Shown: piece by piece, positions 1 through 64,000 of the stretch
Layout of the letters: each line of letters begins with the position of its first letter
Numbering within the stretch: the stretch's first letter is position 1
Assembly (NCBI RefSeq): GCF_011759375.1
Contig: NZ_JAARML010000001.1
Span: forward strand, 2,046,001 to 2,110,000
DNA: 64,000 nucleotides
Origin: Paraflavitalea devenefica
GTDB lineage: Bacteria; Bacteroidota; Bacteroidia; Chitinophagales; Chitinophagaceae
Direction: 5' to 3'
The notes under the pieces: generated by a model
Seen by the model: the letters and a program-made list of their open reading frames with translations, nothing else
Databases searched by the model: none
Told to the model about the DNA's origin: nothing
Position numbers and translations under genes: made by a program

Positions 1-1
1 C

Positions 2-1315
2 GAGTCTTTATCGGAGAAATTGGAATCCGCCTTTAAGCAGATAAAAGGGGAAGGAAGGATCACCGAGCTCAATATTGCTGCCACTGTCAAAGACATCCGC
101 CGCGCCCTGGTAGATGCCGACGTAAACTATAAAATCGCCAAAGAATTTACCGATAAGGTCAGGGATACAGCCCTGGGGCAGAAAGTGCTGACCGCCGTAA
201 GTCCCGGCCAGCTCATGGTCAAGATCGTGAAGGATGAGCTGGTAGAGCTTATGGGAGGCACAGAAAGTGCTTTTAACACAAAAGGTAGCCCTGCCATCAT
301 CCTCATTGCCGGCCTTCAGGGTTCCGGTAAAACCACTTTCAGCGGCAAGCTGGCCAACTACCTCAAAACCAAAAAGGGACTGTCTCCCATGCTCGTGGCG
401 GCCGATATCTACCGCCCGGCGGCCATAGACCAGTTGAAAGTATTGGGGGGCCAGATCGGCATAGACGTGTACAGTGAGCCGGAAAACAAAGATGCCGTAG
501 CCATCGCCACCAATGCCATCAAAGAGGCCAAAAGTAAGAACAAGAACGTGCTGATTATCGATACTGCCGGCCGTTTGGCAGTAGACGAGGTCATGATGAC
601 CGAAGTGGCCAACATCAAATCCGCTGTCTCTCCCAACGAAATACTATTCGTGGTAGATTCCATGACCGGCCAGGATGCTGTCAATACCGCCAAGGCTTTC
701 AATGACCGCCTCGACTTCTCCGGCGTCGTGCTTACCAAGCTCGATGGCGATACCCGTGGTGGTGCAGCCCTGTCTATCAAATACACTGTCAACAAGCCCA
801 TTAAGTTTGTAAGCAGTGGCGAGAAAATGGATACCCTCGATGTTTTCTATCCCGAGCGGATGGCCCAGCGTATCCTCGGCATGGGTGATATCACCACCCT
901 CGTGGAAAAAGCCCAGGCCCAGTTCGATGAGGCCCAGGCCAAAAAGCTTGAGAAGAAGATCCGGAAGAACCAGTTTGATTTTGAGGACTTTAAGCAACAA
1001 TTGGAGCAGATCAAGAAAATGGGCAACATCAAAGATCTGCTAGGAATGATTCCCGGCGTTGGTAAAGCGGTGAAAGACATTGATATAAGTGACGATTCCT
1101 TCAAAGGCATCGAAGCCCTGATCAACTCCATGACCCCCCAGGAACGCAACAACCCCGATATTATAGATGCCCGTCGTAAACAACGGATTGCCAAAGGCGC
1201 GGGGAAAGACCTGGCCGAATTAAATGCCTTTATCAAGCAGTTCGAGCAGATGAAGGAAATGATGAAAATGATGAACAAAATGCCCATGGGACGTATGGGG
1301 ATGGGGAGGAGGTAA
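2..1315 (+). CDS. ffh: Signal recognition particle protein Ffh (5' end outside window)
   Basis: GTPase of the signal recognition particle, which binds signal sequences on nascent chains and delivers ribosomes to FtsY at the membrane. The reading frame is open to the left edge and encodes ESLSEKLESAF, the usual Ffh beginning, so a few codons and the start are missing; the TTG at 20 is not the start. An N domain is followed by a G domain with GLQGSGKTT (about residue 98 counted from the TTG), DTAGR and TKLDGD, then a methionine-rich M domain ending MKMMNKMPMGRMGMGRR, which binds SRP RNA and signal peptides. Length and motifs are normal. Identification is certain from the motifs and domain order. 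Confidence 0.98.
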   Translation, partial: ESLSEKLESAFKQIKGEGRITELNIAATVKDIRRALVDADVNYKIAKEFTDKVRDTALGQKVLTAVSPGQLMVKIVKDELVELMGGTESAFNTKGSPAIILIAGLQGSGKTTFSGKLANYLKTKKGLSPMLVAADIYRPAAIDQLKVLGGQIGIDVYSEPENKDAVAIATNAIKEAKSKNKNVLIIDTAGRLAVDEVMMTEVANIKSAVSPNEILFVVDSMTGQDAVNTAKAFNDRLDFSGVVLTKLDGDTRGGAALSIKYTVNKPIKFVSSGEKMDTLDVFYPERMAQRILGMGDITTLVEKAQAQFDEAQAKKLEKKIRKNQFDFEDFKQQLEQIKKMGNIKDLLGMIPGVGKAVKDIDISDDSFKGIEALINSMTPQERNNPDIIDARRKQRIAKGAGKDLAELNAFIKQFEQMKEMMKMMNKMPMGRMGMGRR

Positions 1316-1426
1316 TGGCCGCAGAATTGATGGTCAACTTTCGAAAATTATTAATGATTCCGGCTTAATATTTTTTTAATCATAATTTTTTCAGAAGTGG
1401 GCCGCTATTTCAAACGAATTATTATA

Positions 1427-1457
1427 TTTGGAAAAATCAACCGGATTGCTACCTTTG
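1427..1457 (+). promoter_or_regulatory. Promoter for rpsP
   Basis: TTTG at 1427-1430, a 19-bp spacer and TACCTTTG at 1450-1457 match the Bacteroidota consensus TTTG-N19-TAnnTTTG. Transcription would start near 1464, leaving a leader of roughly 55 nt before the rpsP ATG at 1518. This places the promoter in the 200-bp gap after ffh, so rpsP need not be co-transcribed with ffh. Confidence 0.65.
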
Positions 1458-1517
1458 CAATCCTTGAAAAAGTAGAAAGTAACCCTATTTGTTCACGCAT
1501 TTAAATGTCTATTTAAA

Positions 1518-1955
1518 ATGCCAGTTAAAATCAGACTGCAACGTCACGGGTCTAAGAAAAGACCATTTTATTTCATCGTAGTGGCAGACGCCCGCTCCCC
1601 CAGAGATGGAAAATTCATCCAGAAATTAGGTACGTACAATCCGCTTACGGTTCCGGCTACTATTCAGCTTGACCGCCAGAAAGCCCTCGATTGGCTGCAC
1701 AAAGGCGCTCAACCTACGGACACCGTACGCAGAATTTTGTCGTTTAAGGGAGTACTGTATCTGAAACACCTCTTACGCGGTGTTAAACTTGGTCTGTTCG
1801 ACGAGGCTGCTGCAATGGTGAAATTCCAGACATGGCACTCAGAACATGAGGTACATGTTAAGAAACGCCAGGAAGCAAACGCCAAAGACAGAAGAGTTCG
1901 CCGTGGTGGTGTTGGCGCTCCTATCAGAAGGAGAAGCGAGGGAGAAGCCTCCTAA
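1518..1955 (+). CDS. rpsP: 30S ribosomal protein S16
   Basis: Small-subunit ribosomal protein needed for assembly of the 16S rRNA 5' domain. The N-terminal 80 residues ([18 protein letters not shown], then [19 protein letters not shown]) are the conserved S16 fold. At 145 residues it is longer than the roughly 80-90 residues of E. coli S16; the extra C-terminal half is rich in lysine and arginine ([17 protein letters not shown]). Long S16 tails are usual in this phylum. It lies between ffh and rimM, and rpsP-rimM adjacency is common in bacteria. Start is the ATG at 1518. Confidence 0.97.
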
Positions 1956-1989
1956 GCAGCAGTATAGCTAAAGCCAAACTCATTAAAAT

Positions 1990-2020
1990 CCCGATGACTA
2001 TCTTTGTCGTCGGGATTTTT
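1990..2020 (+). terminator. Terminator or attenuator hairpin between rpsP and rimM
   Basis: CCCGATGAC (1990-1998) pairs with GTCGTCGGG (2006-2014), one G-T pair, with a 7-nt loop, followed by ATTTTTT. It looks like an intrinsic terminator but sits only 8 bp before the rimM ATG, so it may attenuate rimM rather than end the transcript. Confidence 0.7.
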
Positions 2021-2027
2021 TATAACT

Positions 2028-2543
2028 ATGACCAACTACATCAGCATCGGAAAACTGGTAGCCACCTTTGGCGTAGGAGGCGAATTGGTATTGCGCCATG
2101 AGCTCGGTAAAAAAACAGCCCTTAAAGGCCTGGAAACCCTTTTCCTGGAAGATAAAAAGGAAGAGATGCTGCCTTACTTCATAGAGGCAGCCCGCGTAAA
2201 AAGCGACCAGGAGATCTATATCAAGCTCGAGAACGTCCATAGCAAAGAAGCGGCGCAGAAACTCGTACAAAAGCAGGTATGGCTCGAAGAAGAAGCTTTT
2301 CACCAGCATGCCGGGAAATCGGCCCCCATCTCCCTGCTGGGCTTTCACATCATAGACAACGGAAATGACATTGGTGAAATACTCGAAGTTATAGAACAGC
2401 CCCACCAGGTGCTTTGCCGCATAGACCTCGATGGCAAAGAAGCCCTCATCCCCATCCACCAGGATACTTTACAGAAAATAGACAAAAAGAAAAAACAAAT
2501 ACAAGTGGAGCTCCCCGACGGCCTCCTCGACATCTTCCGGTAA
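2028..2543 (+). CDS. rimM: Ribosome maturation factor RimM
   Basis: RimM binds S19 in the 30S head and assists 16S rRNA maturation. The protein begins TNYISIGKLVATFGVGGELVLRHEL, the conserved N-terminal barrel (usually GxxGxxGxxG, here with changes), and ends in a PRC-barrel domain with IPIHQDTLQKID and a VELPDGLLDIF tail. About 171 residues, normal for the family. The ATG at 2028 is chosen; an in-frame TTG at 2004 falls inside the upstream hairpin and would add an unconserved MSSGFFIT. Located directly after rpsP as in many genomes. Confidence 0.95.
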   Translation: MTNYISIGKLVATFGVGGELVLRHELGKKTALKGLETLFLEDKKEEMLPYFIEAARVKSDQEIYIKLENVHSKEAAQKLVQKQVWLEEEAFHQHAGKSAPISLLGFHIIDNGNDIGEILEVIEQPHQVLCRIDLDGKEALIPIHQDTLQKIDKKKKQIQVELPDGLLDIFR

Positions 2544-2546
2544 CTG

Positions 2547-2588
2547 GCGCAAGTATGCCGCCTGGCTAAGCGGGCAGGGTACTTGTGC
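2547..2588. terminator. Hairpin between convergent genes
   Basis: GCGCAAGTA (2547-2555) pairs with TACTTGTGC (2580-2588), and inside it TGCCGC can pair with GCGGGCA. It lies between the rimM stop and the end of the oppositely oriented regulator gene. No clear T-run follows, so its role as a terminator is an inference. Confidence 0.4.
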
Positions 2589-2595
2589 CCGTTCC

Positions 2596-3321
2596 TCATG
2601 ATCTCTTAAACCTTTCCATCACCTGCTCGCTATATCCTGCACTCACCGGCACGTTCACCTTATTGGCCAGCACCACATTATCGGGCTTCAGGCTCTTGAT
2701 CTGCCGCAGGGCCACGATAAATGATTTATGCGTACGCACAAACTGGCTGGCGGGCAACAGCTCTTCCAGCTTCTTCATCGTAAGATGCACCAGGTGACTC
2801 CCCTGCACCGTGAAAATCTTCATATAATCGCGCGATGCTTCCACATAAACAATATCAGCATGCGCGATCTTCATCAATCCTTCTTTCTCTTTGATCAACA
2901 GATAATCCTGCTCGTCACCGGTTTCCGCATTACCGGAAGTATGCATCAATTGCCGCACCTTATCAATTGCCTTACTAAACCGTTCATAAGAAAAAGGCTT
3001 CAGCAGGTAATCTGTTACATTCAGGTCATACCCTTCCAGGGCATAATCGGCATAAGCGGTGGTGAAAATAACCCGGGGCGGATTGCTCAGTGTTTTAAGG
3101 AAAGTAATCCCGTTCACCAATGGCATCTCGATATCCAGGAAAATAAGGTCAATCGTATGCTGCTCCAGTTTGGCAAAAGCCTCCAGTGCATTCCGGCACT
3201 TGGCTACCAGCAGCAAACCCGGTGTTTGTAAAATATACTGTTCTAATATCTGGTGGGCGATCAGCTCATCATCGGCAATCAGGCACCGGATCACAGGCCC
3301 TGTATGTTCATGATTGGTCAT
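2596..3321 (-). CDS. LytTR-family response regulator
   Basis: Cytoplasmic response regulator of the LytR/AlgR type. The receiver domain has the acidic pair D17-D18, the likely phosphorylated D63 in LIFLDIEMP, T87-T88 and K108 in LLKPF. The C-terminal half (about residues 140-240) is a LytTR DNA-binding domain, with FVRTHKSFIVALRQIKSL and the final YSEQVMERFKRS. Full length at 241 residues. It follows the histidine kinase gene with a 4-bp gap, so the two form an operon and a cognate signalling pair. Target genes cannot be told from the sequence; the divergent TonB-receptor-like gene beyond the kinase is one candidate. Confidence 0.93.
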   Translation of the reverse strand: MTNHEHTGPVIRCLIADDELIAHQILEQYILQTPGLLLVAKCRNALEAFAKLEQHTIDLIFLDIEMPLVNGITFLKTLSNPPRVIFTTAYADYALEGYDLNVTDYLLKPFSYERFSKAIDKVRQLMHTSGNAETGDEQDYLLIKEKEGLMKIAHADIVYVEASRDYMKIFTVQGSHLVHLTMKKLEELLPASQFVRTHKSFIVALRQIKSLKPDNVVLANKVNVPVSAGYSEQVMERFKRS

Positions 3322-3325
3322 AGCG

Positions 3326-4447
3326 CTATTGTAATGATAGGGTAAGTTTCACTTCAAATATATTATTACCGGCGTTGATCGCAAGCGTATGTTTTCCGGG
3401 GTAATAAAGCGCCAGGCGTTTCCGTACATTACTAATGCCCACACCCCCATATCGCGGCTCTTCCCCCCTCCCCTTTAGGAGAGGGGCCGGGGATGGGGCA
3501 AACACATCGTTGCGAAGCTCAAACGTCAGGGAGCCTGCTTCTACCGTTAAGGAACCATGTATAAAGCCGGTATCATTCAACCGGTGAGCGCCATGCTTAA
3601 AACTGTTTTCCAGAAACTGGATAAACAGGAGGGGCGCTATTTGCTGACTGCCGGCATCACCCTGCACTGTAAACTCAATATCCGCTGCCGGGTACCGTCG
3701 CTTCTCCATCTCCAGGTAATTTTCCAGGAAGGCAATATCCTTTTCCAGCGCTACCTGGTTTTGCTGGCAATCGTACAAAATAAAACGCATCATATCCGAC
3801 AGGCGCAAAATAAAGGCAGGCGTTTCCTTATTGCCGGTAAGGCTCATCCCGTAAATATTATTCAGGGTATTGAACAGGAAATGCGGGTGCAATTGCGCCT
3901 TCAATGATTCCAGTTGCAATACAAGATTGTCTTTTTCCAGCAGGTGTTTCTTGCGTTCATTTTCATAGGCGTACCAGATAAAACTTACCGACAAAAAGGC
4001 GATAATATCAGCAAATAAAGTATTGGGGGCCCATCCAAATGGCCTTCGTAGCAGCCGTGTAGCAAGCTCAAAACAGCTTCCATAAAATGCTTTCAGTTCA
4101 GGTTGCGATACCAGCTTGTAAAATACCAGCGATACCAGCCAGTTACTGATCTTGCATACAATGCCGAAATACAAAATAATCGCCACCGGCAGCCACCCGT
4201 TCCTTTTCTGCTGAAGCAGGCCGGGCACTATCCAGTGGTAAAAGGGAATAACATATACAGTGAGGCCTATGGCAAACAGGATCAGTTCGGGATGGGGGAA
4301 ATTATCATATTGGGGATTAGGCAGCCTGGCCATATCCAGTAAATAGCTGTATTTAAAAATACATACGCAGATCAGCCACACTGATAGCTCATAAATGAAA
4401 GGGAATTGTAGCACCTGGCCTTTCTGTAATTGTAGTCGCTTTAACAT
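3326..4447 (-). CDS. LytS/YehU-type sensor histidine kinase
   Basis: Membrane sensor kinase of the His_kinase (PF06580) group. Four hydrophobic segments fill the first 165 residues (roughly 21-35, 55-72, 86-110, 145-160). A short coiled linker leads to LKAQLHPHFLFNTLNN, where H189 is the expected phosphorylated residue. The ATP-binding part has LENSFKHG and GGVGISNVRKRL. No periplasmic sensor domain is visible, so the membrane segments themselves may sense. It is the first gene of a two-gene operon with the LytTR regulator. Such pairs are abundant in Bacteroidota and their signals are mostly unknown. Confidence 0.92.
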   Translation of the reverse strand: MLKRLQLQKGQVLQFPFIYELSVWLICVCIFKYSYLLDMARLPNPQYDNFPHPELILFAIGLTVYVIPFYHWIVPGLLQQKRNGWLPVAIILYFGIVCKISNWLVSLVFYKLVSQPELKAFYGSCFELATRLLRRPFGWAPNTLFADIIAFLSVSFIWYAYENERKKHLLEKDNLVLQLESLKAQLHPHFLFNTLNNIYGMSLTGNKETPAFILRLSDMMRFILYDCQQNQVALEKDIAFLENYLEMEKRRYPAADIEFTVQGDAGSQQIAPLLFIQFLENSFKHGAHRLNDTGFIHGSLTVEAGSLTFELRNDVFAPSPAPLLKGRGEEPRYGGVGISNVRKRLALYYPGKHTLAINAGNNIFEVKLTLSLQ

Positions 4448-4633
4448 AGGTACAAGAATAAAATAGATAGCGCGTTCCTGGCCGCCATTTCGATGTAATC
4501 ATACATTTCTTCGACGAAATTAAGCCCTCTTTTTTACGTCGCACAACCCCGCCTCTTTGCAGAATGCCACTTCACTTCGCTTACCATGCGCCGTAGGTTT
4601 GTGTCATCATAAAATTATAAAAATACAAACAAT

Positions 4634-6814
4634 ATGAAACAGACAGCCCGGAGGATCGCACTCCTTATCACTTGCTTCACCCTTGTAATCATGGTGCATG
4701 CCCAGGTTATTAAAGACACTGTAACCGATAGCGTAAAGATAAAAACCGATAGCCTGAAAGCAGTAACCATTACCGCATCAAAACCTTTCATCAAACAGAA
4801 AGTAGACAAAACCATTGTAACCGTCGCCGGCAGCCCCCTCGCGGCAGGAGGAAATGCCTGGGAAGTACTGGTGCGGGCGCCTGGTATTGTAGAACAGGGG
4901 AATAACCTCCAGTTAAAAGGAAAAACAGTAACCGTTTTAATGGATGGCCGGTACACCAATATGAGCGGGGAAGACCTGAAAAACATGCTCAATGCAATGC
5001 CTGCCAACCGCATTGAAAGAATTGAGCTCATGCCCAATCCTTCCGCCAGGTACGATGCGCAGGGAGGTTCCATCATCAACATCATAATGGCCAAAAACAC
5101 CAAACTAGGCGTCAATGGATCTGCTACACTCGGAGGCCGTGCCGGAAAATATGGCTCCTGGAATACCGGCCTTTCACTCAACTACCGCAGTAAGAAGGTA
5201 AATGTCTATGGCAGCTATGATTACCTCAATAACCAGCAATTCAATGAAAGCAGCTTCAACCGTTTTATAAACAACGGCAAGCACATTGCCGATAATGTCT
5301 ATGGAACAGATCAGCGTAGTAGTCATTCCATAAAGGCCGGACTGGATTATGACCTTAACAAACGCAATTCATTCGGTATCCTCATAAAAGGGTTGATCAA
5401 TAACATTGACAAAACATCCGGCACCCGTTCTATGGCTGATTATACCGACGTTGACAATGATTCCCTCTCTATGGTAGTTGCCAATGGCAAAGCCCGTTAC
5501 ATCATTCCTTCTGTAAACCTGTATTATAAAGCCATCCTGGACACTGCCGGGAAAGAAGTAAGGTTCAATGCCGACTACTTCAGCTACAATAAAAAATGGA
5601 ATGATCATTTCACAACCAGGTATTTTGATCCCCGGGGCGCTGAATATGATGCGAAGCTGTTAAGGGCCGATGCGCCAGCCACCAACGATATTAAATCCTT
5701 CTCCATTGACTATAAGCAACCAATAAAAAAGGGTAGCCTGGAAGTAGGGACCAAAATATCACAGGCCACTACCGACAATGATGCCGTGTGGGAGCAGGGC
5801 CGGAACGGAACATGGGCAAAAGATTTCGGTAAGACCAATCACTTCATCTACAAGGAAAATGTGTATGCGGCTTATGTGAACGTAAACAAGGAGTTCAAAA
5901 AAATAAGCCTCATGATGGGCGTGAGGGCCGAGCAAACACATACCGAAGGAACATCAGTGACCTCACAACAAACCAACAAGAACAAATACCTCAACTTCTT
6001 TCCCAATATGGCTATTCAATACAATGCTGCTAAAGACCACCTGTTTGCTTTCTCTTATCGCCAAAGCATAGAGCGCTATAAATACGACATTGTAAATCCT
6101 TTTATCGTATACAAAAGCCAGTACAGTTACTACCAGGGTAATCCTTACCTCAATCCCGGTATCCAACACAACTTTGAGCTGTCTTATGTGTACAACAATG
6201 AATTGTTTACGACGCTTACCTATTCCCGATTTGAAGATGTGCTCACAAATATCTACCGTAAAGACAGTACTTCCCCGGCTGTGATCAATACCTGGGACAA
6301 CCTCAGCAGCGCCGATTATATGGAAGCCGCTGTTTCACATTCAAAATCCCTGTTCAATAACAAATGGATGACCAATAACACAGTTGCCGTATCCTATGCA
6401 AAATTCAATGCGCCTGCCGGTTCTGATCTCAACAATGCTAAAGTAACTACCATTCTCAGCAGTGATAATACCATCCTCTTACCCAAAGGATATAAAGTAC
6501 AGGTATCGGCTGTTTATTTCTCCCCGATGGCGCTGGGTGTAGTAAGTTATAAGTCACGTTTCAACATGAACCTTGGTATGTCTAAAACAGTATTGGAAAA
6601 CAAGGGCACCATTGCGTTAAGTGTCAGTGATCTGTTCAATACCTATAATTCTACATTCACGGTGGCATCTTTTGGCATACAGTCAACAAACTATGTCAAA
6701 CCCGAAACCCGCTTTGTAAAACTGACCTTCACATACCGTTTTGGCAACAAAAATGTAAAAGCCAATGCCAACCGCAAAACCAGCATCGAAAACGAAAGCC
6801 GCAGAATGCAATAA
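4634..6814 (+). CDS. TonB-receptor-like outer membrane beta-barrel protein
   Basis: Secreted protein of 726 residues with signal peptide MKQTARRIALLITCFTLVIM and cleavage near VHAQ. A plug-like region follows (KAVTITASKPFIKQKVDKTI, then VLMDGRYTNMSGEDLKNMLNAMPA and IERIELMPNPSARYDAQGG), then a long beta-barrel rich in aromatic strands ending in FVKLTFTYRFG. This order matches the outer membrane beta-barrel family PF14905. No carboxypeptidase-like N-terminal domain and no SusD partner are present. Substrate is unknown. A possible -7 box TAGGTTTG lies at 4594-4601. It is followed 12 bp later by the esterase-like gene, so they are probably co-transcribed. Confidence 0.88.
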   Translation: MKQTARRIALLITCFTLVIMVHAQVIKDTVTDSVKIKTDSLKAVTITASKPFIKQKVDKTIVTVAGSPLAAGGNAWEVLVRAPGIVEQGNNLQLKGKTVTVLMDGRYTNMSGEDLKNMLNAMPANRIERIELMPNPSARYDAQGGSIINIIMAKNTKLGVNGSATLGGRAGKYGSWNTGLSLNYRSKKVNVYGSYDYLNNQQFNESSFNRFINNGKHIADNVYGTDQRSSHSIKAGLDYDLNKRNSFGILIKGLINNIDKTSGTRSMADYTDVDNDSLSMVVANGKARYIIPSVNLYYKAILDTAGKEVRFNADYFSYNKKWNDHFTTRYFDPRGAEYDAKLLRADAPATNDIKSFSIDYKQPIKKGSLEVGTKISQATTDNDAVWEQGRNGTWAKDFGKTNHFIYKENVYAAYVNVNKEFKKISLMMGVRAEQTHTEGTSVTSQQTNKNKYLNFFPNMAIQYNAAKDHLFAFSYRQSIERYKYDIVNPFIVYKSQYSYYQGNPYLNPGIQHNFELSYVYNNELFTTLTYSRFEDVLTNIYRKDSTSPAVINTWDNLSSADYMEAAVSHSKSLFNNKWMTNNTVAVSYAKFNAPAGSDLNNAKVTTILSSDNTILLPKGYKVQVSAVYFSPMALGVVSYKSRFNMNLGMSKTVLENKGTIALSVSDLFNTYNSTFTVASFGIQSTNYVKPETRFVKLTFTYRFGNKNVKANANRKTSIENESRRMQ

Positions 6815-6826
6815 AAAATAAATAAC

Positions 6827-8170
6827 ATGATTAAGAACATCATTACAATCGTAAGCTTATGCGTCATGCTCACAGGCGCCACTCTTAACACAACAGCTCA
6901 GCAAATTACACAGGCTGCTAAAGACAGTGCCCGCACATGGGTACAGCAACACCAATCGTCTGTAGATATCAGTACTTTCCAGGCATTTAAACAGCAAATG
7001 AAACCAATACTCAATAACATGGCTGCTTCGCAAGTGGTTGGATTGGGAGAAGGTACCCATGGCACCAGTGAATTTCAAACAGTGCGTACCTGGATTACCC
7101 GCTATCTCTGTGAGGAAAAAGGTTTTACAGTCGTGTGCCTCGAAAACAGTTATGGCTGGTGTGTAGAACTTAATAAATACATACAAACCGGTGTGGGCAA
7201 CCTGGATACGCTCATGCAACAAAACCTGCTGGGTATGTGGCAGAATGCGGAAATAAAAGAATTGTTGCAATGGATGCAGCAATACAACCAAACGCATAGC
7301 AACAAACTTCAGTTGGCAGGCATTGATTATTCAGAAACTTCTACCAACGCGCGCATCATACAGGCAATCACCGGCAGGTTGAATAATCCTGCTCTTGCCG
7401 CTATGGTGGATACCCTGCTGATGCGGGCGCACTTTATGGATGCTGCCTACGCGGATATGAATGCATCCAAACCTTCTTATCAATGGAAAGATATCCTGGA
7501 CAACGGCGTCAAAGCGTATGAAGTGACCCTGCGTATAAAAGCAACACTTGATAGCCTGAAGCCCCAACTGCAGCAGCAATTGACCGGCACGGCCATACAA
7601 ACAGTATATACCACTTTATACAACTGTGAGCTGGCTTATTATAGTATCTACAGGCCGGTAAAAGAACGCAAAGAAGCCTCCCGCGATGAAGCCATGGCCA
7701 ATATGGTGCGGCGGATATCGGAACAACAAAATAGTGCTAAAGCAGTAGTATGGGCCCACAATGCACACCTGGCCAAAGAGCGGATCTTTGGCGATGAAAG
7801 CAATGGAGGTGGTACCGGTATGTACCTGAATGAATATTTTCCCGGCAATTATAGGGTAATTGGAACAGGCACAGCGGGAGGAACTTATAGTAGCACTACC
7901 GACCGTTTTATCGTCAATACCAGTCGCTTTAAAAGCGATTCCCTTACCAATGCTATCAATAACTCCTGGGAAGAGCTGTTAAGATCCATGGATAATAAAG
8001 CATGCTTTATTGATACCCGTGATAAACAATATCCTCTTCCGGCCTTACCATTGCGTTTTACCGGTTATGGACGTTCTGATAAAAAGGACTTTGTAGCAGG
8101 CAGGATCAACAAACTGTTTGATGGTTTCATTTTCATTCCGGTTACCCAGGCCACCCATATCATGCAATAG
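6827..8170 (+). CDS. Erythromycin esterase-like exported hydrolase
   Basis: Member of the erythromycin esterase superfamily (PF05139). A signal peptide covers about the first 25 residues (MIKNIITIVSLCVMLTGATL, cut after TTAQ), so it is exported. Family motifs seen are GLGEGTHGTSEFQTVR, CLENSYGWC, LAGIDYS and AVVWAHNAHLAKE, which together hold the conserved Glu and His residues of the active site. At 447 residues it is the usual length. Known Ere enzymes open macrolide rings, but most members in environmental Bacteroidota are uncharacterised, so macrolide resistance should not be assumed. It sits 12 bp after the barrel gene; a functional link is possible but unproven. Confidence 0.88.
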   Translation: MIKNIITIVSLCVMLTGATLNTTAQQITQAAKDSARTWVQQHQSSVDISTFQAFKQQMKPILNNMAASQVVGLGEGTHGTSEFQTVRTWITRYLCEEKGFTVVCLENSYGWCVELNKYIQTGVGNLDTLMQQNLLGMWQNAEIKELLQWMQQYNQTHSNKLQLAGIDYSETSTNARIIQAITGRLNNPALAAMVDTLLMRAHFMDAAYADMNASKPSYQWKDILDNGVKAYEVTLRIKATLDSLKPQLQQQLTGTAIQTVYTTLYNCELAYYSIYRPVKERKEASRDEAMANMVRRISEQQNSAKAVVWAHNAHLAKERIFGDESNGGGTGMYLNEYFPGNYRVIGTGTAGGTYSSTTDRFIVNTSRFKSDSLTNAINNSWEELLRSMDNKACFIDTRDKQYPLPALPLRFTGYGRSDKKDFVAGRINKLFDGFIFIPVTQATHIMQ

Positions 8171-8205
8171 TTTTGTACCGGTGGCGCTATGATGATTGGC
8201 AACAA

Positions 8206-8823
8206 CTAAAAACCTGCGTCAAAACTAAAGCTGGCCTTGGGGAAAGTATAGCCATGTTCCTTTTTTACAATGGCCAGTGTATTATTGATCTGTACAAAAT
8301 GCCGTTGGTGGTGTGCGATCAGGAAGCGGAAAGTATCGCCCAGTTTCAGGGTAATGAATTGGGCAATGGAAATAGGGATACTTAGCTTATTGAGGTCGGT
8401 ATTGCGTGCTTTGTCCAGTAACGCCAGTAATAATTTTTCCTGTTCCATAAACTCATTCAGTACCGCAAAGCTGTCTACATCCGGAGAGGGGCGATGATTT
8501 TTAGGCGCCTGCATCTTATGGGTAATACGGCCATCTTCCCTGGGCAGCATGGATTGGGTAAAATAATTACCCAGCCATCCCGGGGTGAAAGAAGCATTGG
8601 CCTTATAAGTACTATTGTCCAGCGCCTGCTTTATCAGCGGCAGGTAATAACGTCCGTATGAGTTCAGGTGTTCTGTTACCTGTGCCACACTCCATTTTCC
8701 GGGAGCAGGCTGCTGCAACAACACGCCGGGATCTTCCTGTAGCAGGTAATGTAATGTGAGAATAATCTGCCTGGTATCTGTTTCCAGCTTATCCAGCAAC
8801 TGGCTGCTTTGCATCGTTTTCAT
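8206..8823 (-). CDS. DinB-family (DUF664-like) protein
   Basis: Four-helix-bundle protein of the DinB/YfiT superfamily, unrelated to DNA polymerase IV. Family features are QQPAPGKWSVAQVTEHLNSYGRYYL in the second helix and the C-terminal FLIAHHQRHFVQINN; the histidines (H in TEHLNS and those in HHQRH) are the usual metal ligands. 205 residues, cytoplasmic. Many members are metal-dependent thiol transferases or have no known function. A minus-strand -7 box TAGCTTTG lies at 8848-8855, 25 bp from the ATG. A second DinB-family gene is found at 18556-19014; the two share PAPGKWS but are otherwise divergent. Confidence 0.85.
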   Translation of the reverse strand: MKTMQSSQLLDKLETDTRQIILTLHYLLQEDPGVLLQQPAPGKWSVAQVTEHLNSYGRYYLPLIKQALDNSTYKANASFTPGWLGNYFTQSMLPREDGRITHKMQAPKNHRPSPDVDSFAVLNEFMEQEKLLLALLDKARNTDLNKLSIPISIAQFITLKLGDTFRFLIAHHQRHFVQINNTLAIVKKEHGYTFPKASFSFDAGF

Positions 8824-8912
8824 AAATCAATCATTCATTTGATAACACAAAGCTACCGGCCTTCTATTTCAAAAATCTTGGCGCACACCATGATTTTTGA
8901 AAAGTGGAAATG

Positions 8913-9614
8913 TTACCTAAACCAATCCACCGCATACTTAAACCCGATCCCAATTGTATAAAAACCTCCCCTTGTATGCTGGGTGGCTTTTACCATAGCG
9001 CCATTCTCCGGGGTATATTCCACATGTTGTATCAGGGTCTTTCTGACACCTGCATAATAATTGGTACTGAGACCCAGCAAGGCCTTTTGCCCGAGGCGGA
9101 TATCAATGCCCACACCCAGTTGGAACAGGGGAAATACCTGGGCGGGATACTGGTTCGTATAAAAATAGTCAATCCGGCCCTTGCTGGTCATGGTGGAAGT
9201 TGGGTCCAGGATACCACCAGGGCTTTCATTGGCGATGGCCAGTGAAAGGCCGGTCACCGGACACAGGGCGATAGCGCCTTTAAGAAGTGGCAGACGTCCG
9301 CCAACACGCAGTGGCACCAGCACCGCCGTTCTGTCCGTACCACCACTACCGCCTTCATGGTCAAAAGCAATGCCTGTCTTATAGGCCCTTGCATAAACGC
9401 CTGTTTCCAGGAACAGGTGCTTGTTCATCATATGGCGGATAGTGGCGCCCCACAAGGCACTGTTGACATCCGCGTCGGAGAGACGGCCGCCCGGGTCATT
9501 GATCTTAAAGATATCTGCTGAATAAGCTACTTCCGCGCCGATATACGTGGAAGATTGGGCCATCGAAGTAAAATATCCCAATAGGCCAAGGCAAAAGGCT
9601 ATAAAACGGTTCAT
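8913..9614 (-). CDS. Outer membrane beta-barrel (porin-like) protein of unknown role
   Basis: Predicted secreted protein of 233 residues. The start at 9614 gives a clean signal peptide, MNRFIAFCLGLLGYFTSMAQ; an earlier in-frame start at 9650 would put 12 extra residues before it and overlap the promoter. The mature part alternates polar and hydrophobic residues in beta strands (YIGAEVAYSADIF, HLFLETGVYARAYKTG, FQLGVGIDIRLGQKALLGLSTNYYAGVR) and ends with GIGFKYAVDWF, a typical barrel C-terminus. No family can be assigned with confidence. It stands alone between the DinB-like gene and a Crp-family regulator, all on the minus strand. Confidence 0.75.
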   Translation of the reverse strand: MNRFIAFCLGLLGYFTSMAQSSTYIGAEVAYSADIFKINDPGGRLSDADVNSALWGATIRHMMNKHLFLETGVYARAYKTGIAFDHEGGSGGTDRTAVLVPLRVGGRLPLLKGAIALCPVTGLSLAIANESPGGILDPTSTMTSKGRIDYFYTNQYPAQVFPLFQLGVGIDIRLGQKALLGLSTNYYAGVRKTLIQHVEYTPENGAMVKATQHTRGGFYTIGIGFKYAVDWFR

Positions 9615-9618
9615 GGGG

Positions 9619-9651
9619 CTAAAGTATATTTTGTAAACCAATGCTACCAAA
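9619..9651 (-). promoter_or_regulatory. Promoter for the porin-like gene, near-leaderless
   Basis: On the minus strand TTTG (9648-9651), a 21-bp spacer and TACTTTAG (9619-9626) give a near match to the consensus (one mismatch). The box ends 5 bp before the ATG at 9614, so the mRNA would have little or no leader. Confidence 0.45.
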
Positions 9652-9734
9652 CAAGCCTTGAAGGAAAACCCTAAATTGGCTGAACTGCCTGTTTGCCTAT
9701 ATGAAGAGGCATATATCCTGTGTAAGCTGTGTTC

Positions 9735-10319
9735 CTATATCCGCACACTCGCCATCAATTTGCTGAACGTGCTGGCGTCAATTCCCATATACGAAGCCAG
9801 GTACTTATGCGGTATCAGTTGCAATACATGCGGGCTCCGTTTCAGCAGGATCCTGAACTTTTCTTCTGCACTATAACTCAGTAATTCGATCTGTCTTTCC
9901 AGCAAGCCCATCATCACCCAGGAAACAGACAGCCGTACCCACCGTTCAATATTATGATACTGGTCCATCAGTTGCTGCACCTGCTGGTAAGAGGTGCGCA
10001 GCATCTTGCTGGCAGTCAGTGTTTCCAGGAAATAGCGGGAAGGCTGTTGGGTAAGGAACGAGTCTACAATACCGGAAAAGGAGGGTGCATAACTGAAAAC
10101 AACCGTAGCCTCGGGATGCTTATCATCAAGATAAAAAGCCCTTTGCACACCTTCCGTTACAAAATACAGGTAACGCTCGGTTTCGCCGGCGGTAGTGAGA
10201 ATGGTTTTGCGTTTATATTGCACTGGCTGCCAGATGGCCGAAAAATCAGTCCATTCTGCTTCCGATAAAGGATGCAATGCAAAGATCTGCTTGCGCAATA
10301 AAGCCAGTTCCTGCTCCAT
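9735..10319 (-). CDS. Crp/Fnr-family transcription regulator
   Basis: Cytoplasmic regulator of 194 residues. The N-terminal cyclic-nucleotide-binding fold spans about 20-120 (YKRKTILTTAGETERYLYFVTEGVQRAFYL, then EATVVFSYAPSFSGI). The C-terminal helix-turn-helix is compact (LIPHKYLASYMGIDASTFSKLMASVRI). The Arg and Ser residues that bind cAMP in E. coli Crp are not clearly present, so the ligand is unknown; this divergent subgroup is very common in Bacteroidota. It is divergent from DNA polymerase IV with starts 35 bp apart, so it could control that gene, but nothing in the sequence proves this. Confidence 0.88.
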   Translation of the reverse strand: MEQELALLRKQIFALHPLSEAEWTDFSAIWQPVQYKRKTILTTAGETERYLYFVTEGVQRAFYLDDKHPEATVVFSYAPSFSGIVDSFLTQQPSRYFLETLTASKMLRTSYQQVQQLMDQYHNIERWVRLSVSWVMMGLLERQIELLSYSAEEKFRILLKRSPHVLQLIPHKYLASYMGIDASTFSKLMASVRI

Positions 10320-10340
10320 GCAGTAAAAATAAATAAAAGG

Positions 10341-10348
10341 TACCTTTG
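10341..10348 (+). promoter_or_regulatory. -7 box for DNA polymerase IV gene, leaderless type
   Basis: TACCTTTG fits TAnnTTTG and ends 7 bp before the ATG at 10355, so transcription should begin at about the start codon. No convincing TTG is found at the -33 position. The box argues against a TTG start at 10346, which lies inside it. Confidence 0.5.
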
Positions 10349-10354
10349 TCCATC

Positions 10355-11503
10355 ATGTCCTTCACACCACAACGCATTATAGCGCACTTCGACCTTGATG
10401 CATTCTTCGTTTCTGTAGAATGCGTCAATAATCCTTCCCTGAAGGGGAAACCCTTGCTGGTGGGTGGACGGGAGCGGGGAGTAGTGGCGGCCTGTAGCTA
10501 TGAAGCCCGCAAATATGGCATTCATTCTGCCATGCCCATGAAAACGGCCCTGCGGCTTTGCCCGCATGCCATTGTGACCAACAACAGCCGGGGCGATTAC
10601 AGCAAATATTCCCGGATCGTTACCAACATCATTGCAGATAAGGCCCCTTTATTTGAAAAGGCCTCCATTGATGAATTCTACCTCGACCTTACCGGGATGG
10701 ATAAATACTTCCAGCCTTACCAGTGGACCATTGATCTGCGGCAGGAGATCATTGACAAAACACAATTGCCCATCTCCTTTGCGCTGGCTTCCAATAAAAT
10801 GATCGCTAAAATTGCCACCGATGCCGCCAAGCCCAATGGCTACCTCCACATTCCCTTTGGCAAGGAGAAAGAGTTCCTGGCGCCGTTGACCGTCAATAAA
10901 ATTCCCGGCGTGGGTACCCATACCTATGATGCCCTTAAAGCCATTGGTATTTATACCATTAAAGATCTGAGTGAGCAATCGCCCGATATTTTGGAGAAAC
11001 GCTTCGGCAAATATGGTCTTGAGCTTTGGAACAAGTCACAGGGCATCCACCATGGTGAAGTGACGCCGTATTATGAATCCAAATCCATCTCCACCGAAAA
11101 TACCTTTGAAGAGAACTTGACCGACGTCAACCGGTTAATGACCGAGCTGGTGCACATGACAGAGCGGGTAGCTTACGAACTGCGGCAGGATAACAAGACT
11201 GCTGGCTGTATAGCCGTCAAAATACGCTACCCCGATTTTGAGACCACCTCCAAACAAACCACCATTCCCTATACCTTCTACGATGATGAACTTATCCCCA
11301 AAGCTAAAGAGCTGTTTCACAAGCTTTGGCGCAAAGGCCAGCCCATACGCCTCATGGGTGTAAGGCTCAGTGAGCTGACCGATGAAGCCGTCCAGACCAA
11401 TCTCTTTACCGACACTGAAAAAAAGAACGGCCTCTATAAAGCCATTGATGACGTGAAAAACCGCTTCGGAAAATATGCTATTACCAAGGCTACTGGTAAG
11501 TAA
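10355..11503 (+). CDS. dinB: DNA polymerase IV (Y-family)
   Basis: Error-prone translesion DNA polymerase. Catalytic acids are in AHFDLDAFFVSVE (D13) and SIDEFYLDLTG; a KIPGVGTHTYDALKAIG helix-hairpin-helix and a little-finger domain follow. About 382 residues, normal. QTNLF near the C-terminus resembles the beta-clamp-binding pentapeptide QLxLF and lies about 30 residues before the end. ATG at 10355 chosen because an in-frame TTG at 10346 overlaps the promoter box. No LexA box was recognised upstream, so SOS control cannot be claimed. Confidence 0.96.
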   Translation: MSFTPQRIIAHFDLDAFFVSVECVNNPSLKGKPLLVGGRERGVVAACSYEARKYGIHSAMPMKTALRLCPHAIVTNNSRGDYSKYSRIVTNIIADKAPLFEKASIDEFYLDLTGMDKYFQPYQWTIDLRQEIIDKTQLPISFALASNKMIAKIATDAAKPNGYLHIPFGKEKEFLAPLTVNKIPGVGTHTYDALKAIGIYTIKDLSEQSPDILEKRFGKYGLELWNKSQGIHHGEVTPYYESKSISTENTFEENLTDVNRLMTELVHMTERVAYELRQDNKTAGCIAVKIRYPDFETTSKQTTIPYTFYDDELIPKAKELFHKLWRKGQPIRLMGVRLSELTDEAVQTNLFTDTEKKNGLYKAIDDVKNRFGKYAITKATGK

Positions 11504-11653
11504 TGTATTATATATCATTCAGATAGGGGACTGTTACAGGTCGGCCCCTTCCGTCAGCAATGTTGCAATCGGGCCAGCTTCTCCCGGCGAGGTCGAAAAT
11601 GCCCGCGTAAGATAAATTTAACAATTTAGTCTACTCGTGAAGTAGGGAATCTG

Positions 11654-11701
11654 TATCTTCGTAATCCGTTTGCGGATTTTTTTAAACCATAAATATCTTT
11701 G
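11654..11701 (+). promoter_or_regulatory. Promoter region and small hairpin before the peroxiredoxin gene
   Basis: Two -7-like boxes occur: TATCTTCG (11654-11661, one mismatch) and TATCTTTG (11694-11701, exact, 4 bp before the ATG and with TTTG 21 bp upstream). Between them AATCCG (11663-11668) and CGGATT (11673-11678) form a hairpin followed by seven Ts, like a small terminator. The upstream box would make a leader containing this hairpin. Confidence 0.4.
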
Positions 11702-11704
11702 TAT

Positions 11705-12346
11705 ATGAGCTTAAGATTAGGAGACATCGCGCCGAATTTCCAGGCCAAAACGACTGCTGGCGATATCGACTTCTACGAGTACCTCGGCGATGGCTGGGGC
11801 ATCCTGTTTTCACACCCCGCCGACTATACCCCTGTTTGTACTACAGAACTCGGTAAAACTGCTTTGCTGCAGGGCGAATTTGAAAAACGCAATGTAAAAG
11901 TACTGGCTGTAAGTGTTGATCCGCTGGACAAACACCTTGGCTGGGTAAAGGATATAAACGAAACACAAAACTGTACTGTTGGTTTTCCCATCATTGCTGA
12001 TGACGACCGCAAGGTGGCTACTCTGTACGACATGATCCACCCCAACGCTTCGGAAACTTTCACTGTTCGTTCACTCTTCGTGATCGGACCCGATAAGAAA
12101 GTGAAGCTGACGCTCACTTACCCTGCTTCTACCGGAAGGAACTTCCATGAAGTATTGCGCGTGATCGAGTCTCTGCAATTGACCTCCGGTTACAGTGTAG
12201 CTACGCCTGCCGATTGGAAACATGGTGAAGATGTGATCGTGGTACCTGCCGTTTCTACCGAAGATGCGATCAAGAAGTTCCCCAAAGGTGTACAGGTAAT
12301 AAAACCTTACCTCCGTTATACACCCCAACCGAACCTCGACAAATAG
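11705..12346 (+). CDS. Peroxiredoxin, 1-Cys (Prx6) type
   Basis: Thiol peroxidase that reduces hydrogen peroxide and organic hydroperoxides in the cytoplasm. The peroxidatic cysteine is C45 in HPADYTPVCTTELG, and the Prx6-group C-terminal dimer domain is complete (ATPADWKHGEDVIVVPAVS to the end). 213 residues, typical of the 1-Cys class rather than of AhpC. Another Cys occurs in ETQNCTVGFP; a resolving role is not implied. The ATG at 11705 gives the expected MSLRLGDIAPNFQA; an in-frame TTG two codons earlier overlaps the -7 box. It is followed by a strong terminator, so it is a single-gene unit. Confidence 0.95.
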   Translation: MSLRLGDIAPNFQAKTTAGDIDFYEYLGDGWGILFSHPADYTPVCTTELGKTALLQGEFEKRNVKVLAVSVDPLDKHLGWVKDINETQNCTVGFPIIADDDRKVATLYDMIHPNASETFTVRSLFVIGPDKKVKLTLTYPASTGRNFHEVLRVIESLQLTSGYSVATPADWKHGEDVIVVPAVSTEDAIKKFPKGVQVIKPYLRYTPQPNLDK

Positions 12347-12377
12347 TCATTAGTTGTAATTACTGACATCGTTATAC

Positions 12378-12407
12378 AACCTTCCTGTTTTTACGGGAAG
12401 GTTTTTT
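12378..12407 (+). terminator. Intrinsic terminator after peroxiredoxin
   Basis: AACCTTCC (12378-12385) pairs with GGAAGGTT (12396-12403) around a 10-nt loop, followed directly by a T-run. This is a classic intrinsic terminator. Confidence 0.8.
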
Positions 12408-12452
12408 GTTTTTCCCCCATTTCAGAATATCTTACTGGAAATTAAACTGTAC

Positions 12453-13775
12453 ATGAGAAAATCCTTAGCTGTCATCCTGAGCTCCGTCGAAGGATTGTCA
12501 AAGCCTTTTCTATTCCTGCTGATCCTATGCATCCCCTTCAGTCTCCTGGCACAACGTACCATCCTGCACTGTGGTAAACTCATAGATGTGTCCAAAGGAC
12601 AGGTGCTTACACAATACTCCATCATCATTGAAGGCAATAAAATTACGGATGTACAGGCCGGCTATACCAAAGCGGCCGGTACCGACAAAGTGATTGACCT
12701 TAAAGAAAAGACCGTCATGCCTGGTTTAATTGATTGTCATGTACACCTCGAAGATGAGACCAATCCCAACCAGTACATTCAGAAATTCACCTTTAACCAG
12801 GCCGACTATGCCTACCAGTCAGTAGTGTTTGCCGAGCGTACCCTCAATATTGGTTTTACGACTGTGCGCGACCTGGGTGGTACCGGTGTCAATATCTCCC
12901 TGCGCAATGCCATCAATAAAAAATACATCAAAGGTCCCCGCATCCTCACTGCCGGCAAATCTATTGCTACTACAGGCGGCCATGCCGATCCTACCAATGG
13001 TTACCGCAAAGACCTCATGGGTGATCCCGGCCCTGCTGCCGGCGTAGCCAATGGCCCTGCAGAATGTATGCAGGCTGTGCGTCAGCGATATAAAGATGGT
13101 GCTGATCTTATTAAGATCACTGCTTCCGGTGGCGTACTGAGCGTAGCAAAGAGTGGGGAGAATCCGCAGTTTACGGAAGAAGAAATAAAAGCCATTGTTT
13201 CCACCGCCAAAGACTATGGTTTCCGGGTGGCGGCGCATTGTCATGGGGCAGAAGCCATGAAGCGGGCGGTAAAAGCCGGTGTGAACAGCATTGAGCATGG
13301 CACCTATATGGACGATGAGGTCATGCAGCTCATGAAGCAGCACGGTACTTACTACGTGCCCACCATTACAGCCGGAAAAGCGGTGGGTGACTCTGCCAAA
13401 AAGCCCGGCTACTATCCCGATCTCGTCACGCCCAAGGCGCTGGCTATCGGGCCTAAAATACAATCCACCTTTGGCAAAGCTTACAAGGCGGGTGTAAAGA
13501 TTGCCTTTGGCACCGATGCAGGGGTATATATGCATGGTAAGAACTGGCTGGAATTTGTGTACATGTACGAGGCCGGAATGCCGGTCATGGAAGCCATTCA
13601 GTCAGCTACCGTGGCGGCCGCCGACCTGCTGGGCATGAGTGATGCGATAGGCAGTATAGAAAAAGGTAAACTGGCCGATATCGTCGCCGTAGAAGGCGAT
13701 CCCACCAAAGACGTCCAGGCCATGGGGAAGATGAGGTTTGTGATGAAGGACGGAATCGTCTATAAGAATGAATAA
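12453..13775 (+). CDS. Exported amidohydrolase (imidazolonepropionase-like)
   Basis: Metal-dependent amidohydrolase of the group that includes Xaa-Pro dipeptidases and related secreted hydrolases. Metal ligands visible are the H-x-H of DCHVHLED, the Lys of ADLIKITASGG (probably carboxylated), AAHCHG, SIEHGT and FGTDAG. 440 residues. The signal peptide has a long n-region of 17 residues before the core FLFLLILCIPFSLLAQ; the n-region is largely encoded by a dispersed repeat (12471-12503). The substrate is unknown; related enzymes cleave C-terminal Arg or Lys dipeptides. It is a lone gene ended by two hairpins. No other in-frame start gives a signal peptide. Confidence 0.88.
   Translation: MRKSLAVILSSVEGLSKPFLFLLILCIPFSLLAQRTILHCGKLIDVSKGQVLTQYSIIIEGNKITDVQAGYTKAAGTDKVIDLKEKTVMPGLIDCHVHLEDETNPNQYIQKFTFNQADYAYQSVVFAERTLNIGFTTVRDLGGTGVNISLRNAINKKYIKGPRILTAGKSIATTGGHADPTNGYRKDLMGDPGPAAGVANGPAECMQAVRQRYKDGADLIKITASGGVLSVAKSGENPQFTEEEIKAIVSTAKDYGFRVAAHCHGAEAMKRAVKAGVNSIEHGTYMDDEVMQLMKQHGTYYVPTITAGKAVGDSAKKPGYYPDLVTPKALAIGPKIQSTFGKAYKAGVKIAFGTDAGVYMHGKNWLEFVYMYEAGMPVMEAIQSATVAAADLLGMSDAIGSIEKGKLADIVAVEGDPTKDVQAMGKMRFVMKDGIVYKNE
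12471..12503 (+). repeat. Dispersed GTCATCCTGAGC-type repeat inside a coding region
   Basis: The sequence GTCATCCTGAGC followed by GTCGAAGGAT is a repeat widely met between genes in Bacteroidota and some other phyla. Here it is read in frame as VILSSVEGLSK within the signal peptide of the amidohydrolase. Confidence 0.6.
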
Positions 13776-13820
13776 CTCATTGAAGACAGCAATAATAATA
13801 TTGCTGATTATTAACGTAAA

Positions 13821-13893
13821 AGCAAGAGCCGCCTCTGGAAGGCGGCTCTTGCTTTTATATTTCCCGCAGAGTCTCCCGGAGGGGACTCTGCGG
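13821..13893. terminator. Two hairpins between convergent genes
   Basis: First hairpin: AGCAAGAGCCGCC (13821-13833) pairs perfectly with GGCGGCTCTTGCT (13841-13853), flanked by A-run and T-run, so it can work in both directions. Second hairpin: CCGCAGAGTC (13864-13873) pairs with GACTCTGCGG (13884-13893). They separate the amidohydrolase from the RluA-type gene. The first shares a core with the double hairpin at 43786-43865. Confidence 0.8.
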
Positions 13894-13904
13894 TTCTCAT
13901 TGAC

Positions 13905-14624
13905 TTACTTCCTCTTCCTCAACTGCTGCAACAAAGCCCGCATATCTTTCGGTAAAGGTGCTTCCACTGCATACTCATTACCCTGTGCATCTTTAAAGCG
14001 TAAGCGCTCTGCATGCAGCCCCAGCCTGCCCAGGATGGGGCGCTCTTCCTCTTCACTTTTCGACAGGTTATAATTCCGCTTAAAGGAAGATACCAGGATG
14101 GGGTTGGCATCGCCATACAGTGCATCTACTACGATGGGGTGACCCACGTGTTGCATATGCACCCGTATCTGGTGGGTACGTCCCGTATGGATACGGAACC
14201 GCAATAAAGAGAACTTGCCAAACTCTTCCAGCACTTCATAATCTGTTATCGATTGCTTTCCCCGCTGGTGGATCAGCATTACGCCACGTTTGGTGGTATT
14301 CTCCGCTATGGGTTCGTCAATGGTCATTTTCTTTTCAGGAGGAACTCCATTAACAATGCCCAGGTAATATTTCTCTACCGTTCTTTCCTCAAATGCCTGG
14401 GAAAGGTACTTATGCGTTTCTTCATCTTTGGCAAATACAATGATCCCGCTTGTATCACGGTCAAGACGGTGTACCGTAAAGATCTGTCCAAACTTTTCCT
14501 GCAGCATTTGCTTCAGGGAAAACTCTTTTCCTTCCCGGTCAGGAATACTCAATAAGCCAGATGGTTTATTGAGCACAATAAAATGATCGTTCTCGATCAA
14601 TATCTCCGGCGATGACTTAACCAC
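13905..14624 (-). CDS. RluA-family pseudouridine synthase
   Basis: Isomerises uridine to pseudouridine in rRNA or tRNA. The catalytic motif is HRLDRDTSG with D55, and RIHTGRTHQIRVHMQHVGHPI is the second family signature. 239 residues with no S4 domain, as in RluC/TruC-type short members; the exact target base is not predictable. Start is a GTG at 14624, as no ATG exists between the upstream stop at 14636 and the conserved sequence. It lies 11 bp after the RsuA/RluB-type gene, so the two pseudouridine synthases form an operon. Confidence 0.92.
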   Translation of the reverse strand: MVKSSPEILIENDHFIVLNKPSGLLSIPDREGKEFSLKQMLQEKFGQIFTVHRLDRDTSGIIVFAKDEETHKYLSQAFEERTVEKYYLGIVNGVPPEKKMTIDEPIAENTTKRGVMLIHQRGKQSITDYEVLEEFGKFSLLRFRIHTGRTHQIRVHMQHVGHPIVVDALYGDANPILVSSFKRNYNLSKSEEEERPILGRLGLHAERLRFKDAQGNEYAVEAPLPKDMRALLQQLRKRK

Positions 14625-14635
14625 GTGCTGGTATT

Positions 14636-15976
14636 TTATTTTTTAGTGTACGAAGTATTGAGGTATTTCAGCAGGCGCACTTCTTTTTCACTGAGGAAGC
14701 GCCATTTGCCGCGGTCTACATTCTTCTTGGTGAGGTTGGCATACATTACCCGGTCCAGGTTGCGCACATCATATCCCATAAATTCAAAAATACGGCGTAC
14801 AATACGGTTGCGGCCGCTGTGTATTTCAATCCCGATCACGCTCTTATCCTTGGGGTCTGCATAAGCCAGTGCATCGGGTGCTACAAAACCATCTTCGAGG
14901 GTGACGCCATTAGCGATCGTATCAAAATCCTTCTTGATTAAAGGCTTGTCCAGCTTCACTTCATAGATCTTCTTCACCATATAACTGGGATGCGCCAGTT
15001 TTTGCGCCAGTTCGCCATCATTCGTCAGGAGCAATACACCGGTAGTATTTCTGTCCAGGCGGCCGATAGGATATACCCTTTCGGTCGTGGCATGCTTAAT
15101 AATGTCCAACACTGTTCTCCTTCCCTGCGGGTCTTCTGTAGTAGTGATAAAATCTTTGGGTTTGTTGATCAGGATATACACCATATTCTTCCGGATGGTG
15201 ATCTGCTTGCCATTCACTTTCACTTCATCCTGTGCCGTTACTTTAAAACCTGGTTCTGTGATCACTTTACCATTTACCACAACGAGTCCCGATTTCACAA
15301 TATCGGCTGCATCCCTGCGTGAGGTGATGCCTGCGTGTGCAATAAATTTATTGAGGGGGATAACGTTTGATGCTTTTCCTGCCGCAGGTTTAGCTGGTTC
15401 CTGTGAGGGCTTACTAATAGTAAGTTTGGTCTTATTACCTGTAGCTGGTTTAGTTGCTGGTGCTTTACTGTAAGCAGGTTTGTTTGCTGGAGTTTTAGTG
15501 AAGGCAGGCTTGCTTTCCTGCTTTTTACCGAAGGCCGGTTTCTGTACCCTGGCTTCTGGCTTCTGGCTTCTGGATTCTGGATTCTGTGTTTCTCTCTCCG
15601 CCTGCTTCTTCTTCCGCTCCATATAACTCATGCGGTTATAGCCCTTGTTCACAAACTTCTTGCCACCGCTTTTTGCATTTTCCCGCATACTATCTCTTCC
15701 GCTTTGCCAGTCATCGGTTCCTTGCTTATCGGCTGATTTCGGTTTTCTCCCCACCGCACTGGGAAAACCTCCTTTGGGTGTTTTAGGGGCCGCGCCGGCT
15801 GCATTGGCGGCATTGCCCTGGCGAAATGCCCTGGCTTCTTCTTTCTTCTTATCGAAATAGGCTTTTGTTTCCTGGCGCTGTACTTTTTTCTCCTGGCGGA
15901 TACGCTCTTTCTTTTTTGCGCCCGTTTCTTTTTGTTGGATAAACTTTCCGAAGGGAGCTTTACTACTCTTACTCAT
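14636..15976 (-). CDS. RsuA/RluB-family pseudouridine synthase with a long basic N-terminal extension
   Basis: The C-terminal 240 residues form a normal enzyme: an S4 RNA-binding domain (IPLNKFIAHAGITSRRDAADI) and a catalytic domain with GRLDRNTTGVLLLTNDGEL, whose Asp is catalytic, and HSGRNRIVRRIFEFMGY. The first 200 residues are low-complexity, rich in Lys, Ala, Pro and Gln, with repeated KPA/KPAF motifs, and are probably disordered and RNA-binding. Part of this extension (QNPESRSQKPEAR) is encoded by a 7-bp tandem repeat. Total 446 residues. RluB acts at U2605 of 23S rRNA, but the exact target here is not proven. Co-transcribed with the RluA-type gene; rlmN lies just upstream in the same orientation. 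Confidence 0.93.
   Translation of the reverse strand: MSKSSKAPFGKFIQQKETGAKKKERIRQEKKVQRQETKAYFDKKKEEARAFRQGNAANAAGAAPKTPKGGFPSAVGRKPKSADKQGTDDWQSGRDSMRENAKSGGKKFVNKGYNRMSYMERKKKQAERETQNPESRSQKPEARVQKPAFGKKQESKPAFTKTPANKPAYSKAPATKPATGNKTKLTISKPSQEPAKPAAGKASNVIPLNKFIAHAGITSRRDAADIVKSGLVVVNGKVITEPGFKVTAQDEVKVNGKQITIRKNMVYILINKPKDFITTTEDPQGRRTVLDIIKHATTERVYPIGRLDRNTTGVLLLTNDGELAQKLAHPSYMVKKIYEVKLDKPLIKKDFDTIANGVTLEDGFVAPDALAYADPKDKSVIGIEIHSGRNRIVRRIFEFMGYDVRNLDRVMYANLTKKNVDRGKWRFLSEKEVRLLKYLNTSYTKK
15550..15584 (-). repeat. Five 7-bp tandem repeats inside a coding region
   Basis: Plus-strand units TGGCTTC three times then TGGATTC twice. The same kind of unit (AGAATCC/AGAAGCC) is common between genes in this group of bacteria. 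Here it is translated as part of the disordered extension of the RluB-like protein. Confidence 0.75.
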
Positions 15977-16043
15977 AATAATGATTTGCTGTTTTACAAC
16001 AGTAATGATAAAATAAAATATATAATCGTAAGCCTGCCGAAGC

Positions 16044-16079
16044 GCTAACAGCTAACTCCTAACAGCTAATACCTAACCA
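16044..16079. repeat. Degenerate GCTAACAGCTAA repeat at the rlmN 3' end
   Basis: Units of CTAACAGCTAA and CTAACTC/CTAATAC fill the gap between rlmN and the RluB-like gene; the rlmN stop codon (TAG on the minus strand, 16073-16075) lies inside the repeat. Similar to the other intergenic repeats in the window but without an inverted arm. Confidence 0.6.
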
Positions 16080-17128
16080 ATAATCCCTTCCTTATTCGCC
16101 AACTGTCCACAGGCGGCATCAATGTCCTTGCCGCGGCTCCTTCTCAGGCGGGCATTCACGCGGTGCTTTTCCAGGTAGCTCATAAAATTATTCACTACCT
16201 GCTCATCCGGCTTACGGAACGTGGCCATATCAATAGGATTGTACTCTATGATATTCACCAGGTCGGCCGGCACCTGCCTGTAGATCCTGATTAATTCATC
16301 GGCATCCTTCAGGCTGTCATTGAAATTGTTGAACAGGATATATTCAAACGTGATCTCGTTCTCCGTCTTCTTATAAAAGTAATTCAGTGCCTCGATCAAT
16401 GCCTGCAGGTTATTGCTTTCATTGATGGGCATAATCTCATTGCGTTTGGTATCGTTGGCCGCGTGTAAGGAAAGGGCCAGCTTAAACCGTACATTGTCAT
16501 CGCCCAGTTGCCTGATCTGCTTGGCTACGCCGGCAGTGGATACCGTAATGCGGCGCGGACTCATACCCAGGCCATCCGGTGAAGTAATGCGCTCAATCGC
16601 TTTCAGTACATTCCGGTAATTCAGCAGGGGCTCGCCCATGCCCATGAATACAATATTCGTGAGCTTCTTATCATATACCCGTTCACTCTGCTGGTTGATC
16701 AGCACCACCTCATCATAGATCTCATCAAAGTCGAGGTTGCGTTTGCGGTCCATATACCCGGTAGCACAGAACTTACAGCTCAGTGAGCAACCGATCTGTG
16801 AGGATACACAGGCGGTTTTACGTTCTTCTGTAGGGATCAGCACCCCTTCTACCAGGTGGCCATCATGTGTTTTAAAACGTGATTTAACAGTGCCGTCAGC
16901 AGAATACTGGGTAGCATCTACGGTAAGTGCAGGCAGGGAAAAATTATCGGCGAGTTTAGCACGTAGCTCCTTGCTCAGGTTGGTCATGGCGTCAAACTGT
17001 TGAGCCTGCTTCAGCCATAACCATTCGTACACCTGTTTGGCGCGGAACTTCTTCTCCCCCAGTGTTTCAAAATAACTATTCAATTCATCCGGCGTGAGGT
17101 GCCGGATATTTTTCTTCGCCGTTTTCAT
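16073..17128 (-). CDS. rlmN: Dual-specificity rRNA/tRNA (adenine-C2)-methyltransferase RlmN
   Basis: Radical SAM enzyme that methylates C2 of A2503 in 23S rRNA and A37 of some tRNAs. The cluster motif is C114-x3-C118-x2-C121 (GCSLSCKFCATGYM). The C-terminal RSRGKDIDAACGQL holds the methyl-carrying Cys. 351 residues, normal length. It is transcribed with or next to two pseudouridine synthase genes, giving a small RNA-modification group. A -7 box ends 6 bp before its ATG. The stop codon has been placed within an intergenic repeat, which may have altered the last residues. Confidence 0.97.
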   Translation of the reverse strand: MKTAKKNIRHLTPDELNSYFETLGEKKFRAKQVYEWLWLKQAQQFDAMTNLSKELRAKLADNFSLPALTVDATQYSADGTVKSRFKTHDGHLVEGVLIPTEERKTACVSSQIGCSLSCKFCATGYMDRKRNLDFDEIYDEVVLINQQSERVYDKKLTNIVFMGMGEPLLNYRNVLKAIERITSPDGLGMSPRRITVSTAGVAKQIRQLGDDNVRFKLALSLHAANDTKRNEIMPINESNNLQALIEALNYFYKKTENEITFEYILFNNFNDSLKDADELIRIYRQVPADLVNIIEYNPIDMATFRKPDEQVVNNFMSYLEKHRVNARLRRSRGKDIDAACGQLANKEGIIG

Positions 17129-17133
17129 CGCCG

Positions 17134-17141
17134 CAAAGGTA
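17134..17141 (-). promoter_or_regulatory. -7 box for rlmN, leaderless type
   Basis: Minus-strand TACCTTTG ends 6 bp before the ATG at 17128, so the transcript should begin at the start codon. No clear TTG at -33. Confidence 0.5.
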
Positions 17142-17266
17142 CGCTAATGGCCCCATAATTGGGGAAGGGCGCTTGGGAGTGGTTTATTTCATTGAATATC
17201 AATTCGTAATAAATGCGGGAACAGCCGTCCTGGTACCTCTTTTCCCCCACTTAATGGCGAAGCCTT

Positions 17267-17274
17267 TATATTTG
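17267..17274 (+). promoter_or_regulatory. -7 box for the thiolase gene
   Basis: TATATTTG matches the consensus and lies 19 bp before the ATG at 17293. The -33 element is not evident. Confidence 0.45.
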
Positions 17275-17292
17275 CCCCCTTAATATAGCTAT

Positions 17293-18495
17293 ATGAACAA
17301 AGTGTATGTTATTGATGCCGTACGCACCCCCATCGGCAAATATGGCGGGGCCCTGAGCACCATCCGTCCCGACGACCTGCTGGCCCATGTGATCAGATCC
17401 CTCCTGCAACGCAATACCGGTATAGACGTAAATGCCATTGAAGATGTGATTGCCGGCGATGCCAACCAGGCCGGGGAAGATAACCGCAACGTGGCCCGTA
17501 TGGCAGCCCTGCTGGCCGGCTTACCGGTAACTGTAGCCGGTAATACCGTGAACCGTTTATGTGCTTCCGGACTGCAGGCCATTATGGATGCGGCCCGCGC
17601 TATCATGTGCAATGAAGGCGAACTGTACATAGCAGGTGGGGTGGAAAGCATGACCCGCGCTCCCTTTGTCATGGCCAAGGCAGGTACCGGCTGGAGCAGG
17701 GCTACTGAAGTGCACGACAGCACCATTGGCTGGCGTTTTGTGAATAAACGATTGACAGATAAATATTATCCCTATTCCATGGGCGAAACGGCAGAGAATG
17801 TGGCAAAGCAATGGAACATTAGCCGTCAGGAGCAGGATGAGTTTGCTTTGCGAAGCCAGGAGAAATATTTTGCCGCACAGGATAAGGGACTTTGGAAAGC
17901 AGAGATCAGCGGCATAGAAATATTGGGTGGTAAGAATGAGAGTGAAAAGATCTACCTCGAAACAGATGAGCCGCCCCGCAAGACATCTATGGAAAAACTG
18001 GCCTCTTTACGGCCTGCCTTTATAAAAGAGGGTTCTGTTACGGCCGGCAATTCTTCCGGCATCAATGACGGGGCCGCCGCTTTATTACTGGCCAGTGAAG
18101 CAGCCGTAAAAAAATACAACCTGCAGCCAATGGCTACCATCCGCTCTATGGCCATTGCCGGTGTCGACCCGGCCATCATGGGCGTTGGTCCCGTACCTGC
18201 TTCGCGCAAGGCATTGCAGCGTGCCGGCATCACCGCCAAAGACCTCGATCTCATAGAGCTCAATGAAGCCTTTGCTTCGCAATCCATTGCCTGTATGCGT
18301 GACCTGGAACTGGATGCGTCGAAAGTAAATGTCAACGGAGGCTCTATTGCTATCGGTCACCCGTTGGGGTGCAGCGGCGCCCGGATATCTGCCACCTTAT
18401 TACATGAAATGAAACGCCGCGGCGCCAAACGCGGACTAGCCACCATGTGCGTAGGAGTAGGGCAGGGCGCGGCAATTATATATGAGGGAATGTAA
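17293..18495 (+). CDS. Thiolase of the 3-oxoadipyl-CoA (PaaJ/PcaF) type
   Basis: Acetyl-CoA acyltransferase that cleaves a 3-oxoacyl-CoA. Catalytic residues are C90 (NRLCASG), H356 (GHPLG) and C386 (CVGVG). Compared from memory with E. coli PaaJ, it shares long stretches such as ANQAGEDNRNVARMA, MTRAPFVM and TIGWRFVN, which favour 3-oxoadipyl-CoA as substrate over simple acetoacetyl-CoA. 400 residues. No other genes for phenylacetate or beta-ketoadipate breakdown lie nearby, so a role in general fatty acid oxidation remains possible. It is a single gene with its own -7 box and terminator. Confidence 0.9.
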   Translation: MNKVYVIDAVRTPIGKYGGALSTIRPDDLLAHVIRSLLQRNTGIDVNAIEDVIAGDANQAGEDNRNVARMAALLAGLPVTVAGNTVNRLCASGLQAIMDAARAIMCNEGELYIAGGVESMTRAPFVMAKAGTGWSRATEVHDSTIGWRFVNKRLTDKYYPYSMGETAENVAKQWNISRQEQDEFALRSQEKYFAAQDKGLWKAEISGIEILGGKNESEKIYLETDEPPRKTSMEKLASLRPAFIKEGSVTAGNSSGINDGAAALLLASEAAVKKYNLQPMATIRSMAIAGVDPAIMGVGPVPASRKALQRAGITAKDLDLIELNEAFASQSIACMRDLELDASKVNVNGGSIAIGHPLGCSGARISATLLHEMKRRGAKRGLATMCVGVGQGAAIIYEGM

Positions 18496-18503
18496 TTGGC
18501 ACG

Positions 18504-18521
18504 TCCCGATGGCTATCGGGA
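18504..18521 (+). terminator. Hairpin after the thiolase gene
   Basis: TCCCGAT (18504-18510) pairs with ATCGGGA (18515-18521) around a 4-nt loop. Short A/T-rich tail rather than a clean T-run. Confidence 0.55.
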
Positions 18522-18555
18522 GAAAATTAATCATTGAACATTTAAATCATTGTTT

Positions 18556-19014
18556 ATGACCATGACCATTGAGCAAGTGATCATTGACTTAACCGCCCAC
18601 ATCAACAACATCCCTACCCGCATCCAGGAAATACCTGTAGAAGAATTGCTGCAAAAACCGGCTCCGGGCAAATGGTCAAAGAAAGAAATATTGGGACACC
18701 TGATTGATTCCGCCATCAACAACCTCAAGCGGTTTGTAGATATTCAGAGTCAGCCGCAACCTTATAAAGTGCTTCGTTACATGCAGGATAACTTAGTAGC
18801 CATCAACCGCTACCAGGACCTACCGCTTGACCATATGCTGCTCTTGTGGAAATTACTCAACCAACAGATCGTATATGTGATCAGCAGCATTCCTGCGGAG
18901 AAACTTTCCTATAAGATCATCATTCCCTCCGGCGAATCCAAAACCCTCGAATGGCTCGTTATTGATTATATAGAACACATGGACCATCACTGGGGGCAGG
19001 TGTTTGGTGGGTAG
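18556..19014 (+). CDS. DinB-superfamily protein
   Basis: Small four-helix protein (152 residues) of the DinB superfamily. It shows QKPAPGKWSKKEILGHLIDSAINNLKRF in the second helix and a final YIEHMDHHWGQVFGG; the histidines at GHLIDS and EHMDHHW are probable metal ligands. Function unknown; cytoplasmic. The ATG at 18556 is chosen over a TTG two codons upstream. It converges on the ABC permease gene with only 8 bp between them. Confidence 0.85.
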   Translation: MTMTIEQVIIDLTAHINNIPTRIQEIPVEELLQKPAPGKWSKKEILGHLIDSAINNLKRFVDIQSQPQPYKVLRYMQDNLVAINRYQDLPLDHMLLLWKLLNQQIVYVISSIPAEKLSYKIIIPSGESKTLEWLVIDYIEHMDHHWGQVFGG

Positions 19015-19021
19015 CCGTGGC

Positions 19022-20218
19022 TCACACCATCTTATACAACAACTTCTTTACCATCCTGTAATTCGTGATCAGGGAAAGGATTACCAGGAATACAGCGATT
19101 ACAAATACACTCCAATGCAGCGGGGTGGAAAGCTCTTCCCGGTCAAACATCACAAAGTGATGGAAGGCCCACTGCATACCTTGTGCGAAGGCTACGGCCA
19201 GCAATACGATCAATAAATATACAGGGATGAACCGGCGGGAAACATTTTTGCTCAGCCAGTTGGGGGAGTAGCCCAGCATCAGCAACAATTGCAGGTTGTC
19301 CTTACTGCGCGCGATCATCAGTTGCAGGTAAAAAGAAAACAACATCAGGGCCAGGACCACGACCATCAATCCGAAAATGCCCAGCCCGCTGAAAATACCC
19401 TGCAATACCTGCTTTACACGGCCAAACTTCGTCTTGTCTTTATTCACCTTGTATTGCTTCTGCTGCAGGAAACTGAGGAAGTCAGGGTTATTGGCGTCTT
19501 TCGTTTTCACATACAGGCGTGAAGCCCTGATCTCTTTGGTGGTGCCAAACCGGTTATTGGCCCAGTCCAGGAAACTTTTGGGTACAATAATCGAATTAAT
19601 CCGGTCGCTAAGTGCTACGATACGTCCGCGGAAAGTCTCGCGGGTGCCATCAGGATGATAGCAGATCAGTTGCAGACCCAGTTGCGTGGCAGTGGCTTCC
19701 GATATCTGCGGCAAGCCATAGCCCGGCGCAAATACATTGTATATCTCCAGGAAGTCGGAAGAAACAATAATGGGTACCACCCCATCACCCGCATGCCAGG
19801 TGAAGGACGTTGGTACCGTATCAATAAAACTATCATCCAGCGATTCAACAAAAAAATCACTTACAAAGGGAGCAATTGAACCACCACTGATCTGGAAACG
19901 GAAATTATTGGCCAGCAGGGGTGATACGCCTTCCACAAAAGGCTTTGATGCCAGCTCCTGCATATCGGCGGTGGTGAACAGGTTCTTGTCCAGTTGCCCC
20001 ATCGTTTCATTCGTGATCGTCCTGGAGATAGAAATAAAATCATAACCATCTTTACGGGGCGTATTGCCGCCCAGCAACTGTTGTATATTAATATACATCT
20101 GGATTGAGCAGAGCAACAGCAACACGCCAATGCCCAGTCCGGCATACGAAAACCAGCGGGAGGCGGTGTTGGTGCCTGTTTGTAACAGCGGCTTTACAGG
20201 TTGGAAGGATACTGCCAC
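19022..20218 (-). CDS. ABC transporter permease, FtsX/MacB-like
   Basis: Membrane protein of 398 residues with one transmembrane segment near 23-40, a large extracytoplasmic domain (about 45-285) and three C-terminal segments (about 285-310, 330-352, 368-388), the layout of FtsX/MacB permeases. It follows the ATPase gene by 24 bp, so the two form an ABC unit. The start is a GTG at 20218; the next Met would remove the first membrane segment. It has no similarity to cell-division FtsX in its short form. Substrate unknown; such pairs often export lipoproteins or peptides or act as mechanotransmitters. Confidence 0.82.
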   Translation of the reverse strand: MAVSFQPVKPLLQTGTNTASRWFSYAGLGIGVLLLLCSIQMYINIQQLLGGNTPRKDGYDFISISRTITNETMGQLDKNLFTTADMQELASKPFVEGVSPLLANNFRFQISGGSIAPFVSDFFVESLDDSFIDTVPTSFTWHAGDGVVPIIVSSDFLEIYNVFAPGYGLPQISEATATQLGLQLICYHPDGTRETFRGRIVALSDRINSIIVPKSFLDWANNRFGTTKEIRASRLYVKTKDANNPDFLSFLQQKQYKVNKDKTKFGRVKQVLQGIFSGLGIFGLMVVVLALMLFSFYLQLMIARSKDNLQLLLMLGYSPNWLSKNVSRRFIPVYLLIVLLAVAFAQGMQWAFHHFVMFDREELSTPLHWSVFVIAVFLVILSLITNYRMVKKLLYKMV

Positions 20219-20242
20219 AGGGTATAATATTTTACAGGTTGC

Positions 20243-20884
20243 TTATAAATGGTACAATCTTGTCCACGGGAAAAAATCAATACGTTCCAGGTCGGCAAAC
20301 AGAATCCCGGCATTGCGGGCCTTTGCTTCTTCCAGCATCAGTTCCATGGCTCTTTTGGAATTATTGTCATCAAGATGGCTGAAAGGTTCATCCAGCAGCA
20401 GGAAATCAAATGGCTGCAATAAGGACCGTATAATAGCTATACGCTGCTGCTCACCATAAGAGCAGATGCGGCTCTTTATAGACAGCTTATTGCCAATGCC
20501 CAGCCGCTCTGCCATTTCGGTGATCTTCTCTGGCGGATGGTAAGGATTCAGTTGCCGTTTCAGTTCCAGGTTCTCCCGCACTGTCTGTTCCGGGAACAGG
20601 CGCAGGTCCTGGAATACAATGCTGATATGGTCTTTCCTGTACCGGGCGAAATCTTCTGCCGAAAAGGTGCGGAGGTTGGCATCACCATACAGGAAGTTGC
20701 CATTATAGTCTTTGCGCAGGCCATAGAGGAAATGGGTAAGCGACGACTTGCCGCTGCCCGATGGCGCTACGATCTTAATATATTCTCCTTTATTAAATAC
20801 CAGTTGCTTTCCCCATACTTCAGATTGCTGACGCCGGCTCTCCTCAAAATAAACTGGTAGTACATCCTGAAACGTGATAGTCAT
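20243..20884 (-). CDS. ABC transporter ATP-binding protein
   Basis: Cytoplasmic ATPase subunit of 213 residues. Walker A is APSGSGKSSLTHFL, the Q-loop is VFQDLRLFPEQT, the signature is CSYGEQQRIAI in place of the usual LSGGQ, and Walker B is FLLLDEPFSHLDD. LFPEQTVRENLEL resembles LolD/FtsE/MacB ATPases. It partners the permease gene immediately downstream. No periplasmic adaptor or outer membrane component is next to it. Confidence 0.9.
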   Translation of the reverse strand: MTITFQDVLPVYFEESRRQQSEVWGKQLVFNKGEYIKIVAPSGSGKSSLTHFLYGLRKDYNGNFLYGDANLRTFSAEDFARYRKDHISIVFQDLRLFPEQTVRENLELKRQLNPYHPPEKITEMAERLGIGNKLSIKSRICSYGEQQRIAIIRSLLQPFDFLLLDEPFSHLDDNNSKRAMELMLEEAKARNAGILFADLERIDFFPWTRLYHL

Positions 20885-20891
20885 AACAGTT

Positions 20892-20899
20892 CAAAAATA
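20892..20899 (-). promoter_or_regulatory. -7 box for the ABC operon, near-leaderless
   Basis: Minus-strand TATTTTTG ends 8 bp before the ATG at 20884. No good -33 element. Confidence 0.4.
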
Positions 20900-20940
20900 G
20901 TCATCTGAAATAAAATGCCGGATAGCCTGCATGGCCTGGC

Positions 20941-20975
20941 AACAAAAAAACAGGCAGGGAATAAGCCCTGCCTGT
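20941..20975 (-). terminator. Terminator of the DUF4836 gene
   Basis: ACAGGCAGGG (20950-20959) pairs perfectly with CCCTGCCTGT (20966-20975), loop of 6. Read on the minus strand it is followed by a T-run (AACAAAAAAA on plus). Confidence 0.85.
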
Positions 20976-20990
20976 TATAAAAACAAAATA

Positions 20991-22604
20991 TTAGAAACCT
21001 CTTTTCCGGGTGGCTGCTAACCGGTCGGAATACTGGTTCAGTTGTTTTAAGCTATTCGTGTTCTTGTCTACCAGGTTAATCTCAAAATGGCTGCTGATAG
21101 CGCCGTCATTGATCTCACCGCCTGTAGCTACAATATCTTCCCACATCCTTACAGATTCTGATAATATCACTTTGAGGGTGCTGTCGGTAGAGGCTGCTTC
21201 TGAAGCCTTCAGGATCTTTTGAAGGTCAACATACATACCCATCGGATGGCCGGTCAGTTTACCAATAAAAGCTTGCTTATTATTAGCACCACCAGCCAGG
21301 AACTTATTTACCTGCTCTTCTGAATTACCGGCAGCAAACCATTTATCATTCAGGGAATAACTGATCTTAGAGAAAAAGTCAACACCGCCGCGTGCTTCCC
21401 CTGTTTTAGCTTTTATAATGCTAATCATCTTGTCAAATGCCGGCTTGTCGTTGATAGAGGTAGCAAACAATACTTTCACAGAGGGGTCTGTTTTGTTATA
21501 CGTATAAGGCGTGCCTCCTTCTTCATAACTGGGAATTGTAACCTGCTCGGTTTTGATCTCAAAATCAGAAACCGCTACCAGCAGATCGCCTTTATTGGCC
21601 TTCACAAACTCATCCATGCTATAACCTACTTCACCCAGGAAGCTGTTGGCCATGCCATCCACACCCAATACTTTCAGGAACTCTTTTAAGCCATCGGGTG
21701 GGTAGTTCATGGCAAAAACACCGGTTACATTCTCTGAAGGGATGCGTGCCAGGGCATCGGCATCTATATTCTTCATTTTATACTTCTCGTATAATTTGCC
21801 CAGCTCTTTATTATAATAGGTCTTTGCTTTCACATCGATCTTGCCATTGTCGAAGTTCAGGGTCATCGCAGAAATATTGCCTTCTGTGAGCTTGGTAAAG
21901 TTCTGTATCATGGCTGTCACCTCGCTGAGCATATTGCCGTACAGATTCTCTGCATTTACCCACACGTGTACATCACCATTCTCTTTTAAAAGTGAAGCAA
22001 ACTTATCGTCACTGGTTAAGCTCTTGGATGATTCCAGGTTGAATAACCCTTTGGCAAAATTCACCAGGCTGTCTGAAGTTAAGGAGGCTTTGGGCTCACC
22101 TTCCTGATAACGGTCAAAGTCGTTTAAATGAGGATTGCCTACATAAATGAAACGAGTGTCATTCCAGGCCACGATAGCATCCTTGTCCATTTTCAGGATG
22201 GTCAGCTCCCCGTCTTTGGAGCTGGTAGCACTGGGCTTTATCTTTTTATTAAAAGCTTCAAAGGCGGCTGCATTTTTCAGACCACCTTCAAAAACACCAT
22301 AGCCGTTTTTACCCTGGCGCTTTACAAAAAATACCAGGTCGGTTTCTGTGTTAATGCCCGAATTCTCTGGATTGTCCAGCATTTTTTTAGCCAGGGAATC
22401 ATCCGCTTCGGCGTAAGCTTCTTTGAACCAGTTTGTTTGCTGGATCTCTTTCCAGCTTAATTTAGACGATAAGGAAGAAGTGTTAATGTGCAATACGACG
22501 GCGGCATCTTTCGGAATAGCAATGCCTGATTTGTCGGCAGTACTACAGGAAACGATCAACACCAACGCAAAGGCCAGCAGGCCCAATAAAGAAGTACGTT
22601 GCAT
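20991..22604 (-). CDS. DUF4836-family lipoprotein
   Basis: Predicted lipoprotein of 537 residues. From the ATG at 22604 the signal is MQRTSLLGLLAFALVLIVSC with a lipobox ending at Cys, then STADKSGIAIPKDAAVVLHINTSSLSSKL. The IPKDAAVVLHIN opening and the overall length are typical of DUF4836, found almost only in Bacteroidota. An earlier start at 22631 would add MGQLNQKPF before the signal. Function is unknown; the repeating pattern of paired domains suggests a surface or periplasmic structural role. It has its own terminator. Confidence 0.85.
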   Translation of the reverse strand: MQRTSLLGLLAFALVLIVSCSTADKSGIAIPKDAAVVLHINTSSLSSKLSWKEIQQTNWFKEAYAEADDSLAKKMLDNPENSGINTETDLVFFVKRQGKNGYGVFEGGLKNAAAFEAFNKKIKPSATSSKDGELTILKMDKDAIVAWNDTRFIYVGNPHLNDFDRYQEGEPKASLTSDSLVNFAKGLFNLESSKSLTSDDKFASLLKENGDVHVWVNAENLYGNMLSEVTAMIQNFTKLTEGNISAMTLNFDNGKIDVKAKTYYNKELGKLYEKYKMKNIDADALARIPSENVTGVFAMNYPPDGLKEFLKVLGVDGMANSFLGEVGYSMDEFVKANKGDLLVAVSDFEIKTEQVTIPSYEEGGTPYTYNKTDPSVKVLFATSINDKPAFDKMISIIKAKTGEARGGVDFFSKISYSLNDKWFAAGNSEEQVNKFLAGGANNKQAFIGKLTGHPMGMYVDLQKILKASEAASTDSTLKVILSESVRMWEDIVATGGEINDGAISSHFEINLVDKNTNSLKQLNQYSDRLAATRKRGF

Positions 22605-22691
22605 AAAGGGTTTTTGATTTAACTGACCCAAATAAACAAAATACTTCCCGGATTAGCCAGTATTAATGAGTGATTAGGATAAAATACCCTG

Positions 22692-24074
22692 TCAGGTGAG
22701 GAAAACAGCCTTCAATTCGTCCCACTTTACGGCTTTCTGTTCGCCCTTACCCAGGTCTTTTACTACACAGGTACCTGTTTCCAGTTCCTTACTGCCAATA
22801 ATTACGGCAAAGGGTATATTTTTTTTCTCGGCATATTTGAATTGCTTGTCAAACTTAGCCTGCTCATGAAACAGTTCACAGCGGATGCCGCTGCTGCGCA
22901 AAGATTGCATCAGTTTAAAGGCCGTTTTACTTTCCGCTTCGCCCAGGTTAAAGAACAGCACCTGGGTGCCGGTTTGCACCTCCTGTGGGAAAAGTTTCAG
23001 TTCTTCCAGCACATCATAGATCCTGTCTACCCCAAAGGAAATACCCACGCCCGGAATATTGGACACGCCAAACAGGCCGGTAAGGTCATCATAACGGCCA
23101 CCACCACCAATGCTGCCCATCTGTACACCGATGGCTTTCACTTCGAAAATAATACCGGTATAATAATTAAGGCCACGGGCCAGCGTGAAATCTACTACCA
23201 ATGGCGATTGCTGACCGGCAGACGATAACAGCGAGGAAAAATGACTGATCACAAACTCCAGCTCCTCTATGCCTTTGGCCCCGGCAGGCAGGCTGCCTAC
23301 CAGTTCTTTCAGCTTGTTCAGCTTTTCGGCATTGCTGCCACTGATATCCAGGTATTGGGCAATGATAGCTATCTGGTGTTCATCCAGGCCACGGGTAAGC
23401 AATTCTTCTTTTACCTTCTCCAAACCTATCTTATCCAGCTTGTCAATGGCCACGGTAATGTCTGTCATCTTATCACTGCCGCCACAGGCTTCGGCCAGCG
23501 CTACCAGTATTTTACGGCTGTTGATCTTGATTTCCACTGGTACCCCCAGTTCCCCGAACACCTGCCAGTAAATGGCCGATAGCTCCACCTCATTCAGTAG
23601 GGCATTGCTACCTACCACATCCGCATCGCACTGGTAAAATTCCCGGTAGCGGCCTTTCTGTGGCCGGTCGGCACGCCATACCGGTTGTACCTGGTAGCGT
23701 TTAAAAGGAAAAGCAAGCTGACCATGGTTCATGGCCACATAGCGGGCAAAGGGGATGGTAAGATCATACCGCAGCGCTCTCTCAGTAAAGTTCTTATCGT
23801 TCTTGCCCTGCAATACATTTTCAAAAGCTGCCCTGGCTTTATCAATATTCTTTGGATCGTTAAGTCCGTTATTGAGAATTTTAAAGATCAACTTATCCCC
23901 CTCATCACCATACTTTCCCATCAGCGTTTCCAGGTTTTCCATAGCGGGGGTTTCCAATGGCTGAAACCCATACAGCTCAAACACCGTGCGGATGGTATTA
24001 AGGATATATTGCCTCTTGCGAACTACTTCCGGTCCGAAATCTCTTGTTCCCTGTGGTAATGATGGTTTCGTCAT
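22692..24074 (-). CDS. hisS: Histidine-tRNA ligase
   Basis: Class II aminoacyl-tRNA synthetase that charges tRNA-His. It opens with LPQGTRDF; class II motif 2 is in FKRYQVQPVWRADRPQKGRYREFYQCDADVVG; histidine-specific LARGLNYYTG and the glycine-rich GSIGGGGRYDDL are present, followed by the C-terminal anticodon-binding domain. 460 residues, normal. It lies 23 bp before the phosphatase-side intergenic gap and may be read through from the upstream low-molecular-weight phosphatase gene. Confidence 0.97.
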   Translation of the reverse strand: MTKPSLPQGTRDFGPEVVRKRQYILNTIRTVFELYGFQPLETPAMENLETLMGKYGDEGDKLIFKILNNGLNDPKNIDKARAAFENVLQGKNDKNFTERALRYDLTIPFARYVAMNHGQLAFPFKRYQVQPVWRADRPQKGRYREFYQCDADVVGSNALLNEVELSAIYWQVFGELGVPVEIKINSRKILVALAEACGGSDKMTDITVAIDKLDKIGLEKVKEELLTRGLDEHQIAIIAQYLDISGSNAEKLNKLKELVGSLPAGAKGIEELEFVISHFSSLLSSAGQQSPLVVDFTLARGLNYYTGIIFEVKAIGVQMGSIGGGGRYDDLTGLFGVSNIPGVGISFGVDRIYDVLEELKLFPQEVQTGTQVLFFNLGEAESKTAFKLMQSLRSSGIRCELFHEQAKFDKQFKYAEKKNIPFAVIIGSKELETGTCVVKDLGKGEQKAVKWDELKAVFLT

Positions 24075-24097
24075 TGTATAAAATCAGTATCTGTTAA

Positions 24098-24568
24098 TTA
24101 TTTCTTTGAATATTGAGTGTATTGGCTAACAATCCTGTCGCAAGCTTCATCTATCATTGTAAACACCTCATGGTAGCCGGGCTCTGTGCCGTACCAGGGA
24201 TCGGGCACATCCATATTGCTGCCAGGATGGAGTTCATTCATCAACAGGTCTACCTTGCCGGGCAGGTACTGCTGTTTGGCCAGCCTCTTCATTTCTTCTA
24301 CCACATCGCCGGCCATCGCATAGATCTTATCATATTGGCTAAAATCGACTCCGCTGAAGCGGCGCGCCCGCTGCCGGCTGATATCAATACCGTTCAGGAG
24401 GGCTACTTTCTGCGATAAACGGTGGGGTGCTTCGCCTACATGGTAGCCATTGGTGCCAGCGCTGTCTACAGTCCAATCCAGTCCCGCCTGCCGGGCTTTA
24501 TGTTGTAAAATCCCTTCAGCCAGGGGGCTACGGCAAATATTCCCCAGGCACACCATCAAAATTTTCAT
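24098..24568 (-). CDS. Low-molecular-weight protein tyrosine phosphatase
   Basis: Cytoplasmic phosphatase of 156 residues. The P-loop is VCLGNICRSP with catalytic C7, R13 and S14, and the general acid D123 lies in DVPDPWYG. All catalytic residues are present. Bacterial members dephosphorylate tyrosine kinases of polysaccharide export or arginine phosphate; no kinase or capsule gene is next to it. Located just upstream of hisS on the same strand with a 23-bp gap, so both probably share a transcript. Its -7 box ends 6 bp before the ATG. Confidence 0.95.
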   Translation of the reverse strand: MKILMVCLGNICRSPLAEGILQHKARQAGLDWTVDSAGTNGYHVGEAPHRLSQKVALLNGIDISRQRARRFSGVDFSQYDKIYAMAGDVVEEMKRLAKQQYLPGKVDLLMNELHPGSNMDVPDPWYGTEPGYHEVFTMIDEACDRIVSQYTQYSKK

Positions 24569-24573
24569 GGCTG

Positions 24574-24603
24574 CAAAGATAATCAGGCCAAAGCAGGTGC
24601 AAA
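24574..24603 (-). promoter_or_regulatory. Promoter for the phosphatase (and hisS), leaderless type
   Basis: On the minus strand TTTG (24600-24603), an 18-bp spacer and TATCTTTG (24574-24581). The box ends 6 bp before the ATG at 24568, so the start codon should be at or near the 5' end. Confidence 0.55.
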
Positions 24604-24652
24604 CCCTTTTTTCATCCTTGTATGAACCAAGGTAAAAGGCTATTTCATTCGG

Positions 24653-24757
24653 CCATCTTCAGGTTTAGGTAGGGTTATCCTGGGGTCATCTTAGGGTCTA
24701 AACCTTAGGAAAACCCTAGGATGACCCTAAGATGACCCCAGGATGACCTTAAGATGG
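24653..24757. repeat. Long imperfect hairpin of GATGACC units
   Basis: The left arm 24673-24698 and the right arm 24723-24748 are inverted copies matching at 25 of 26 positions, with a 24-nt loop. The right arm is made of tandem 10-12-bp units of the form GATGACCC(T/C)A(A/G). CCATCTTCAGGT (24653-24664) can extend the pairing to 24757. Too long and without T-runs to be an ordinary terminator. Confidence 0.85.
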
Positions 24758-24847
24758 TGCCTTCATGAAGGGAGGAAAGCCGGTAGTTGGCAGGTCCCAA
24801 CAGCCGCTCCCCAACCCTTAGTGAGTGCGCTTTGACCTGGGACGCCC

Positions 24848-24876
24848 AATCCTTAAAATCCTCCTAATCCCGGTTC
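24848..24876 (+). repeat. AATCCT-type degenerate repeat
   Basis: Three spaced units AATCCTTAAA, ATCCTCCTA and ATCCCGGTTC. This pattern occurs between genes in several bacterial groups. One strand only. Confidence 0.5.
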
Positions 24877-24919
24877 CGGCAATATGGATTTCTACACCTT
24901 GTTGCATCTCAATAACAAG

Positions 24920-24933
24920 GACTTGCGCAAGTC
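24920..24933. promoter_or_regulatory. Perfect 14-bp palindrome, possible operator
   Basis: GACTTGCGCAAGTC reads the same on both strands and has no loop, which suits binding by a dimeric regulator rather than a terminator. It is 77 bp before the TonB-like gene. Confidence 0.35.
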
Positions 24934-25009
24934 ATGCTGATGAATTCATCTTCAACGGTTTATTCACGCTTTGTTGCCCGGAGGGCAATGGGCTTAAAAA
25001 TCAACTACG

Positions 25010-25372
25010 ATGAAACCAGACATGATACTGCAATCGGACATACTTGACATATTATTTGAAGGAAGAAACAAAGACTATGGGGCTTACAGCCTGCGCAGGG
25101 ACTATAACGGCCGTTTCCTCGGCAGGCACCTGCGTGTGCCGGAAGAAGTGATAGAGCCGGGGCAACGGGTAAAGGTGCCTGTACGTTTTATAGTCAATAA
25201 GGACGGCCATCTTTCGGGCGTGGAATTTATAACAACGGCTGATGAGGCTTTCAAAAAGGAGATCCTGCGGGTAGTGGCTAAAATGCCACGCTGGACACCC
25301 GGCTCGCAGGGAGGGAAAACAGTATCGGTTTACTGCATGATACCCATCATTTTTGAAGTGCCCGTAGAATAA
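25010..25372 (+). CDS. TonB-like protein lacking membrane anchor and proline-rich linker
   Basis: 120 residues. Residues 6-35 (ILQSDILDILFEGRNKDYGAY and following) match the cytoplasmic N-terminus of the two full TonB proteins at 49200 and 50239. Residues about 45-120 match the TonB C-terminal domain (VKVPVRFIVNKDGHLSGVEF, MPRWTPGSQGGKTVSVYCMIPIIFE). Between them the transmembrane helix and proline-rich region of about 100-150 residues are absent. As written it would stay in the cytoplasm, so it cannot be a normal energy transducer. It may be a deletion remnant or a regulator of TonB complexes. The next genes are a small membrane protein, a PstS-like lipoprotein and a TPR protein. Confidence 0.82.
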   Translation: MKPDMILQSDILDILFEGRNKDYGAYSLRRDYNGRFLGRHLRVPEEVIEPGQRVKVPVRFIVNKDGHLSGVEFITTADEAFKKEILRVVAKMPRWTPGSQGGKTVSVYCMIPIIFEVPVE

Positions 25373-25487
25373 TATTTAATATTGGCAGGGGGATAATGGA
25401 AGGGGTATTAATTTTCGAGTAAAATAGTACCCACAGTGCTCAATTGCAGGTTATTTCTTATCTTGCCCGAACCCATTAAAAAATCGG

Positions 25488-25739
25488 ATGACAGTGGATT
25501 CAGAAGATAAAAGAGCAGAAGACAAGCGGCAAAAAGCCTATGCAAACAGACGGGCGATCATGGACTATGGTATGGGATTTATTTATACCGCGATGGGCCT
25601 GTTTTTCCTGTTTTCCGATCGATTGGGCATAGAACTGGAATTCCCAACCAAACCCTTCTCCTGGATCTTTGCAGGGCTGTGTTTGTTATATGGAGGGTTC
25701 AGAATATACAGGGGTTATAAGAAAAACTATTTCCGCTAA
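25488..25739 (+). CDS. Small membrane protein of unknown function
   Basis: 83 residues with a charged N-terminus (MTVDSEDKRAEDKRQKAYAN), then two hydrophobic segments: about 28-43 (GMGFIYTAMGLFFLFS) and about 56-74 (SWIFAGLCLLYGGFRIYRG), ending in basic residues. Probably an inner membrane hairpin with both ends in the cytoplasm. No family recognised. Position between the TonB-like gene and the PstS-like gene, all on the plus strand, suggests co-transcription. The 174-bp gap that follows has no convincing gene. Confidence 0.65.
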   Translation: MTVDSEDKRAEDKRQKAYANRRAIMDYGMGFIYTAMGLFFLFSDRLGIELEFPTKPFSWIFAGLCLLYGGFRIYRGYKKNYFR

Positions 25740-25913
25740 GGAAATACACCTAAAAAATCCAATCCCCCGCAGCATAAATACCATTTCCGGTAAGGTATTT
25801 GAAAGGTTCTCATATCCGGCCATTATCCGACTTATTCAAAAAACACGACAGCAGGTACTCTACTGGCTGTATAGGCTTTTTGAATACCCGGAGAAAAGAA
25901 AATTTATTTAGGG

Positions 25914-26858
25914 ATGAAACGCAACAGGATAATAACCCGGTTTTGTAAAACAGGTATAGGAATTATAGGCTTGGGAATGTTGTTGATGATGAGTTGCCAA
26001 AGTGGGAATGGGCCCGTATATAAGGATACGCTTAAAAGTGGTACTATTCACATCAGCGTGGATGAGTCCTTTAAGCCGGTGATTGATTCACAGATAAAGG
26101 TGTTTGAATCACAGAATACTGACGCTAAGATCATTGTACACTATAAGCCGGAAGCAGAATGCCTCCGCGACCTGAATAACGACAGTACGAGGATGGTGAT
26201 TGTGACGCGTGGGCTGACCGATGAGGAAGCAAAGACCTTGTCAACGAAATTGTTCTTTACGCCTGTATGGGGGCCTCTTGCCTATGACGCTATTGCCGTC
26301 GTGGTCAATAACCAGGTACGGGATTCGCTTTTTACCATGCAGGATATACGCGGGATGGTGAAGGGGATCAGTGGCTTTAAGTACAAAGTATTGCTGGATG
26401 GTACTACCGCTACCAGCACCGTAAGATACGTGGTAGATTCCCTGCTCAAAGGACAGCCAATGGGTAAAAATGTAGTGGCGGCTGCCAGCAGTGAAGGGGT
26501 CATAGACTACGTATCAAAAAACACGGATGCCATAGGACTGGTAGGAGTGAACTGGATTGGCAATAAGGAAGATTCCACGCAATTGAGCTTTTTACAAAAA
26601 GTTAAAATTGCCAAAGTGGAATGCCTGGGGTGCGAAGGCATCTATGTTGATCCCGTACAATATAATATTGCAGCTCACCGCTATCCGATGGTACGGCCGT
26701 TATATTATATTTTAAAAGAAAATTATCAGGGACTTGGCAGCGGATTCACGAATTTTCTCATCAATGTAGATAAGGGACAAAGGATCTTTTACAGGGCTTA
26801 TCTACTACCAGCCAGGAATTCGTTTCAGGTGAGACCTATGGATATCAAAGAAGAGTAA
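25914..26858 (+). CDS. PstS-like substrate-binding lipoprotein
   Basis: Predicted lipoprotein of 314 residues: a hydrophobic segment GIGIIGLGMLLMMSC ends in a lipobox Cys. The mature part resembles PstS-type phosphate-binding proteins (GTIHISVDESFKPVIDSQIKVFE, DAIAVVVNNQ, the TT-ATSTVRYVVDSL segment, VDYVSKNTDAIGLVGVNW, and a C-terminal YPMVRPLYYILKE). No pst transport genes are nearby, so phosphate uptake is doubtful. Genes like this next to TonB and TPR genes recur in Bacteroidota and their ligand is unknown. Followed after 53 bp by the TPR gene. Confidence 0.82.
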   Translation: MKRNRIITRFCKTGIGIIGLGMLLMMSCQSGNGPVYKDTLKSGTIHISVDESFKPVIDSQIKVFESQNTDAKIIVHYKPEAECLRDLNNDSTRMVIVTRGLTDEEAKTLSTKLFFTPVWGPLAYDAIAVVVNNQVRDSLFTMQDIRGMVKGISGFKYKVLLDGTTATSTVRYVVDSLLKGQPMGKNVVAAASSEGVIDYVSKNTDAIGLVGVNWIGNKEDSTQLSFLQKVKIAKVECLGCEGIYVDPVQYNIAAHRYPMVRPLYYILKENYQGLGSGFTNFLINVDKGQRIFYRAYLLPARNSFQVRPMDIKEE

Positions 26859-26911
26859 ACAACCAACGGATACCGTACATTTTAACAACTCTAAAATCAG
26901 CAATCGAGAAG

Positions 26912-28597
26912 ATGAAAAGATCATTCATTCTATTAGTAGCAGCGGTTGTCGCGGGAGGCAACGTCCTTTTTGCCCAGAGTGTGGACCAGGGTAAAAAGTT
27001 TTTCTATTATGAGCGTTGGAAAAGTGCGCAGGAAACATTTGAAAAAGTGCTTGCCGCCAACCCCAACAATATCGATGCTGTGTACTGGTTAGGCCAAACC
27101 TTACTGAAGCAGAAAGATTCTGTAGGTGCTAAAAACCTGTACCAGAAATCACTGACCCAAAATGGCAACGCGCCCCTGTTGATGGCCGGCATCGGGCAGG
27201 TTGAATTGATGGAAGGCAAGACCAATGATGCCCGTCAGCATTTTGAAGCAGCTATCACCCTTACCAAAGGAAAAGATATAGAACTGCTCAATGCAGTAGG
27301 CCGTGCCAACGTGGAAGCAAGGACCGGCGATGCCAACTATGCCATTGAAAAGCTGAACCAGGCTACCGCCGTAAAGAACTTCAAGGATCCCGAAACATAC
27401 CTGTTAATGGGCGATGCCTACAGGAAGCTCATTGATGGTGGTAATGCCGTTCAATCCTATAACAAGGCGCTGATCCTTGATGCCAAGCTGGCAGCCGCCA
27501 AGTATAAAACCGGTAAAGTATACCTTACCCAGGGTAACAAGGATTACTTCCTGCCCGCTTTCGAAGAAGCTGTAGCGCTCGATCCGGCGTATAAACCTGC
27601 CTATTACGAACTGTTCTACTATTGGTATTACAGGGATGTAAACAAGGCTGCTCCTTATCTGGATAAATACATTGCCAGTGCAGATCCCGGTCCTGAGCAG
27701 GAATACCTGAAAACAGACTTCCTGTTTTCATCAGGAAAAGTGGCAGAAGCGAAAACCAAAGCAGAAAGCCTGATTGCCCAATATGGTGATAAAGTAACTC
27801 CCCGTATGTATCGTCTCATAGCCTATGCTGCTGATACATTGGGCGATGCCAACGCCGCCAAACAGGCTATGAACACCTTCTTCACGAAGGCCACTGAAGA
27901 AGAACCTGTAAGAGGCGCCGACTACGAAGAGCTGGCACATATCAACGCCAAAATACCCGGTGCAGAAGCAGAAGTATTTGCCAACCTGCAAAAGGCGGTG
28001 CAAGTAGATACGGTATTGGAAAATAAGCTGAAGTACATCGGTAAAGCGGCAGCATTGGCCAAAGCCAAAGGCGACCGCGCCCAGGAAGCCAACTGGCTGG
28101 GTATTGCTTACCGCATGGACCCCAATCCTTCCCAGCGCGATCTGTATAACTATGGTTTTGCCCATTATCAGGCTAAAAACTATGATTCTACCATTGCCGT
28201 CTTTAAAATCTATGAAGAAAAATATCCCAACGAGATCTATGGATACCTGTGGACAGCCAAAGCTGCAGCAGCCAAGGATACAGCATTGGAAATGGGATTG
28301 GCTGCACCAGAATATGCACAGTTACTGGAAAATGCCAAACGTATAGATTCTGTAAAATTCAAATCCCAGATCATTGAGTCCTACAGTATGTTGGCGGGTT
28401 ACCAGAATAACGTTAAGAAGAGCAAGGATTCAGCAATTTATTACCTCAATAAGATCTTGGAGATCGACCCCGGTAATAAGACTGCTACACAGTTCATTGA
28501 AGTGCTGACCAAGCCCAGGGGAACTCAGCCTGCCACCAAGCCAAAAACAAATGGCAATGCGGCTGGCACCTCCGGATCAAAAACGAACGGCAAATAA
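26912..28597 (+). CDS. Exported tetratricopeptide repeat protein
   Basis: 561 residues with signal peptide MKRSFILLVAAVVAGGNVLFAQ. The mature protein is a series of TPR-like helical pairs, for example WKSAQETFEKVLAANPNNIDAVYWLGQTLL, DARQHFEAAITLTKGKDIELLNAVG and AVQSYNKALILDAKLAAAKYKTGKVYL, continuing to residue 530. The last 30 residues are low complexity (Lys, Thr, Gly). Probably a periplasmic scaffold. It ends the group that starts with the TonB-like gene and is followed by a strong terminator. Confidence 0.87.
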   Translation: MKRSFILLVAAVVAGGNVLFAQSVDQGKKFFYYERWKSAQETFEKVLAANPNNIDAVYWLGQTLLKQKDSVGAKNLYQKSLTQNGNAPLLMAGIGQVELMEGKTNDARQHFEAAITLTKGKDIELLNAVGRANVEARTGDANYAIEKLNQATAVKNFKDPETYLLMGDAYRKLIDGGNAVQSYNKALILDAKLAAAKYKTGKVYLTQGNKDYFLPAFEEAVALDPAYKPAYYELFYYWYYRDVNKAAPYLDKYIASADPGPEQEYLKTDFLFSSGKVAEAKTKAESLIAQYGDKVTPRMYRLIAYAADTLGDANAAKQAMNTFFTKATEEEPVRGADYEELAHINAKIPGAEAEVFANLQKAVQVDTVLENKLKYIGKAAALAKAKGDRAQEANWLGIAYRMDPNPSQRDLYNYGFAHYQAKNYDSTIAVFKIYEEKYPNEIYGYLWTAKAAAAKDTALEMGLAAPEYAQLLENAKRIDSVKFKSQIIESYSMLAGYQNNVKKSKDSAIYYLNKILEIDPGNKTATQFIEVLTKPRGTQPATKPKTNGNAAGTSGSKTNGK

Positions 28598-28630
28598 CGA
28601 TCTGATAACATAAATCGTATTTTCTTTGCT

Positions 28631-28664
28631 AAATCCCTGTTATTGTGATAACAGGGATTTTTTT
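28631..28664 (+). terminator. Intrinsic terminator after the TPR gene
   Basis: AAATCCCTGTTA (28631-28642) pairs perfectly with TAACAGGGATTT (28649-28660), loop of 6, then a T-run. Confidence 0.9.
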
Positions 28665-28690
28665 ATTTTATTGAATTTGAAGTTTCAAAA

Positions 28691-28720
28691 TTGGAAATTG
28701 CGGATGCTGTATTACTTTTG
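28691..28720 (+). promoter_or_regulatory. Promoter of the nuo operon
   Basis: TTG (28691-28693), a 19-bp spacer and TACTTTTG (28713-28720) match the Bacteroidota consensus. Transcription should begin near 28727, which rules out an in-frame TTG start at 28691 and sets the nuoA start at the ATG 28745. Confidence 0.65.
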
Positions 28721-28744
28721 CCCCTAAACAAAAACGGGTTTTTG

Positions 28745-29149
28745 ATGATGTACCTGTTGCAAGTTTCCACCGTTGCCCAGCATCCGGACAGCTCCTTCTG
28801 GTATTTCCCTATCGGTGTGCAACTCCTGTTCGCTATCGTATTTGTGGCGGTTATGATGGGCGTAACCCACTGGCTTGGCCCCAAACGTAAAACGGCTGAT
28901 AAGCTGGAAACCTTTGCCAGCGGTATTAAAAGTCATGGCGATGCCCGCCAGCCGATGGCCATTAAGTACTTCCTGGTTGCCATTCTTTTCGTATTGTTCG
29001 ATGTAGAAGTGATCTTTTTCTATCCCTATGCCGTCAATTTCAGGGGACTTGGCTGGGATGGATTCCTGGCTGTACTCATGTTTGTAGGATTTTTCCTGTG
29101 CGGATTTATATATATAATCAAGAAGGGAGCGTTAACCTGGGAAGATTAA
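28745..29149 (+). CDS. nuoA: NADH-quinone oxidoreductase subunit A
   Basis: Small membrane subunit of respiratory complex I. 134 residues with three hydrophobic segments: FPIGVQLLFAIVFVAVMMGV, YFLVAILFVLFDVEVIFFYP and GFLAVLMFVGFFLCGFIYII. The conserved loop segment FDVEVIFFYPYAV, with its two acidic residues, is present. Start at 28745 is set by the promoter just upstream; 28748 is an equally possible ATG. First gene of the 14-gene operon. The 134-bp gap before nuoB shows no feature of note. Confidence 0.95.
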   Translation: MMYLLQVSTVAQHPDSSFWYFPIGVQLLFAIVFVAVMMGVTHWLGPKRKTADKLETFASGIKSHGDARQPMAIKYFLVAILFVLFDVEVIFFYPYAVNFRGLGWDGFLAVLMFVGFFLCGFIYIIKKGALTWED

Positions 29150-29283
29150 AATGTGTTTAATCCCGCCTGCGCGGGGCAAGTGATGCTAATTTGAAAGGTT
29201 GAAGATGAAACTATAACTATAACGTTTTTGTTAATAAGGGGTAGTTCAGCATTTTCAAATTAGTATTCTTCAAATCAAGATAT

Positions 29284-29862
29284 ATGGCACGTCCTGTTCA
29301 ATATAATATTTACGGTAAGACCGACATAAAGTTGGTGAAAGAAGGGCCCGAAGGCTATATGGGTGAGGCTTTTATGGCTACCAAGCTGGAAAGCGTGGTG
29401 GGATTGGCCCGTAAGAACTCTATCTGGCCTTTACCTTTTGCTACTTCCTGCTGCGGTATCGAATTTATGGCTACCATGGGAGCGCATTATGACCTGGCAA
29501 GGTTTGGCGCTGAACGGGTAGGTTTCTCTCCACGCCAGTGCGACCTGCTGATGGTAATGGGCACTATCGCCAAAAAAATGGCGCCCGTAGTAAAGCAGGT
29601 ATACCTGCAGATGGCAGAACCCCGTTGGGTGCTGGCCATGGGCGCCTGTGCCTCCAGCGGTGGTATTTTTGACACTTATAGCGTGTTGCAGGGAATTGAT
29701 CAGATCATTCCCGTGGATGTATACGTACCCGGATGCCCGCCCCGCCCTGAAGCGGTATTGGATGGTTTTATGCGTATACAGGACCTGGTGGGCAAGGAAA
29801 CCCTGCGCCGGAGGAACAGTGATAAGTACAAATTACTGATGGAAAGCTACGGAATACAATAA
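29284..29862 (+). CDS. nuoB: NADH-quinone oxidoreductase subunit B
   Basis: Peripheral-arm subunit that holds cluster N2, the last iron-sulfur centre before quinone. 192 residues. Cluster ligands lie in TSCCGIEFMA (the adjacent Cys pair), MGACASSGG and VPGCPPRPEA. Sequence is standard for the family. Followed by an 86-bp gap filled by a GAGCTACG-type hairpin repeat before nuoC. Confidence 0.97.
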   Translation: MARPVQYNIYGKTDIKLVKEGPEGYMGEAFMATKLESVVGLARKNSIWPLPFATSCCGIEFMATMGAHYDLARFGAERVGFSPRQCDLLMVMGTIAKKMAPVVKQVYLQMAEPRWVLAMGACASSGGIFDTYSVLQGIDQIIPVDVYVPGCPPRPEAVLDGFMRIQDLVGKETLRRRNSDKYKLLMESYGIQ

Positions 29863-29867
29863 AAACA

Positions 29868-29942
29868 GCCACGAGCTACGAGCTATTAGCTACGAGCTCA
29901 GGCAGAAATCCCCTCGCAGCTCGCTGCTCGAGGCTCGAAGCT
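29868..29942. repeat. Imperfect hairpin of GAGCTACG units between nuoB and nuoC
   Basis: The left part (29871-29899) is a tandem of ACGAGCT with variants, the right part (29913-29942) carries the same kind of unit on the other strand (CAGCTCGCTGCTCGAGGCTCG), separated by about 13 nt. Its unit differs from those in the other nuo gaps. Confidence 0.75.
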
Positions 29943-29948
29943 AAAAAT

Positions 29949-30467
29949 ATGGCATTGACCTACGAACATATTAAACAACGACTGGTAGAAAAATTCGGTG
30001 ATCAGGTAACAGGTTTTGAAGAGCCGTATGGTATGCTGACCTTTGAAGCGCCGAAAGAGTTGAATTTAAAAGTATTGCAATTCCTGTATGATGATGCGGA
30101 ATTGCAATTCCGTTTTCTGACCGACCTGCAGGCAGTACACTATCCTGATAATACCGGCCGGGAACTGGCCGTGGTATATCACCTGCACAACCTGGCCGAC
30201 AATATCCGCATGCGCTTTAAAGTATATACTGAGATCGGCAAGCCGGATGTATACAGCGCCACTGCCCTGTATGCATCGGCCAACTGGATGGAGAGAGAGA
30301 CCTATGATTTCTTTGGGGTTAACTTTGTAGGTCACCCCAACCTGAAACGGGTGCTCAATGTGGATGAGATGGATTACTTCCCCATGCGGAAAGAATTCCC
30401 GCTGGAAGACCAGACAAGGATTGACAAAGACGATGAGATGTTCGGCAGAGGCGGCTCGATTATATAG
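29949..30467 (+). CDS. nuoC: NADH-quinone oxidoreductase subunit C
   Basis: Peripheral-arm subunit beside the quinone site. 172 residues, a stand-alone NuoC rather than the NuoCD fusion of E. coli. The family signature is ANWMERETYDFFGVNFVGHPNLKRVL, followed by FPLEDQTR at the C-terminus. The gap before it carries a hairpin repeat; 26 bp separate it from nuoD. Confidence 0.96.
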   Translation: MALTYEHIKQRLVEKFGDQVTGFEEPYGMLTFEAPKELNLKVLQFLYDDAELQFRFLTDLQAVHYPDNTGRELAVVYHLHNLADNIRMRFKVYTEIGKPDVYSATALYASANWMERETYDFFGVNFVGHPNLKRVLNVDEMDYFPMRKEFPLEDQTRIDKDDEMFGRGGSII

Positions 30468-30493
30468 TTCACTATTAAACTAACAAGACAGTA

Positions 30494-31729
30494 ATGTCTG
30501 ACGTAATACAACATTCAAATATCCGATTACCGGAAGGCTCTATTGAGAAGCAAACCACCACGCTTAACCTTGGGCCTACCCACCCGGCCACGCACGGTGT
30601 ATTTCAGAATATCCTGGAGCTCGATGGCGAGCGCATTATCTCGGCCGAACAAACAGTAGGATACATCCACCGGGCTTTTGAAAAGCTGGCAGAGCGGAGA
30701 CCTTTATACCAGATCACTACCCTTACCGACCGGTTAAACTATTGCTCTTCTCCCATCAATAATATGGGCTGGCACCTTACCTGCGAAAAGCTGTTGGGTG
30801 TTAAAACGCCCAAACGGGTGGATTACCTGCGGGTGATCATCATGGAGCTGGCACGCATATCCGACCACCTTATTTGTAACTCTATCGTTGGGGTGGATAG
30901 CGGCGCCTATACCGGCTTCCTGTATGTAATGCAATACCGGGAGCTCATTTATGAGATCTATGAAGAGATCTGTGGTTCCCGTCTTACTACCAATATGGGC
31001 CGCATTGGTGGCTTTGAAAGAAACTTTACTCCACTGGCTTTCGAGAAGCTGGAGAAATTCCTGAAAGAATATCCTGCCGTGCTGAAAGAGTTTGAAAACC
31101 TCTTCAGCCGTAACCGCATTTTCATGGAACGTACCATGGGCGCCGGCCCTATCAGTGCCGAAAGAGCATTGAACTATGGCTTTACAGGCCCCAACCTGCG
31201 CGCTGCCGGTGTTGATTATGATGTACGTATCCATACGCCCTATAGCAGCTACGAAGATTTTGAATTTGACGTACCGGTAGGTTCTACCGGCGACTGTTAT
31301 GACCGCTTCCTGGTACGCAACCAGGAAATGTGGCAGTCACTGCGTATCATAGAGCAGGCCTATCAGAAAGTACAAGCATTCAAAGGCGCCGATGCAGAAA
31401 TATTCCACGCTGATGTGCCGGAATACTATTTGCCCGAGAAGAAGGATGTGTACACCAAAATGGAAGCGCTCATCTGGCATTTCAAGATCATCATGGGTGA
31501 AATTGATATACCGAAAGGTGAAGTGTACTTCCCGGTAGAAGGCGCTAATGGCGAGCTGGGCTTTTACCTCATCAGTGATGGTGGCCGTACGCCTTACCGC
31601 CTGCATTTCCGTCGTCCCTGCTTCATCTATTACCAGGCTTATGAAGAGCTGACAAAAGGAGCGATGCTGAGTGATGCCATCATTGTGATGAGTAGCCTGA
31701 ACCTGATTGCGGGAGAATTAGACGCTTAA
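30494..31729 (+). CDS. nuoD: NADH-quinone oxidoreductase subunit D
   Basis: 49-kDa subunit forming the quinone-binding pocket with NuoB. 411 residues. Conserved stretches are NLGPTHPATHGVFQ, with its quinone-site His, GYIHRAFEKLAE, RVDYLRVIIMELARISDHL and the C-terminal DPVFGEIDR-type region seen here as AIIVMSSLNLIAGELDA. Related to the large subunit of NiFe hydrogenases but without the metal-binding Cys. Separated from nuoE by 19 bp. Confidence 0.97.
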   Translation: MSDVIQHSNIRLPEGSIEKQTTTLNLGPTHPATHGVFQNILELDGERIISAEQTVGYIHRAFEKLAERRPLYQITTLTDRLNYCSSPINNMGWHLTCEKLLGVKTPKRVDYLRVIIMELARISDHLICNSIVGVDSGAYTGFLYVMQYRELIYEIYEEICGSRLTTNMGRIGGFERNFTPLAFEKLEKFLKEYPAVLKEFENLFSRNRIFMERTMGAGPISAERALNYGFTGPNLRAAGVDYDVRIHTPYSSYEDFEFDVPVGSTGDCYDRFLVRNQEMWQSLRIIEQAYQKVQAFKGADAEIFHADVPEYYLPEKKDVYTKMEALIWHFKIIMGEIDIPKGEVYFPVEGANGELGFYLISDGGRTPYRLHFRRPCFIYYQAYEELTKGAMLSDAIIVMSSLNLIAGELDA

Positions 31730-31748
31730 TAAGAAATTATCAAAGAAT

Positions 31749-32246
31749 ATGGTTTTTTCAGAGGACAAACTAAAGAAGGTACAGGAGATCATTGCCCGTT
31801 ATCCGGCCGGCAAGCAGAAGAGTGCTTTGATACCTGTATTGCACCTGGCGCAGGAAGAGTTTGGTGGCTGGCTGAGTGCTGAAGCCATGGATTATGTGGC
31901 TTCCTTACTGAGCATTGAACCCATTGAAGTATATGAGGTGGCTACTTTCTATAGTATGTATAATTTGAAACCGGTAGGGCGTTACCTGTTCGAGGTATGT
32001 CAAACCGGCCCCTGTATGTTGAATGGCAGTGACCAGATCATTGACTATATTAAAGAGAAACTGGGCATTGGGGTAGGTGAAACTACATCCGATGGCTTGT
32101 TTACGCTTAAGACGGTGGAATGCCTTGGTGCCTGTGGCTATGCGCCGATGATGCAATTGGGCAAACATTACCGCGAGCACCTCACTAAGGAAAAAGTAGA
32201 TCAGATCATTGAAGAGTGCCGTAGCAGGGCAACTTCCCTGAACTGA
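31749..32246 (+). CDS. nuoE: NADH-quinone oxidoreductase subunit E
   Basis: 24-kDa thioredoxin-like subunit holding the 2Fe-2S cluster N1a. The ligands are in VCQTGPCML (C-x4-C) and VECLGACGYAPMM (C-x3-C). 165 residues, normal. With NuoF and NuoG it forms the NADH-dehydrogenase module, so this operon encodes a true NADH-oxidising complex I and not the 11-subunit form. Confidence 0.97.
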   Translation: MVFSEDKLKKVQEIIARYPAGKQKSALIPVLHLAQEEFGGWLSAEAMDYVASLLSIEPIEVYEVATFYSMYNLKPVGRYLFEVCQTGPCMLNGSDQIIDYIKEKLGIGVGETTSDGLFTLKTVECLGACGYAPMMQLGKHYREHLTKEKVDQIIEECRSRATSLN

Positions 32247-32272
32247 TAGATTCTCAAATTTCAAATAGACCC

Positions 32273-33628
32273 ATGGGCAGAAAATTATTATTAGAAAAGG
32301 CGCATATCGACGGTATCCGTTCTTACGACGTGTACCGCCGGGAGGGTGGCTATGCCAGTGTAGAAAAGGTGTTTAAGAACATGAGCCCCGACCAGGTAAC
32401 GGAAGAGGTGAAGAAGAGCGGCCTGCGTGGCCGTGGCGGTGCGGGTTTCCCTACCGGTATGAAATGGAGCTTTCTGGCCAAGCCCGAAGGTGTGCCCCGT
32501 TACCTGGTGTGCAATGCCGATGAATCGGAGCCGGGTACTTTCAAAGACAGGTACCTGATGGAATTCATTCCCCACCTGCTCATTGAAGGGTTGATCGTAT
32601 CCTCCTATGCTCTTGGCTCCAACAGAACCTACATTTATATCCGGGGCGAATATGCCTGGATTGTTGATATACTGGAACAAGCTATTGCCGAAGCCAATGC
32701 CAATGGCTGGCTGGGTAAAAACATTTTAGGTACGGGCTTCGACTGCCAGATCTATGTGCAGCGGGGCGCTGGTGCTTATATCTGTGGTGAAGAAACAGCC
32801 CTCATAGAATCGCTGGAAGGAAAACGCGGTAATCCCCGTATCAAGCCTCCTTTCCCTGCGGTGAAAGGGGTGTGGGATTGTCCTACCGTGGTGAACAACG
32901 TAGAGACCCTGGCGGCTGTAGTACCCATCATCAACCTGGGTGGGGAAGAGTATGCAAAGATCGGTATCGGTAAATCAACCGGCACCAAGCTGATCTCTGC
33001 CTGCGGTAATATCAAAAAGCCAGGTGTGTATGAAATTGATATGACCATCTCTGTAGAGGAATTCATTTACAGCGATGAGTACTGCGGTGGCATCCCCAAT
33101 GGAAAAAGACTGAAAGCCTGTATACCGGGTGGTTCCTCAGTACCCATCCTGCCCACTAACCTGTTATTTAAAACAGCGAAAGGCGATACCAGGATCATGA
33201 ACTATGAAAGCCTGGCCGACGGTGGTTTTGCTACCGGCACTATGATGGGTAGTGGTGGTTTCATTGTAATGGATGAAGACCAGTGTGTGGTACGTCATAC
33301 CTTAACGCTGGCCCGTTTCTACCGTCATGAAAGCTGTGGGCAATGCTCACCCTGCCGCGAAGGAACAGGCTGGATGGAGAAGATCTTAAAGAATATTGAA
33401 TACGGAAAGGGTAAGATGAGTGATATAGACCTGTTGTGGGATATTCAGCGCAAGATCGAAGGCAATACCATTTGCCCGCTGGGTGATGCGGCTGCATGGC
33501 CTGTGGCAGCAGCCATCCGCCATTTCCGGGATGAATTTGAATGGCATGTGCTGAACCCGGTAGAAAGCCAGCAAAGGAATTTTGGACTGGCGCATTATGC
33601 CGATCCGAGACCGGTGCCGGTGGCGTAG
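32273..33628 (+). CDS. nuoF: NADH-quinone oxidoreductase subunit F
   Basis: 51-kDa subunit that binds NADH, FMN and the 4Fe-4S cluster N3. 451 residues. Glycine-rich nucleotide-binding sequence GLRGRGGAGFPTGMKW, the FMN-site region CNADESEPGTFKDR, GAGAYICGEETALIESLEG, and the cluster ligands in ESCGQCSPCREG followed by NTICPLGDAA. Complete and standard. Next gene nuoG starts 41 bp later. Confidence 0.97.
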   Translation: MGRKLLLEKAHIDGIRSYDVYRREGGYASVEKVFKNMSPDQVTEEVKKSGLRGRGGAGFPTGMKWSFLAKPEGVPRYLVCNADESEPGTFKDRYLMEFIPHLLIEGLIVSSYALGSNRTYIYIRGEYAWIVDILEQAIAEANANGWLGKNILGTGFDCQIYVQRGAGAYICGEETALIESLEGKRGNPRIKPPFPAVKGVWDCPTVVNNVETLAAVVPIINLGGEEYAKIGIGKSTGTKLISACGNIKKPGVYEIDMTISVEEFIYSDEYCGGIPNGKRLKACIPGGSSVPILPTNLLFKTAKGDTRIMNYESLADGGFATGTMMGSGGFIVMDEDQCVVRHTLTLARFYRHESCGQCSPCREGTGWMEKILKNIEYGKGKMSDIDLLWDIQRKIEGNTICPLGDAAAWPVAAAIRHFRDEFEWHVLNPVESQQRNFGLAHYADPRPVPVA

Positions 33629-33669
33629 GATTCATGAACTGTACATTTTAGCCGTTAAGCAATATAATT

Positions 33670-34752
33670 ATGGCCGAAGAAAAGAAACTATTTAAGGTTA
33701 CTATTGATAACATCACCATCGAGGTGGAGCCGGGAACTTCTATCCTGAATGCGGCGCGTATGATTGGAGGTGATGTAGCCCCGCCGGCTATGTGCTACTA
33801 CAGCAAGCTCAAAGGAAGTGGTGGTAAATGCCGTACCTGCCTGGTGGAAGTAGCCGCCGGTTCTACTGCCGATCCACGTCCGATGCCCAAGCTGGTAGCC
33901 AGTTGCCGTACCAATGTGATGGATGGAATGGTAGTGAAGAATATTACCAGTGAGCGCGTGATAGATGCCCGCAATGGCGTAGTGGAATTCCTGCTGCTCA
34001 ATCACCCCCTGGATTGCCCTATCTGCGACCAGGCCGGTGAATGCCACCTGCAGGACCTGAGCTATGACCACGGTAAAGAAGGCACCCGTTATGAATTTAA
34101 CAGGCGTACCTTCAATAAGCACGACCTGGGTCCTTATATCCAGTTGCACATGACACGTTGCATCCTGTGCTACCGTTGCGTATTCACCGCCGATCAACTC
34201 ACCAACAAACGGGTACACGGCGTACTGGACAGGGGTGATCATGCCGAGATCGCTACTTATATAGAGAAGTCGCTCGACAATGATTTTATAGGAAACGTCA
34301 TTGATGTGTGCCCCGTAGGCGCACTGACCGATAAAACCTTCCGTTTCAAGAACCGCGTCTGGTTCCTGAAGCCGGTAGATGCTCATCGTGACTGTCCCAA
34401 ATGTTCCGGTAAGGTAACCTTATGGAACCGTGGCGATGAAGTATACCGCGTTACTGCCCGCAAAGATCAGTGGGGTGAGGTGGAAGACTGGATCTGTAAC
34501 GAATGCCGCTTTGAGAAAAAGCAAACCAGTGACTGGGTGATTGAAGGGCCTACCAAAGTAAGCCGTCAGTCAGTCATATCACAAGGCCACTATGTAGGAC
34601 TGAAGAGGCCCAAAGAAACCATCACAGAAGTACTGGAGGGCCGCAAGCCAAGGTTACTGATGGATATACATGATGTGAGCCAGGTGAATAAGCCGAACGT
34701 TGAGCTGTCAAAGATCCCCGGGCCTGCCCATTCGGATGACTTTAAGAAATAG
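33670..34752 (+). CDS. nuoG: NADH-quinone oxidoreductase subunit G, short form without molybdopterin domain
   Basis: 360 residues against about 700-900 in E. coli or Thermus. Kept are the 2Fe-2S domain (CYYSKLKGSGGKCRTCLVEV), the His-containing 4Fe-4S domain (LDCPICDQAGECHLQD), the second 4Fe-4S set (TRCILCYRCVF, DVCPVGAL) and the beginning of the next Cys-rich segment (CPKCSGKV...WICNECRF). The large molybdopterin-oxidoreductase-like domain is missing. The stop is followed by an intergenic repeat and then nuoH, so there is no frameshifted remainder. Short NuoG is, to my knowledge, common in Bacteroidota; the electron path to NuoI is preserved. Confidence 0.94.
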   Translation: MAEEKKLFKVTIDNITIEVEPGTSILNAARMIGGDVAPPAMCYYSKLKGSGGKCRTCLVEVAAGSTADPRPMPKLVASCRTNVMDGMVVKNITSERVIDARNGVVEFLLLNHPLDCPICDQAGECHLQDLSYDHGKEGTRYEFNRRTFNKHDLGPYIQLHMTRCILCYRCVFTADQLTNKRVHGVLDRGDHAEIATYIEKSLDNDFIGNVIDVCPVGALTDKTFRFKNRVWFLKPVDAHRDCPKCSGKVTLWNRGDEVYRVTARKDQWGEVEDWICNECRFEKKQTSDWVIEGPTKVSRQSVISQGHYVGLKRPKETITEVLEGRKPRLLMDIHDVSQVNKPNVELSKIPGPAHSDDFKK

Positions 34753-34832
34753 GCAAGTGGTAAGAGACGAGTGGCGAGTGGGGCGCTTGCGTCGCTAAAA
34801 GCCCACTAGCCATTTGCCACTAGCTACTAGCC
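34753..34832. repeat. Imperfect hairpin of AGTGG units between nuoG and nuoH
   Basis: Left arm 34753-34783 carries GAGTGGCGAGTGGG-type units; right arm 34802-34832 has CCCACTAGCC and GCCACTAGC, the same unit on the other strand; spacer about 18 nt. Pairing is imperfect. Confidence 0.75.
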
Positions 34833-34872
34833 CGGAAGGATACCGAACTTGAGGTGATATGCAAGCTGATTA

Positions 34873-35958
34873 ATGAACAAAGTTGACTTTTATAATATGT
34901 ATTCTACCTTATTAGCATTTGACTGGTTATTCTTGATCGAGAAGCTGGTATTGATCATAGGCATCGTTTCCGTTTCATTGGGAATAGCTATGTATGAAAC
35001 CTGGGCCGAACGTAAGGTAGCGGCTGTCATGCAGGACCGTCGCGGTCCCAACAGGGCCGGCCCCCTCGGGTTGTTGCAACCCCTGGCAGATGGTCTGAAA
35101 CTGTTTATGAAAGAAGAGATCATCCCCAATACTTCCAACCGTATGCTGTTCATCCTGGGACCTTGCCTGGCGATGCTGGCAGCCATGATGACGTCGGCGG
35201 TCATTCCCTGGGGTGGTAAAATAGATTTCTTTGGCAGGGAAGTAAGCCTGCAGATTGCAGATATAAATATTGGTATCCTGTACATATTCGCTGTAGTGAG
35301 CATGGGTATCTATGGCATCATGATCGGTGGATGGGCATCCAACAATAAGTTCTCCCTGATGGCTGCCCTGCGTGGCGCTTCCCAGGTGATCTCTTATGAG
35401 CTGCCGATGGGATTGTCGCTGATCGCGTTGCTGATGCTCACCGGTTCTTTGAAGATGAGTGATATCGTAGGCGGACAAATAGACGGTGTATGGAATGTGG
35501 TATACCAGCCTTTGGGTTTCCTGATCTTCCTGATCTGTGCTTTTGCAGAATGTAACCGTACCCCCTTCGACCTGCCGGAAGCGGAGAATGAGCTGAACTT
35601 TGGTTACCACCAGGAGTATTCTTCCATGAAACTGGGCTTTTATCTTTTTGCAGAATACATCAACATGTTCATCAGCAGTGCGGTAATGGCAACCCTGTTC
35701 TTCGGGGGATATGATATTCCGTTTGTGAATGATGCACAGTTGACGGAAAAGATTGGTTTGAACTGGATGGCCCTGTTGCAGGGAGGCGCCCTGTTTGCGA
35801 AAGTAGTGGCTTTCATCCTGCTGTTCATGTGGGTGCGCTGGACCATTCCAAGGTTCCGTTATGACCAGTTGATGCACCTGGGCTGGAAGCGCCTGGTGCC
35901 GCTGGCCTTGATCAATATGATTGTTACAGCCGCCGTAGTATTGTGGCTGAAAAAATAA
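34873..35958 (+). CDS. nuoH: NADH-quinone oxidoreductase subunit H
   Basis: Membrane subunit that links the peripheral arm to the proton-pumping arm and forms part of the quinone chamber. 361 residues, about eight transmembrane segments. Family motifs are WAERKVAAVMQDRRGPNRAG, the loop PLADGLKLFMKEEIIP, RGASQVISYELPM and ECNRTPFDLPEAENEL with YHQEYSSMK. A 100-bp gap separates it from nuoI and may hold a weak internal promoter. A later ATG at 34897 is possible but the first ATG is preferred. Confidence 0.97.
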   Translation: MNKVDFYNMYSTLLAFDWLFLIEKLVLIIGIVSVSLGIAMYETWAERKVAAVMQDRRGPNRAGPLGLLQPLADGLKLFMKEEIIPNTSNRMLFILGPCLAMLAAMMTSAVIPWGGKIDFFGREVSLQIADINIGILYIFAVVSMGIYGIMIGGWASNNKFSLMAALRGASQVISYELPMGLSLIALLMLTGSLKMSDIVGGQIDGVWNVVYQPLGFLIFLICAFAECNRTPFDLPEAENELNFGYHQEYSSMKLGFYLFAEYINMFISSAVMATLFFGGYDIPFVNDAQLTEKIGLNWMALLQGGALFAKVVAFILLFMWVRWTIPRFRYDQLMHLGWKRLVPLALINMIVTAAVVLWLKK

Positions 35959-35990
35959 CAAGCTTTGGGTATCTGCGCTGTAATTAGCTA

Positions 35991-35998
35991 TAATTTTG
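35991..35998 (+). promoter_or_regulatory. Possible internal -7 box before nuoI
   Basis: TAATTTTG matches TAnnTTTG, with TTTG (35964-35967) 23 bp upstream, longer than the ideal spacing. It may give extra transcription of nuoI to nuoN. Confidence 0.25.
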
Positions 35999-36058
35999 AT
36001 TTCTTTGCAGCCAACAGAGCACGCCCGGGCCTGTAGTTCTAACAAGTAACTTATTAGT

Positions 36059-36616
36059 ATGCAAGCATTAACGAGCAGAGCGAAACCGGTGGAGCGTAAG
36101 CCCATGACCATTGTGGAGCGGCTATACCTTTGGAACATTTTCAAGGGTATGATGATTACGCTGAAGCACGTTTTTAAAAAGAAAGCGACCATCAATTATC
36201 CGGAGCAAACACGTCCCTTCAGCCCGGTATTCCGTGGTTTGCATGTGCTGAACCGCGATGAGGAAGGACGTGAGCGTTGTACGGCCTGCGGATTGTGTGC
36301 TGTAGCCTGCCCGGCAGAAGCCATCACCATGGAAGCGGCAGAGCGTAAAGCGGGTGAAGAGAACCTGTACCGCGAAGAGAAATATGCGGCCAGGTATGAG
36401 ATCAATATGCTGCGTTGTATTTTTTGTGGTTTGTGTGAAGAGGCCTGTCCCAAAGATGCCATCTATCTGAGTGAAACCTTTGCACCGGCCAACTACCAGC
36501 GTAAAGGATTTATATATGGTAAACCGGATCTGCTGATACCAGATCCGAAAGAGAATCCCGAAGAATATAAACAAGCGCTGGGTAACCGGGCTAATAAGGA
36601 ACAACAGGCGAACTAA
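36059..36616 (+). CDS. nuoI: NADH-quinone oxidoreductase subunit I
   Basis: Ferredoxin-like subunit with two 4Fe-4S clusters (N6a, N6b) passing electrons to N2. The two cluster motifs are ERCTACGLCAVACPAEAI and LRCIFCGLCEEACPKDAI. 185 residues. C-terminal FIYGKPDLLIP is usual. Ends 17 bp before nuoJ. Confidence 0.97.
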   Translation: MQALTSRAKPVERKPMTIVERLYLWNIFKGMMITLKHVFKKKATINYPEQTRPFSPVFRGLHVLNRDEEGRERCTACGLCAVACPAEAITMEAAERKAGEENLYREEKYAARYEINMLRCIFCGLCEEACPKDAIYLSETFAPANYQRKGFIYGKPDLLIPDPKENPEEYKQALGNRANKEQQAN

Positions 36617-36633
36617 ACCACCCGTGAACTGCC

Positions 36634-37137
36634 ATGAGCATATCTGAAATATTATTCTACTTTTTAAGTGTACTGGCACTGGGCAGTGCCTTGATGGTTG
36701 TCATCAGTCGCAATCCCGTACACAGCGTACTGTGGCTCATCGTTACTTTCTTTGCTATTTCCGGACATTATATCATGATGAATGCCCAGTTCCTGGGTAT
36801 TGTGAACCTGATCGTATATGCCGGCGCTATTATGGTATTGTTCCTGTTCGTGATCATGTTGATGAACCTGAATGCGGAAACAGAACCTAAAAAGAATAAG
36901 TGGCTGCGGATGGCAGGCATTGTGGCCGGCGGCTGTTTATTACTGGTAATGGTGGCCGCCCTGAAAGATGCCGAAGTAAAGCGCTCCGTTGTACAACTGA
37001 AGGATGGCAATATCGGGCTGATCAAACAACTGGGAGAAACCTTATTTACGGATTACGTGGTGCCTTTTGAGATCAGCAGTGTATTGTTCCTGAGCGCCAT
37101 GGTAGGTACGGTAGTAATTGGTAAGAAGGCTGACTAA
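36634..37137 (+). CDS. nuoJ: NADH-quinone oxidoreductase subunit J
   Basis: Membrane-arm subunit with five hydrophobic segments. 167 residues. NPVHSVLWLIVTFFAISGHYIMMNAQFLG and VYAGAIMVLFLFVIMLMNL are the family regions, the latter containing the helix that shifts shape during turnover. Standard; 15 bp before nuoK. Confidence 0.96.
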   Translation: MSISEILFYFLSVLALGSALMVVISRNPVHSVLWLIVTFFAISGHYIMMNAQFLGIVNLIVYAGAIMVLFLFVIMLMNLNAETEPKKNKWLRMAGIVAGGCLLLVMVAALKDAEVKRSVVQLKDGNIGLIKQLGETLFTDYVVPFEISSVLFLSAMVGTVVIGKKAD

Positions 37138-37152
37138 TATCATATTGTATTT

Positions 37153-37482
37153 ATGAATATTGAATATTATATCGTTTTGTCCATTGCGCTGTTCTGCATC
37201 GGTATTGCCGGTGTACTTACACGCCGTAATGCCATCATCATTTTTATGTGCATAGAGCTTATGCTCAATGCCGTGAACCTGTTGCTGGTAGCATTTTCCA
37301 AAATGCACCACCTGAAAGGAGTGGCAACCAATCCCAATGCCGGGATTGATGGGCAACTGTTTGTATTTTTTATCATGGTGGTTGCAGCGGCTGAAGTAAG
37401 CGTGGGACTGGCCATCATTGTGATGATGTACCGGAATGTGCATTCAGTAGACGTTAATTTCCTTAACCGGTTGAAACACTGA
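37153..37482 (+). CDS. nuoK: NADH-quinone oxidoreductase subunit K
   Basis: Small three-helix subunit with the two membrane glutamates of the proton path: one in [17 protein letters not shown], the other in [15 protein letters not shown]. 109 residues, normal. The 83-bp gap to nuoL is filled by a GAAGTC-type hairpin repeat. Confidence 0.97.
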
Positions 37483-37484
37483 AA

Positions 37485-37554
37485 TCAGAGGTCAGAAGTC
37501 GGAGGTCGGAACGTGCGTAAGCTTCAGACTTCTTACTTCATACTTCAGACTTCC
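37485..37554. repeat. Imperfect hairpin of CAGAAGTC units between nuoK and nuoL
   Basis: Left arm 37485-37511 has GGTCAGAAGTCGGAGGTC; right arm 37520-37554 has CAGACTTCTTACTTCATACT, the same type of unit on the other strand, with a spacer of about 8 nt. Imperfect pairing. Confidence 0.75.
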
Positions 37555-37565
37555 AATTAGGCTTT

Positions 37566-39497
37566 ATGAAGAATGTTTTACAATTAGTCTGGTTAATTCC
37601 TTTGCTGCCATTGATTGGCTTTCTGATCAATGGCTTGTTGCGCAGGCAGCTTTCCAAAGCCCTTACGGGTATTATTGGCAGTGGTGTGATCCTGGGTTCC
37701 TTTGTAATAAGCCTGCTTATTTTCCTGCAGGTAAAGCAGGGCAATACGGCGGTGGTGGACCTGTTTGACTTTATCAGCGTAGGGAAATTATCCATTCCTT
37801 TCTCCTTCCAGGTAGACCAGCTTTCTTCCCTCTTCCTGTTGATCATTACCGGTGTAGGTTTCCTTATACATGTGTATTCCGCTGCCTACATGCACGAAGA
37901 AGAAGGACATCATTTTGCCCGGTATTTCTCCTACCTCAACCTGTTCGTGTTCTCCATGTTGCTGCTGGTACTCGGCTCCAACTATGTGATCATGTTCATC
38001 GGCTGGGAAGGCGTAGGATTGTGCTCTTACTTATTGATCGGTTATTGGTTTAAGAATACAGATTATAACAACGCTGCGAAAAAAGCCTTTGTGATGAACC
38101 GTATTGGTGACCTGGGCTTTTTGCTGGCCATCTTCTGGATCATCAATAAATTTGGTACGGTTGCCTATGGTGATCTATTTGAGCAGGTAGCTGCCAGCGC
38201 CAAAACACTCGATGGCACTGCGGCCATTGTAGGGATCACCCTGCTGCTGTTTGTAGGCGCTACCGGTAAAAGTGCGCAGATACCTTTATATACCTGGTTG
38301 CCCGATGCGATGGCAGGTCCCACACCCGTGTCGGCGCTCATCCACGCGGCTACGATGGTGACCGCGGGTATTTATATGATCGCCCGGAGCAATATCCTGT
38401 ATACACTGGCTCCTTTTACACAGGGTATTGTGGCCATCATTGGTTTGGCAACGGCGCTGTTTGCTGCTACTATTGCCCTCAAACAAAACGATATCAAGAA
38501 AGTACTGGCCTACTCTACGGTGAGCCAGTTGGGTTATATGTTCCTTGGCCTGGGTGTTGGTGCTTATACCGGCGCTGTATTCCATGTAATGACCCACGCT
38601 TTCTTCAAGGCCCTCTTATTCCTGGGCGCCGGTTCGGTGATCCATGCCATGCACCATGAGCAGGACATCCGCAAGATGGGCGGCCTGAAAAAATACCTGC
38701 CCATTACGCACCTTACTTTCCTGCTGGGCTGTATCGCTATCGCGGGTATTCCTCCTTTCTCCGGTTTCTTCTCCAAAGATGAAATACTGGCTGCCGCTTA
38801 TGGCGCCAATAAAATATACTGGATCATTGGTGTGATCACAGCGGGTATGACAGCATTCTATATGTTCCGCCTGTACGCTACCACTTTCCTGGGCAAGTTC
38901 CGTGGTGAAGAACATCTCCATGGGCATCATCCCCATGAGAGCCCGGCAGCGATGACCATTCCGCTCATCGTGCTGGCTATCTTAAGTGTGATAGGCGGAT
39001 GGGTGGGTATACCGGAAGTGTTAATGCCTAATGCGCATTCTCTCGAACATTTCCTCGATCCCATCTTTGCCGAATCAGGCAAATATGTACACGAGTTTAG
39101 ACCTGCACATCACCTGGACCATACCACTGAATATGGATTGATGGGTGCTTCTGTAGGTATTGCGGTGATCGCTATTTTCTATGCGCTCGCACGCTTCAGC
39201 AAGCGGCCCGAATTGGGAGAGCCTGCAGGTTTTGGAAAAGTGCTGGCCAACAAATGGTATGTGGACGAGCTGTACAATGCCATCATCGTAAAGCCGCTGC
39301 AATGGCTGGCTAAATTACTCAATGGCTTTGTGGAGAAGGATGTGCTGGATTGGACCGTGAATGGTATAGGTCGTATTATCAATTATAGCAGCCGGCAGGT
39401 GCGGCTGTTACAAAGTGGCCAGGTGGGCAGCTATGTATTGCTGATGGTATTGGGTATACTGGCATTCTTTGTTATCCAGTTTTTTGTGAAGAAGTAA
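37566..39497 (+). CDS. nuoL: NADH-quinone oxidoreductase subunit L
   Basis: Largest proton-pumping, antiporter-like subunit at the end of the membrane arm. 643 residues with about 16 transmembrane segments and the long C-terminal lateral helix. Key motifs are MFIGWEGVGLCSYLLIGYW, TGKSAQIPLYTWLPDAMAGPTPVSALIHAATMVTAG, KKVLAYSTVSQLGYM and MTHAFFKALLFLGAGSVIH. A His-rich loop (EEHLHGHHPHE) lies near residue 450. Normal length. Confidence 0.97.
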   Translation: MKNVLQLVWLIPLLPLIGFLINGLLRRQLSKALTGIIGSGVILGSFVISLLIFLQVKQGNTAVVDLFDFISVGKLSIPFSFQVDQLSSLFLLIITGVGFLIHVYSAAYMHEEEGHHFARYFSYLNLFVFSMLLLVLGSNYVIMFIGWEGVGLCSYLLIGYWFKNTDYNNAAKKAFVMNRIGDLGFLLAIFWIINKFGTVAYGDLFEQVAASAKTLDGTAAIVGITLLLFVGATGKSAQIPLYTWLPDAMAGPTPVSALIHAATMVTAGIYMIARSNILYTLAPFTQGIVAIIGLATALFAATIALKQNDIKKVLAYSTVSQLGYMFLGLGVGAYTGAVFHVMTHAFFKALLFLGAGSVIHAMHHEQDIRKMGGLKKYLPITHLTFLLGCIAIAGIPPFSGFFSKDEILAAAYGANKIYWIIGVITAGMTAFYMFRLYATTFLGKFRGEEHLHGHHPHESPAAMTIPLIVLAILSVIGGWVGIPEVLMPNAHSLEHFLDPIFAESGKYVHEFRPAHHLDHTTEYGLMGASVGIAVIAIFYALARFSKRPELGEPAGFGKVLANKWYVDELYNAIIVKPLQWLAKLLNGFVEKDVLDWTVNGIGRIINYSSRQVRLLQSGQVGSYVLLMVLGILAFFVIQFFVKK

Positions 39498-39504
39498 GTG
39501 CCGG

Positions 39505-39544
39505 CAAATCAGAATTTTAAAATCAGAAATTTAGAAATCCAGAA
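39505..39544 (+). repeat. AATCAGAAATT-type repeat between nuoL and nuoM
   Basis: Units AATCAGAA, AATCAGAAATTTAG and AATCCAGAAAT run directly into the nuoM start codon. One strand only, so it lacks the hairpin form of the other nuo gaps. Confidence 0.6.
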
Positions 39545-41014
39545 ATGATACCTGTTTTACTAATCGTTGTCCCGTTGCTGAGTGGTTTGGCGGCTTTCTT
39601 CATCAAACAGGAGAAAGGCGTGAAAACCTGGGCTTTGTTGTCTACGGTGATTACGCTGGCTGTTTCCCTGCTTGGACTGACGTTGTTGAATAAGGCTGCC
39701 AACCTGCATACCGAAGTAGAATGGTTACCCCTGCTGGGCAGTAAGTTTTCAGTAGGACTGGATGGCATGGGGCAGATCCTTTGCCTGCTCACCGCGGTGG
39801 CCTTCCCCATGATCTTTATAGCTACCTGGAATTCCAGCTATAAGAATGCGCGCAGCTTCTATGCCTTCATGCTGCTGTCGCAGGCAGGGCTGATGGGCGT
39901 ATTCCTGGCTTTTGATGCCTTATTATTTTACTTCTTCTGGGAACTGGCGCTCATACCTGCTTACTTCCTTTGCTCACAGTGGGGCGGTGAAAAACGTATT
40001 GCAGTTACTTTCAAGTTCTTCATTTATACCTTCGTTGGGTCGCTGTTAATGCTGGTAGGTATCATTTACCTCTACCTGCATACACCCGACCAGTCTTTTG
40101 CGATAGAGTCATTCTATAAAGCCGTCCTTACTTCCAAAGAGCAGGGCTGGCTCTTCTGGTTATTCTTTATTGCCTTTGCCATCAAAATGCCGGTATTTCC
40201 ATTTCATACCTGGCAGCCGGATACCTACGAGCAATCACCCACCGCTACCACTATGGTGCTGAGCGGGGTGATGGTGAAAATGGGCTTGTTTGGCGTAATG
40301 CGCTGGCTGGCGCCTGTATTGCCCATGGCCACCTGGCTCAATGGAGATACGGTAGGGCTGTTGTGTGTGATCGGAATGATCTATGCATCCCTGATCGCTA
40401 TGCAGCAGGACGACCTCAAGCGCCTGATCGCTTACTCTTCCATTGCGCACGTAGGGTTAATGTGCATGGCTATTTTCGTAACATCCGATCAGGCATTGCA
40501 GGGCGTGATGATCCAAATGTTCAACCACGGTATCAACATCATCGGTATGTGGATCGTGGTGGAACTGATCGAGCGCCAGTTGCATACCCGTAAGATATCT
40601 GAGCTGGGCGGTTTGGCACAAAAGGCGCCGGGACTGGCTATCATGCTGGTGGTAGTGGCGCTGGCCAACGTAGCCCTGCCATTGACCAATGCCTTCATTG
40701 GTGAGTTCCTGCTCTTCAGCGGGGTATTCAATTCCACTGTTTCCAAAATGAGTTATGTGTTTGCTGCAGCGGGTGGTATCACCATCATCCTGTCGGCAGT
40801 ATATACCCTGAATATGATACAGCGGGTCTTTTTTGGCAATACCAATACCCTCACTGCCGGTATACAGGATATTAAGTTCAATGAGCGGTTTGTACTGGGC
40901 GTGCTGGTGATCGTGATCCTGGTAATTGGTGTATATCCCAGGCCATTCCTGGAACTTACACAGGGTACTGTAGATACGATCTTATCAAGAATGGTTATTA
41001 AACATCCATCATAA
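39545..41014 (+). CDS. nuoM: NADH-quinone oxidoreductase subunit M
   Basis: Antiporter-like proton-pumping subunit. 489 residues, about 14 transmembrane segments. Motifs: FFWELALIPAYFL, with the conserved Glu, FAIKMPVFPFHTWQPDTYEQSP, and LKRLIAYSSIAHVGLM. Its start codon abuts an intergenic repeat. Followed by nuoN after 21 bp. Confidence 0.97.
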   Translation: MIPVLLIVVPLLSGLAAFFIKQEKGVKTWALLSTVITLAVSLLGLTLLNKAANLHTEVEWLPLLGSKFSVGLDGMGQILCLLTAVAFPMIFIATWNSSYKNARSFYAFMLLSQAGLMGVFLAFDALLFYFFWELALIPAYFLCSQWGGEKRIAVTFKFFIYTFVGSLLMLVGIIYLYLHTPDQSFAIESFYKAVLTSKEQGWLFWLFFIAFAIKMPVFPFHTWQPDTYEQSPTATTMVLSGVMVKMGLFGVMRWLAPVLPMATWLNGDTVGLLCVIGMIYASLIAMQQDDLKRLIAYSSIAHVGLMCMAIFVTSDQALQGVMIQMFNHGINIIGMWIVVELIERQLHTRKISELGGLAQKAPGLAIMLVVVALANVALPLTNAFIGEFLLFSGVFNSTVSKMSYVFAAAGGITIILSAVYTLNMIQRVFFGNTNTLTAGIQDIKFNERFVLGVLVIVILVIGVYPRPFLELTQGTVDTILSRMVIKHPS

Positions 41015-41035
41015 GCGAAAGCATAGATTTTAGTT

Positions 41036-42415
41036 ATGAATGCAATTGTAATATCGGCTATCTGGGGTGTAGTGATGATGTTCAGCGGTATATTCAGCAA
41101 GAATAATGCTGTTATACGTGGTACGGCACTGACCGGGCTTGCTTTACTGATCGTAGTGAATATATTGGATATGAATGGTACGGTCCTGTTCAAGGTGAAC
41201 GTACATGGCATGCTTTACTTTGATGGCTTTGGCCTGCTCTTCAATACCATTGCTTTCGGCAGCACCTTCCTGTATACCCTGCTGTCGGGCCGTGATATGG
41301 AAAAAGTAGGTCATAACCTGTCCGACTATTTTGCATTGATCTTCTTTATACTCTGTGGTATCAGCATAGCTTCTTCCTTCAATACCTTGCTGATGCTGTT
41401 CCTGGGCATTGAGATCATGTCTATTCCTTTGTACATCCTTACCGGTACTGATAAGCGGAACCTGAAAAGTAATGAGGCTGCCCTGAAGTACTTCCTGATG
41501 GGTTCTTTTTCTACCGGTTTGATGCTGATGGGTATTGCCCTGATATATGGCGCTAAAGGCAGTTTTAGTATGGAAGAGATCCGCCTGGGTGCCAGCACGC
41601 TTACGCCAATGCTCAGCGCCGGTTTATTACTCCTGCTGTTTTCCATGTCTTTCAAAGTATCTGCTGCTCCCTTCCATTTCTGGACGCCGGATGTATACGA
41701 TGGCGCGCCCACCGTATTTACTTCCTTCATGGCCACTATTGTAAAGGCAGCGGCATTCATCGCTTTCCTGCGGTTGTTTGATGACAGCTTTGGTGAGTTG
41801 CAGCCGCAATGGCAATTAATCGTAGCGATTGTTACAGCAGCTACCCTCGTTATTGGTAATATCACCGCCGTATTCCAGCAAAGCGTAAAGCGCATGTTGG
41901 CTTACTCCAGTATAGCACAGGCAGGTTTCATGATGTTTGCCCTGGTAGCACTCAATGAAATGGCCCGGCAGGGATTGATCTTCTATGCGGCAGCTTACAG
42001 CGTGGCCACCATCGGGGTCTTTGCCGTACTGATCAAAATGAAAGATTATACGTTTGAAGGGTTCAATGGCCTTGCCAAACGTCAGCCCGTACTGGCAGCC
42101 ACCAATGCCATCTTCTTACTGTCGCTGGCAGGCATTCCTGCTACAGCGGGCTTTATGGCAAAATTCTACATGCTGGCCGCAGCCGTGAACAATGGCCATG
42201 TGATGTGGCTGGTCATTGTAGGGGTATTGTGCGCTGCTATCAGTGTATATTATTATTTCCGCGTTATACAGGCTATGTACTTCAAGGATGGCGATGCCCA
42301 GGAAATGGAAGTAAGCCCGGTTTTCAAGGGTTTACTGGTTGTCATGGCCGCCATCGTAGTGCTGTTGGGCATCTTCCCCCAATGGCTGCTGGACAAGCTT
42401 TATTATTTCCTGTAA
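41036..42415 (+). CDS. nuoN: NADH-quinone oxidoreductase subunit N
   Basis: Third antiporter-like subunit and last gene of the operon. 459 residues, about 13-14 transmembrane segments. LFLGIEIMSIPLYILTG has the conserved Glu, then KYFLMGSFSTGLMLMGIALIYG, KVSAAPFHFWTPDVYDGAPT and VKRMLAYSSIAQAGFM. Complete. No clean terminator follows, so transcription may continue into the permease gene 72 bp later. Confidence 0.96.
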   Translation: MNAIVISAIWGVVMMFSGIFSKNNAVIRGTALTGLALLIVVNILDMNGTVLFKVNVHGMLYFDGFGLLFNTIAFGSTFLYTLLSGRDMEKVGHNLSDYFALIFFILCGISIASSFNTLLMLFLGIEIMSIPLYILTGTDKRNLKSNEAALKYFLMGSFSTGLMLMGIALIYGAKGSFSMEEIRLGASTLTPMLSAGLLLLLFSMSFKVSAAPFHFWTPDVYDGAPTVFTSFMATIVKAAAFIAFLRLFDDSFGELQPQWQLIVAIVTAATLVIGNITAVFQQSVKRMLAYSSIAQAGFMMFALVALNEMARQGLIFYAAAYSVATIGVFAVLIKMKDYTFEGFNGLAKRQPVLAATNAIFLLSLAGIPATAGFMAKFYMLAAAVNNGHVMWLVIVGVLCAAISVYYYFRVIQAMYFKDGDAQEMEVSPVFKGLLVVMAAIVVLLGIFPQWLLDKLYYFL

Positions 42416-42487
42416 TGTGAGGCCCGCCCGGCCATCCCTTTTCCCGCTGTTCGGTAATATTTCTTACTTTAGTGAGACATATTGTAT

Positions 42488-43765
42488 ATGACATTCCGGG
42501 ATACCTTTTCCTTAGCTTTCAGGACCGTGCGTGGTAACAGGCTGCGTACAGGTATTACAGTAGCTATCATAGCGCTGGGCATTACTGCATTAATAGGTAT
42601 CAATACCGCCATTGTGGCCATCCAGCAAAAGTTCCTGGAGAGCTTTTCTTCCATGGGCGCTACGGGTTTCACGATCCGCTTCCGGGAGCCGCGTATGTTC
42701 TTTGGCAATAACTCGGATCTGAAAAAAGAGCAAAAGGGCAAAAAGCGGGAAAAGAAATCCAACCAGGGCAAGCCCATTACCAAATTACAGGCAGAGACCT
42801 TTAAAGCTACTTACCAGTTCCCTTCACAGGTGAGTATGAGCATATTCGGTACCCGGAACGCCATTGTATCGGCAGGCAGTAAGAAGACCAGCCCCAACGT
42901 GTGGGTGCAGGGCGCCGATGAGCATTATGCCGACCTCAACGGCTTTACCGTCTCCTATGGCCGGAACCTGAATACAATGGACATTCAATCGGGGCGTAAT
43001 GTATGCCTCATAGGAAGGGATATAGCGAAAAAGTTTTTTGGGGAGAACATAGAAACACCGGTTGGCAAAACCATTAAGATCAATAACATTCCCTTCCTCA
43101 TTGTCGGCGCGCTGGCAGCCAAGGGTTCTACCCTCGGCAGAAGCCTCGACAATGTCATCATTACCACCTATGCCAACGTGCGCAGCTATTTTAATTCCAA
43201 CGTGAATGCTTCTTATTCAATACAGATAAAGGTCCCGGATATCAGGTTAATGGATGGAGCTATTGGTGAGGCTACCGGTATCTTCAGGCCTATCCGCCGG
43301 TTGAATGTGACAGAGGATGATAACTTCGTGATTGATAAAAGCGACAGCATTGTAGAAATGCTGATGCGTAACCTGAGCTTCATCACCATCGCTGCCGTGC
43401 TGATCGGTATCATCACGCTGGCCGGGGCAGCTATTGGCCTCATGAACATCATGCTGGTGGCTGTTACGGAACGTACCAAAGAAATTGGCCTGGTAAAAGC
43501 CATCGGTGGTAAGCGTGGTAACATACGGGTGCAGTTCCTGCTGGAGTCTGTTATCATCAGTTTATTGGGCGCGGGTATCGGTATCTTCCTCGGCATTGTT
43601 GTCGGTAACATTGCGGGCCTGCTGCTGTCTACCAGTTTTGTAATCCCCTGGAACTGGGTAATAGCGGGGGTAGTCATTTGTTCCCTGGTAGGGTTGGGCG
43701 CCGGTCTGTATCCTGCCATCAAGGCTTCCCGGCTGAATCCTATTGATGCGTTGCGCTACGAATAA
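42488..43765 (+). CDS. MacB/FtsX-like ABC transporter permease
   Basis: 425 residues: one N-terminal membrane segment (TGITVAIIALGITALIGI), a periplasmic domain of about 240 residues with a highly charged stretch (KKEQKGKKREKKSNQGK), then three membrane segments with the FtsX-family AVTERTKEIGLVKAIGGKRG and final YPAIKASRLNPIDALRYE. These match the MacB-type permease. No ATPase gene is adjacent; it must work with a subunit encoded elsewhere. The ATG at 42488 is preferred to a TTG two codons upstream. A near-consensus -7 box TACTTTAG lies about 5-15 bp upstream. Substrate unknown. Confidence 0.87.
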   Translation: MTFRDTFSLAFRTVRGNRLRTGITVAIIALGITALIGINTAIVAIQQKFLESFSSMGATGFTIRFREPRMFFGNNSDLKKEQKGKKREKKSNQGKPITKLQAETFKATYQFPSQVSMSIFGTRNAIVSAGSKKTSPNVWVQGADEHYADLNGFTVSYGRNLNTMDIQSGRNVCLIGRDIAKKFFGENIETPVGKTIKINNIPFLIVGALAAKGSTLGRSLDNVIITTYANVRSYFNSNVNASYSIQIKVPDIRLMDGAIGEATGIFRPIRRLNVTEDDNFVIDKSDSIVEMLMRNLSFITIAAVLIGIITLAGAAIGLMNIMLVAVTERTKEIGLVKAIGGKRGNIRVQFLLESVIISLLGAGIGIFLGIVVGNIAGLLLSTSFVIPWNWVIAGVVICSLVGLGAGLYPAIKASRLNPIDALRYE

Positions 43766-43785
43766 TCTTCTAATTTAAAAATACA

Positions 43786-43865
43786 AAAGGTGGGTCGCCT
43801 TTCAGAGGCGGCTCACCTTTATCATTAAAAAGGGTGAGCCGCTTTTCAAAAGCGACCCACCCTTT
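43786..43865. terminator. Bidirectional double-hairpin terminator
   Basis: Two halves (43786-43820 and 43829-43865) are near-inverted copies of one another. Each half is itself an imperfect hairpin, for example GGTGGGTCGCC (43789-43799) with GGCGGCTCACC (43807-43817). A-runs and T-runs flank both. It lies between convergent genes. Confidence 0.85.
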
Positions 43866-43887
43866 AAAGTTATTGAGACTGGTTATG

Positions 43888-46434
43888 TTACTTAGGGTCC
43901 AGTATCTTTCCGATACGGTCATTGAGGTCCTGCAGGTGATAACGGCTCATCTTGTCTGAGTAAGCAGGTATCGCGGCAGCGATCTCTGCTTTCAGCGCAC
44001 GGAGGGTGCCTTTGGCAACAGACAGGATATCTGATTTCTTCGGGTCCACTACCGGGCCAAAAGAAATAATAATACCACCTCCACCACCGGCAGGAGCGGG
44101 ATTGATAATAGCACCCATTCTTTCCACGTAGGCCTTTTGCAGGTTACGGCGGTAATTGTCAATAGGTTTGCGGGCAGCCAGTTCACTCCAGATGCCTTTC
44201 TTCAGGTCTTCCATAAATTCATCCAGTCGATAGGCGGATGCGTCCCGGTTGGAAGAGGAGATGAGGCGTTGCATACGCAAGGTGTTCAGGAGTACGCCCA
44301 GCCATCCGTCCTGCAGTCCGCTCACCCGGTCGCTGGTAGGAGAAGATATCTTATCCAGGATATTCTTATCCAGCAGCCAGGTAGGTGTTTCGAAATAGTT
44401 TTTCTGCATAAAGGTCATGGCCTCTTTTTGCAGCGCTTTCGGAACTACCGTATATACATTGCCTTCCTGCTCGGTGGTTTTATAGTCGGTATAAATACCA
44501 CCTACATAAGTAGCGGCATGACCAAAGTAGCGGCTGAATTGTCCAATCGCTTCATTATAAATCTCATCCAGGTTTTCATAATCTTCTCCCTTTTCATTCA
44601 GCCAGCCAGCCAGTTTAGGCATCATCCACTTCAGGTTCTTGATACCGTATTCATTAGCTTTCATATTGTTGTCACCCAGTGATTCAGTCTGCGCCCTGGG
44701 GTCCACACCATTCTGGTGAATGAAACGGAGGCGAGGGTTGCTGTAGTGGCTCTTTACCCAATCATTGAGCAAAGCTTTTTCGCTGTCCTGGTCTTTATCC
44801 AGGATAGGCCTGTAACCCCATTCGATAGACCACAGGTCGTACTCTCCGATGCGGGGATACATACCGGCATCCGTGATCTTATCTTCTGGCTGTGCCACAT
44901 AGTTGAACCGGGCATAGTCCATAATAGAAGCGGTATGGCCGTTGGCTTCTACCCAGGCTTTATCACGCAGTTTTTCAACAGGCGTACCTGCCGAAGAACC
45001 CATATTGTGGGGTAAACCCAGGGTATGGCCTACTTCGTGTGAGGATACAAAACGGATCAGTTGTCCCATCAGCTCATCATCATATTCAGCTTTGCGGGCG
45101 CGGGGGTCGCTGGGCGAAGCCTGGATCAGGTACCAGTTGCGCAGCAGGCGCATAACATTATGGTACCAGTTAATATGGGATTCCAGGATCTCACCACTGC
45201 GGGGATCATGTACGTGCGGGCCGCTGGCGTTGGGAATATCGGAAGGCTTATAAACGATAGCCGAATAACGGGCATCTTCCAGGCTCCAGGTGCTGTCTTC
45301 GGCCGGGGTAGGGGCTACCTTGGCCATAATGGCATTTTTAAAGCCGGCTTTCTCAAAGGCTTTCTGCCAGTCATTTACACCCTGGATGAGGTAGGGCACC
45401 CATTTGGCAGGTGTAGCCGGGTCTATATAATATATAATAGGCTTCTTAGGCTCTACCAGTTCACCGCGTTTAAACTTCTCCAGGTCTTCTGATTTAACCT
45501 CCAGGCGCCAGCGGGTAATCAGGCTGATGTCCTTTACGCCCTGGGGATCTGCGTCAAAATCTGTGTATTCCGTGGTAAAATATGCCACCCGGTCATCATA
45601 GTATCTGGGGCGCATCGCAACCTTGGGCAGCAGCACAATGGAAGTGTTGAGCTCAAAAGTGGCATTGCCGGTAGGGCCGGAAGGCATGAGGCCAGGGATG
45701 GGGGAGGGTGCCGCCATCTTACTGTAAGTCTTTACTGTTTTGATCTCTGTGTTGATCGGATAACTTTTGATATCAACGATATACGATTTATCAGGCTGCA
45801 GGCCGCCCAGGCGGAGCATGCTTTTAAAGAAAGAGGCAAAGAAAAAGATATCATTGTCGCCACTGACAAAGTCAGTAAAGTCTATTACAGAGCCGGTACT
45901 GTCTTTGGAAAATGCTTTTACATCGAAAGCGGCGGCAATGGGTTGAATGTTGGAGTTCTGTACGGATTTATACATGGGCTTGGTGGAGTCCTTTGCATAA
46001 ACCGAGAAAGAGATGTTGCGGAGAAATACTTTATTGTTGGGTCCTTTTTCGAAGCGGATCACATTTTCATTGATCTCATCGCCTGCATACCCGAAGAAGC
46101 CGGAGCGGGTGTCGGCGGGGGCTTTGGAAATGCGGTTCACTACCAGGATATCCCTGCCCAGCAGGGAATCGCCTACTTCGAAATACCACTTGTCGTCTAC
46201 TTTATGAACAGCGAAAAGCCCCTTACGGCTAAGGGCCTTGTCGGTGATAATTTCTTTGTAAGGTTTGGGGCCTGGTTTGGGGAACGCAGGGGGGGTAACA
46301 GCGGTACGGGGTTTAGTAGTGTCTGCAGCAGGTGTTGTAGTCGCCGGCCTTCTGTTCTGGGCAGAAACGGAGGTTAGTAAACTACTGGCAGCCACCATCA
46401 GTAAAACAGATCTCAGACTGAGGGTTTTCTCCAT
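43888..46434 (-). CDS. Secreted zinc-dependent metalloprotease (DUF5117/DUF5118 family)
   Basis: 848 residues. Signal peptide MEKTLSLRSVLLMVAASSLL, cut near VSAQ, then a Thr/Pro-rich linker. The zinc site is H466-E467-x2-H470-x5-H476 in HEVGHTLGLPHN, the metzincin-type extended motif. N-terminal parts (GLFAVHKVDDKWYFEVGDSLLGRDILVVNRI) and the region after the active site match the DUF5118, DUF5117 and DUF4953 layout of this Bacteroidota family. All three zinc His and the Glu are present. Probably periplasmic or surface-exposed; substrate unknown. Confidence 0.9.
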   Translation of the reverse strand: MEKTLSLRSVLLMVAASSLLTSVSAQNRRPATTTPAADTTKPRTAVTPPAFPKPGPKPYKEIITDKALSRKGLFAVHKVDDKWYFEVGDSLLGRDILVVNRISKAPADTRSGFFGYAGDEINENVIRFEKGPNNKVFLRNISFSVYAKDSTKPMYKSVQNSNIQPIAAAFDVKAFSKDSTGSVIDFTDFVSGDNDIFFFASFFKSMLRLGGLQPDKSYIVDIKSYPINTEIKTVKTYSKMAAPSPIPGLMPSGPTGNATFELNTSIVLLPKVAMRPRYYDDRVAYFTTEYTDFDADPQGVKDISLITRWRLEVKSEDLEKFKRGELVEPKKPIIYYIDPATPAKWVPYLIQGVNDWQKAFEKAGFKNAIMAKVAPTPAEDSTWSLEDARYSAIVYKPSDIPNASGPHVHDPRSGEILESHINWYHNVMRLLRNWYLIQASPSDPRARKAEYDDELMGQLIRFVSSHEVGHTLGLPHNMGSSAGTPVEKLRDKAWVEANGHTASIMDYARFNYVAQPEDKITDAGMYPRIGEYDLWSIEWGYRPILDKDQDSEKALLNDWVKSHYSNPRLRFIHQNGVDPRAQTESLGDNNMKANEYGIKNLKWMMPKLAGWLNEKGEDYENLDEIYNEAIGQFSRYFGHAATYVGGIYTDYKTTEQEGNVYTVVPKALQKEAMTFMQKNYFETPTWLLDKNILDKISSPTSDRVSGLQDGWLGVLLNTLRMQRLISSSNRDASAYRLDEFMEDLKKGIWSELAARKPIDNYRRNLQKAYVERMGAIINPAPAGGGGGIIISFGPVVDPKKSDILSVAKGTLRALKAEIAAAIPAYSDKMSRYHLQDLNDRIGKILDPK

Positions 46435-46894
46435 GTTAAATTTTATTTAATGGCTGAAGATAAGGAAAAGGGGTTCAAAGGGTAGGGCAGGATTATACCA
46501 GTGGTTAAAAACCAGGGATTCGTGACAGACGGAAACCTGTATACAATTAGGGCTGATTGATAGGTTCCAAACCGTAATCCGGCAGGGCCGGTTGGTTTGA
46601 TATTTGTTGTCAGCGGTAATTGCAAAATGCTTTTTGCAGGCGGATTAGTGGCGCATTAAAAGCGTTGTACATAGATGTTTTGTTTTTAAATTAATTCTAC
46701 ATTCGCCGCGGTTTTATTCAATCAAAACGCCTATTTTTAGCGCACCCGTTCAGGAAATTCCTTATCTTGTGAACCCTGTCAAAAATTTTTCTTGATCAAA
46801 ATCGCCTGTGGAAAAGCATTTTTCATTAGCATTGTGAGCTAATTTTTAAACTACAGATAGACTAATTTTTTCAAACACTAAAAAAAACACAATC
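46435..46894. other. Long divergent intergenic region
   Basis: 460 bp between the protease and exbB. It has a short hairpin (TGCAAAA pairing with TTTTGCA, 46621-46638) and several imperfect -7-like boxes, such as TATCTTG at 46763 towards exbB, but none matches the consensus fully. No gene was seen. It presumably holds the promoters of both flanking genes. Confidence 0.5.
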
Positions 46895-47755
46895 ATGGCT
46901 GAAACAAAACCAACTGCGCCCGCCGCGAAGAGTAGTACATCTGTTCAACCGAAGAAGAGTAGTAATGCTATTTCATGGATCGCGCCAGTAGTATGTATTC
47001 TTGCTGGTTATCTGATCTGGAGGTTTGGCCTGGGCGCTGAAGGTAACTTTACAAAACCCGATTTATCTGGTGGTTTTTGGCCCAAACATGAAGGACCAAA
47101 AGGCGGATTGATCAAGATGTATGAGGGTGGTATTATCGTGCCTTTATTGATCGCAACATTCCTCACAGCGATCACTTTCATCATTGAGCGTTTACTGACC
47201 ATCAGCAAAGCTTCCGGTACCGGAAACATTGCTGAGTTTATTCGCAAAGTGCAATATCACCTCGCTAATAAAAATGTGGATCAGGCTATTTCTGAGTGCG
47301 ACAAACAAAAAGGCAGCGTAGGAAATGTAATGAAAGCCGGTCTGCGCAAGTACAAAGAAATGATCTCCAACACGGAGCTGGATACAGAGCAAAAAGTACT
47401 GTCTATTCAAAAAGAAGTAGAAGAAGCTACTGCGCTGGAACTGCCCATGCTGGAAAAGAACCTCGTGTTCCTTTCTACCATCGCTTCCGTAGCTACCCTG
47501 TTGGGTCTGTTAGGTACCGTATTGGGTATGATCTCTTCTTTCTCTGCCCTGGGTTCTGAAGGTGGCGGCGGTGCTGCTGCAGAACTGTCCCGCGGTATCT
47601 CTGAAGCCCTGTATAACACGGCATTAGGTATCGGTACATCTGCCTTTGCGATCATCTTCTACAACATCTTTACGACCAAGATCGACTCTATCACTTATGG
47701 TATTGACGAGTCTGGTTTCACTTTAACACAAAGTTTTGCTTCCCTCTACAAATAA
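46895..47755 (+). CDS. exbB: ExbB/TolQ/MotA-type proton channel protein
   Basis: Inner membrane protein of 286 residues that, with ExbD, uses the proton motive force to energise TonB. After a Lys/Ala-rich cytoplasmic tail come membrane segments ISWIAPVVCILAGYLIWRF and GGIIVPLLIATFLTAITFII, then a cytoplasmic domain, and the conserved pair LVFLSTIASVATLLGLLGTVLGMISSF and ALYNTALGIGTSAFAIIFYN. An extra N-terminal membrane segment relative to E. coli ExbB is usual in this phylum. First gene of the five-gene energy-transduction cluster; 148 bp precede the first exbD. Confidence 0.93.
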   Translation: MAETKPTAPAAKSSTSVQPKKSSNAISWIAPVVCILAGYLIWRFGLGAEGNFTKPDLSGGFWPKHEGPKGGLIKMYEGGIIVPLLIATFLTAITFIIERLLTISKASGTGNIAEFIRKVQYHLANKNVDQAISECDKQKGSVGNVMKAGLRKYKEMISNTELDTEQKVLSIQKEVEEATALELPMLEKNLVFLSTIASVATLLGLLGTVLGMISSFSALGSEGGGGAAAELSRGISEALYNTALGIGTSAFAIIFYNIFTTKIDSITYGIDESGFTLTQSFASLYK

Positions 47756-47903
47756 GGGTGAAGTAAAGACCAGTTTATCCGTCATGGCCAGGTTGGGGCA
47801 ATTGCCTGGTTAAGGGCATAGCAAAGCCGGCAAGGCCGCGACCGATAAATATGGAAATTGGCTGAATGTGCATCTCATTAGTTAGAAATTGAAATTTTAA
47901 ATC

Positions 47904-48572
47904 ATGCCAAAAGTTAAAGTACCGCGGAAAAGTACAACGATCGACATGACGGCGATGTGCGATGTGGCCTTCCTGTTGTTGTCGTTCTTCATCCTCACCA
48001 CCAAGTTCAAAACTCCGGATCCTGTACAGGTGACAACACCTAAGTCTGTGTCTACCAAGATTGTAGAGCAAGAGAACGCGGTATTGGTGACCATGGATAA
48101 AGAAGGTAAGGTGTATTTTTCAGTAGCCGACGAAAACAAGGATCAAAAATCTGAACTGATCGACATGATCGACCAGTCCAAAGCCCTGAACCTGACCGCT
48201 GCCGAAAAGAAAGCCTTCCTGGCTCCCGGCAACCTCATCGGTGTACCTTTTACGCAATTAAAATCGTATCTTCAGTTATCACCTGAGCAAATAAAAGCTT
48301 TTAAAGCGCCTGGTATTCCGGTAGATAGCGCCAATAACCAGTTGGTTGACTGGATACGGGCTGCGACTACCGCTTTCCAGGGCAAGACAATGAGAATGTT
48401 TGTAAAGGGTGATAATGATGCTAAATATCCTTCTTTCAAAGGCATTATTGATGCCCTGAAAAAGAATGAGTTATTTAAATTTTCCATGATCACTGACCCC
48501 GAAGGCGTTCCGCCCGGTACCGACCTGTTCAAGCGGAAAGAGGCCATCGGCGCCAAAGCGACAGATGAGTAA
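47904..48572 (+). CDS. exbD: ExbD-like protein, first copy
   Basis: 222 residues, a single membrane helix (DVAFLLLSFFILTTKF) whose Asp in TAMCDVAF is the proton-carrying residue, and a periplasmic domain of about 180 residues. The periplasmic part is longer than in E. coli ExbD (141 residues) and has an insertion around 90-145 (NLTAAEKKAFLAPGNLIGVP). Followed by the second exbD after 31 bp. Two ExbD genes in tandem are normal for Bacteroidota; the second may provide a different partner. Confidence 0.92.
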   Translation: MPKVKVPRKSTTIDMTAMCDVAFLLLSFFILTTKFKTPDPVQVTTPKSVSTKIVEQENAVLVTMDKEGKVYFSVADENKDQKSELIDMIDQSKALNLTAAEKKAFLAPGNLIGVPFTQLKSYLQLSPEQIKAFKAPGIPVDSANNQLVDWIRAATTAFQGKTMRMFVKGDNDAKYPSFKGIIDALKKNELFKFSMITDPEGVPPGTDLFKRKEAIGAKATDE

Positions 48573-48603
48573 ACCAAGTTTCTAATTTTAAAAAAATTGC
48601 GAT

Positions 48604-49131
48604 ATGGCAGAAATGGATACCTCGTCGGGTGGGGGACATAAAAAAGGGCCTGGTGTAAAAAAAGGGAAAAAGCTTTCCACGCGCGTTGATCTGACGCCGA
48701 TGGTGGATCTGGGATTCCTGCTCATCACCTTCTTTATCTTCACCACGACGATGAGCCAGCCTACAGCTATGCGGCTTTTCCTGCCGAAAGACACGGAGAA
48801 GCCCGAAGAGCAAAATAAGGTAAAAGCCTCCGGTGCTTTGAGCCTTATCCTGGCGAAGGATAATTCCATCTTCTATTACGAAGGGGAACTGGCGCCTGAT
48901 GGCAGTAACTTCAAGAGCACCAACTTCCAGGGGATCAGGGACATCATCATCAACAAAAAGAGATCTACCAGTCCGGACGATTTCGTGGTGGTGATAAAGC
49001 CCACGCCCGATGCAACCTATAAAAATACGGTTGACATATTGGATGAAATGACCATTAATGAGGTTAAACGCTATGCTTTGGTTGATATCTTTGATGTTGA
49101 ACTTCAGTTAGTTAAAGCTTCCGGGAAGTAA
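48604..49131 (+). CDS. exbD: ExbD-like protein, second copy
   Basis: 175 residues. A charged Gly/Lys-rich start (GGGHKKGPGVKKGKKLSTRV), then the membrane helix MVDLGFLLITFFIFTTTM with the conserved Asp, and a periplasmic domain ending VDIFDVELQLVKASGK. Same fold as the first copy, without its insertion. Part of the exbB-exbD-exbD-tonB-tonB unit. Confidence 0.92.
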   Translation: MAEMDTSSGGGHKKGPGVKKGKKLSTRVDLTPMVDLGFLLITFFIFTTTMSQPTAMRLFLPKDTEKPEEQNKVKASGALSLILAKDNSIFYYEGELAPDGSNFKSTNFQGIRDIIINKKRSTSPDDFVVVIKPTPDATYKNTVDILDEMTINEVKRYALVDIFDVELQLVKASGK

Positions 49132-49199
49132 ACATTAAAATATTCATCAGCAGGTGTATGGAATCTTATTTAGAATGCATCTTATAACAAAGCACACGT

Positions 49200-50036
49200 A
49201 TGGAAGTCAATAAAATATTAAGCGCTGATGTTCTTGATATTATCTTCGAAGGAAGAAATAAGGAATATGGTGCTTATCAACTGCGCAAAACCTATAATAA
49301 GCGGCTGATGATCGCCCTTATTGTAACTGCGTCTATCATCCTGCTGTCGTTTGGCGGCTACGTGCTGTCTAACTTCTTAGGCACTGAAGACGAGAAAAAA
49401 GAACTGAATGTGCAGGATGTGCAGTTGGAGGAGATCAAACAGGAAGAGAAAAAAGAAGAGCCACCTCCTCCACCGCCACCCAAACCACCAGAGCCTCCCA
49501 AAGTGGAAATGGCTAAATTCACCCCTCCCAAGATCGTAAAAGATGAAGAGGTGAAGGAAGAAGAAAAACCACCGGAAGTGGAGAAACTGGAGGAAACCAA
49601 GATCGGTACCGTGAACCAGGAAGGTGTGAAAGATGAAGGTATCGTAGCTCCTCCGGCAGATGACGCCGGTAAAGGTGTGGTGGAAGCTCCCAAGAAAGTA
49701 GAAGAAGATTGGGACAAAACATTTACCAAAGTAGAAATTGAATCTGAATATCCCGGCGGTTCTGCAGCCTGGCAGCGTTACCTGAACAAAACGCTCCGTT
49801 ATCCGCAGGATGCTATCGACAACGAGATCCAGGGTACTGTAGTGATCCAGTTCATTGTAGACAAGGAAGGTAACGTGAGTGACGTGGAAGCGATCAGTGG
49901 ACCTGAAGAATTACGTGGCGAAGCAGTACGGGTAATCAAGAAGAGTGGTAAATGGACACCCGCCGTTCAGAACGGCCGTCAGGTGAAATCTTATAAGAAA
50001 CAGCCTATCGTATTCCGTCTGGAAACAGAAGGTTAA
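49200..50036 (+). CDS. tonB: Energy transducer TonB, first copy
   Basis: 278 residues. The cytoplasmic N-terminus ILSADVLDIIFEGRNKEYGAYQLRK is shared with the two other TonB-type proteins here. A membrane helix (about 37-60, IALIVTASIILLSFGGYVLS) leads to a periplasmic Glu/Lys/Pro-rich linker (EEPPPPPPPKPPEPPKVE) and the TonB C-terminal domain from about 185 (IESEYPGGSAAWQRYLNKTL ... GKWTPAVQNGRQVKSYKKQP). This binds TonB boxes of outer membrane receptors. Full and standard; its own terminator follows. Confidence 0.95.
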   Translation: MEVNKILSADVLDIIFEGRNKEYGAYQLRKTYNKRLMIALIVTASIILLSFGGYVLSNFLGTEDEKKELNVQDVQLEEIKQEEKKEEPPPPPPPKPPEPPKVEMAKFTPPKIVKDEEVKEEEKPPEVEKLEETKIGTVNQEGVKDEGIVAPPADDAGKGVVEAPKKVEEDWDKTFTKVEIESEYPGGSAAWQRYLNKTLRYPQDAIDNEIQGTVVIQFIVDKEGNVSDVEAISGPEELRGEAVRVIKKSGKWTPAVQNGRQVKSYKKQPIVFRLETEG

Positions 50037-50060
50037 TACCGCAGCCAAATAAATGATTGT

Positions 50061-50092
50061 AAATCCTCTCCGGTTCCGGAGGGGATTTTTTT
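50061..50092 (+). terminator. Intrinsic terminator after the first tonB
   Basis: AAATCCTCTCCGG (50061-50073) pairs with CCGGAGGGGATTT (50076-50088), one G-T pair, followed by T-run. A 150-bp gap with no gene follows. Confidence 0.8.
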
Positions 50093-50238
50093 ATGCCTGT
50101 ATGTTTGTTTACATAACTATCACCTATACACTGAAATAAGGCTGGTGATGCAGTACAATGCAGATTGCACAAGGGTTTCCAAAAAATAAACATCTGTGGA
50201 ATGTGTTTTCCAGGGCATCTTAATAATAAATATTTGCC

Positions 50239-51072
50239 ATGGAGATTACCAAAATCCTTACTGCCGACGTACTCGATATTATATTCGAGGGTCGCAACAA
50301 ATCGTACGGCGCTTACGAACTACGTAAGTCATACAAACGCCGCTTACTCATATCCCTCTCAGTTATGTTGTCTATCCTGCTGCTGTTGATCGGCGGCTTT
50401 GTATTTGCCAGCATGGGCGGTAAAGAGCAAATTGTTAAAGAGATCATCATCCCCGACAATGAGCTGAAACTGATTGACCAGGAAGAACCCGTAGAACCAC
50501 CACCGCCCCTGAAGACACCTCCCCCACAGCAGATAGAAACAAAACAGTTCACTGAGTTCAAGATCACCAAAGATGAACTGGTAAAGCCAGAAGAGGCGCC
50601 TCCTGCCATGGAGGAATTGGAAGATGTAAAGATCGGCACCGCCAATGTAGAGGGATTAAAGGATGATGGCCTTGCCGGGCCACCCGCAGATGAGGCGGCC
50701 GGCAAAGGGATCACAGACATAGTGAAAAAGGACGATACCGATTATGGCGCCACCTTCACTAAAGTGGAAATTGATGCAAAATATCCCGGTGGTATGCCCG
50801 CCTGGGCCCGGTTCCTGAATAAGAACCTGGCCAACAACTACCCGCAGGAGGCTGCTGACAATGAAATACAGGGAAAAGTAGAGATACTGTTTATTGTAGA
50901 TACCCTGGGCAAAGTAAGCAATGTAGAGGCGGTAAGCGGCCCTAAAGAGCTTTGGGAAGCTGCTATCAAGGTTATTAAAAAAAGCGGTACCTGGGAGCCT
51001 GCTATCCAGAACGGACGCAGGGTAAAATCCTACAAACGTCAGCCTATTGTCTTTCAGTTGAATAACGAATAG
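50239..51072 (+). CDS. tonB: Energy transducer TonB, second copy
   Basis: 277 residues, a paralogue of the preceding gene. N-terminus ILTADVLDIIFEGRNKSYGAYELRKSYKRRL, membrane helix (about 37-57, LSVMLSILLLLIGGFVFAS), shorter proline-rich linker (EEPVEPPPPLKTPPPQ) and C-terminal domain (IDAKYPGGMPAWARFLNKNL ... GTWEPAIQNGRRVKSYKRQP). Two TonBs may serve different receptor sets. Gap of 202 bp from the first copy has a terminator, so the second may have separate transcription. Confidence 0.95.
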   Translation: MEITKILTADVLDIIFEGRNKSYGAYELRKSYKRRLLISLSVMLSILLLLIGGFVFASMGGKEQIVKEIIIPDNELKLIDQEEPVEPPPPLKTPPPQQIETKQFTEFKITKDELVKPEEAPPAMEELEDVKIGTANVEGLKDDGLAGPPADEAAGKGITDIVKKDDTDYGATFTKVEIDAKYPGGMPAWARFLNKNLANNYPQEAADNEIQGKVEILFIVDTLGKVSNVEAVSGPKELWEAAIKVIKKSGTWEPAIQNGRRVKSYKRQPIVFQLNNE

Positions 51073-51125
51073 TAGTTATTGTGTTGGATTTCCGTTACCC
51101 CCTCTTCGATGCTGATTAGCGTTGT

Positions 51126-51154
51126 CAACAGTCCCGCATTATGCGGGACTGTTG
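51126..51154. terminator. Long perfect hairpin after the second tonB
   Basis: CAACAGTCCCGCAT (51126-51139) and ATGCGGGACTGTTG (51141-51154) pair perfectly. No T-run follows, and the last TTG is also the -33 element of the mnmE promoter. Confidence 0.65.
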
Positions 51155-51181
51155 CGTTTCAGGCCAGGTATACTATTTTTG
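51152..51181 (+). promoter_or_regulatory. Promoter for mnmE
   Basis: TTG (51152-51154), a 19-bp spacer and TATTTTTG (51174-51181) match the consensus. Transcription near 51188 leaves a leader of about 39 nt before the ATG at 51227. Confidence 0.6.
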
Positions 51182-51226
51182 TGCTGCTTTAGACACACGG
51201 ATAGGATATCCATAAACGAATACAAT

Positions 51227-52609
51227 ATGGCAGCAAAGTTGTTGGGATGGGATGATACGATAGTGGCCCTGGCCACGCCACCGGGCATCGGGGCTATTGG
51301 GATGATACGGATCAGTGGCAGCCGCTCATTTGAGATCATTAACCAGCTATTTCCTGCCAAAGACCTTTTGTTGCAGCCTTCGCATACCCTGCATGTCGGT
51401 TACCTGAAGGAAGGAGAGAAAGTATTGGATGAAGTGGTGGTATCCCTATTCAAGGGGCCAAGGTCTTATACCGGGGAGGATGTGATAGAAATATCCTGTC
51501 ATGGTTCGCCTTATGTACAGCAACAGGTTATCCAGGCCTGTGTGCACCTGGGCGCCCGGCTGGCAAAACCGGGAGAGTTTACTCAGCGTGCTTTTTTGCA
51601 GGGCAAGCTGGACCTTACCCAGGCAGAAGCCGTAGCCGACCTCATAGCTAGTAATACAGAAGCTTCCCGTAAAGCAGCCCTGCACAATATACGGGGCGGA
51701 TTTTCAGAAGTACTGAAACAGTTAAGGGACCAGTTACTATCCTTCTCTGCCCTCATAGAACTGGAACTGGATTTCTCCCAGGAGGATGTGGAATTTGCCG
51801 ACCGCTCCAGGTTCTACGCGCTCATCCGGGAAGCACAGGGTGCGGTAGAGCGACTGCTGCATTCCTTTAAGCTTGGCAATGTGATCAAAAACGGTGTACA
51901 GGTAGCGATTGTTGGAAAGCCCAATGCCGGTAAGTCTACCTTATTAAATGCCTTGCTCAATGAGAACCGGGCCATTGTAAGTGATATTGCCGGTACTACA
52001 AGGGATACGATCGAGGAGATATTGAACATAGATGGCATCCTGTTCCGGCTGGTGGATACGGCGGGTATCCGGGAGCATACCAGCGATGTCATTGAAAGCA
52101 TCGGTGTGGAAAGGAGCCTGGCCAAGATGAAGCAGGCCGATGTGGTCGTTTACCTGTTTGATGTGAACAGCACTACGGTACCCGAACTGGAAGCCGTGAA
52201 ACATGACCTCGACCAGCAACAGATCAAGTACCTGCTGGTGGGTAATAAATCAGACCTGGCCAATGACGCCCTCCGCAATTCCTTTGATGCCCGGGCTACC
52301 ATCATCTTTATTGCTGCTAAAGAAAATCAGCATGTGGAGGTATTAAAAGAACGGCTGGTAGACATGGTATTGCAAGGCCGGTTACAAACAGAAGATACAG
52401 TAGTTACTAATGCCCGTCATTACCATGCTTTGCAGGAAGTGCTGAAATCCCTGCAGGACATTCATGCCGGCCTCGACAACCAGATTCCCGGCGACCTGCT
52501 CGCCCTCGACATACGCCGCTGCCTCCATTACTTAGGCGAGATCACCGGCGAGATCACTACCGAAGACCAGTTGGATTATATATTCAGTAAGTTTTGTATC
52601 GGCAAATAA
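51227..52609 (+). CDS. mnmE: tRNA modification GTPase MnmE
   Basis: With MnmG it adds the carboxymethylaminomethyl group at U34 of some tRNAs. From the ATG at 51227 the protein has 460 residues, the usual length. N-terminal folate domain (DDTIVALATPPGIGAIGMIRISG), helical domain, inserted G domain (IVGKPNAGKST, DTAGIREH, NKSD) and the C-terminal CIGK with its essential Cys. An in-frame TTG at 51122 lies inside the upstream hairpin and is rejected. Last gene before the mobile element; the element starts beyond its stop without disrupting it. Confidence 0.97.
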   Translation: MAAKLLGWDDTIVALATPPGIGAIGMIRISGSRSFEIINQLFPAKDLLLQPSHTLHVGYLKEGEKVLDEVVVSLFKGPRSYTGEDVIEISCHGSPYVQQQVIQACVHLGARLAKPGEFTQRAFLQGKLDLTQAEAVADLIASNTEASRKAALHNIRGGFSEVLKQLRDQLLSFSALIELELDFSQEDVEFADRSRFYALIREAQGAVERLLHSFKLGNVIKNGVQVAIVGKPNAGKSTLLNALLNENRAIVSDIAGTTRDTIEEILNIDGILFRLVDTAGIREHTSDVIESIGVERSLAKMKQADVVVYLFDVNSTTVPELEAVKHDLDQQQIKYLLVGNKSDLANDALRNSFDARATIIFIAAKENQHVEVLKERLVDMVLQGRLQTEDTVVTNARHYHALQEVLKSLQDIHAGLDNQIPGDLLALDIRRCLHYLGEITGEITTEDQLDYIFSKFCIGK

Positions 52610-52887
52610 GGCCTTTCTTTTCCTTTCTCTTATTTTCATCTACTTACCTAACACAATGCTTATCAGCACTGCATTGTAGAAGATTTCATATTTTTTCCAT
52701 CGTTTTATTTTGTTGTTGGACTTTAAACCTCTAAATTAGTTCTGAGATACGGAGGTACAAGAATTTTAGAGGCGTGGAGAAATTATTGCACTTTAATGCT
52801 CTTTAGTTCATTATAGTGCATTAAAATCATCCCCCAATGCAGTATTGGCGATTATTGCATAGTTAACAAGTAAACGATTTTCAGGTT
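52610..52887. other. Probable left-end region of the element with inverted repeats
   Basis: 278 bp of AT-rich sequence without a gene. It holds CCTCTAAA (52728-52735) with TTTAGAGG (52765-52772), TGCACTTTAATG (52787-52798) with CATTATAGTGCA (52809-52820, 11 of 12 matches), and AATGC/GCATT near 52660-52675. These may be integrase or regulator binding sites. No tRNA gene is present. Confidence 0.5.
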
Positions 52888-53286
52888 ATGAGCAGTAATA
52901 TCAGAATACAAAAGGCATGTTTACATTGTAAAAAGGTGTTTACAGCAAAGACAACAGTGACTAAGTTCTGTTCTGATGATTGCGCAAAACGTAATTATAA
53001 ACTGAGGATGCGCGGTGAGAAATTGCAGGCTTCAAAAGAAGGCGCAAGAAATGAAATGGATCAATTACTTAATAGTAATACTCCAAAGAATGTGCAGGAA
53101 ACGGTGTCTATGGAGAAAGCTCTTATCAATGTAAAGGAATTGGCTGTACTAATAGGCATTAGTAGAAGAAGCATTTTTAATTTGATGGAAGATAAAAGCT
53201 TTCCCCGTATAAAAATTGGAAGGAAGTTGCTGTTTGATAAGAACCAGGTTCTTGAATTTATTAAATCTAAATACGGCAGTCTATGA
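52888..53286 (+). CDS. Zinc-ribbon and helix-turn-helix protein
   Basis: 132 residues. N-terminal Cys set C11-x2-C14 and C28-x3-C32 (CLHCKKVF ... FCSDDCAKR) looks like a small zinc ribbon. The C-terminal half is an HTH_17/excisionase-type DNA-binding domain (ALINVKELAVLIGISRRSIFNLMEDKSFPRIKIGRKLLFDKNQVLEFI). Its stop overlaps the integrase start (ATGA), so the two are translationally coupled. It probably regulates excision or integrase expression. This gene pair is recurrent at one end of Bacteroidota elements. Confidence 0.8.
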   Translation: MSSNIRIQKACLHCKKVFTAKTTVTKFCSDDCAKRNYKLRMRGEKLQASKEGARNEMDQLLNSNTPKNVQETVSMEKALINVKELAVLIGISRRSIFNLMEDKSFPRIKIGRKLLFDKNQVLEFIKSKYGSL

Positions 53287-54410
53287 GAGGTGCCTTGCGT
53301 AAAAAGAAACTGAAGAGCGGGAAATTAAGCCTGTACATTGATTATTACCCGCCGGTATGGAATCCGCAAACCAAACAATATACCCGAAGGGAGTTTTTGA
53401 ATTTGCACCTTCACGCAAATCCCGTTACTACTCTTGAAAAACAAGAGAATAAATTATATACGGAGATCGCAGAAAAGATTTACTTGAAACGAATGAAAGC
53501 GCTAATGCTGGAAGAAAACGGCCTTTTCAATAAAGATGTGCTGGAAGGTGATTTCTTTGTTTATGCCTTAAATTTTATTCGTGCTAAACAGAAAGAAAAA
53601 GTAGATACCACGCATTATGAAACTGCCATCAAATACCTGAAAAGATGGATGGGAGAGCATCTTAAGTTCCGCCATATTGATGAAAAGCTATTGCAGAAGT
53701 TTAAAGATTACCTGTTGTCTACTCATTCGCTTAAATCCAAATCAGAAAAGCTAAAACAGAACTCGGCAGCATCGTACTATGATAAATTCGCCGTCGTTGT
53801 TCAACAGGCATTTCTGGATAAGTATTTAACTGAGGATTACACAGTAAGAGTTCCACGGATCAGTAATGTGGAAACATTCCGGCAGATCATTGATGATGAA
53901 GAGCTGAAGCTCTTACTTGAAAACCCTATTGAAGATGAAACGGTATTTAAGTCATCCATATTTGCATTATTATCCGGATTCAGGTTCAGTGCTTTGAAAA
54001 TTATAAAATGGAGTGACTTTCATTATTCCACTGCCTTAAATGCCTGGTATGTATATATTATTGACCCTAAGCCAGACCGTTCTTTTAAGCATTATATCAG
54101 CCATCAGGCTGTCAATATATTGGGAAAGAAGAAGGAAGGAGATCAATTGGTATTTCCTGATTTGAATTATTCCAGGACAAGGACAAAGCTAAAAGAGTGG
54201 TTCAGTAACGTTGGATTAAAGGATAAGGCGAAATTTCATAACTGGCGCCATAAATACGCCACTGATCTTATTGAGAAGGGAGAGGATATTTATGTGGTCA
54301 GTAAAATGCTCAATCATAAGCATGTTAAGACTACACAGATATATGCCAAAGTGCCTGATACCAATAGGGCGAAAGCGGCCAGCAAAGCAATTTATAGTCA
54401 CTTAAACTGA
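53283..54410 (+). CDS. Tyrosine recombinase (integrase)
   Basis: Site-specific recombinase that inserts and excises the element. 375 residues. N-terminal arm-binding and SAM-like core-binding domains (FFVYALNFIRAKQKEK ... HYETAIKYLKRWMG), then the catalytic domain with R234 (SGFRFSAL), H319-x-x-R322 (FHNWRHKYAT), H345 (MLNHKHVKTTQ) and Y354 (IYAKV). All catalytic residues are present, so it should be active. ATGA overlap with the preceding gene. Confidence 0.95.
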   Translation: MRGALRKKKLKSGKLSLYIDYYPPVWNPQTKQYTRREFLNLHLHANPVTTLEKQENKLYTEIAEKIYLKRMKALMLEENGLFNKDVLEGDFFVYALNFIRAKQKEKVDTTHYETAIKYLKRWMGEHLKFRHIDEKLLQKFKDYLLSTHSLKSKSEKLKQNSAASYYDKFAVVVQQAFLDKYLTEDYTVRVPRISNVETFRQIIDDEELKLLLENPIEDETVFKSSIFALLSGFRFSALKIIKWSDFHYSTALNAWYVYIIDPKPDRSFKHYISHQAVNILGKKKEGDQLVFPDLNYSRTRTKLKEWFSNVGLKDKAKFHNWRHKYATDLIEKGEDIYVVSKMLNHKHVKTTQIYAKVPDTNRAKAASKAIYSHLN

Positions 54411-54415
54411 GGAAT

Positions 54416-54763
54416 ATGAATACAAGTGCGTTTGAACAGCGACTCGATCGGATGGAAACTGAAATCCGGCAATTAAAAATGATGCTTAGTGAGTTATTAG
54501 AGATTACAAAGGCAGCTTTCCAATCTCATGCCCATGAAAATATCATGTCAGCGAAAGAGGTCGCCGATTTTCTGGGGTTGGATATTAATATCGTTTATGC
54601 CAAGTGCTCCAAAGGTGAAATTCCTTGCTTCAAGATGGGTAAGTTGTATAAGTTCAGAAAATCGGAGATCCTGGAATGGGTGAAAAAACAGGATAGTACT
54701 TCTGCTTTTTCCGTCGATGATTACGTCGATAGGTATTTGCAGAAGAATATTTTGAAAGGATAA
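54416..54763 (+). CDS. Excisionase-type helix-turn-helix protein
   Basis: 115 residues. An N-terminal coiled coil (RLDRMETEIRQLKMMLSELLEI) precedes an HTH_17 domain (IMSAKEVADFLGLDINIVYAKCSKGEIPCFKMGKLYKFRKSEILEWVKKQ). It starts 5 bp after the integrase stop, so all three genes form one operon. Likely recombination directionality factor or local regulator. The 224-bp gap that follows holds the Fic operator array. Confidence 0.8.
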   Translation: MNTSAFEQRLDRMETEIRQLKMMLSELLEITKAAFQSHAHENIMSAKEVADFLGLDINIVYAKCSKGEIPCFKMGKLYKFRKSEILEWVKKQDSTSAFSVDDYVDRYLQKNILKG

Positions 54764-54859
54764 CGATAAAAGACGGATCACTGGGCAATAGTTATTCAGC
54801 GGCCTAGGACGGGAGTGATAAATCCAGTTGTTGCATAAAAAGCAATAACTCACTTTTGC

Positions 54860-54986
54860 AACGTATTAACTTTTATTGACAATCAATGAATTAGTGATTA
54901 TTTTCCTGATAAATCGGCTCAAAACGTATTAAATCGTCTCACTTTGGCCTGAGTTTAATCGTATATTTGCGTCTCAAATCGTCTCA
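54860..54986 (+). promoter_or_regulatory. Operator-like repeat array and promoter before the Fic gene
   Basis: AAATCG(G/T)CTCA occurs at 54911-54921, 54931-54941 and 54976-54986, and an extra CGTCTCA at 54970-54976. AACGTATTAA occurs twice (54860-54869, 54923-54932). The -7 box TATATTTG (54962-54969) is flanked by these sites, so a protein bound to them would block transcription. The -33 element is weak (TTTG at 54943, spacer 15). Confidence 0.65.
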
Positions 54987-54987
54987 G

Positions 54988-56457
54988 ATGTCTGAAATGA
55001 AAATTCATACGTTAATTTTTAGTCCTAATAACTGGATGCAACTGGCTCAGGAACTTAGTCAATTGGATCGCTTTGATGCTCAATGGCAAGCAATAGAGCG
55101 GCGGGAGCAAAAAACGTTAAAAGAATTAAAGTCAATCGCCACCGTAAGAAGTGTTGGTGCTTCTACCCGTATAGAAGGATCACGCCTGTCTGACAAGGAA
55201 GTCGAAGTGCTGATTGAAAATCTGGATATCAATAAATTGACCGAAAGGGATGAGCAGGAAGTGGCAGGATATTACGAAACCCTGAACCTCATAGGGGAAT
55301 CATACCGCGATATTCCAGTTGCAGAGACCAGTATCAGGCAACTGCATAATACCCTAATGAAGTATAGTTCAAAGGATAATTATCATAAAGGGGCTTATAA
55401 GATCAACACCAATCGGGTAGAACGAACCGAAGCAGATGGGCGTAAAACAACTATTTTCGAAACAACTTCTCCCGGTTGGGCTACTCAAGAGGCAATGACG
55501 CAACTTATCAACTGGTACAACAATGATTCAACCACGCACTCATTAATCAAGGTAGCTCTTTTCATTTATGAGTTCTTGAGTATACATCCTTTCCAGGATG
55601 GTAATGGCCGACTTAGTCGGCTGCTGGCGACATTACTGCTAATGAAGAGCGGGTATGTATGGATAGAGTATGTGAGTTTTGAGCATGAGATTGAGCACCG
55701 AAAAAAAGAATATTATAAAAAATTAATGGAGGCACAGCGCAACAGGCCTGGTGAAGATGTAACAGAATGGGCTTACTTTTTCCTTGATTGTTTAAAAAAT
55801 ATTCAGGGTCAGTTATTGCAAAAAGTAAAAGAAAAAGAACAGCGTGAGAGTATTGGTGTACGTGAGCAGCACATTTATGCAATGGTCGAAAACAATCCCG
55901 GCATTAGCAGTGGGGAGATATCGAAAAAACTAAGTATACCTAATTCAACGGTGAAACGTATTCTGGCAGATCTTGTATCTGCTAGAAATCTCATTGTACA
56001 CGGAGCAGGTAGGGGAACTAGCTACAGCATTGCAACAACGGATTTGGTACAACGAGACGTTGCAATGATATTGACTAACGAAGAGCCGGTTAAGGAATTC
56101 ACTTTATCGCAATTGGGAGCGTTTTTCAGAATTAAGAAAATTGTATTGACGCCCAAATTCGAATGGAAACATCCTGATGAATGGGTCCGGAAACTTTCGC
56201 AAAATGGCCTTTACATTACAGTTAATGTAGCAACAAGTAAAGGAATAGTAGTTCAGCAGAGGTATTCAATATTTGGATATAATGATCCAACTTACTATCA
56301 ACCGGTTTTACTTGTAACACCAAATATAATCTTACCTGATCTGCTTGGAAGTAATGGCGTATTAAAAGTCGATTATCCGGTTAGATGCCGTATTGAGTTA
56401 TCAGGTAGTATTGATAATTTTGATTTCGATGTGATGCTGGTCACAGATCAAGGTTAA
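54988..56457 (+). CDS. Fic-domain protein with C-terminal winged helix
   Basis: 489 residues from the ATG at 54988 (an in-frame TTG at 54967 overlaps the -7 box). The Fic motif HPFQDGNGRLSR starts at H200 and is complete, so AMP transfer to a hydroxyl side chain is expected. S59-TRI-E63-G64 matches the inhibitory motif (S/T)xxxE(G/N), N-terminal to the Fic core, making it a class II, self-inhibited enzyme. After the core comes a winged helix (MVENNPGISSGEISKKLSIPNSTVKRILADL) and a C-terminal domain of about 110 residues that I do not recognise. It may regulate itself through the repeats in front of it. Target unknown. Confidence 0.9.
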   Translation: MSEMKIHTLIFSPNNWMQLAQELSQLDRFDAQWQAIERREQKTLKELKSIATVRSVGASTRIEGSRLSDKEVEVLIENLDINKLTERDEQEVAGYYETLNLIGESYRDIPVAETSIRQLHNTLMKYSSKDNYHKGAYKINTNRVERTEADGRKTTIFETTSPGWATQEAMTQLINWYNNDSTTHSLIKVALFIYEFLSIHPFQDGNGRLSRLLATLLLMKSGYVWIEYVSFEHEIEHRKKEYYKKLMEAQRNRPGEDVTEWAYFFLDCLKNIQGQLLQKVKEKEQRESIGVREQHIYAMVENNPGISSGEISKKLSIPNSTVKRILADLVSARNLIVHGAGRGTSYSIATTDLVQRDVAMILTNEEPVKEFTLSQLGAFFRIKKIVLTPKFEWKHPDEWVRKLSQNGLYITVNVATSKGIVVQQRYSIFGYNDPTYYQPVLLVTPNIILPDLLGSNGVLKVDYPVRCRIELSGSIDNFDFDVMLVTDQG

Positions 56458-56464
56458 TCCTGAC

Positions 56465-56487
56465 CAATGTGCAATTTTTGCACATTG
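56465..56487. promoter_or_regulatory. Perfect 10-bp inverted repeat between Fic and the next gene
   Basis: CAATGTGCAA (56465-56474), loop TTT, TTGCACATTG (56478-56487). No T-run follows, so an operator is as likely as a terminator. Confidence 0.5.
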
Positions 56488-56545
56488 CAAATAGGTGATT
56501 TGTGTAAATTATTTATTATATTAGTGAAGGTATAAATTGTGATGT

Positions 56546-57595
56546 ATGAATATGTTGATGCAGGTAAAAGACGTACCTTTTAGTGTAAGGGTCAGAGAAA
56601 CCAATGCCTTTATCAGGGAAATTCCCTATAAAGACCAGCCCAAAAAGGCCTTCGGGTGGCCGGTTGACTTTGATTTTGTGGCCAGCCATGCCCTACACAA
56701 CCACTACTGTATTTCCTTCCTTAATTGCCCATTTCGATTGGATTTTGATAACCTGTTAGCGCACTTTGATTGGTGTTGCAAGTACTTGTATTTCAATTTC
56801 GAACAGTCAGTTCTTAGGATTGAAATCTTTACCAGACTGGAGGAACTTCGATTGAGCCACGATAAAATCGAGTACATGGTGCAAGTATTGGCCCGATATC
56901 CGATGGCTTATAGCTATAACCTGGAAAATGCGGACTTCCGGCAGAAGTGGGCGCTCCTGAAGAAATCAAACTTTCAAAAATGCCATACGTTCCGGCAGAT
57001 TGTGGACATTGACCGGACCCAAAGGCTATTATTAGCCGAACAGTTTCGGGCAATACTGGATGAATTAAAGGTAACTCCCCCTGCAGAACACATAAATCCA
57101 AGGGGTATGTCCACCCCGGTGATGAAACTGATACCCAACAACCGGACGGCCCCACGTAGAGAACGGGAAGCCAGTTTGTATAATTTTCTCAAATTAAACG
57201 AGGATTTTTCCCCGGAACTTCATCAAAAAGTAATAGATCATTTATATAATCTTCTGGAACCCTGTTTCCGGAACTCCTACACGCGCAAGAATTTTGCCCT
57301 CCTGTTCACTAGCGAAGAGTCCTCTGTCTTGGAGTTGATCAAAAAGTCTACCTGGGATAACCAATGCTTTGCCATTCTGTTCAGGGAGCTGAAAAAAGAG
57401 AAAGTGTTACAGGTTTCCTGGCTTGTTATAGATAAAAAAGTCAGGGTATACAAAAGTGAAGGTGATGCTTTTTCCGGTTTTTCAGATGTAAGTAACGGAA
57501 AGATTGATGCACAAAAGCGCAACCGGGTCAGGAAAGCCATAGAACCGCTATTGACCTTGATTAGGAACGAATTAGCCCCTGCCAAGAGAAAATGA
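56546..57595 (+). CDS. Protein of unknown function in the element core
   Basis: 349 residues, soluble, no signal peptide or membrane segment. I recognise no family. Visible are many aromatic and Cys residues in the first 140 (WPVDFDFVASHALHNHYCISFLNCPFRLDFDNLLAHFDWCCKYLYFNFEQ), a basic stretch around 205-215 (NNRTAPRREREAS), and a helical C-terminal half with QKRNRVRKAIEPLLTLIRNE, so nucleic-acid binding is possible. It lies between the Fic gene and an HTH gene on the same strand. Start: ATG at 56546; ATGs at 56552 and 56558 are also possible. Confidence 0.7.
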   Translation: MNMLMQVKDVPFSVRVRETNAFIREIPYKDQPKKAFGWPVDFDFVASHALHNHYCISFLNCPFRLDFDNLLAHFDWCCKYLYFNFEQSVLRIEIFTRLEELRLSHDKIEYMVQVLARYPMAYSYNLENADFRQKWALLKKSNFQKCHTFRQIVDIDRTQRLLLAEQFRAILDELKVTPPAEHINPRGMSTPVMKLIPNNRTAPRREREASLYNFLKLNEDFSPELHQKVIDHLYNLLEPCFRNSYTRKNFALLFTSEESSVLELIKKSTWDNQCFAILFRELKKEKVLQVSWLVIDKKVRVYKSEGDAFSGFSDVSNGKIDAQKRNRVRKAIEPLLTLIRNELAPAKRK

Positions 57596-57704
57596 GCACA
57601 ATTCATCGCTAAATAATATCCGGTTTTTACTTCCATTTTCCGCTGTTTACCGAAAATCGGTATTTCCTGACAGGACATTTGCTGTGAATCAAAATTGAGA
57701 AGAT

Positions 57705-57986
57705 ATGACACAGCAGATGCAGTTTATTGGATTCAGTATAGAACAAGCCAAATCGTTTATACAGGATATAGTAAGATCCTGCCTGGAAGAAAATATACCT
57801 CCCGTAAAGAATATAGCAGAGATGCCCCTTACCATCAAGCAAGCCTGTAAAATCATTGGAGTTTCTGCCCCAACACTCCGAAAATATGTTGACATGGGGG
57901 TAATTCGTCGGCATGACCTTGGCCCACGAAAAAAAGTATTTTATCCTTCCGAGTTGGAAGATGATATTAAGAGGATCAGGAAGTGA
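57705..57986 (+). CDS. Small helix-turn-helix protein
   Basis: 93 residues. After an N-terminal helix (SIEQAKSFIQDIVRSCLEENI) comes an HTH_17/MerR-like domain (MPLTIKQACKIIGVSAPTLRKYVDMGVIRRHDLGPRKKVFYPSELEDDIKRI). Likely a regulator or excisionase-like factor of the element. Located 61 bp before the primase-like gene. A short palindrome (TACCGA AAA TCGGTA, 57648-57662) upstream might be its own operator. Confidence 0.78.
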   Translation: MTQQMQFIGFSIEQAKSFIQDIVRSCLEENIPPVKNIAEMPLTIKQACKIIGVSAPTLRKYVDMGVIRRHDLGPRKKVFYPSELEDDIKRIRK

Positions 57987-58047
57987 TTCTTCTATTAATC
58001 TCTCTCCGTATTTGATTTACCATATTGTTTCAGATTAACATTTTCTT

Positions 58048-59061
58048 ATGGCATCCCTTCCGTTTTCTGTAAAGGAGGCAAAACAGCTCGACCTGGTTGC
58101 CTTTCTGTCTCATCTTGGCCATCATCCGCAAAGGATAAAAGGACAGGATTATTGGTATTTGTCACCTCTACGACAGGAAAGAACCGCCTCCTTTAAGGTC
58201 AACCGGAAGTTAAATGTGTGGTTTGATTTTGGTTCTGGACAGGGCGGTAACCTGGTGGATTTTGGCGTTTTGTATTTCAATTGCCCGGTAAAAACGCTGC
58301 TGCAAAAACTGTCGGACATGGGGTTGCCCGGGGGATTAAGGGTTTATCAGCCTGCCCGGGTGGGTAACCCGCTCATTGTTCCCAGTCCCGAGGCGGGTGA
58401 AAAGAAAGAGACCCCTTCTTCCCGGATTGCCATTCTGGACACCGGCCCGCTGCGTTCACCTGCACTGCTACATTACTTACAAGACCGGGCTATCCCGGTT
58501 GATCTGGCAAAAGTTTATTGTCAGGAAGTACGGTACAGTCTGTATGGCAAAACCTTTTATGCCATTGGGTTTCCCAATAATGAAGGCGGTTATGAATTAC
58601 GGAACCTGCATTTTAAAGGTAGCAGCTCTCCCAAAACTGTTAGGTTTATTAACAACCAGGCGCTAGACATAGCTGTCTTTGAAGGATTTTTCAGTTTCCT
58701 TTCTTTCGTTGCGGTCCGGCAGAATACCCCACCATCAGCCACCAACTACCTGGTACTAAACTCCCTTTCCTTCTTTCAAAAGAGCAGGCCTGTATTAGAA
58801 CAGTACCAGCAAATCAATCTGTACCTGGACCGGGATAAAGCGGGTCAGGATTGTACAGAGCAGGCACTTGCTATCAGTAATCAATACAAAGATGGAAGTA
58901 GGTTATACGTCGGTTACAAAGACTGTAACCAGTTCCTGATTGCCCGGCAAGCAAAAGTTTTAAAACAAACGGAAGATGTGGGAAAGGCCCGAAGCATTTA
59001 CAAACAATTTAAGATGGGGCCTGATAATCCTCCTGGTGACAAGAAGCGCAGACTGGGGTAA
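58048..59061 (+). CDS. Toprim primase-like protein with degenerate zinc finger
   Basis: 337 residues. The N-terminal part has the layout of a CHC2 primase finger but the zinc-binding residues are replaced: WYLSPLRQERTASFKVNRKLNVWFDFGSGQGGNLVDF corresponds to the usual CPFHxEKTPSF region. The C-terminal half is a Toprim fold (DIAVFEGFFSFLSFVAV with its Glu, LYLDRDKAGQDC with the DxD). It may prime replication of the transferred strand after mobilization. Such genes are frequent in Bacteroidota elements. The basic tail ends PPGDKKRRLG. Confidence 0.8.
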   Translation: MASLPFSVKEAKQLDLVAFLSHLGHHPQRIKGQDYWYLSPLRQERTASFKVNRKLNVWFDFGSGQGGNLVDFGVLYFNCPVKTLLQKLSDMGLPGGLRVYQPARVGNPLIVPSPEAGEKKETPSSRIAILDTGPLRSPALLHYLQDRAIPVDLAKVYCQEVRYSLYGKTFYAIGFPNNEGGYELRNLHFKGSSSPKTVRFINNQALDIAVFEGFFSFLSFVAVRQNTPPSATNYLVLNSLSFFQKSRPVLEQYQQINLYLDRDKAGQDCTEQALAISNQYKDGSRLYVGYKDCNQFLIARQAKVLKQTEDVGKARSIYKQFKMGPDNPPGDKKRRLG

Positions 59062-59099
59062 ACCAACCTTTTTCTTTTCACCCGCTAACAGAAACAAAC

Positions 59100-59492
59100 A
59101 TGTATACAATTCAAACAAGTATTATGGCAGAACTAAAAAGAAAGGTCTTAACGCTTTCATCTGGAAAGCAAATCCGGCTGTATGGCAACAGTGTAGCCAT
59201 CAGCCGATCACTGGAAATAGGGGAAGGGTATGCTCCTAATATTCTTTCCGGCAATAATGAACAGCCCGGCAATACTTCCGCTGGTGTTATTAATCCGTAT
59301 AAGTTGACGCCGGATGAACTGATGGAACTGGCTGACTTCAATATTCAGCTTTGGATGGATTTAAAAGCAAATATCCGCCGGTTTGGTGTGAGTAGCCCCA
59401 GGATATTCACAGGAGAATCTGGCAAGCAACCAACGGAAACAACTGGCAATAAAAAGACTGGCCTAAGCAGTAGACAGCAGGCAACGGAATAA
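59100..59492 (+). CDS. Small element protein of unknown function
   Basis: 130 residues; start may instead be ATG 59124 (MAELKRKV). N-terminal half LKRKVLTLSSGKQIRLYGNSVAISRSLEIGEGYAPNILS, then PYKLTPDELMELADFNIQLWMDLKANIRRFG and a Thr/Gly/Gln-rich tail. Soluble. I do not recognise the family. Placed between the primase-like gene and the oriT/mob region, which suggests a mobilization or replication helper, but this is a guess from position. Confidence 0.65.
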   Translation: MYTIQTSIMAELKRKVLTLSSGKQIRLYGNSVAISRSLEIGEGYAPNILSGNNEQPGNTSAGVINPYKLTPDELMELADFNIQLWMDLKANIRRFGVSSPRIFTGESGKQPTETTGNKKTGLSSRQQATE

Positions 59493-59663
59493 TAACCCGC
59501 CTACCGGGCGTCAGTGCATAGCTCACCTGTAATAATAGGAGCTGGCCGTTAGGTATCCTGGCCGCGCTGAAAGGCAAGCGGTGTTTTTGTAAGCCAAAAA
59601 CTGCTTGCCCTTTGCTCCCGTTGGTCTCAAAGGGAATGAAAGCCCACTGTCGTGAACCCGAAA
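59493..59663 (+). other. Candidate origin of transfer (oriT)
   Basis: Gene-free region just before mobC. A long inverted repeat pairs 59573-59589 (GGCAAGCGGTGTTTTTG) with 59595-59609 (CAAAAACTGCTTGCC). Next to it CCCTTTG (59608-59614) pairs with CAAAGGG (59628-59634). CTGGCCG is repeated nearby (about 59532 and 59559). Position before the relaxase genes and arm lengths are typical of an oriT. The nick site cannot be told. Confidence 0.55.
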
Positions 59664-60026
59664 ATGAGTGTTATGGAAACAGTAAAACCACCAAAAAATA
59701 AAGGAGGAAGGCCGGTTAAGCCGGTCAAAAAAGAAAAGATTATCACTATCCGGCTGGAGAAAACCGAGCACTTTATTGTCACCCAAAAGGCCAAAAAGGC
59801 TGGGTTAACTTGGTCGCGGTATGTCCGGGAGATGGTAGTGAGAGGGGAAGTAAAAGCCCGACTGACTGAAGAAGAAAGAAGCCTGGCCCGGCAACTGGTG
59901 GGTATGTCCACCAACTTAAACCAGTTAGCCAAAGGGTTTCATGAGGCGGGTCATGTCAAAACCGTCCTGCATTTTGAGCACTACCGTAACCAGATTGATG
60001 GCATTTTAAAAATGCTCAGGCCATGA
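59664..60026 (+). CDS. mobC: MobC-like relaxosome accessory protein
   Basis: About 120 residues from the ATG at 59664; GTG 59652 and ATG 59673 are alternatives. N-terminal Lys/Pro-rich segment (KNKGGRPVKPVKKEK), a ribbon-helix-helix-like IITIRLEKTEHFIVTQKAKKAGLTWSRYVREMVV, and a C-terminal MobC helix (LARQLVGMSTNLNQLAKGFHEAG). It probably binds oriT and recruits the relaxase. It overlaps the relaxase gene by 4 bp (ATGA), so they are translationally coupled. Confidence 0.88.
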   Translation: MSVMETVKPPKNKGGRPVKPVKKEKIITIRLEKTEHFIVTQKAKKAGLTWSRYVREMVVRGEVKARLTEEERSLARQLVGMSTNLNQLAKGFHEAGHVKTVLHFEHYRNQIDGILKMLRP

Positions 60027-61009
60027 TCAGCAAAAATTTCCCAGGCCATTCTTTCTATCATGCTGCCCGGTATATGTGCAATAAACCGGAAGCAGGGGTA
60101 CTGGCCACCGAAGGAGTAAGGGGACATGATTATAGGCTTATGGCCGAAGATTTCAACCGGCAACACTCCCTGCGTCCTTCCAAAAAGCAGGCATGTTTTC
60201 ACAGTGTGCTCAGTTTTTATCCCGGTGAAGATCCCGGCGATGCCACCATCACCGAAATTGCCCGGAAGTACCTGGAAGGATTGGGCATCAGCAATACCCA
60301 ATATGCCATCGTCAAACACGCAGACAAAAAACACCTCCATGTCCATATTCTGGCCAATATGGTGAATAACGACGGAAAGGTAATTTCCGATAGCTGGATA
60401 GGCTTTAAAGGTAAAAAGCTGGCCCAGCAACTCACCCAGGAGTATAAACTCATACAGGTAGAACGAAAAAATTTAAGCCTCACGAACCTGGAAGCCCTCA
60501 CTGAATCACAAGCCAATCGCTATACCATTTACATGACCATGATGGAGATCCTGCCCGGTTGTCTGAGCCTGGAAGAATTGGAAAGCCGGTTATTAGAGCG
60601 GGGCATTATCACCCAGTATAAATACAAAGGTCAAACCCAGGAGAAGCAGGGCATCAGTTTTAAGATCGGCAGCGATTGCTTCAAGGGCAGTAAAATAGAC
60701 CGAAAGTTTTCATTAGCCGGCTTACAAAAGATAATTGCCTATAACCTACGGCATCAGATAAAACCATCTATCAGCGCAAGCAAGCCTGTAAATAGTCAGG
60801 GATCCACCAGTAACCAATTACTGGAGAAGTTGGGCGCCACAGCCGATTGGCTGGAATCTATTTTCCGGGAGTCGCAGCAATTGGGTAGCCTGGGAGTCGC
60901 TGCAATTGATGCTTTATTAAAGGACGAGCCCGCTCATGAACAAGGTATTAATCCCGCCTTACTTGAAGAAGCGCGCCGTAAAAAGAAAAGAAAGAAACCT
61001 AAGCTGTAA
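60023..61009 (+). CDS. mobA: Relaxase / mobilization nuclease (MobA/VirD2 type)
   Basis: 328 residues, relaxase family PF03432. The metal-binding signature is H106-x-H108-x3-N112 in KHLHVHILANMVN, with the supporting FHSVLSFYPGED and a likely catalytic Tyr near the N-terminus (Y12 or Y17). The C-terminal end is very basic (RRKKKRKKPKL). It nicks oriT and leads the strand into a recipient. Compared with MobA proteins carrying a primase or helicase domain, it is short. ATGA overlap with mobC. Confidence 0.92.
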   Translation: MISKNFPGHSFYHAARYMCNKPEAGVLATEGVRGHDYRLMAEDFNRQHSLRPSKKQACFHSVLSFYPGEDPGDATITEIARKYLEGLGISNTQYAIVKHADKKHLHVHILANMVNNDGKVISDSWIGFKGKKLAQQLTQEYKLIQVERKNLSLTNLEALTESQANRYTIYMTMMEILPGCLSLEELESRLLERGIITQYKYKGQTQEKQGISFKIGSDCFKGSKIDRKFSLAGLQKIIAYNLRHQIKPSISASKPVNSQGSTSNQLLEKLGATADWLESIFRESQQLGSLGVAAIDALLKDEPAHEQGINPALLEEARRKKKRKKPKL

Positions 61010-61038
61010 AACCCACACAACAATTAAACCTATTATTT

Positions 61039-61650
61039 ATGAGTGAGCTTTTCAATGATATGATGGTAGAGTCCATGCAGGCCCAGGAAAGAAAGGTCGG
61101 GGAGTTAACAAAGGATATAGCCGAGTTAAAAGAAATGGCTAAAGTATTTCCGTCATTGGCCCAACTGATAGCAAAACTGGAACTCCGATTGATTAGCCTG
61201 GAAAAAAAGCTGGCGGAAGTAAATTTTCCTGTGCGGGGTATGCAAACACTGTCTAATAAGGTGGAAGAAGGGATAATTGTCTGGCAAAAGCCAAAAGAAA
61301 TAATCCATCATTATCATGTTCATAAACTGATGTATATAACAGCAGGTTTAATCCTGATACTGGTATTGGTTTGTGCTGGCTGGTTGATGACCCATGATCA
61401 ACTAAGCCTATACAAAGAGCATGACATCAAATATCGGCACCTGCAGTTTGTCAAAAGCCCCGATTTTCAAGGGCAATTAAAAATAGCAGACAGCCTTTAC
61501 CGGCAAAATGCAGACCAATTCTCCGATAGCGTTATTGTAATGGAAGAAGAACTTGCAAGACAAATCCGGCTGGCTAAAGAAATCAATCGAACCAAAGAAG
61601 AACTCGAAGAGTTACAGAAAAAGGCAGGAAACTCTTCCCGACAGCCATAA
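61039..61650 (+). CDS. Membrane-anchored coiled-coil protein in the mob region
   Basis: 203 residues. N-terminal coiled coil (about 10-65, AQERKVGELTKDIAELKEMAK and LELRLISLEKKLAE), one transmembrane segment (about 98-118, LMYITAGLILILVLVCAGWLM), then a second charged coiled coil (about 170-198, MEEELARQIRLAKEINRTKEELEELQKK). It follows the relaxase by 29 bp, so it is probably the third gene of a mobilization operon and may tether the relaxosome to the membrane. Family not recognised. Confidence 0.72.
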   Translation: MSELFNDMMVESMQAQERKVGELTKDIAELKEMAKVFPSLAQLIAKLELRLISLEKKLAEVNFPVRGMQTLSNKVEEGIIVWQKPKEIIHHYHVHKLMYITAGLILILVLVCAGWLMTHDQLSLYKEHDIKYRHLQFVKSPDFQGQLKIADSLYRQNADQFSDSVIVMEEELARQIRLAKEINRTKEELEELQKKAGNSSRQP

Positions 61651-61722
61651 CCATTGGTGTCATAAAGGTAGCTGTTTTGCGGAGGGCTGCGACAAATAGG
61701 AAGTCCTTTCGCCTATAGCTGT

Positions 61723-62046
61723 TTAAAGTAGCCCATCTTCCAACCGGCCATAAACTGCCTGGGCCATGGTGGAAGCTTTTCTTCTCAGGTTGCGCAGCCG
61801 TAGTAAAGCGCCTTTTGCTTTACCAGCTTTTAATTTCTCCCGAAATTCTTCTGTATCCACGTGGATGGAGTCATGCAAGAAGATCTGAATACTGATATAA
61901 TAACCTTCATTCTGCGGAAATTTATTATCGAGTGCCGAGAATACCCGGATCAGTTCATCCGATGTTTTTATGTTAGCAGGATCTGTACAAAAGAGGGCCT
62001 TGCTGTTATGGCCTACTACAATTCTATATTTCATTGTTCGGTACAT
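61723..62046 (-). CDS. Small protein of unknown function, last gene of the minus-strand operon
   Basis: 107 residues; starts at 62046 or 62034 are both ATG. Sequence MKYRIVVGHNSKALFCTDPANIKTSDELIRVFSALDNKFPQNEGYYISIQIFLHD looks like a small alpha/beta fold; the C-terminal 35 residues are basic (KLKAGKAKGALLRLRNLRRKAST). No family recognised. It converges on the coiled-coil gene with a 72-bp gap and no clear terminator. The separation of 66 bp from the previous gene suggests the same operon. Confidence 0.65.
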   Translation of the reverse strand: MYRTMKYRIVVGHNSKALFCTDPANIKTSDELIRVFSALDNKFPQNEGYYISIQIFLHDSIHVDTEEFREKLKAGKAKGALLRLRNLRRKASTMAQAVYGRLEDGLL

Positions 62047-62112
62047 TTAATGATTCCTAATCAATCGGGTTTGCCGGTTAGCTTCAGGTATTGATATATT
62101 TACAGGCCAGAC

Positions 62113-62595
62113 TCAATTTATCGGGGTTCCATTTTTGCCATTAGCCGTGCGCTTCTTCTTTTCCTTTTTGGAGGCCATCAGCTGCCGCTCCTTTATTTTC
62201 AATTCCCATTGTTCATGTTCATAGTCTTTGTAGCGGCGCTCTTTATCCAGGCATTTCAATAAGGTGACAACTTCTTCAAGGTAGAAGGATTGATAAAGGC
62301 GGGTTTCATACCATGTAAAAAAGTTTGCAATGCAAGGCTCTTTAGCTTCTCCTATAACGGCACGCAAACCATAAACAAAGGCGTAAATATAACTTTTGGT
62401 TTCAGAATCCCATTTTACAGCATATCGGTAGATTTCGGTGCAGCGTTGCTTTACCATATTGATATGCCAATCCCGTAATTGCAGGAAGTTATCCAAAAGA
62501 TTTCTTTCAAATTTATCCGGTTTGGGCGGGATAATTATTTTAGTTCCCATGGCTATATTCTTTATACTTGAAAAATGATTTCTATAGTTAATCAC
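62113..62595 (-). CDS. Small protein of unknown function, coupled to the HEPN gene
   Basis: 160 residues from a GTG at 62595 that overlaps the stop of the HEPN gene (GTGA), a sign of translational coupling; ATG 62550 (MGTKIIIPPKPDKFERNLL) is an alternative. Mostly helical and rich in aromatic residues (CIANFFTWYETRLYQSFYLEEVV), with a very basic C-terminus (MASKKEKKKRTANGKNG). Family not recognised. The tight link to the HEPN gene suggests a joint function. Confidence 0.65.
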   Translation of the reverse strand: MINYRNHFSSIKNIAMGTKIIIPPKPDKFERNLLDNFLQLRDWHINMVKQRCTEIYRYAVKWDSETKSYIYAFVYGLRAVIGEAKEPCIANFFTWYETRLYQSFYLEEVVTLLKCLDKERRYKDYEHEQWELKIKERQLMASKKEKKKRTANGKNGTPIN

Positions 62596-63422
62596 TCTGG
62601 TTGATAGCTCGCAGGTTTTAGTTGTTTGGCATTAGCCACCAATACTTGAACACGCTCATATAGGATTAAAAACTCCTTTTCGGTAATTACAAAATCATCT
62701 TTGTACCGGCCGTGGATATAGGCTTTTTGCAGCAACTTGAACAGTCGACGCTCCTGATCGGTATTCCTGGGAAATACATTCAATTCCGACCCGCAAAAAG
62801 CGAGGCTGTACCGCAATAATCGGTCGAGGTTGTGGGTTCCGGCCCGGTAGCCGGTCACCAACCGCACTGCCGCCATACAGGCCAGTTCTGCTGCCTGATG
62901 CACCAGAAAAGCGCCGATATTATATTGACGGCGGGTACGAAAGGTTTCCACACCAATGAGGAACTCAACCGACCTTGCTGTCCAGTCTTCAAATTCCTTT
63001 TGTAGCTTTTGCTGAATATCTTTCAAACTGTAGTTGCCGGGCAGCTTAAGGGGCGTGTTACGTCCATCATGAATCAAGCAGTCAGAATGGTAAACGGTGT
63101 GAGCCAACAAATGACCTTTTAGCAACCATTGATTAAATACCTGCATGGGAATCACAATCGAAGTAACAGGCGTGGAAATTCGGCAGCTACTCTCTACTAC
63201 ATCGTGTAATTCATCGGTACTTCGCTTTTCATCGGCTGCCGAAATGATCAGTAATTGGTATTCCGATGCCGACCAAGAGGCTAATACGACCTGGCTAAAA
63301 ATCGTATCTGCCTGTCGGCAATGGTTCGTAGCACCCAACAGGTATATCTTTTCAGGTTTCATGATCCGGAGGATGGTAGCTATGACCGGTTCAAGTTGTT
63401 CTTTATTAATATGGGTAAGCAT
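62592..63422 (-). CDS. Nucleotidyltransferase-HEPN fusion protein, degenerate catalytic site
   Basis: 276 residues. The N-terminal 110 look like a minimal nucleotidyltransferase (MKPEKIYLLGATNHCRQADTIFSQV ... QLLIISAADEKR ... HLLAHTVYHSDCLIHDG), but the usual GS motif and the metal-binding Asp pair are not evident. The C-terminal half resembles a HEPN domain (RRQYNIGAFLVHQAAELACMAAVRLVTGYRAGTHNLDRLLRYSL); the RX4-6H RNase motif is not canonical (R-x3-H in RAGTH). In MNT-HEPN toxin-antitoxin systems the two parts are separate proteins; here they are fused, which in Bacteroidota is known but poorly understood. First assignable gene of a tight operon. Confidence 0.7.
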   Translation of the reverse strand: MLTHINKEQLEPVIATILRIMKPEKIYLLGATNHCRQADTIFSQVVLASWSASEYQLLIISAADEKRSTDELHDVVESSCRISTPVTSIVIPMQVFNQWLLKGHLLAHTVYHSDCLIHDGRNTPLKLPGNYSLKDIQQKLQKEFEDWTARSVEFLIGVETFRTRRQYNIGAFLVHQAAELACMAAVRLVTGYRAGTHNLDRLLRYSLAFCGSELNVFPRNTDQERRLFKLLQKAYIHGRYKDDFVITEKEFLILYERVQVLVANAKQLKPASYQPE

Positions 63423-63450
63423 AGAGGATAGTTTAATTAAAAGAAACTGG

Positions 63451-63798
63451 TTACTTCTTTTTCTTTCGGTCGTTTTTTTGTACTGACTGTATCTTATGAA
63501 TCACATAAGCGGCTTCATATAGTAATTCAATTTGCTTGTAGAGGAAGATCAAGTTACTGCGTTCCCGCCCACGGTCATAGATACCACTGTCAGTACCCAG
63601 TGCTGCGACCAACCAGTCCCATAACACTTCCCGCAAGTCTTTTAGATGATAACAGTCAAAGAAGGCATCCAATACTTTAACAGGTTGTTTTTGTTCTTCC
63701 TCACTAAGCAGCAAGAGTTGTTCCGGTCTTTTTCTCTGTTGTTTTTCTTTTTTGTGGGTCTTTTTCGAAGGTGAAGCTTTTGAGCTTTTCTTTTTCAT
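63451..63798 (-). CDS. Basic protein of unknown function upstream of HEPN gene
   Basis: 115 residues. The first 30 and the last 10 residues are extremely Lys/Arg-rich (MKKKSSKASPSKKTHKKEKQ, VQKNDRKKKK). The middle (QPVKVLDAFFDCYHLKDLREVLWDWLVAALGTDSGIYDRGRERSN) looks helical with conserved-looking aromatic residues. Nucleic-acid binding is plausible. It starts 18 bp after the stop of the preceding open frame and ends 28 bp before the HEPN gene, in one operon. Family not recognised. Confidence 0.65.
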   Translation of the reverse strand: MKKKSSKASPSKKTHKKEKQQRKRPEQLLLLSEEEQKQPVKVLDAFFDCYHLKDLREVLWDWLVAALGTDSGIYDRGRERSNLIFLYKQIELLYEAAYVIHKIQSVQKNDRKKKK

Positions 63799-63816
63799 AG
63801 CGAAAGTATTTGAACA

Positions 63817-63999
63817 TTAGAGTTGGATGATTTTTTGGAGTTGGCGGATTCGGTCATGACGACCCAGCCGCTCAAGATGGATTGCCGTCAATTTTAGCGT
63901 AGTAAGAAATAGAAAGGCTTCCGCAACTTTGGGAAAGTTAAATAAGGCTTTCTGCCGACAGGCATCGGCAAAAACTTCAGCTGTTACATCTGTGACTGT
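63817..63999 (-). CDS. C-terminal part of a gene running off the right edge
   Basis: An open frame of 60 codons ends with TAA at 63817-63819 and continues past the window. It encodes TDVTAEVFADACRQKALFNF and then a basic helical tail ending IRQLQKIIQL. Its 18-bp spacing to the next gene suggests it is the first part of the same operon. Function unknown. Confidence 0.55.
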   Translation of the reverse strand, partial: TVTDVTAEVFADACRQKALFNFPKVAEAFLFLTTLKLTAIHLERLGRHDRIRQLQKIIQL

Positions 64000-64000
64000 G

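Follow-up and report, generated by a model that had tools for sequence, protein, structure and literature searches.

An inverted array of 11-bp units in an intergenic gap of Paraflavitalea devenefica belongs to a class of arrays associated with small-protein genes

A gap between two divergent genes of Paraflavitalea devenefica contains a sequence that looks like a long hairpin. The DNA analyzed, called the window here, is a stretch of 64,000 nucleotides (contig NZ_JAARML010000001.1, positions 2,046,001 to 2,110,000 of the forward strand). The original prediction described a near-perfect hairpin with arms built from tandem units of 10–12 bp. Inverted-repeat analysis confirmed a long inverted repeat with arms of 29 nt each (24670–24698 and 24723–24751), which are 93% complementary with 24 nt between them. 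The arms are indeed tandem, with a unit of 11 bp rather than 10–12 bp: TRF revealed a period of 11 with 4.0 copies at 24713–24756 and 2.6 copies at 24670–24698, and unit-like sequence was also detected inside the spacer (24700–24729). As predicted, the feature is longer than a terminator, and no T-run was read after the stem on either strand. The locus comprises the following features.

24098..24568, minus strand: gene of a low-molecular-weight phosphotyrosine phosphatase, left neighbour (PF01451)
24573..24603, minus strand: candidate phosphatase promoter, TTTG-N18-TATCTTTGC, assigned by eye
24670..24698, minus strand: left half-array containing about 2.6 of the 11-bp units, which on the minus strand read GACCCTAAGAT, GACCCCAGGAT and AACCCTA
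24699..24719, strand not applicable: array centre, TAAACC followed by unit-like GGAAAACCCTA
24720..24756, plus strand: right half-array, units GATGACCCTAA, GATGACCCCAG and GATGACCTTAA, the better conserved arm across the family
25010..25372, plus strand: gene of a TonB C-terminal domain protein, right neighbour (PF03544)

The array sits in a 441-bp gap between the divergent phosphatase and TonB C-terminal domain genes. The candidate promoter, called from the Bacteroidetes promoter consensus, lies between the array and the phosphatase gene, which would place the array upstream of the promoter and outside the transcript. If this candidate is right, the phosphatase transcript would start between array and gene and would lack the array. 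The closest named match of the phosphatase was found in Niastella caeni (81%). The TonB-like open reading frame at 25010–25372 encodes 120 amino acids, compared with 285–289 for those of two congeners (G003 and G002); its N-terminus seems to be fused to the C-terminal domain with the middle part missing. Two other long inverted repeats of the window, at 43785–43865 (36 nt, 83%) and 13817–13857 (18 nt, 100%), exhibited no period of 11.

The distribution of the array was followed in the own genome (G000) and in four congeners (G001–G004), with CCYARGATGAC as the unit of what is named family A. A pattern search with ATGACCYYARGATGACC, allowing up to two mismatches, revealed nine clusters in G000, all on contig C1 (2.43 of 8.73 Mb); five further single matches with two mismatches occurred elsewhere in this genome, and a control pattern gave three matches. 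When 39 genomes were searched by blastn with the whole gap, every one of the five that belong to the genus proved to contain A arrays and none of the 34 others did, the sole match in G034 falling outside the array. By manual count family A occupies 34 places (nine in G000, eight in G001, five in G002, seven in G003 and five in G004), so that the feature, which might have been a single occurrence, is a dispersed repeat. Sixteen copies lie between divergent and six between convergent genes, and inspection of the genes next to the 34 copies revealed no common theme. The right arm is better conserved over the family, and within it the order of unit variants is the same at non-orthologous loci, which suggests copying. 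Five sets of copies occupy orthologous gaps, and in two of these sets the conserved arm is reversed in one species. The A copies are therefore old, and at present they show little mobility. In G003, too, the copies are confined to one part of the chromosome, all seven falling within 4.14–8.02 Mb (total length 8.44 Mb); those of G001, G002 and G004 are spread over several contigs, unlike those of G000. GC skew over 20 sampled G003 stretches was too noisy to place origin or terminus, and no dnaA was recognized by eye among the open reading frames at the ends of the G003 record. Near one A array of G000 (gap a1631, about positions 4450–4600 of locus L057) a second palindrome-like pair, AGAACTTGTCGAAGGG / GGGGCTTCGACAAGCTC, was observed, perhaps another repeat family.

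The prediction also held that the same plan, a tandem unit on one strand and then on the other, recurs with a different unit. This plan was found again with several units. A detector was used which counts direct and inverted period-11 word matches, with a threshold of 10 and 10 chosen after seeing known arrays. At the gap orthologous to that of the window, where G000 carries unit A, G003 carries RTACCGAACAA (family B), and G002 carries TTGAAGCATGG (family C). The array of G004 is long, resembles family B and has the centre AAGTGCGCTTTAAC. All four arrays passed the detector. Thus, conservation at this gap in the three other species read concerns the plan and not the unit. Families B and C are themselves dispersed: by manual count, about seven C sites are present in G002, and for family B there are about nine sites in G004 and three in G003. 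Among 79 phosphatase gaps of other genomes, a clear period-11 array was present only in Flavisolibacter ginsengisoli (L098), and two gaps (L109 and L158) gave marginal scores. The window together with 20 random G003 stretches (464 kb) yielded nine period-11 matches; by eye, these comprise the window array, three other true arrays with the units GAGGAGGCATA, ATAAGCCGTAG and GTCCCTGTTTG, and about five cases of coding noise. The inverted 11-bp plan is common to a class of arrays in which the unit takes many versions. An inverted period-11 array with the unit GTGTTAGAACG was also observed in a different genus, in a Flavihumibacter MAG (L089:5800–6000).

The gaps of the nuo operon, to which the feature had been likened, share this plan and differ in both unit and period. 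TRF assigned a period of 7 to 29867–29898 and 29913–29942, and the 200 bp from 29826 gave period-7 scores of 26/15. Period 7 also stands out in the 464-kb sample, with 48 matches compared with 19, 7, 3, 3 and 0 for periods 8, 10, 13, 14 and 16; periods 6, 9, 12 and 15 gave 239, 39, 17 and 6 matches, numbers that are affected by codon periodicity. High direct and inverted period-7 scores were observed in or near the nuo operon at 29751–30076, 34676–34950 and 37351–37676 of the window.

Arrays of the class were associated with genes of small proteins, designated MAISKN, MARLTS and DUF6266-like. Within 500 bp upstream an array was detected for 30 of 65 DUF6266-like or MARLTS genes and for two of 255 control open reading frames, which were taken from G003 alone; since these families were first met beside arrays, the count carries an ascertainment bias, and after subtraction of the eight discovery genes 24 of 57 were positive (manual count). 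By group, upstream arrays were found for 8/17 genes of the MAISKN superfamily, 15/28 MARLTS and 7/20 MARLTS-like genes, some of the last (e.g. L331 and L218) being possible noise by eye. Downstream the corresponding numbers were 1/17, 1/28 and 2/20, in total 4/65 with 0/255 for the control. The remaining 35 of the 65 genes scored under the array threshold. The core TTAAAGCGCAYTT occurred 34 times in five genomes compared with one control match. Sequence was fetched for 30 of these 34 sites, of which 12 passed the detector; by eye many others resemble shorter or worn arrays, and L244, L245 and L250 chance matches. Outside the genus, GTTAAAGCGCACTT was present in two of 145 genomes of the family. 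Of 30 MARLTS genes, 25 have the core TAAAGG?CGCAYT within 700 bp on the upstream side and one has it within 700 bp on the downstream side. The array count covers 28 rather than 30 MARLTS genes, as those with less than 300 bp upstream or with identical starts were left out; L219 and L228 are absent from the set of 28, and L208 and L344 are one gene.

The MAISKN gene encodes 107 amino acids and has one full-length orthologue in each of five congeners; in four of the five an A array lies about 120–180 bp upstream. G012, which belongs to another genus, has a MAISKN relative of 46% identity with, by eye, an A-like array (TATAGGGTTTT) at about −120. Only four of the 34 A arrays adjoin MAISKN; in G004 the MAISKN gene lacks an array, and the five A arrays of this genome lie at other places. 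At L180 and L198, in G003 and in G004, a DUF6266-type gene and a sigma-factor-like gene diverge from a gap that contains a B array. Pfam analysis of these loci covered the L180 DUF6266 protein and the L198 sigma protein, and the L180 gene matched DUF6266 (PF19781) with an E value of 9.6e-40. Pfam gave no family for MAISKN or for three MARLTS proteins, a search of curated families produced no match above cut-off for MAISKN or MARLTS, and a search for a solved relative of MARLTS gave none (best E 0.67). Profile comparison of MAISKN with DUF6266 gave an E value of 0.001, and the DUF6266 profile matched the MAISKN-type proteins L358 (2e-4) and L361 (0.0098), weak evidence which suggests that MAISKN is related to DUF6266. 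The match of MARLTS to DUF6266 was weak (E 0.0097) and comparison of MAISKN with MARLTS gave no match; MARLTS is only possibly related to MAISKN and DUF6266. Two MAISKN relatives showed weak winged-helix matches (best E 0.001, below the Pfam cut-offs), the only hint that these proteins may bind DNA. In the literature searched, mostly papers open without subscription, DUF6266 was not named.

Gene and array recur together as a unit of about 0.5–0.95 kb. Among the MARLTS copies of G000, and likewise among those of G003, the common DNA starts 140–390 bp upstream of the gene and extends to the stop codon or up to 21 bp farther, and less far in copies whose C-termini diverge. MAISKN with its A array occurs in differing contexts in G000, in G001 and in G003, where it is the same as in G002; among the MAISKN loci (10 kb), DNA homology at E 1e-3 was confined to the region from about −210 through the end of the gene. 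The same cassette was thus found in unrelated contexts with sharp edges, as would be a mobile element; selection on gene and promoter could in part have produced this sharpness. Protein identity and array similarity were correlated over 24 cassettes (Mantel r 0.81), a value confounded by the fact that gene and array descend together. Neither terminal repeats nor target duplications were delimited; the flanks of array-less gaps are too diverged for exact edges, and no mobility enzyme was recognized for the cassettes. A plasmid-borne origin was dropped after neither the array region nor one MARLTS protein matched a plasmid collection, and a phage-borne origin after viral contigs gave no confirmed relative of MAISKN, MARLTS or DUF6266.

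We regard the chances as about even that the window feature is a solo array of family A, i.e. the array of a mobile cassette without its gene, with units that are bound by the encoded small protein. Such binding would probably occur on double-stranded DNA. The small protein would occupy its own units along a single face of the helix, one molecule per 11-bp step, a spacing that agrees with one protein in each helical turn. The symmetrical array would then act both as the operator of its gene and as the recognized end of a small mobile cassette. The window copy would be an array of this kind that lacks the gene, and the protein might still bind to it in the gap between the divergent promoters. 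More tentatively, the Chitinophagaceae may harbor a minimal mobile element of about 0.5–0.95 kb which consists of one DUF6266-like or MARLTS protein and an iteron array as its end, with units that diversify together with the protein and solo arrays of different specificity that share an intergenic slot across species.

A non-mobile system, operator- or centromere-like, appears possible but rather doubtful. Here a small protein would bind several iteron arrays including one at its own promoter and would regulate genes or organize the chromosome, and selection would keep the sites while the units drift with the protein. The A copies at orthologous gaps in five sets, the location of all nine G000 copies on C1 and the arrays of differing unit in the window gap of four species agree with this. 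Array and flank similarities of four orthologous A pairs were 0.72/0.54, 0.71/0.49, 0.65/0.41 and 0.73/0.75; the arrays are more alike than the flanks in three of the four, but alignment of repetitive arrays inflates their similarity, and the flank of the last pair includes coding sequence. Array-less orthologous gaps speak against such a system: gap a1631 measures 19–80 bp and has no array in G003 and G002, and gap a880 has none in G002, G003 and G004, while in G001 it carries by eye an array of another unit (direct score 9, below 10; inverted score 20). The lack of a common theme among neighbour genes likewise speaks against it, and the unit order common to the copies means copying.

Iteron units measure 11 bp in the ParR/parC system of R1 and 7 bp in the omega system, and parC of R1 reportedly has ten direct repeats flanking a promoter. 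In omega/parS of pSM19035, arrays of 9, 7 and 10 iterons overlap promoters, and one small protein binds several dispersed arrays over promoters, one of them its own (PMC5016525). Omega/parS is the nearest working parallel and also lends weight to a non-mobile system. Like omega/parS and ParR/parC, the arrays of the class consist of short units in tandem close to the promoter of a gene for a small protein. In contrast, the arrays described here are opposed half-arrays at chromosomal sites, the proteins belong to another or to no assigned family, and the unit varies between paralogous cassettes. As in an iteron operator, tandem short sites lie upstream of a small-protein gene in the class; the window copy has no such gene next to it.

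It is improbable that neutral replication slippage combined with template switching generated inverted short tandem arrays without participation of a protein. Inverted period-7 and period-11 arrays with several units in the window and in the G003 sample would fit such a process, but it does not account for an identical unit and unit order at non-orthologous loci, for the upstream association of 30/65 versus 2/255, or for 34 occurrences of the core motif versus one control match.

Least of all do we expect that pairing itself matters, as it would in a hairpin of RNA or single-stranded DNA that serves as an attenuator, a stability element, a structured RNA or the substrate of a transposase. The predicted fold of the plus strand of the window array, folded alone as RNA, is strong (−70.2 kcal/mol compared with −35.8, sd 3.6, z −9.5; none of 200 dinucleotide shuffles was as good as the native sequence). 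However, RNAalifold of 33 of the 34 A copies gave four consensus pairs, none with a compensatory change. When arms were swapped between copies in five species, the own arm paired better in 0.54, 0.64, 0.60, 0.43 and 0.50 of the comparisons, with the arm border chosen to favor the own pair; copy 4_c23, which lacks the anchor motif, was left out of both analyses. Own arms that pair no better than swapped ones are as expected for double-stranded DNA sites. An Rfam search gave only microRNA families far below the gathering scores. Consequently, a structured RNA was rejected, as was an intrinsic terminator on account of the missing T-run and of the location of the 34 copies, 16 between divergent genes compared with six between convergent ones. 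The arms are complementary because one unit is used in both orientations. The predicted structural hairpin is thus probably a misreading, and what is kept is the unit in both orientations.

Three further systems were compared. OmpR/PhoB-type operators contain 11-bp direct repeats whose step (7+4 bp) keeps to the same face of the helix and resembles that of our arrays, which in contrast have more units, two opposed half-arrays and many unit versions and implicate no response regulator. MITEs and solo ends of mobile elements resemble the arrays in that the non-coding end of an element with a gene also occurs in copies that lack the gene; in contrast, neither a terminal inverted repeat nor a target duplication nor a transposase was identified for the arrays. 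REP elements and REPtrons (RAYT) are likewise palindromic repeats scattered over intergenic regions, in some cases next to a gene that is presumed to mobilize them. REP elements measure 20–40 bp (PMC3733652), whereas the arrays comprise about 80–110 bp of 11-bp units, in the window arms of 29 nt and a 24-nt centre. Among 12 loci of Y1 transposases (PF01797) in five genomes only one gave an array score, a marginal one (10/11), which also argues against a transposase substrate, and the array-linked proteins had no match to the Y1 family. On the grounds of length and of Y1 loci without clear arrays, REP/REPIN with RAYT was rejected.

No published description of such arrays was found in the literature searched, mostly papers open without subscription; they may represent an undescribed small mobile element or protein-binding array. 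An intergenic repeat class in this part of the Bacteroidota appears to be tied to small genes of unstudied function. If the cassettes do move without a known transposase, a mechanism of mobility is there to be found. If the small proteins do read the arrays, nature would have supplied a collection of protein-DNA pairs that have diversified, and the family would gain its first function.

What the first reader, a model, noticed from the sequence alone, without database searches (positions are those of the whole stretch)
54860..56457. Fic enzyme with its own DNA-binding domain and an operator array around its -7 box
Seen: four CGKCTCA sites, three in the form AAATCGKCTCA, with centre spacings 20, 35 and 10 bp around TATATTTG, plus two AACGTATTAA copies; the protein has an intact Fic motif, a class II inhibitory motif and a winged helix. 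Inferred: the Fic protein represses itself by binding these repeats, and AMPylation state may set its DNA binding, linking element transfer to a signal. The spacing of 10 and 20 bp fits one face of the helix.
Basis: partly seen in the sequence, partly recalled or inferred. Interest (0 to 1): 0.6.

Follow-up and report, generated by a model that had tools for sequence, protein, structure and literature searches.

The report
Fic enzyme promoter with phased repeats
A bacterial protein-modifying enzyme (Fic) that carries its own DNA-binding domain sits behind a promoter wrapped in short repeats spaced exactly one DNA turn apart; the same arrangement precedes its relatives across several bacterial phyla and changes letters in step with one residue of the protein, so the enzyme very probably switches off its own gene.

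Summary
The four CGKCTCA sites, the TATATTTG box and both AACGTATTAA copies are where stated. One AACGTATTAA copy and the -7 box are themselves in register, giving two triplets of 7-bp direct repeats with an exact 10-bp period (54915/25/35 and 54960/70/80). No neighbouring gene is conserved. A blind search for the operator led back mostly to fic genes or remnants. The repeat's 3' letters follow recognition-helix residue 321: Arg with TCA, Lys with TA (43 of 46). So the Fic protein very probably binds the array and represses itself. Such self-repression is proven for CccR of Yersinia; the helically phased direct-repeat operator and its specificity code were not found in the papers searched. AMPylation-controlled binding and a link to element transfer have no support: catalytically dead CccR still represses, and no other promoter here carries the operator. 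New variant of a known kind.

The parts
54915..54921 (+). repeat site 1, CGGCTCA (position -47 relative to the first base of the -7 box)
   Evidence: CGTCTCA / TGTATCA at the same place in orthologues L011 / L012
54935..54941 (+). repeat site 3, CGTCTCA (position -27), over the expected -33 region
54960..54966 (+). repeat site 4, CGTATAT, overlapping the -7 box, in 10-bp register
   Evidence: a site at -2 is seen in most of the 24 loci with a box
54962..54969 (+). -7 box TATATTTG (Bacteroidota TAnnTTTG type)
   Evidence: conserved in orthologues
54970..54976 (+). repeat site 5, CGTCTCA (position +8)
54980..54986 (+). repeat site 6, CGTCTCA (position +18), next to the start codon
54862..54868 (+). 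outlying degenerate site CGTATTA (the other AACGTATTAA); 53 bp from site 1, probably not part of the core operator
54997..56457 (+). Fic protein, 486 aa: Fic domain, C-terminal winged helix and an extra C-terminal domain
55162..55179 (+). class II type inhibitory motif STRIEG (residues 56-61)
   Evidence: [S/T/N]-R-I-E-G pattern kept in the full-length homologues examined
55585..55611 (+). Fic active-site motif HPFQDGNGR (residues 197-205)
55858..56034 (+). winged helix (residues 288-346); recognition helix 316-328 with Arg321
   Evidence: HTH_24; AlphaFold2 model; covariation
56035..56454 (+). extra beta-rich C-terminal domain (residues 347-486) found only in one subgroup; function unknown

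Best explanation
The gene encodes a class II (self-inhibited) Fic adenylyltransferase whose C-terminal winged helix reads 7-bp sites (CGKMTCA type) set head to tail every 10 bp. Two triplets of such sites lie on one helix face, one over the expected -33 region and one running through the -7 box to the start codon. When Fic protein accumulates it fills these sites cooperatively, shuts RNA polymerase out of the promoter and so holds its own level low (negative autoregulation of a potentially toxic enzyme). Shown here: the array, its conservation in relatives, its positioning, and its letter changes in step with recognition-helix residue 321. Inferred: binding, repression and cooperativity. Speculative: a Fic dimer bridging the two triplets, whose 35- or 45-bp separation is close to the 36 bp between the two CccR half-sites.
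For: Exact 7-mer pairs at 10 bp: 113 pairs in 31 of 51 non-redundant fic promoters against a shuffle mean of 1.4 (max 8); at 11 bp 34 pairs in 13 loci; 79 control promoters in the same loci have none at either distance. Locus by locus, 41 of 51 at p<=0.01 and 47 of 51 at p<=0.05. The paired pattern occurs 34 times in fic promoters and 0 times in the rest of 232 kb. Architecture: sites at -2/+8/+18 around the -7 box; the upstream array ends 33-35 bp (5 loci) or 42-46 bp (16 loci) before the +8 site, one turn apart, with 62-63 bp in a further three. Four orthologues: 24 of 35 repeat columns invariant against 13 of 43 others. No conserved neighbour. Residue 321 R/K against TCA/TA: 43 of 46 concordant; sister pair L044 (R, CGTATCA) and L051 (K, CGTATAT); L031 separately R with TTGGCTCA. 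Blind operator search: 8 of 11 genomes lead to a fic homologue, a fic remnant or another Fic gene. Plasmid homologues in Cyanobacteria and Proteobacteria have TGGNT-type tandem repeats. Precedent: CccR autorepression (PMC9755527).
Against: No binding or expression data. Binding to direct repeats is unusual for a symmetric dimer, and CccR is described as binding inverted repeats. L042 and L043 have Lys321 with CGAACCA, so residue 321 is not the whole code. The Fisher p ignores phylogeny; the phylogeny-aware test has only 3 independent pairs on supported branches (all concordant, p 0.25). Many promoters are related, so loci are not fully independent.
Confidence: 0.87

Rival explanations
1. The repeats are the operator of another regulator, for example one of the element's small HTH (excisionase-like) proteins, or are recombinase arm sites or iterons of the element, and only happen to lie before fic.
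For: The gene just upstream encodes an HTH_17 protein and the one before it a tyrosine integrase; integrative elements often carry direct repeats.
Against: The array precedes fic homologues with unrelated neighbours, on plasmids of other phyla, and its letters follow the Fic recognition helix.
Confidence: 0.06
2. The repeats act in the message: the downstream triplet lies in or beside the short leader and controls translation.
For: The last two sites lie between the -7 box and the start codon; in L011 and L013 the last site overlaps the ATG.
Against: Half of the array lies upstream of the promoter and cannot be in this transcript; the 10-bp phasing and the one-turn difference between loci are expected of double-stranded DNA binding; no inverted repeats were found.
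Confidence: 0.04
3. The array serves mainly as a DNA switch of the enzyme: binding holds Fic in an inactive or de-AMPylating dimer, as proposed for Coxiella CbFic2, and promoter control is secondary; or the array activates rather than represses.
For: DNA changes CbFic2 from AMPylation to de-AMPylation (PMC10628234); the model's best Foldseek match is CbFic2.
Against: The sites overlap the -7 box and the expected -33 region, a layout that fits repression; in CccR the regulatory and catalytic functions separate.
Confidence: 0.1
4. The repeats are chance or a local tandem duplication without function.
For: Single CGKCTCA sites are at chance level in the window, and shuffles of this promoter reach the observed score twice in 2000.
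Against: Statistics over 51 loci, clean control promoters, and preferential conservation of repeat columns.
Confidence: 0.01

Closest known systems
CccR of Yersinia pseudotuberculosis (Fic-HTH autorepressor; PMC9755527)
   Same: Fic domain followed by a C-terminal HTH; represses its own gene from sites near -35 and -10; about 36 bp between its two half-sites, against 35 or 45 bp between the two arrays here.
   Different: CccR is reported to bind two 10-bp inverted repeats separated by 26 bp (one pair); here there are six direct repeats in two phased triplets with other letters. CccR is a secreted T6SS effector; no secretion context was looked for here. This protein has an extra C-terminal domain.
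CbFic2 of Coxiella burnetii (PMC10628234, PDB 8cil)
   Same: Class II Fic with a C-terminal winged helix; best Foldseek match to the model.
   Different: Reported to bind random DNA with high affinity, with no operator described; studied as a histone-modifying effector.
SoFic (Shewanella; listed by PADLOC as an anti-phage defence protein; PDB 3eqx, 3zec)
   Same: Fic plus winged helix; PADLOC SoFic profile matches at E 1.3e-46.
   Different: Fails NCBIfam's SoFic equivalog cut-off (56.8 bits against 550); no operator array described in the papers read; defence not tested here.
OmpR/PhoB-type response regulators (from general knowledge)
   Same: Winged helices on head-to-tail direct repeats spaced 10-11 bp.
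   Different: No receiver domain, not homologous as a whole; likeness of operator geometry only.

Membership tests
Fic/Doc (Fido) adenylyltransferases, class II | HPFx[D/E]GN[G/K]R active-site motif | tested here: met
   HPFQDGNGR, residues 197-205; PF02661 60 bits against a cut-off of 24
Fic/Doc (Fido) adenylyltransferases, class II | Inhibitory [S/T]xxxE[G/N] motif N-terminal to the Fic core | tested here: met
   STRIEG, residues 56-61, conserved in the full-length homologues
Fic/Doc (Fido) adenylyltransferases, class II | AMP transfer to protein | not testable with these tools
   needs an assay
CccR-like Fic-HTH autorepressors | C-terminal winged helix fused to Fic | tested here: met
   HTH_24 match; AlphaFold2 model, structure matches 8cil, 4rgl and 3eqx that span both domains
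CccR-like Fic-HTH autorepressors | Candidate operator sites over the fic promoter | tested here: met
CccR-like Fic-HTH autorepressors | Operator made of inverted repeats | tested here: not met
   direct repeats; no inverted repeats at 54840-55010
CccR-like Fic-HTH autorepressors | Binding to and repression of its own promoter | not testable with these tools
   comparative evidence only
SoFic defence protein | NCBIfam equivalog score (550 bits) | tested here: not met
   56.8 bits, although the PADLOC SoFic profile matches at 1.3e-46
SoFic defence protein | Protection against phage | not testable with these tools
   needs an assay
Two-gene Fic toxin-antitoxin | Conserved adjacent antitoxin gene | tested here: not met
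   no flanking ORF shared beyond close relatives within about 1.5 kb; ORFs under 60 aa not tested

The most novel reading that the evidence does not exclude
A pan-bacterial class of enzyme-repressors in which operator occupancy is also the off-switch of the enzyme: Fic protein assembled head to tail on the phased array is held inactive or de-AMPylating, and loss or modification of the DNA (for example during phage takeover) both derepresses the gene and frees active enzyme.
Probability: 0.12. Interest if true: 0.8.

Novelty: new variant of a known kind. Interest (0 to 1): 0.58.

Why it matters
Fic-winged-helix proteins are widespread and the SoFic-type members are listed as phage-defence proteins, yet in the papers found here only CccR has a known operator. 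The results give a predicted operator for dozens of them, a simple geometry (10-bp direct repeats around the -7 box) and a testable one-residue specificity switch (Arg321 with TCA, Lys321 with TA). They point to the fic promoter itself, not a wider regulon, as the target. Head-to-tail operators are unusual for dimeric repressors, so how a Fic dimer uses them is a real structural question.

Tried and rejected
Regulon beyond fic: the paired pattern has no other promoter match in the genome; two stray matches lie inside coding sequence. Single-site statistics: uninformative, at chance level. Tandem Repeats Finder does not report the array at its score threshold. A second run of 10-bp pairs at about 52691-52921 was looked at: AT-rich sequence without the motif. 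Search for an att repeat of the element by BLAST of the mnmE end: only self and chance matches. Conserved partner or antitoxin gene: none. Identity of the extra C-terminal domain: beta sandwich, only weak unspecific matches; no statement that the fold is new. Papers describing direct-repeat operators of Fic genes: none found in the open-access library; subscription papers were not searched, so absence from the literature is not shown.

Full report
Observation. Looking at register rather than identity shows more: CGGCTCA 54915, CGTATTA 54925, CGTCTCA 54935 form one triplet with exact 10-bp steps, and CGTATAT 54960 (overlapping the -7 box TATATTTG 54962), CGTCTCA 54970, CGTCTCA 54980 form a second. 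Single sites are no more frequent in the window than chance, but the paired form is found only here in the window, and in the 8.7-Mb genome only here and inside two unrelated coding sequences.

Protein. 486 residues from the likely start ATG 54997: Fic domain (PF02661), HPFQDGNGR 197-205, STRIEG 56-61, winged helix 288-346 with recognition helix 316-328, and an extra beta-rich domain 347-486. The best Foldseek match in the PDB is CbFic2 8cil, followed by Bordetella 8uqu, 4rgl and SoFic 3eqx/3zec. PADLOC calls it SoFic at E 1.3e-46, but it is far under NCBIfam's SoFic equivalog cut-off. The AlphaFold model has low confidence around the inhibitory motif (residues 46-61), so domain arrangement should not be read from it.

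Context. The gene lies on a probable integrative element next to mnmE, after two HTH genes and a tyrosine integrase and before primase-like, MobC/NikA-like and relaxase genes. Four other genomes of the genus lack a close homologue. An att repeat was not found, so the element's ends are not defined.

Orthologues of 74% (L011, Flavisolibacter nicotianae) and 82% (L012, a Chitinophagaceae MAG) have the same array around TACATTTG/TATATTTG with other neighbours. Family and class searches gave homologues in 49 of 396 and 38 of 395 genomes. In 51 non-redundant 160-bp upstream regions, exact 7-mer pairs at 10 bp number 113 in 31 loci (shuffle mean 1.4, max 8) and at 11 bp 34 in 13 loci, with echoes at 20 and 21; other distances from 7 to 19 are far lower, the next being 12 bp with 12 pairs in 4 loci. 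None of 79 control upstream regions from the same loci has a pair at 10 or 11. Scored one by one with one mismatch allowed, 41 of 51 loci are at p<=0.01 and 47 at p<=0.05. The paired CGKMTYA pattern occurs 34 times in these promoters and nowhere else in 232 kb of fetched sequence. Among four orthologues, repeat columns are more conserved than the rest (24 of 35 against 13 of 43).

Geometry. In 24 loci with a recognisable -7 box followed by a site, sites fall at -2, +8 and +18 (three of the 24, L063-L065, have the first two only in the stretch examined), and the upstream array ends 33-35 bp (5 loci), 42-46 bp (16 loci) or 62-63 bp (3 loci) before the +8 site. The two main classes differ by one helical turn, as expected if the two arrays must keep a fixed rotation to each other. 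The third class does not fall on the same series and is left open.

Who binds. No neighbouring gene of at least 60 aa is shared beyond close relatives. Motif type follows protein type: CGTMTCA with helices ending TVKR, CGGATA[AT] with TVKK, TGGATA with NTLKK (11-bp period in many), TGGNT types in Cyanobacteria and Proteobacteria. At residue 321, Arg goes with TCA and Lys with TA in 43 of 46 loci (Fisher p 9e-10, ignoring phylogeny). On a tree of the Fic part alone the residue changes at least 6 times and the motif 7; three well-supported independent pairs all agree, which is too few for significance. Counter-examples: L042 and L043 (Lys, CGAACCA); L013 is a tie because its last site overlaps the ATG. 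In the model the residue lies on the recognition helix.

Reverse test. A blind search of 396 family genomes for TCGTMTCA-N3-CGTMTCA gave 13 matches in 11 genomes against 3 for the reversed pattern. By comparing coordinates, five are before fic homologues (G026, G056, G142, G161, G205); two precede fic N-terminal remnants (G011, G115); one precedes a gene of another Fic subfamily (G006); one lies before an AbiE-like pair (G177), one beyond the end of mnmE (G213) and one in a coding sequence (G040). G142 and G205 are themselves interrupted or partial copies. CGGCTCA or degenerate sites, as in the window, are not caught by this strict pattern.

Other phyla. Plasmid homologues of about 40% identity: Stanieria, Chroococcidiopsis, Rhizobium, Mycetohabitans, Thiothrix and Neotabrizicola all show tandem TGGNT-type repeats at 10 or 12 bp just before the start codon; in eight such loci taken together exact pairs at 10 bp are 13 against a shuffle maximum of 2. 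Phage-record homologues (L085, L086) and one truncated plasmid homologue (L079) do not show them.

Known work. Fusions of Fic with HTH domains, and the idea that the HTH regulates fic, were proposed in 2009 (PMC2686095). CccR of Yersinia was shown to repress its own gene through its HTH, from two 10-bp sites described as inverted repeats with a 26-bp spacer; the dimer is required, and the catalytic mutant H192A still represses (PMC9755527). As printed there, GATAATC occurs in the same orientation in both half-sites, so that operator might also be read as a wide direct repeat; this is my remark, not the paper's. CbFic2 is switched by DNA (PMC10628234). SoFic is a toxic phage-defence protein for which the paper read describes a small antitoxin-like protein, AS1 (PMC12249575). 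None of the papers found describes a phased direct-repeat operator.

Verdict. Negative autoregulation by the Fic protein through a helically phased direct-repeat operator: 0.87. AMPylation-dependent DNA binding and links to element transfer: no evidence. New variant of a known kind, with a family-wide operator rule and a one-residue specificity prediction that ordinary bench tests can settle.

Noticed in passing
window 56035-56454: Extra 140-aa C-terminal domain, beta-rich in the model (mean pLDDT 89), present only in the 486-aa Bacteroidota subgroup; no Pfam family above cut-off and only weak structure matches. Could be a sensor; unexplained.
   Followed up: partly
L098 / L106 (genome G011): Two copies of the fic operator array about 1.3 kb apart flank a cassette that holds a fic N-terminal remnant, as if the promoter region had been duplicated.
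   Followed up: partly
L094 (genome G177), about 1501: A fic-type operator pair lies upstream of an AbiEi/AbiEii-like toxin-antitoxin pair; may be a remnant of a lost fic gene or a borrowed operator.
   Followed up: partly
L100 (genome G213), about 375-412: Four CGTATCA repeats at 10-bp steps lie just beyond the 3' end of mnmE, the gene beside which the window's element also sits.
   Followed up: partly
window 52610-61650: Probable integrative mobilizable element beside mnmE: tyrosine integrase, three small HTH proteins, primase-like, NikA/MobC-like and relaxase genes; ends not defined.
   Followed up: partly
genome G000 (L087-L093): Seven Fic-domain genes in one genome; the 41%-identical paralogue (L010) has its own TGGATA tandem repeats before the start codon.
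   Followed up: partly
L063-L065: These loci put the upstream array 62-63 bp before the +8 site, off the 35/45 series; unexplained.
   Followed up: no
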